Assembly: GCA_025350885.1 (NCBI GenBank) | Contig: JANXXA010000392.1 | Span: 1 to 11,239 of the forward strand | Reading direction: 5' to 3' | Origin: Phenylobacterium sp. | GTDB lineage: Bacteria > Pseudomonadota > Alphaproteobacteria > Caulobacterales > Caulobacteraceae | DNA length: 11,239 bases | Part shown: positions 1 through 11,239 of the stretch, piece by piece | Layout: each line of letters starts with the position of its first letter | How positions within the stretch are numbered: position 1 is the first letter of the stretch | Notes under the pieces: generated by a model | Told to the model about the DNA's origin: nothing | The model's database searches: none | What the model saw: the letters and a program-made list of their open reading frames with translations, nothing else | Program-made: the position numbers and the translations under genes

Positions 1-779
1 CCGGCGATCACCCGGGCCGGATCGGCCTCCGGCGACAGCTGCACCGCCTGGCCGATGGTGACGAAGGGCAGGGCGCTCTCGGCGATCTCGGCGCGGACGA
101 TGCGGTCGGCCCGGGGCTCCAGGTCGAACATGTTGGAGACGTTCAGCGTCGAGGCCCCGGCGCCCGGGTTGGCGTAGCGGCGCACGATCCGCCCGTCGGC
201 CGGGGCGCGGATGATGGTCAGTTCCTGGTTGTAGCGGGCCTGGCTGAGCCGGGCCTGGGCCGCTGCGATGGCGGCGTTCTGGGCCTCGATCCCGGCCTGG
301 GCCTGGCGAACGGCGTCCTGCGCCTGGTCGATCTTCTGGCCGGCCACGAAGTTGGACGCGACCAGGGTCTGCAGCCTCGCCAGTTCGCGCCGCGCCGTGG
401 ACAGCTGGACCTGCAGGACGGGGATCTGCGCCTGGGCTTGGCGCAGGTCGGCCGCCGCGCTCTGCGCCCGCAGCCGGGGCTCCTCGTCCTCCAGGCGCGC
501 CAGCACCTGGCCCCGGGTCACGGCATCGCCTTCCTGCACCAGCACGTCGCGGACGATGCCAGAGGTGCGCGCGGCGACCTGGATCACCCCGCCCTCGACG
601 TCGGCCTTGCCGTTGGCGATGGCGACATAGGGGCTCTTCGGCGCCGCGGCGGCAGCGGTCTTGGCGTCCTGCGCCTTCCTGGCCTTGGCCTGGCCAGACA
701 GGAACACACCCCCGCCGGCGAGGACGACGATCAACACGGCGACCAGCCAGACGATGCGGTTGCGGGCGAGAGCGAGCAT
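1..779 (-). CDS. HlyD/MacA/DevB-type periplasmic adaptor of an ABC exporter (C-terminus beyond the left edge)
   Basis: This is the membrane fusion protein that should link the neighbouring inner-membrane ABC pump to an outer-membrane channel. 259 complete codons are visible. The start is ATG at 779-777, preceded by AAGGA with an 8-nt spacer; the site overlaps the stop of the ATPase gene, 11 nt upstream. Residues about 8-26 (IVWLVAVLIVVLAGGGVFL) form one N-terminal membrane anchor. A lipoyl/barrel-sandwich half-motif follows (GIVRDVLVQEGDAVTRGQVL). Next is a long Ala/Gln/Arg-rich helical hairpin, then the second half-motif (ELTIIRAPADGRIVRR) and the start of the beta-barrel. This order is the HlyD family plan. 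The gene order permease-ATPase-adaptor resembles the DevBCA and MacAB classes. The transported substrate cannot be told from the sequence, and the C-terminal domain is outside the window. Confidence 0.92.
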   Translation of the reverse strand, partial: MLALARNRIVWLVAVLIVVLAGGGVFLSGQAKARKAQDAKTAAAAAPKSPYVAIANGKADVEGGVIQVAARTSGIVRDVLVQEGDAVTRGQVLARLEDEEPRLRAQSAAADLRQAQAQIPVLQVQLSTARRELARLQTLVASNFVAGQKIDQAQDAVRQAQAGIEAQNAAIAAAQARLSQARYNQELTIIRAPADGRIVRRYANPGAGASTLNVSNMFDLEPRADRIVRAEIAESALPFVTIGQAVQLSPEADPARVIA

Positions 780-790
780 GACGTTGGTCC

Positions 791-1573
791 TTAGGCCCCG
801 ACAAGAACGGGCGAGTGGCGGCTTTGATCGAGGGATGAGGCGGTGGCGACGACGCGGCGGTCGCCGAGAATCCGGCCGTCCTCAATGTGGATGATGCGGT
901 CGGCATAGCTCTCCAGCCGCGGGTCGTGGGTGACGCAGACCACCGCGGCCCCGAACGACTTGGCCGCCCGCTGCAGCAGCTTGATCACCACCTGGCCGCT
1001 CTCGCCGTCGAGCGCGCTGGTGGGCTCGTCGGCGAACAGCAGCGAGGGGTCCTTGGCCAGCGCCCGGGCGATGGCGACCCGCTGCTTTTCACCGCCGGAA
1101 AGTTCGGAAGGCCGCTGGTTCATGCGCATCTCCAGGCCAACCTCGGTCAGCGCCGTCGCCGCCTTGTGGCGCGCTTCGGAGCGAGAGAATCCCTTGTATT
1201 TCAGGATGATCTCGACCTGCTGGATGGCGGTCAGCGCCGGGAACAGATTGAAGCCCTGAAAGATGAAGCCGCAGTGGTCGAGCCGGAAGCGGTCGATCCT
1301 GCCGGCCTTGTAGCGCCACAGATCCTCGCCCAGGGCGCTCACCGATCCGGCATCGGGCCGAAGCAGGCCCGAAAGCGCGGCGACGAGGGTCGACTTGCCG
1401 GACCCCGAAGGGCCCATGACCATGGTGACGTCGCCGTGCAGGGCCTCGAAGTCCACCGACTTCAGCACCTCGATGTGGGTGCGCCCGGTCTTGAACCGCT
1501 TGCTCAGGCCCCTCGCGACCAAGGCAGGCGGGGCAGGCGGGGCAGGCGGTCGGGGCGCGCTTGGGGCGTTCAT
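791..1573 (-). CDS. ABC exporter ATP-binding protein (MacB/LolD/DevA class)
   Basis: A 260-residue cytoplasmic ATPase that would power the permease encoded just upstream. All motifs are intact: Walker A GPSGSGKST (54-62), Q-loop FIFQGFNLF (Gln106), signature LSGGEKQR (158-165), Walker B LLFADEP (Glu183 catalytic), D-loop SALD and H-loop His216 (CVTHD). The FIFQGFNL and LSGGEKQRVAIARAL wording is typical of ATPases paired with MacB-fold permeases (LolD, MacB, DevA). The start is ATG at 1573, which overlaps the permease stop as ATGA, implying translational coupling. The same frame stays open upstream to about 2797, but that part lies over the permease gene and has no homology-like content. The N-terminus (residues 8-17) is an odd Pro/Pro/Ala stretch coded by a perfect 9-bp triplicate; it precedes the nucleotide-binding domain and is probably disordered. 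Confidence 0.95.
   Translation of the reverse strand: MNAPSAPRPPAPPAPPALVARGLSKRFKTGRTHIEVLKSVDFEALHGDVTMVMGPSGSGKSTLVAALSGLLRPDAGSVSALGEDLWRYKAGRIDRFRLDHCGFIFQGFNLFPALTAIQQVEIILKYKGFSRSEARHKAATALTEVGLEMRMNQRPSELSGGEKQRVAIARALAKDPSLLFADEPTSALDGESGQVVIKLLQRAAKSFGAAVVCVTHDPRLESYADRIIHIEDGRILGDRRVVATASSLDQSRHSPVLVGA
1523..1549. repeat. Perfect 9-bp x 3 tandem repeat within the ATPase gene
   Basis: Three identical copies of GGCAGGCGG (plus strand) run head to tail. On the coding (minus) strand each unit is one in-frame repeat of Pro-Pro-Ala, giving a PPA x3 linker near the ATPase N-terminus. A 9-bp unit preserves the frame, so copy-number slippage would alter only linker length. Confidence 0.9.
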
Positions 1574-2712
1574 CGCAACAGGTCCGCGGGCTGGCTCTTC
1601 TTGAGGATGCCCAGGGACAGCAGCCCCGAGGCGATGGAGATCACGATCAGCAGGGTGGCGACGCCGACGACCCAGGTCGCCGGGAAGCCCATCGGCAGGC
1701 CGCCGTGCTGGCCGAGCAGGTAGACGAGCCAGGTGAACACCGCCGTGGCGAGCAGGCCGGCGAGGCCGACCCAGACCGACAGCTCCAGGATGATCCAGCG
1801 CAGCGAGCCCATCGACACGCCCAGCGCGCGCAGGCTGGCGAACTCCTTGATGCTGGCCAGGATCGCGCCGCGCAGCGTCTGGGAGGTGATGCCGACGCCG
1901 ATCAGGAAGCCGAGGAACACCGAGAAACTGAGGAAGATGCCGATGATCTGCTCGCTCATCAGCGCGGTCTCGTTGGCCTTGGCGAGATCGGCCTTGGTCC
2001 AGGCCTTGTAGGCGCCCTTCGACTGGGCGTTCAGCTGATCGACCACCTGCTGGGCTCTGGCCGGATCGCGCAGCCGCACCATCAAGGGGCCGGTCTTGCC
2101 GTTCTTGGGGCCCATGCCGAGCATCCGCATGGTGTCGCGCGACATGTAGACGGTGGGCTGATTGACGTTCGGATAGGTCTCCAGCAGCGCGCGCACGTGC
2201 ACCGTCTTGCCGTTCAGCGTCGCCGTGGCGCCAAGATGGGTCCCCAGCGTCTTCTGGGCCGACTGGTCGATCACCACCGAATAGGGCTCGAGCAGGGCCA
2301 GGCGGACCGATTCCGGGTAGTCCACCGGCAGCGTCACCGCACCGGGCCGCGGATCGACGTCGAAGGTGTTGACGAAGGTGGTGACCGTCTTCTTGCCGGG
2401 CGCGGGCGTATTGACCCAGCGCGCGCCGTCGCCGTCCAGGCTCTCGACCTCGACGACCTGCGGGTTGAGGTAGATCAGCGGCTGGATGCGTTGCGGCAGG
2501 CCATCCGGCCCCGAGTTGATCAGGCTCTCGTTCTTCGGGGCCAGGATCATCAGGTCGGCGCGGCTGCGGTCGATCGAGGCGGTGATCGCGCGGACGATGC
2601 CGGTGAACATGCCCACCTGCGCCAGGATCAGCAGGCCGGAGAACGCCAGCGCCACGACGGCCGCCGTATAGCGCCTCCATTCGTAGAGCAGCGTGGCCAG
2701 GGCCAGCGACAT
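1570..2712 (-). CDS. ABC exporter permease, MacB/DevC (FtsX-like, type VII) family
   Basis: A 380-residue inner-membrane permease. The layout is that of MacB-fold subunits: one N-terminal helix (about 17-40, AAVVALAFSGLLILAQVGMF), a large periplasmic domain of about 200 residues (about 45-250), then three helices near 254-276, 306-333 and 346-370. The conserved cytoplasmic coupling stretch between helices 2 and 3 reads TLRGAILASIKEFASLRALG, the usual FtsX-family sequence. Length matches DevC-type permeases (about 385 residues) rather than MacB itself, which carries a fused ATPase; here the ATPase is the next gene, overlapping by ATGA. The start is ATG at 2712, with GGGAG about 11 nt upstream. 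An in-frame extension to 3063 exists but adds a non-conserved, Arg/Pro-rich leader that runs antisense into the Hpt gene. It probably works with the adaptor at the left edge and an unlinked TolC-like channel. Confidence 0.93.
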   Translation of the reverse strand: MSLALATLLYEWRRYTAAVVALAFSGLLILAQVGMFTGIVRAITASIDRSRADLMILAPKNESLINSGPDGLPQRIQPLIYLNPQVVEVESLDGDGARWVNTPAPGKKTVTTFVNTFDVDPRPGAVTLPVDYPESVRLALLEPYSVVIDQSAQKTLGTHLGATATLNGKTVHVRALLETYPNVNQPTVYMSRDTMRMLGMGPKNGKTGPLMVRLRDPARAQQVVDQLNAQSKGAYKAWTKADLAKANETALMSEQIIGIFLSFSVFLGFLIGVGITSQTLRGAILASIKEFASLRALGVSMGSLRWIILELSVWVGLAGLLATAVFTWLVYLLGQHGGLPMGFPATWVVGVATLLIVISIASGLLSLGILKKSQPADLLR

Positions 2713-2871
2713 TCGGATGCGTCTCCCGTTGGAGCGCGAGATGTCGCGCGGCTCGCCGCCAGAGCCAGTTAATTCCCGGTAATCGGGGCTTGCCCAAACC
2801 CTCTCGGAGCCCGCGTGACGCGCTCCGTTACGAGGCGGCGCCAGGGGTCGCCCACGGATGGGAGCGCTGCG

Positions 2872-2901
2872 ATTAAACCTTTGTAATGGTCCGGTTGGCA
2901 A
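2872..2901 (-). promoter_or_regulatory. Candidate sigma70-type promoter of the ABC exporter operon
   Basis: Read on the minus strand: TTGCCA (2901-2896), an 18-bp spacer, then TTTAAT (2877-2872). Each hexamer matches the bacterial consensus at 5 of 6 positions in an otherwise GC-rich region. It would give a leader of about 150 nt before the permease ATG at 2712. An 11-bp hyphenated palindrome, GGCA-AAG-TGCC, overlaps the -35 box and could be an operator. Seen by eye only; no transcript evidence. Confidence 0.42.
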
Positions 2902-2947
2902 AGTGCCTGACCCATACACGGGCGCCCCGCGGAGCCTGATCTGGCGT

Positions 2948-2962
2948 GGAGACACCATATTG
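2948..2962 (+). promoter_or_regulatory. Ribosome binding site and TTG start that define the first Hpt gene
   Basis: GGAG (2948-2951) stands 8 nt before TTG (2960-2962). This is the best-spaced start in the frame and sits about 12 codons before the Hpt helical bundle begins. An ATG at 2858 in the same frame would add 34 residues of low-complexity sequence; AGGGG lies about 10 nt before it, so it cannot be ruled out. Confidence 0.6.
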
Positions 2963-3319
2963 ACTGGCTCAATCGCAGGTCCGTCGGGCGCCCCCGTTCT
3001 CGATGAGCCGGTCCTCGCGGCCTTTGAGCGCGGCATGGGCGCCAGGCACGCCAAACATTTCAAGGCCCGCTTCGTCCTGCGGGTGGGTCAGTTCAAGGAC
3101 ATCATGGCCTCGGGCGCCGACAGTCAGACCAAAGCCCAGGAGGCCCACAAACTGATCGCGCTCGCGGGCAATCTCGGATGCGCTGAGCTGATGGAAGTGT
3201 CCCGCAGGCTGTGTGATGCGTTCCGGCAGGCTGCGCCGGAGGCCGCGCGGATCGCGGTTGCCGCTGGCGAGGCCGCCGATCGCGCGCTCGGCGCATTGGC
3301 TCAGCGGCGGGACGGCTGA
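2960..3319 (+). CDS. Single-domain histidine phosphotransfer (Hpt) protein
   Basis: A 119-residue (from the TTG start) cytoplasmic phosphorelay carrier. The motif EAHKLIALAGNLGCAEL (about 61-77) is the Hpt signature AHxLKGxAxxxG, with His63 as the likely phospho-accepting residue. The canonical Lys/Ser before Gly is replaced, giving HKLIALAG. Flanking sequence is alpha-helical, as expected for a four-helix bundle: helices before (LDEPVLAAFERG..., FKARFVLRVGQFKDIM) and after (MEVSRRLCDAFRQ..., ARIAVAAGEAADRALGAL). There is no other domain. The gene is divergent from the ABC exporter and precedes an AT-rich gap and a lone receiver. It could move phosphate between the kinase encoded at 5623-8469, the nearby receivers and an unseen output protein; these pairings are inferred from proximity. 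The start is uncertain (see the ribosome binding site entry). Confidence 0.82.
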   Translation: MTGSIAGPSGAPVLDEPVLAAFERGMGARHAKHFKARFVLRVGQFKDIMASGADSQTKAQEAHKLIALAGNLGCAELMEVSRRLCDAFRQAAPEAARIAVAAGEAADRALGALAQRRDG

Positions 3320-3339
3320 CGCAGTCTACTTCACGCAAC

Positions 3340-3552
3340 GGTGGAAAATTCAGCAATCCGATTCATGTGGCCGTTAACTGCCCTGAACGCCGTATTACCA
3401 GACACGCCTAACAACTGATTATTGAATTTCGGCGGCTGAACCGATGAAATTGTTAATGTATTTCCTATCTAATTGCTTCAACAGCAACGCGATCCGGATC
3501 TATCCCATAATTGTTGTTTGAATAATCTTCCGCAACCGAGAACCAATTCATC
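3340..3552. promoter_or_regulatory. AT-rich leader/promoter region before the first receiver gene
   Basis: The non-coding interval between the Hpt stop and the receiver gene is strikingly AT-rich: 77 G/C of 180 bases over 3361-3540 by hand count (about 43%), against about two thirds in the flanking genes. It contains recurring AATTG/TAATTG and ATTATTGAA/TTGAATAAT-like words. No single -35/-10 pair was convincing, so this is called as a regulatory region rather than a mapped promoter. A small RNA or long 5' leader is possible. Confidence 0.5.
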
Positions 3553-3559
3553 AAAGGAG
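3553..3559 (+). promoter_or_regulatory. Strong ribosome binding site deciding the receiver start
   Basis: AAAGGAG is followed by an 8-nt spacer and ATG at 3568. The GTG at 3559 in the same frame uses the last base of this Shine-Dalgarno sequence and so is an unlikely start. Confidence 0.85.
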
Positions 3560-3567
3560 TGCTCTCA

Positions 3568-3990
3568 ATGCCGGCGCACAATCCCATCACCATGGTCATG
3601 GTCGACGATGACGTGGACCAGATTTTCGCCACGCGTCGGCTGGTCCGCAGCAATGGCATCGTCAATCACTTCGTGTCCGAATCTAAGTCGGAGCGCCTTA
3701 TCGAGACGCTGGTCGAACTCTATAACGCCCACGAGACGCGAAACATCGTGGTCCTGCTCGACCTCAACATGCCGTACCTGAACGGCATCGAGACGCTGCG
3801 GGCGATCCGTTCGCACAGCCATTTCAAGGATATTCCGGTCTTCATGTTCTCGGCCTCCGACAATCAGGCCGACAAGGACGAGGCGACGCGGCACGGCGCC
3901 AATGGTTACATCGTCAAGCCCTTCACGCTGGAGGCCTTCGTCGCCGCCATGGGTCAGCTGCCGCAGGTCAAGTTCCAGATGGTGGCCTAG
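3568..3990 (+). CDS. Single-domain response regulator (Rcp1-like receiver)
   Basis: A 140-residue lone receiver domain with no output domain. The active site is complete: acidic cluster Asp13-Asp15 (MVDDDVDQ), phospho-acceptor Asp65 (VVLLDLNMPYLNG), Ser95 of the switch (FMFSAS) and Lys117 (YIVKPF). A longer stretch before Asp65 (SKSERLIETLVELYNAHETRN) and the LDLNMPxxNG wording resemble Rcp1-type regulators, which typically pair with separate sensor kinases. The start is fixed by AAAGGAG 8 nt before ATG. It is preceded by an AT-rich 248-nt gap, so it is probably transcribed from its own promoter. It converges on the minus-strand receiver/Hpt pair. It likely acts as a phosphate sink, a phosphorelay shuttle or a protein-interaction switch; the partner kinase is inferred to be the one encoded at 5623. 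Confidence 0.93.
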   Translation: MPAHNPITMVMVDDDVDQIFATRRLVRSNGIVNHFVSESKSERLIETLVELYNAHETRNIVVLLDLNMPYLNGIETLRAIRSHSHFKDIPVFMFSASDNQADKDEATRHGANGYIVKPFTLEAFVAAMGQLPQVKFQMVA

Positions 3991-4010
3991 GCCCGCAGGG
4001 GCGCGGCGCT

Positions 4011-4035
4011 TTGGCAATGTCTTCGGCTTTGCCAA
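4011..4035. terminator. Candidate bidirectional terminator hairpin
   Basis: TTGGCAA (4011-4017) pairs perfectly with TTGCCAA (4029-4035) around an 11-nt loop, between two convergent genes (stops at 3990 and 4101). A run of three T lies just before the left arm and three T before the right arm, but there is no proper U-tract after the stem, so this is tentative. Confidence 0.35.
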
Positions 4036-4100
4036 CGCGGCGCGCCGCCGCCACTCGCAGCGCTTGGCGATGGCAATGCCCGCGGATCGCGCCGCGACCG

Positions 4101-4400
4101 TCAGACAGCGTCCGGCGCAACCGGCAACGCGACAGGCTGCAGTTCGCGCTCCAGCCGCTGAAGATTGGCGAGCGTCGGCGTCTGGGCTTGGGTCAGTTCG
4201 TCATCCACGATGGCGGCGAGCCGGCTGAGTTCGCCATAGCCGAAGCTCCCGGCCGTGCCGGAGAGCCGATGCATCGCCGTGGCGAAGGTGTTGTCCGGGA
4301 GGCGAGCCGGCTCGGCGAGGACCACACGCACCGCTTCGAGATCGGCCGAGCAGCGCGTTCTGAATCGAAGGCGCAAAGCCTCAAGCGGGTCGGCTGCCAT
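4101..4400 (-). CDS. Second single-domain Hpt protein
   Basis: A 99-residue protein with a compact Hpt signature, MHRLSGTAGSFGYGEL (43-58), in which His44 is the expected phosphorylated residue. The HRLSGTAGSFG string matches the HxLKG(S)AG-xxG pattern more closely than the first Hpt of this cluster. Predicted helices flank it (LEALRLRFRTRCSADLEAVRVVL; LSRLAAIVDDELTQAQ). The ATG at 4400-4398 directly follows the TGA of the upstream receiver gene (TGAATG), so the two are almost certainly co-translated. That makes this receiver/Hpt pair the tightest candidate phosphotransfer couple in the cluster. The C-terminal end (VALPVAPDAV) is short and unstructured. There is no other domain. Confidence 0.88.
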   Translation of the reverse strand: MAADPLEALRLRFRTRCSADLEAVRVVLAEPARLPDNTFATAMHRLSGTAGSFGYGELSRLAAIVDDELTQAQTPTLANLQRLERELQPVALPVAPDAV

Positions 4401-4769
4401 TCAACGGGCCAGAATTTCGCGAACGTCCGAGGCGAAGGATATCGGGTCGAAGGGCTTGGTGATGACGCCGGCGGCGCCGAGATTCCGCAGTCGCTGGAGC
4501 TCCTCGGGCAGAGCGCGCGCGGTGACGAAGATCACCGGCGGCGTCTTGTCCGTGAAGCGTTGGCGCATTGCCGCCAGGACCCCCGGACCGTCCATCTCCG
4601 GCATCATCACATCCAGCAGGACGGCGTCGAAACGGGTCTTGCCGATGACCTGGAGGGCGTCAGCCCCGGATGCCGCGATGGTCACCTCGATATCCGGGTC
4701 CAGCGCGAGGCTGTAGGTGGCGAGTTCCCGAATGTCGTCGTCGTCATCGACATAGAGCAGCTTGAGCAT
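4401..4769 (-). CDS. Single-domain response regulator (CheY-like receiver) paired with Hpt
   Basis: A 122-residue lone receiver. The active site is intact: Asp8-Asp12 acidic run (YVDDDDD, five consecutive Asp), phospho-acceptor Asp53 (VLLDVMMPEMDG), Thr83 (IFVTAR) and Lys105 (ITKPFD). There is no output domain; the protein ends just after the last receiver helix (FASDVREILAR). The start is ATG at 4769. An upstream TTG at 4823 in frame would add 18 non-conserved residues and is rejected on domain length. The Shine-Dalgarno sequence is weak. The stop is fused to the start of the Hpt gene, so the pair forms a two-gene operon reading away from the 4868-8469 operon with a short shared upstream region. 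It likely accepts phosphate from the hybrid-less kinase and passes it to the Hpt; this is inference. Confidence 0.93.
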   Translation of the reverse strand: MLKLLYVDDDDDIRELATYSLALDPDIEVTIAASGADALQVIGKTRFDAVLLDVMMPEMDGPGVLAAMRQRFTDKTPPVIFVTARALPEELQRLRNLGAAGVITKPFDPISFASDVREILAR

Positions 4770-4867
4770 CAGGCGTATCCAGGACGACAGGGGCTGCGCG
4801 GCTTTATCACGCGCACCTCGCAATCAACCATCCCATCATGATGCAACTCCCGGGTCAGGCCAACGCA
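4770..4867. promoter_or_regulatory. Divergent intergenic region between the receiver/Hpt and receiver/receiver/kinase operons
   Basis: About 98 bp separate two divergent translation starts (4769 minus, 4868 plus), so both promoters must fit here or overlap coding DNA. A 10-bp palindrome, CATCATGATG (4834-4843), sits in it. No -35/-10 pair stood out. Co-regulation of both phosphorelay arms from this region is a reasonable inference. Confidence 0.4.
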
Positions 4868-5245
4868 ATGCGCATACTCGTCGCCGATGATGACGAACTG
4901 CTCCGTGAAAACATCCAGTTGGCGCTGAGCGCCCGCGGGCATTCGGTGACCGCTTCGGAAGGTTTTGCCGCGCGGTCGTTGCTTGCCAATGAGCGGTGGG
5001 ACGCACTTCTCGTCGATATTCTCATGCCGGATGTCGATGGGTTGGAAATGATCCAGGTCGCGCGCGGCGGAGAAAGCCCTCCGTTCGTGGTGGCCATCTC
5101 GGGCGGCGGAAAGATCTCCGCGGAACAATGCCTGAGTCTGGCGTCGGACTTCGGAGCCGAGGCCATCTTCCAAAAGCCGCTCGACCTCGACGCGGTCGTC
5201 AAGTCGTTGGAGCAAGGCGCGGCTCCCTCGCTGCTCAGGTCCTGA
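4868..5245 (+). CDS. Single-domain response regulator with unusual SGGGK switch loop
   Basis: A 125-residue lone receiver. The acidic residues are Asp7-Asp9 (VADDDE), the phospho-acceptor is Asp50 (LLVDILMPDVDG), the switch residue is Ser78 and the invariant Lys is Lys103 (FQKPLD). The switch loop reads AISGGGKIS, a glycine-rich version of the usual (S/T)A(x) loop, with Pro-Leu rather than Pro-Phe after the Lys. The start is placed at ATG 4868 (MRILVADDDE), where the receiver begins, with a weak AGG 8 nt before it. In-frame ATGs at 4838 and 4841 would add up to 10 residues and lack any Shine-Dalgarno sequence. It is the first gene of a receiver-receiver-kinase operon; its stop and the next start are separated by one base. 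Confidence 0.9.
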   Translation: MRILVADDDELLRENIQLALSARGHSVTASEGFAARSLLANERWDALLVDILMPDVDGLEMIQVARGGESPPFVVAISGGGKISAEQCLSLASDFGAEAIFQKPLDLDAVVKSLEQGAAPSLLRS

Positions 5246-5246
5246 G

Positions 5247-5642
5247 ATGATCGCGGGCCGACTGAACATTCTGGCGATCGACGACGATCCCTTGGTGCTG
5301 GATCTTATCCGCCTCTACCTTTGGGATTTTGATGTCAGCACCGCGGTAAGCGGTGGAGCCGCTCTGTCAATGCTGGCCTCGACCCATCCGGCGCTCGTCC
5401 TGCTCGATGTCAGGATGCCGGAGATGGACGGGCTGCAGACGCTGCAGGGGATTCGGCGGCGACCTCACCTGGCGTCGTCACCGGTGATGATGCTCACGGC
5501 GGCGGCCGACCGCCCGACGATTTCACAGGCCATGGAGGCGGGGGCAAGCGGCTACATGCTGAAGCCCTTCACCCGGCACACCCTCATGCGCCGCGTTAGT
5601 CGCTTTCTGCAAAGATCGCCCGATGACGCCGTCTATTCCTGA
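5247..5642 (+). CDS. Single-domain response regulator, overlapping the kinase gene
   Basis: A 131-residue lone receiver. The acidic cluster is Asp12-Asp14 (AIDDDP), the phospho-acceptor Asp54 (VLLDVRMPEMDG), the switch residue Thr84 (MMLTAA) and Lys106 (MLKPF). After the receiver fold the tail (RRVSRFLQRSPDDAVYS) is short and has no output domain. The ATG is 1 nt after the previous stop, with AGG 7 nt upstream. The 3' end overlaps the start of the kinase gene by 20 nt in another frame, indicating translational coupling. This is therefore the most likely cognate receiver of the kinase, which has none fused to it. The gene may be a receiver that was once or is elsewhere fused to a kinase; that is inference. 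Confidence 0.93.
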   Translation: MIAGRLNILAIDDDPLVLDLIRLYLWDFDVSTAVSGGAALSMLASTHPALVLLDVRMPEMDGLQTLQGIRRRPHLASSPVMMLTAAADRPTISQAMEAGASGYMLKPFTRHTLMRRVSRFLQRSPDDAVYS

Positions 5643-8469
5643 CCCGGCCAGCCGGGCCCGCGGGCAAGAGTTCGCATCGATTGCGATCCTCGGCGCGGCG
5701 TTTTTCGCGGTCGCCGCCCTCAGCCTGATCTTCACCAGAGAGGCGGGCCGCGTCGCGGCGGTCTGGCCGGCGAACGCCCTGTTGCTCGTCGCGCTTCTGA
5801 AGGCGCCGCGCGGCGGACGGGGGATGCGCGTCGCCGCGGCCTGGCTCGGCAATGTCGCCGCGGCGCTGGCAACGGGAAACCCCCTGGCCTCGTACGTCGT
5901 CCTCGCGTCGATGAACTCGGTCGAAGTGCTGGTCTGTTTCCTGACGATGGTGAGGTTCGCGGGCCAGGCCATCGACCTCACCCAGCCTCGGCAGCTGGCA
6001 ATCTTCGCGCTTGCGGGTTTTCTTACTGGCCCGCTCTTGTCCGGCCTGGGCGCGGCCAGCTACCTTCAAGCCACGACGCCCGCACCTTTCCTTGCGACCC
6101 TGACCATCTGGTGGCCGGCGCATGCCCTGGGACTGCTGATTTTTTCCCCGGCCCTGTTGATCCTGGCCGACGGGTCGGGCCGTCGGCTCCTGGCGCGCGG
6201 CATCTGGCGGCGCACGCTGGCGATGGCCGCCATCCTGGCCGTTGCCCTGATGGCCGTCTTCAGCCAGCACCAACTGCCCATCCTGTTTGTCATTTCCCCG
6301 ATCCTGGTGCTGATCACCTTCCAACTTGGGCTGGCAGGGGCCGCGTGGGGTATCCTCGCCACCGCCGCCTATTCGATCACCGCGCTGCTGTTGGGGTCGG
6401 GGCCCACCACTCTCGTGGGGCCGGACCTCGCCGAACGGGCGCAGGTGCTGCAATTCTTTCTGGTCTTCCAGGTCGCGGCGACCCTGCCGCTGGCTTCCGT
6501 CCTCGGCGTCCAGCAGCGGTTGGAAGCCTCATTGCTGGCCGCGCGCAACGCCGCCGACGAGACCGCCCAGGCCTTGAGCGAAGCCAACGCCCTGGCCGCG
6601 GTCGCCGGCGGGATGGCGGGCCTCGGCCATTGGCTCTATCGGCCGGCCACCCGGGAGACCATCTGGTCCGACGAAATGTACCGGATCTATGGCCTCGAGC
6701 CCGCCGCCGGTGTCCCCACCTTCGATGTCGTGGCCAGCCGCTACCATCCCGACGATCAGCATCTGGTGCGGGAATTCGCGCTGCGCTCGCTGCGGACCGG
6801 CGAAGACTATCGCCTCGAACTGAGAGTGCTTCGAGGCGGCGAGACGCGCTCGGTGATTGGCGCGACCACGTGCCAGCGTGCGCCCGACGGCTCAGTCCAT
6901 GCGCTGGTCGGCACGCTCATGGACGTCACCGACCTGCGCAACGTCGAGACCGCCCTCGTCGAAAGCGAAGGGCGCTTGCGGACGCTCGCCGACGCGATCC
7001 CCGACCTGATCCTGCGCACCGACCGCAACGGCGTGATCACCTACGCGTCGCCGGCGTGCCGACAGTATGGCTACGAGCCGGAAGACCTGGTCGGCCGCCG
7101 AACGCTGGACTTCGTCCATCCCGATGACCTGGAAGCGACGAAGCAGCGCAGCGCGCTGGCCTATGCCGGCAACGAATTCGACCGCGACGTCCGGCGCGAG
7201 CAGCGCGTCCGCAAGGCCGATGGCGACTGGGTCTGGCTGGAGAGCAAGCCGACGCAGGTGCGAGACTCCGCCGGCCAGCTGATCGAGATCGTCAATGCGT
7301 TCCGCGATGTGACCCAGCGGCGGGCGTTGGAAGACAAGATCAGCGAAAGTGAGACGCACCTGCGCACGCTGGCCGAGGCGATCCCCGACATGGTCCTGCG
7401 GATGACGCCGGACGGGGTGATCACCTACGTCACGCCCGCCTGCCGTCAGTACGGCTATGAACCCGAAATGCTGGTGGGCCATCGCGCTGTCGAGTTTATC
7501 CACCCCGAGGATCTCGCCACCGCGGAAGAGCGCCGGATCGCTATATTCTCGCCGATGGAGATTGCCCGGGACATCCGGCGCGAGCAGCGCGTCCGCACGG
7601 CCGATGGCGGTTGGGTCTGGCTGGAAGGCAAGCCGACCCAGATGCGCGACGCGTCCGGGCAGGTGGTCGAGGTCATCAACACCTTTCGCGATGTGACCCG
7701 GCGGCGCGCACTCGAGGACGAACTGCTGGAGGCCCGCGCCGTCGCCGAACGATCAACCGTGGCGAAGGCCGATTTCCTCTCCAACATGAGCCACGAGCTT
7801 CGCACGCCGCTGACGGCGATCATCGGGTTCGCCGGCCTGCTCAGGGGCGCCGGCAATCTGGGCGAGCGCGAAATGATGTTCGCCGACCGGGTGGCGACGT
7901 CAAGCCACACGCTCCTGGCGCTGGTCAACGACATCCTCGACTTCTCCAAGATCGAGGCCGGCGCCGTGGAGTTTGAGTCCGCGCCCGTCGATCTCGACGT
8001 GCTCGTCGATCAGAGCGTGGCGATGGTGACCGGCTTGGCGGAGAAGAAGGGACTTTTGCTGTCAGTCCCGCTTGGCGATGACCTGCCGACGATCATGGGG
8101 GACTATTCGCGCCTGCGCCAGGTTCTGGTGAATCTGCTCAGCAATGCCGTGAAATTCACCAGCCAGGGACGGGTCGATCTGAGGATCGCACAGGCTGCGG
8201 ACGGATCCATTCAATTCGAAGTTTCGGATACCGGGGCCGGCATTCCCGCCGACAGGATCGAACAGATCTTTGATCGCTTCACCCAGGCCGACGGATCGAC
8301 CACCCGCACGCATGGCGGCACAGGCCTTGGTCTGGCGATCTGCAAGGGCCTGGTCGAATCGATGGGTGGGAAGCTTTCGGTGCAAAGCACGCCAGGCGTC
8401 GGATCGACCTTTGCCTTCACGCTCCCCGCGGCAGCCATCACCATAGCTGGCGCCCGTTCCGCGGCCTGA
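5623..8469 (+). CDS. MASE1-PAS-PAS-PAS sensor histidine kinase without a receiver
   Basis: A 948-residue inner-membrane kinase, the presumed signal input of the cluster. Residues about 17-296 are a multi-helix MASE1-type sensor: hydrophobic segments throughout, with the family's VWPANALLL motif at 47-55. Three PAS domains follow: PAS1 about 325-437 (GLGHWLYRPATRETIWSD..., ending GTLMDVTD), PAS2 447-574 and PAS3 575-702. HisKA has phospho-acceptor His724 in FLSNMSHELRTPL. HATPase_c has the N-box NLLSNAVKFT (Asn841), G1 DTGAGI (869-874) and G2 GGTGLGLAI (898-906). The HisKA wording is typical of hybrid kinases, yet the protein ends (AITIAGARSAA) right after the ATPase domain, so receivers must be supplied in trans, plausibly by the adjacent lone receivers. 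PAS2 and PAS3 are 79/128 identical by hand count. The ATG overlaps the previous gene by 20 nt. The signal is unknown; MASE1 ligands are not well defined. Confidence 0.95.
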   Translation: MTPSIPDPASRARGQEFASIAILGAAFFAVAALSLIFTREAGRVAAVWPANALLLVALLKAPRGGRGMRVAAAWLGNVAAALATGNPLASYVVLASMNSVEVLVCFLTMVRFAGQAIDLTQPRQLAIFALAGFLTGPLLSGLGAASYLQATTPAPFLATLTIWWPAHALGLLIFSPALLILADGSGRRLLARGIWRRTLAMAAILAVALMAVFSQHQLPILFVISPILVLITFQLGLAGAAWGILATAAYSITALLLGSGPTTLVGPDLAERAQVLQFFLVFQVAATLPLASVLGVQQRLEASLLAARNAADETAQALSEANALAAVAGGMAGLGHWLYRPATRETIWSDEMYRIYGLEPAAGVPTFDVVASRYHPDDQHLVREFALRSLRTGEDYRLELRVLRGGETRSVIGATTCQRAPDGSVHALVGTLMDVTDLRNVETALVESEGRLRTLADAIPDLILRTDRNGVITYASPACRQYGYEPEDLVGRRTLDFVHPDDLEATKQRSALAYAGNEFDRDVRREQRVRKADGDWVWLESKPTQVRDSAGQLIEIVNAFRDVTQRRALEDKISESETHLRTLAEAIPDMVLRMTPDGVITYVTPACRQYGYEPEMLVGHRAVEFIHPEDLATAEERRIAIFSPMEIARDIRREQRVRTADGGWVWLEGKPTQMRDASGQVVEVINTFRDVTRRRALEDELLEARAVAERSTVAKADFLSNMSHELRTPLTAIIGFAGLLRGAGNLGEREMMFADRVATSSHTLLALVNDILDFSKIEAGAVEFESAPVDLDVLVDQSVAMVTGLAEKKGLLLSVPLGDDLPTIMGDYSRLRQVLVNLLSNAVKFTSQGRVDLRIAQAADGSIQFEVSDTGAGIPADRIEQIFDRFTQADGSTTRTHGGTGLGLAICKGLVESMGGKLSVQSTPGVGSTFAFTLPAAAITIAGARSAA
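6961..7728 (+). repeat. 384-bp tandem duplication encoding PAS2 and PAS3
   Basis: Unit 1 (6961-7344) and unit 2 (7345-7728) are equal in length with constant register. GTGATCACCTAC occurs at 7033 and 7417, CCGGCGCGAGCAGCGCGTCCGC at 7191 and 7575, and GATGTGACCC at 7306 and 7690; each pair is 384 bp apart. Each unit encodes 128 residues, and 79 of the 128 are identical. Conservation is highest around PACRQYGYEP and RREQRVR..ADG.WVWLE.KPTQ, and lowest in the stretch 505-520 versus 633-648. Confidence 0.9.
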
Positions 8470-8526
8470 CGTCCAATGCGTGCGCGCCATGACCGCCGAG
8501 ACGACGGCTGGGTATTGCCGCGACAG

Positions 8527-9624
8527 CTACTCCCCGCCGCCGCCGGCCTTGGTCTTCTCCGGGATCGGCGTGCCGAAGATGCCGGGGCCCTGGCTCGGCT
8601 TGATGCCCTGCGCCTCCTGTCGGCGCGCGCCGCCCAGGATGCCGGCCATGGCGTAGTTGCCCTCGTGGCAGGCGTATTCATAGACGCCCGCCTTGCGCGC
8701 GTTCAGGCTCTCTTCCCCCCGCCAGGTCCCAGTGTAGTAGACCGGGTCATCGACCAGGAACTCATAGAAGATCTGTTCCTGCGACGCCCGGCTGAGCCGC
8801 TCGACGACGTGGCCGCGCGGCGACAACGGCACCGGCCCCTGGCGGGCCTGCTGCGGGTTGACGTTGACGGTGTCGATGACCAGCGTATCGCCCTCCCACC
8901 AGCCGACGCTGTCGCCCAGCCACTGCACCACGGCGGCGGGCTTGTGGTGGGCCAGCGCCCGGGCGCGGTCGGCGTAGAGCGGGATCACCCGCGCGTCGTG
9001 AACCATCTCCACGTCGATGACGATGGCGTCGGGCGTCTGCACGATCTGATAGGTGTTGTTGTAGATGGTATTGAGCATCCCCGGACCGCCGGCGCCGGAG
9101 AAGCCGATCAGGCAGCGCTCGGGCAGAGGAAGGTACTCGGGTCCGGCGTAGAGGTGCTCGGTGCGCTCGGCCCGGGCCTTGGCCTGCATCTGGCGGCCGG
9201 CCTCGGAAAACGGCGCCTGGCCGCTGGCCGGCTCGACGATCCAGGAGGTGCGGAACTCGCCCTTGACGTTGGCCAGGCTGCGGCCCGGGTCGAGCCAGAA
9301 GGCGTTGTAGCCGCGGTCGGAATTCTCGTCCTTGAGCAGGTTGTCATCGAGCTTCGAGGGGCCTTCCTCGGACTCGATGAGCTTCATGAACGGGTTGTCC
9401 CTGGCCAGCTTGTCGGCCTCGGGCTTGGACACCGCCAGCTTGACGCCCGGCGGCCGGGTCAGCTGGGTGATCGAAGCGTTGGTCCAGACGCCGGTGAGGT
9501 CGGGGCGGCCATTGCTGGTGCGGGGCGGCGTCCAGGGTTTGGGCGAGGCCGCCGTCCCCGATCCCGCTGTCGCCAGCGCCAGAACGCCGGCCAGAACTGC
9601 TGTGATCGGTACGCTGTGCGCCAT
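8527..9624 (-). CDS. Secreted protein of unknown function (GRPDLTGVW / GWWEGDTLVIDT family)
   Basis: A 365-residue exported protein with no assigned activity. Residues 1-26 form a signal peptide (PITAVLAGVLALATAG core, AlaXAla-like end at GTAA). The mature part starts with NGRPDLTGVWTN (38-49) and contains GWWEGDTLVIDTVN (241-254) and YEYACHEGNYAMAGIL near 315-330. These phrases recur in a family of uncharacterised exported proteins common in Caulobacterales, sphingomonads and Acidobacteria (recognised from memory, no search). The mature chain has two cysteines, Cys171 (ERCLIG) and Cys319 (ACHEG), which could form a disulfide. The start is ATG at 9624, with GGGAGG 6 nt upstream; an in-frame extension to 9768 would bury the signal peptide and is rejected. 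It is convergent with the kinase gene (57-nt gap, no clear terminator) and divergent from the nucleoside transporter. Confidence 0.9.
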   Translation of the reverse strand: MAHSVPITAVLAGVLALATAGSGTAASPKPWTPPRTSNGRPDLTGVWTNASITQLTRPPGVKLAVSKPEADKLARDNPFMKLIESEEGPSKLDDNLLKDENSDRGYNAFWLDPGRSLANVKGEFRTSWIVEPASGQAPFSEAGRQMQAKARAERTEHLYAGPEYLPLPERCLIGFSGAGGPGMLNTIYNNTYQIVQTPDAIVIDVEMVHDARVIPLYADRARALAHHKPAAVVQWLGDSVGWWEGDTLVIDTVNVNPQQARQGPVPLSPRGHVVERLSRASQEQIFYEFLVDDPVYYTGTWRGEESLNARKAGVYEYACHEGNYAMAGILGGARRQEAQGIKPSQGPGIFGTPIPEKTKAGGGGE

Positions 9625-9720
9625 TGCCGCCTCCCTTGCGGGCGCTCTGATGAAAGGCCGGCGCCCGTCCGTCGTGGCGGCGAAGCTAACACGCCCGCGC
9701 CTCCGCGACAGGCTGCATTC

Positions 9721-9750
9721 TTGCACCGGCGCGGCATCTGATCCTCTATC
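9721..9750 (+). promoter_or_regulatory. Candidate promoter of the nucleoside transporter
   Basis: TTGCACC (9721-9727) followed after 15 nt by CCTCTATC (9743-9750) resembles the Caulobacter housekeeping pattern TTGaCgS / GCTANAWC, with deviations in both boxes and a spacer slightly longer than usual. It lies 45 nt before the transporter ATG, in the 170-bp gap shared with the divergent secreted-protein gene. Pattern match by eye only. Confidence 0.33.
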
Positions 9751-9794
9751 GCAGCCAGGGTCGCCCAAGTCGCGGCCGTGGGGGATGGCGTTCG

Positions 9795-11081
9795 ATGTTC
9801 CGACTGGAAAATGCGCAGAGTCTTGTGGGCGTCGCGCTCACCATCGGCATCTGCTGGGCGCTGTCGGAGAACCGCCGGGCGTTTCCCTGGAAGCTGGCGA
9901 TCGGCGCGGTGCTGGTCCAGGCGGTGCTGGTGCTGGCGCTGTTCGGCCTGCCGGCCCTGCGCGCGGGATTGCAGGGGGTCGGCCATGCGGTTGACGGGCT
10001 GGCGGCTTCGACCCAGGCCGGCGTCGCCTTCGTCTTCGGCTTTCTGGCGGGGACGCCGAACCAGCCCTATGCGCTGACCGATCCGGGCTCGCTGTTCGTC
10101 TTCGCTTTCCGGGTGCTGCCGGTGATCCTGGTGGTCTGTGCGCTGGCCGCCCTGCTCTGGCACTGGCGGATCCTGCGCTGGATCACCCAAGGCTTCGGCG
10201 TGGTGTTCGAAAAGACCATGGGCCTGCGCGGTCCGCCGGCGCTGGCCACCGCGGCCACCGTCTTCATGGGCCAGGTGGAAGGCCCGATCTTCATTCGCTC
10301 CTACCTGCCCAGCCTGTCGCGCTCCGAGCTGTTCATGCTGATCGCGGTCGGCATGGCCTGCGTCTCCGGCTCCACCATGGTGGCCTATGCGACCATCCTG
10401 AAGGACGTACTGCCCAACGCGGCGGCCCACGTGCTGACCGCCTCCATCGTCTCGGCGCCGGCCGGCGTGCTGCTGGCCCGGATCATCGTGCCGCGCGACG
10501 CCGCCATCGAGCAGGTGCAGACCTACGACCCGCTGGCCGCGAAGAAGTACGACAGCTCAATCGACGCCCTGATCAAGGGCACCACCGACGGCCTGCAGAT
10601 CGTGCTGAACGTGGGCGCCACCCTGATCGTGTTCGTGGCCCTGGTCGCCATGCTGAACAAGATCCTGGGCATCCCCGGCGACGTCGGCGGCGCGCCGCTG
10701 ACCGTCGAGCGCGGCCTGGGCATCGTCTTCGCCCCCCTCGCCTGGGCCATCGGCGTGCCCTGGAAGGACGCGCCCACCGCCGGCTCCCTGCTGGGCGTGA
10801 AGCTGGTGCTGACCGAGTTCACCGCCTTCATCAAGATGGGTGCGATCCCGGTGACGGCCATCGACCCGCGTACCCGCATCCTGATGACCTATGCGCTATG
10901 CGGCTTCGCCAACGTCGCCTCGGTGGGCATCAACCTGGCCGGTTTCTCGGTCCTGGTGCCCGAGCGGCGCAACGAGATCGTCGGCATGGTCTGGAAGGCG
11001 ATGATGGCCGGCTTCCTGGCCACCTGCCTGACCGCCTCCATCGTCGGCCTGCTGCCGGCCGGCCTGTTCGGGAACGGCTAG
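9795..11081 (+). CDS. Concentrative nucleoside transporter, CNT (NupC) family
   Basis: A 428-residue inner-membrane symporter that should import nucleosides driven by Na+ or H+. It is hydrophobic throughout, with CNT landmarks in order: AGVAFVFGFLAG and FVFAFRVLPVILVV, then GQVEGP (159-164, hairpin 1), RSELFMLIAVGMACVSGS, LVLTEF (Glu341) and CGFANVASVGI (369-379, hairpin 2; Asn373 and Ser376). Length fits the bacterial family (about 400-425). By motif alignment with the Vibrio cholerae CNT structure, the ribose-contacting Glu, Asn and Ser are kept. The base-contacting Thr of GQTE is Val161, the Asn of NEF is Thr340, and the Asn two residues before FxGQ (a Na+ ligand) is Thr155. This is therefore a divergent subgroup, possibly with other specificity or H+ coupling (inference). 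The ATG has a GGGGA site about 10 nt upstream. It is followed by a hairpin at 11133-11164. Confidence 0.93.
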   Translation: MFRLENAQSLVGVALTIGICWALSENRRAFPWKLAIGAVLVQAVLVLALFGLPALRAGLQGVGHAVDGLAASTQAGVAFVFGFLAGTPNQPYALTDPGSLFVFAFRVLPVILVVCALAALLWHWRILRWITQGFGVVFEKTMGLRGPPALATAATVFMGQVEGPIFIRSYLPSLSRSELFMLIAVGMACVSGSTMVAYATILKDVLPNAAAHVLTASIVSAPAGVLLARIIVPRDAAIEQVQTYDPLAAKKYDSSIDALIKGTTDGLQIVLNVGATLIVFVALVAMLNKILGIPGDVGGAPLTVERGLGIVFAPLAWAIGVPWKDAPTAGSLLGVKLVLTEFTAFIKMGAIPVTAIDPRTRILMTYALCGFANVASVGINLAGFSVLVPERRNEIVGMVWKAMMAGFLATCLTASIVGLLPAGLFGNG

Positions 11082-11101
11082 CAACCAGTCTCAATCAGAC
11101 C

Positions 11102-11115
11102 TTTGAAATTTCAAA
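11102..11115. repeat. Perfect 14-bp palindrome after the transporter gene
   Basis: TTTGAAATTTCAAA reads the same on both strands, in an AT-rich patch 20 nt after the transporter stop. It could be a weak terminator stem with no loop, a protein-binding site for a gene to the right, or chance. Confidence 0.6.
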
Positions 11116-11132
11116 ACCATAGACAACAACAC

Positions 11133-11164
11133 CCGCTCATCCCGGCCTTCGCCGGGATGAGCGG
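11133..11164. terminator. Perfect 14-bp stem hairpin: likely terminator and dispersed intergenic repeat
   Basis: CCGCTCATCCCGGC (11133-11146), loop CTTC, then its exact complement GCCGGGATGAGCGG (11151-11164). It lies 51 nt after the transporter stop. The stem is very stable but lacks a downstream T-tract. The CTCATCCCGGC/GCCGGGATGAG core is a form I recall as commonly repeated between genes in alphaproteobacterial genomes, so it may be a REP-like dispersed element acting as an mRNA end or barrier. Confidence 0.7.
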
Positions 11165-11239
11165 TATTGGGTACGGAGACGGGGGGGACATGACCCCGTG
11201 TGCCACTTGCCTCAAGGGCAGGGACGGGCGCTACCGTAG

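Follow-up and report, generated by a model that had tools for sequence, protein, structure and literature searches.

Seven adjoining signalling genes of Phenylobacterium sp. raise the question of whether a kinase, receivers and histidine phosphotransfer (Hpt) proteins encoded separately can make up one phosphorelay, and where such a relay would end. The genes lie on both strands of the window (the whole stretch of 11,239 nucleotides that was analysed) in the arrangement Hpt1(+), RR1(+), RR2–Hpt2(−), RR3–RR4–HK(+) (Table 1). Judging from sequence comparisons, five of the seven parts (HK, RR2, RR3, RR4 and Hpt2) probably form one circuit, because they recur together in a related species.

Table 1. 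Positions of the signalling genes and of the divergent intergenic region in the window.
Feature	Position	Strand	Description
Hpt1	2960..3319	+	lone protein of 119 aa (start TTG 2960), probably Hpt, His63
RR1	3568..3990	+	lone receiver, 140 aa, Asp65 numbered from ATG 3568
Hpt2	4101..4400	−	lone Hpt protein, 99 aa, His44
RR2	4401..4769	−	lone receiver, 122 aa, Asp53
RR2/RR3 divergent intergenic region	4770..4837, or 4770..4867 with the RR3 start at 4868		
RR3	4838..5245	+	lone receiver, CpdR-like
RR4	5247..5642	+	lone receiver, 131 aa, Asp54
HK	5623..8469	+	receiver-less MASE1-PAS-PAS-PAS-HisKA-HATPase histidine kinase, 948 aa, His724

A first-pass annotation had treated the locus as one set of seven consecutive signalling genes; consecutive they are, but not a one-strand set, and since RR2 and Hpt2 lie on the minus strand the seven are not one operon. 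The TGA of RR2 directly abuts the ATG of Hpt2, and RR4 shares 20 bases with the kinase gene. RR2 starts at ATG 4769 and RR3 at 4838 or 4868; a scan of positions 2700–5300, which cover the intergenic region between the two, gave no match to a sigma-70-type promoter or a terminator. The TTG start of Hpt1 is preceded by GGAGA, and the most likely start of RR1, ATG 3568, by AAAGGAG.

All four receivers exceed the Pfam Response_reg cut-off (RR1 66.4, RR2 84.6, RR3 54.9 and RR4 93 bits), their acidic pockets are complete and the Asp, Thr/Ser and Lys sites are all kept, in agreement with the earlier description of four lone receivers with complete sites. The kinase was also rightly described as lacking a receiver: the domain scan finds MASE1 (65.5 bits), PAS domains, HisKA (70.8 bits, His724) and HATPase_c (114.8 bits), and the ATPase match ends at residue 937 of 948, leaving 11 residues and no receiver. 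HK is thus not a hybrid histidine kinase, which would carry a fused receiver, and neither is the MASE1 kinase found in a second genome of the genus (G132), which has no receiver match. Full-length HK relatives in G019, G061 and G045 have a receiver fused, in a search that scored five candidates per genome and may have missed relatives; a kinase-based scan of named-genome contigs returned four loci, all from Niastella or Treponema.

Of the two lone Hpt proteins proposed, Hpt2 is secure. It scores 26.9 bits against the Pfam Hpt cut-off of 24.6 (41.4 bits for its counterpart in G132), its His44 is invariant across 13 aligned sequences, and it has matches in 34 of 149 same-family genomes, its own included, and none in a search against plasmids. 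Hpt1 is a probable Hpt protein, not a proven one, because its match to Pfam Hpt (PF01627) is sub-threshold (14.3 bits, E 0.05), its all-helical AlphaFold model is weak (pLDDT 68) and a Foldseek search with that model found no match at E ≤ 0.001. Two close relatives of Hpt1 also score under the Pfam cut-off (13.6 and 10.9 bits, E 0.084 and 0.58), and a weak relative in G104 is the C-terminal part of a receiver-bearing frame (21.9 bits).

The receivers differ in type by their switch residue, the position of Tyr106 in CheY, which is Y in RR1, V in RR2, I in RR3 and Y in RR4; with one Hpt certain, the claim that every module is separate and duplicated was therefore overstated. In the receiver tree, RR2 belongs to a group of 21 lone receivers, 18 of them directly upstream of an Hpt, and the sister branch consists of the second receivers fused in hybrid kinases (91/86). 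RR3 falls in a group of six with lone receivers of L061, L063, L067, L069 and L093; its best NCBIfam match is CpdR, at 57.9 bits far under the cut-off of 180. At beta4 it has S-G-G, so that, compared by eye with the FATGUY motif of the MrrA/SdrG hub receivers, it keeps S-G-G without F or Y; in RR1, RR2 and RR4, A follows the Ser/Thr. RR4 has a counterpart of about 55–56% identity in G132, and the next matches among those listed for 101 genus genomes (scoring limited to 42 candidates in any one genome) are ≤43% identical over most of its length. RR4 groups with neither fused-receiver group; in the tree its only companions are the counterpart in G132 and RR1, a long branch, leaving an origin by fission of a fused receiver unsupported. 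An assignment of RR4 as a c-di-GMP-binding Cle protein was also rejected, as the motif given in the available text of PMC5677366 is by eye absent from its short C-terminus. RR1 is a long lone branch whose matches outside its own genome reach 25–35% identity over most of the protein and ≤43% over short stretches (149 same-family genomes, up to 27 candidates scored per genome). We regard RR1 as an accessory or unrelated receiver of uncertain involvement.

G132 carries counterparts of HK, RR2, RR3, RR4 and Hpt2 within about 6 kb (identities of 54% for RR2, 46% for RR3 and 46% for Hpt2), so that chance adjacency is unlikely for these five. Traced by RR4, the full core is found in at least 2 of the 101 genus genomes (G000 and G132). 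Gene order is partly changed in G132; RR2 and RR3 are divergent there too, with 79 bases between them. In the RR2 counterpart the switch residue is F, the gene does not immediately precede its Hpt gene, and other receivers are closer relatives of RR2. The first-pass annotation had proposed that all the modules belong together, unless synteny showed them to be accidentally adjacent in one strain. For the core five this idea is supported by the gene content of G132 and by the RR2–Hpt2 pairing in the same family; for RR1 and Hpt1, not seen in G132, it finds no support.

To place this pairing in context, we located 48 Hpt2 match places and counted the 37 with wider surroundings, 6 of which are near-identical loci from one genus; the other 11, which lie in frames of 359–918 aa and are probably fused domains, were left out. 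The family is more likely Caulobacteraceae than Sphingomonadaceae: the Caulobacter-type CckA model is exceeded in the own genome, in 6 of 8 relatives from its genus and in 1 of 14 controls, but in none of 5 genomes from the order's other families. A lone receiver lies on the same strand within 150 bases upstream at 27 of the 37 lone-Hpt loci, and a kinase within 5 kb at 26 (27 at a looser threshold). The near kinases at the 26 loci have two fused receivers in 16 cases and one in 4, and MASE1 only in the window and G132. In the window, a receiver of the RR2 group stands directly upstream of an Hpt2-type gene on the same strand, and we conclude from these comparisons that RR2–Hpt2 is a recurrent cartridge of the bacterial family. 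An RR3-type receiver is present at several such loci. No common non-signalling neighbour emerged: by eye, the families present in at least four loci seem to mirror the signalling genes on the reverse strand or to repeat among loci grouped by common surroundings.

An aromatic switch residue (Y or F) occurs in 1 of 27 Hpt-adjacent receivers and 2 of 48 fused receivers, compared with 39 of 53 other receivers (29 of 42 once 11 receivers found to have output domains are set aside). Fisher's test gives p 1.2e-9, and 2.1e-8 without the six near-duplicate loci, values that overstate the contrast because it lies mostly within one clade. Variability of the switch residue in relay receivers has been described for CckA (PMC9981736, in the text available).

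The locus holds the parts that a phosphorelay needs: a HisKA/ATPase kinase, receivers with complete sites and the Hpt protein Hpt2. Our preferred reading, a tentative one that we place just short of even, is an unfused multistep phosphorelay built from the five-gene core. The MASE1/PAS kinase would sense a membrane or cytoplasmic cue, autophosphorylate on His724 and pass the phosphate to RR2 at Asp53. Receivers of this type are found fused in hybrid kinases; RR2, which may be built to hand phosphate on because it has no aromatic switch residue, would deliver it to His44 of its operon neighbour Hpt2. Hpt2 would then charge RR4, which keeps the Thr–Tyr pair and, being without an output domain, may work through binding to a partner protein, as CheY and DivK do. 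The CpdR-like RR3 would form a side branch or a second target, and RR1 and Hpt1 would be peripheral neighbours of uncertain involvement. The RR2 step may differ at the 16 of 26 near-kinase loci whose kinase already has two fused receivers. A further reading, less likely than not, takes RR2–Hpt2 as a portable cartridge that this bacterial family combines with kinases whose fused receivers number zero, one or two. The window and G132 would then represent the fully unfused form, with the middle receiver freed and an output by CheY-like protein binding, and there would be one homologous relay in fused and unfused versions.

Several other arrangements compete with this relay. The locus could hold two systems side by side, HK phosphorylating RR3 and RR4 without an intermediate, as an ordinary two-component system, while RR2–Hpt2 serves a hybrid kinase encoded elsewhere. 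RR3–RR4–HK and RR2–Hpt2 are indeed separate strand units, and RR2–Hpt2-type pairs without a kinase within 5 kb exist in L079 and L117; yet the two units are found together again in G132, their divergent arrangement kept, and the kinase proximity at 26 of 37 lone Hpts also speaks against this division, which we consider unlikely. The proposal of the first-pass annotation, in which all seven genes form one relay with two Hpts, draws on adjacency, on a profile resemblance of Hpt1 to the Hpt2 family (hhalign prob 25.5, E 7.5e-4) and on the Hmr pathway of Caulobacter, for which the available part of PMC11481889 proposes two putative Hpts. It is highly improbable in view of G132, which has no match to Hpt1 at E ≤ 0.001 and none to RR1 at E ≤ 1e-10 among the candidates scored, and of Hpt1 itself, which is under the Pfam cut-off and, counting its own genome, matched only 4 of 149 same-family genomes at E ≤ 0.001.

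A third arrangement concerns the output. In the domain scan none of the seven genes showed an output domain, hence the locus has no terminal regulator of a known output type, and examination of the G132 stretch found no receiver–output gene. The reported absence of output thus holds for the locus itself; related loci differ, since a receiver–GerE (LuxR-type) DNA-binding regulator lies 0.3–5.4 kb from the Hpt at 7 of 37 (L065, L080, L083, L086, L089, L091 and L094). For this reason the output of the relay may be elsewhere, and in relatives its last step may be DNA binding and not a lone receiver. Applied to the window, this would make the true output a DNA-binding regulator encoded at another place in the genome and charged by Hpt2, with RR3 and RR4 as branches or phosphate sinks, for which LovR, acting with LovK for MrrA, is a precedent in the accessible text of PMC5964349. 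Sink kinetics, however, cannot be read from sequence, and neither the own genome (73% complete) nor G132 yielded a close counterpart of the L065-type regulator (best 31% and 38%, respectively) or of the L086-type (30% and 31%); we therefore hold this arrangement to be rather improbable.

If the wiring of the five-gene relay holds, homologous relays with zero, one and two fused receivers would offer a way to examine the effect of fusion on specificity, branching and signal gain. A non-aromatic switch residue beside an Hpt gene could also serve as a sequence cue for telling relay from output among lone receivers, a distinction that PMC9981736, in the part available, leaves to future work.

Kinase, lone receiver and transferase are also separate proteins in the Kin–Spo0F–Spo0B–Spo0A relay of Bacillus, in which Spo0A binds DNA. 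There, however, Spo0B is a dimeric kinase-like transferase, as stated in the available portions of PMC5898713 and PMC11481889. Also comparable, within the Alphaproteobacteria, are the general stress relays Pak–SdrG–PhyT–PhyR (Sphingomonas) and MrrA–PhyK–PhyR (Caulobacter), which the same kind of excerpt from PMC5898713 and PMC5964349 presents as unfused, with kinases separate from a lone intermediate receiver, a separate transferase and possible sinks. These stress relays use, in the text available, mostly HWE/HisKA_2 kinases, kinase-related transferases and PhyR as output; unlike them, the window has a HisKA-type kinase (PF00512), a Pfam-type Hpt and no output gene, and with no PhyR-type gene among the seven it is not a PhyT/PhyK-type relay. 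In CckA–ChpT–CtrA/CpdR, a separate transferase likewise feeds more than one receiver (PMC9981736, in part), and RR3 resembles CpdR, although far under the cut-off of the CpdR model; CckA, however, is a hybrid, ChpT a dimer and CtrA a transcription-controlling response regulator. HmrABCX of Caulobacter, which controls attachment and motility, is alike by description in having a kinase, candidate Hpt proteins that stand alone and operons that diverge, and differs in that HmrA is a hybrid with HAMP, HmrB is without an Hpt motif and HmrC is a membrane protein, all according to the accessible text of PMC11481889. A search of titles and abstract openings found no description of this cluster among the matches listed. 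The RR2–Hpt2-type cassettes of the same family are also alike, each with a lone Hpt that a lone receiver immediately precedes and, in most cases, a kinase near, and differ in that the near kinases mostly have fused receivers and lack MASE1 and that some loci include a LuxR-type regulator. An unfused relay is thus not new in itself, and the window is a variant of a relay kind known in outline.

The window is the entire contig C201 (11,239 bases) of a source genome of 3.09 Mb in 598 contigs, 73% complete. Gene calls and domain scans confirmed the first-pass annotation in that its seven signalling genes are consecutive and none bears an output domain. The histidine kinase (HK) comprises MASE1, PAS domains, HisKA and HATPase_c, with nothing past the ATPase domain and, as proposed, no receiver. 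All four lone receivers (RR1–4) score above the Response_reg cut-off and have the active-site residues. Of the two lone histidine phosphotransfer proteins, Hpt2 exceeds the Hpt cut-off and Hpt1 falls under it; the genome holds one further Hpt match over the Pfam cut-off (L001, a 152-aa frame). RR2 and Hpt2 lie on the minus strand, the TGA of RR2 adjoining the ATG of Hpt2, and RR3, RR4 and HK form one plus-strand run in which RR4 and HK overlap by 20 bases; RR1 and Hpt1 are positioned apart. The left flank is an ABC-export region with a DevC-like permease (60.6 bits, under the model's cut-off), and the right flank holds a minus-strand gene and a NupC-family transporter.

The proposal that the seven genes form one relay set was upheld by synteny in part. 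G132, a genome of the same genus, encodes in about 6 kb a MASE1 kinase without a receiver, together with proteins that correspond to RR4 (55%), RR2 (54%), RR3 (46%) and Hpt2 (46%); RR1 and Hpt1 have no match there at the thresholds used. RR2 and RR3 are divergent in both genomes (gap of 79 bases in G132, and 68 or 98 in the window, by RR3 start); the RR4 counterpart is displaced relative to the window order. Among 20 loci compared, the best match of RR3, RR4 and Hpt2 is the G132 protein; the nearest relatives of RR2 are in G140 and G121, not G132. Besides G132, the RR4 matches listed in 101 genus genomes (up to 42 candidates scored in each) stay at 43% or below across most of the protein, one listed match at 47% spanning 66 residues only. 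Because the G132 recurrence covers HK, RR2, RR3, RR4 and Hpt2, without RR1 and Hpt1, these five sequences likely belong to one module, of which RR1 and Hpt1 are unproven members. A search for the kinase in 149 family genomes, with five candidates scored in each, found its best full-length relatives in G019, G061 and G045 (35–41% identity); all three are hybrids that carry a fused receiver. The stretches fetched around them showed no lone Hpt, the one from G061 breaking off at the end of its contig right next to the kinase.

Relatives of Hpt2 were found in 34 of 149 family genomes and in 12 of 101 genus genomes, the window's own genome counted in both. At class level, 33 of 289 genomes matched an Hpt2 profile (E <= 1e-6), with many of the matches inside larger frames. 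The family and genus searches gave 48 match places, and the surroundings of 37 were fetched and counted. In 27 of these loci a lone receiver on the Hpt's own strand precedes it by <=150 bases, and a kinase lies within 5 kb in 26: receiver-less in 6, with one fused receiver in 4 and with two in 16, six of the last being near-identical loci from one genus. Across the 37 loci, MASE1 kinases are found in the window and G132 only. One kinase counted as receiver-less, adjoining the Hpt2-type gene of L119, consists of two overlapping short frames and therefore looks broken or frameshifted. Four loci (L079, L117, L071 and L118) hold Hpt2-type genes and lone receivers with no kinase within 5 kb; their kinases are probably encoded elsewhere. 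A tree of the kinases has a main group of one-receiver hybrids (95/83). Outside it branch two further one-receiver hybrids and the receiver-less kinases of the window, L061, L062, L066 and L082; the tree gives no firm order among these receiver-less five.

Relay receivers need not retain the Thr–Tyr switch, as argued in PMC9981736. At the switch position (CheY Tyr106), RR2 has V, RR3 I, and RR1 and RR4 Y. Y or F occupies it in 1 of 27 receivers whose gene immediately precedes an Hpt gene (25 V, 1 F, 1 W), in 2 of 48 receivers fused to a kinase and in 39 of the 53 remaining, unfused receivers; 11 of these 53 bear an output domain (10 with Y/F), and 29 of the remaining 42 have Y/F. The contrast has a Fisher p of 1.2e-9 (2.1e-8 with six near-duplicate loci dropped), but most Hpt-adjacent rows form one clade, so that the residue serves better to label a receiver type than as independent statistical evidence. 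In the G132 counterpart of RR2 this residue is F, and the gene does not immediately precede its Hpt gene. A tree of the receivers, with 82 rows and 122 columns, has many weak forks and an unsettled bootstrap. It places RR2 within a group of 21 lone receivers (92/93), of which 18 immediately precede an Hpt; the sister of this group is the second fused receiver of hybrid kinases (91/86). RR3 belongs to a well-supported six-member group (100/97), RR4 pairs with its G132 counterpart, and RR1 forms a long branch by itself. In two-receiver hybrids beside RR2–Hpt2-type pairs, Ser replaces the Pro after the conserved Lys of the second receiver in 16 of 16 (L063, L064, L067, L069, L070, L083–L088, L090, L092–L094 and L122).

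These sequences suggest a relay in which HK would phosphorylate RR2, RR2 would pass phosphate to Hpt2, and Hpt2, in the least sure step, might pass it to RR4, with RR3 as a putative branch; the best NCBIfam match of RR3 is CpdR, well under the cut-off. The relay may end in a DNA-binding regulator encoded elsewhere; the stretch fetched from G132 showed no output domain. Seven of the 37 loci encode a receiver–GerE (LuxR-type) regulator at 0.3–5.4 kb from their Hpt, and an eighth, L095, has one at 6.7 kb; the seven could possibly be the DNA-binding output of their locus variants. Close counterparts were not found for the L065-type regulator (best 31% in the window's own genome, 38% in G132) or the L086-type (30% and 31%); as the former genome is 73% complete, a regulator gene may be missing from the assembly. 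In L083, L086, L089, L091 and L094, common neighbours resemble chaperone-usher fimbrial genes by eye, an unconfirmed likeness: of three scanned, one matched PapD_N under threshold (20.3 vs 23 bits) and the other two had no match.

Coordinates of features in the window and in compared loci
Feature	Location	Strand	Remark
Minus-strand gene, ~366 aa	window 8527-9630	-	no Pfam match at E <= 1, no NCBIfam match at E <= 0.01
Further Hpt match, L001	G000:C17:12454-12588		
Split kinase	L119:10666-11527		
Receiver–GerE regulator	L065:6565-7203		
Receiver–GerE regulator	L080:8528-9172		
Receiver–GerE regulator	L086:8007-8645		
Receiver–GerE regulator	L089:7980-8744		
Receiver–GerE regulator	L083:12619-13251		
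Receiver–GerE regulator	L091:13205-13999		
Receiver–GerE regulator	L094:1961-3283		

Unfused relays as such are established: Pak–SdrG–PhyT–PhyR in Sphingomonas (PMC5898713), kinases–MrrA–PhyK–PhyR with a LovK–LovR sink in Caulobacter (PMC5964349), and the Kin–Spo0 relay named in PMC4558063, which counts lone Hpt proteins in 28% of proteomes. CckA from the window's own genome scores 1085.8 bits against the 1000 of the Caulobacter-type model, a mark reached in none of 5 genomes from other families of the order, which makes Caulobacteraceae the probable source of the window. Hmr of Caulobacteraceae, as described in PMC11481889, resembles the window's locus in its kinase and lone Hpt candidates. 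The window departs from these systems in joining, at a single locus, a MASE1 kinase that lacks a receiver to an entirely unfused core.
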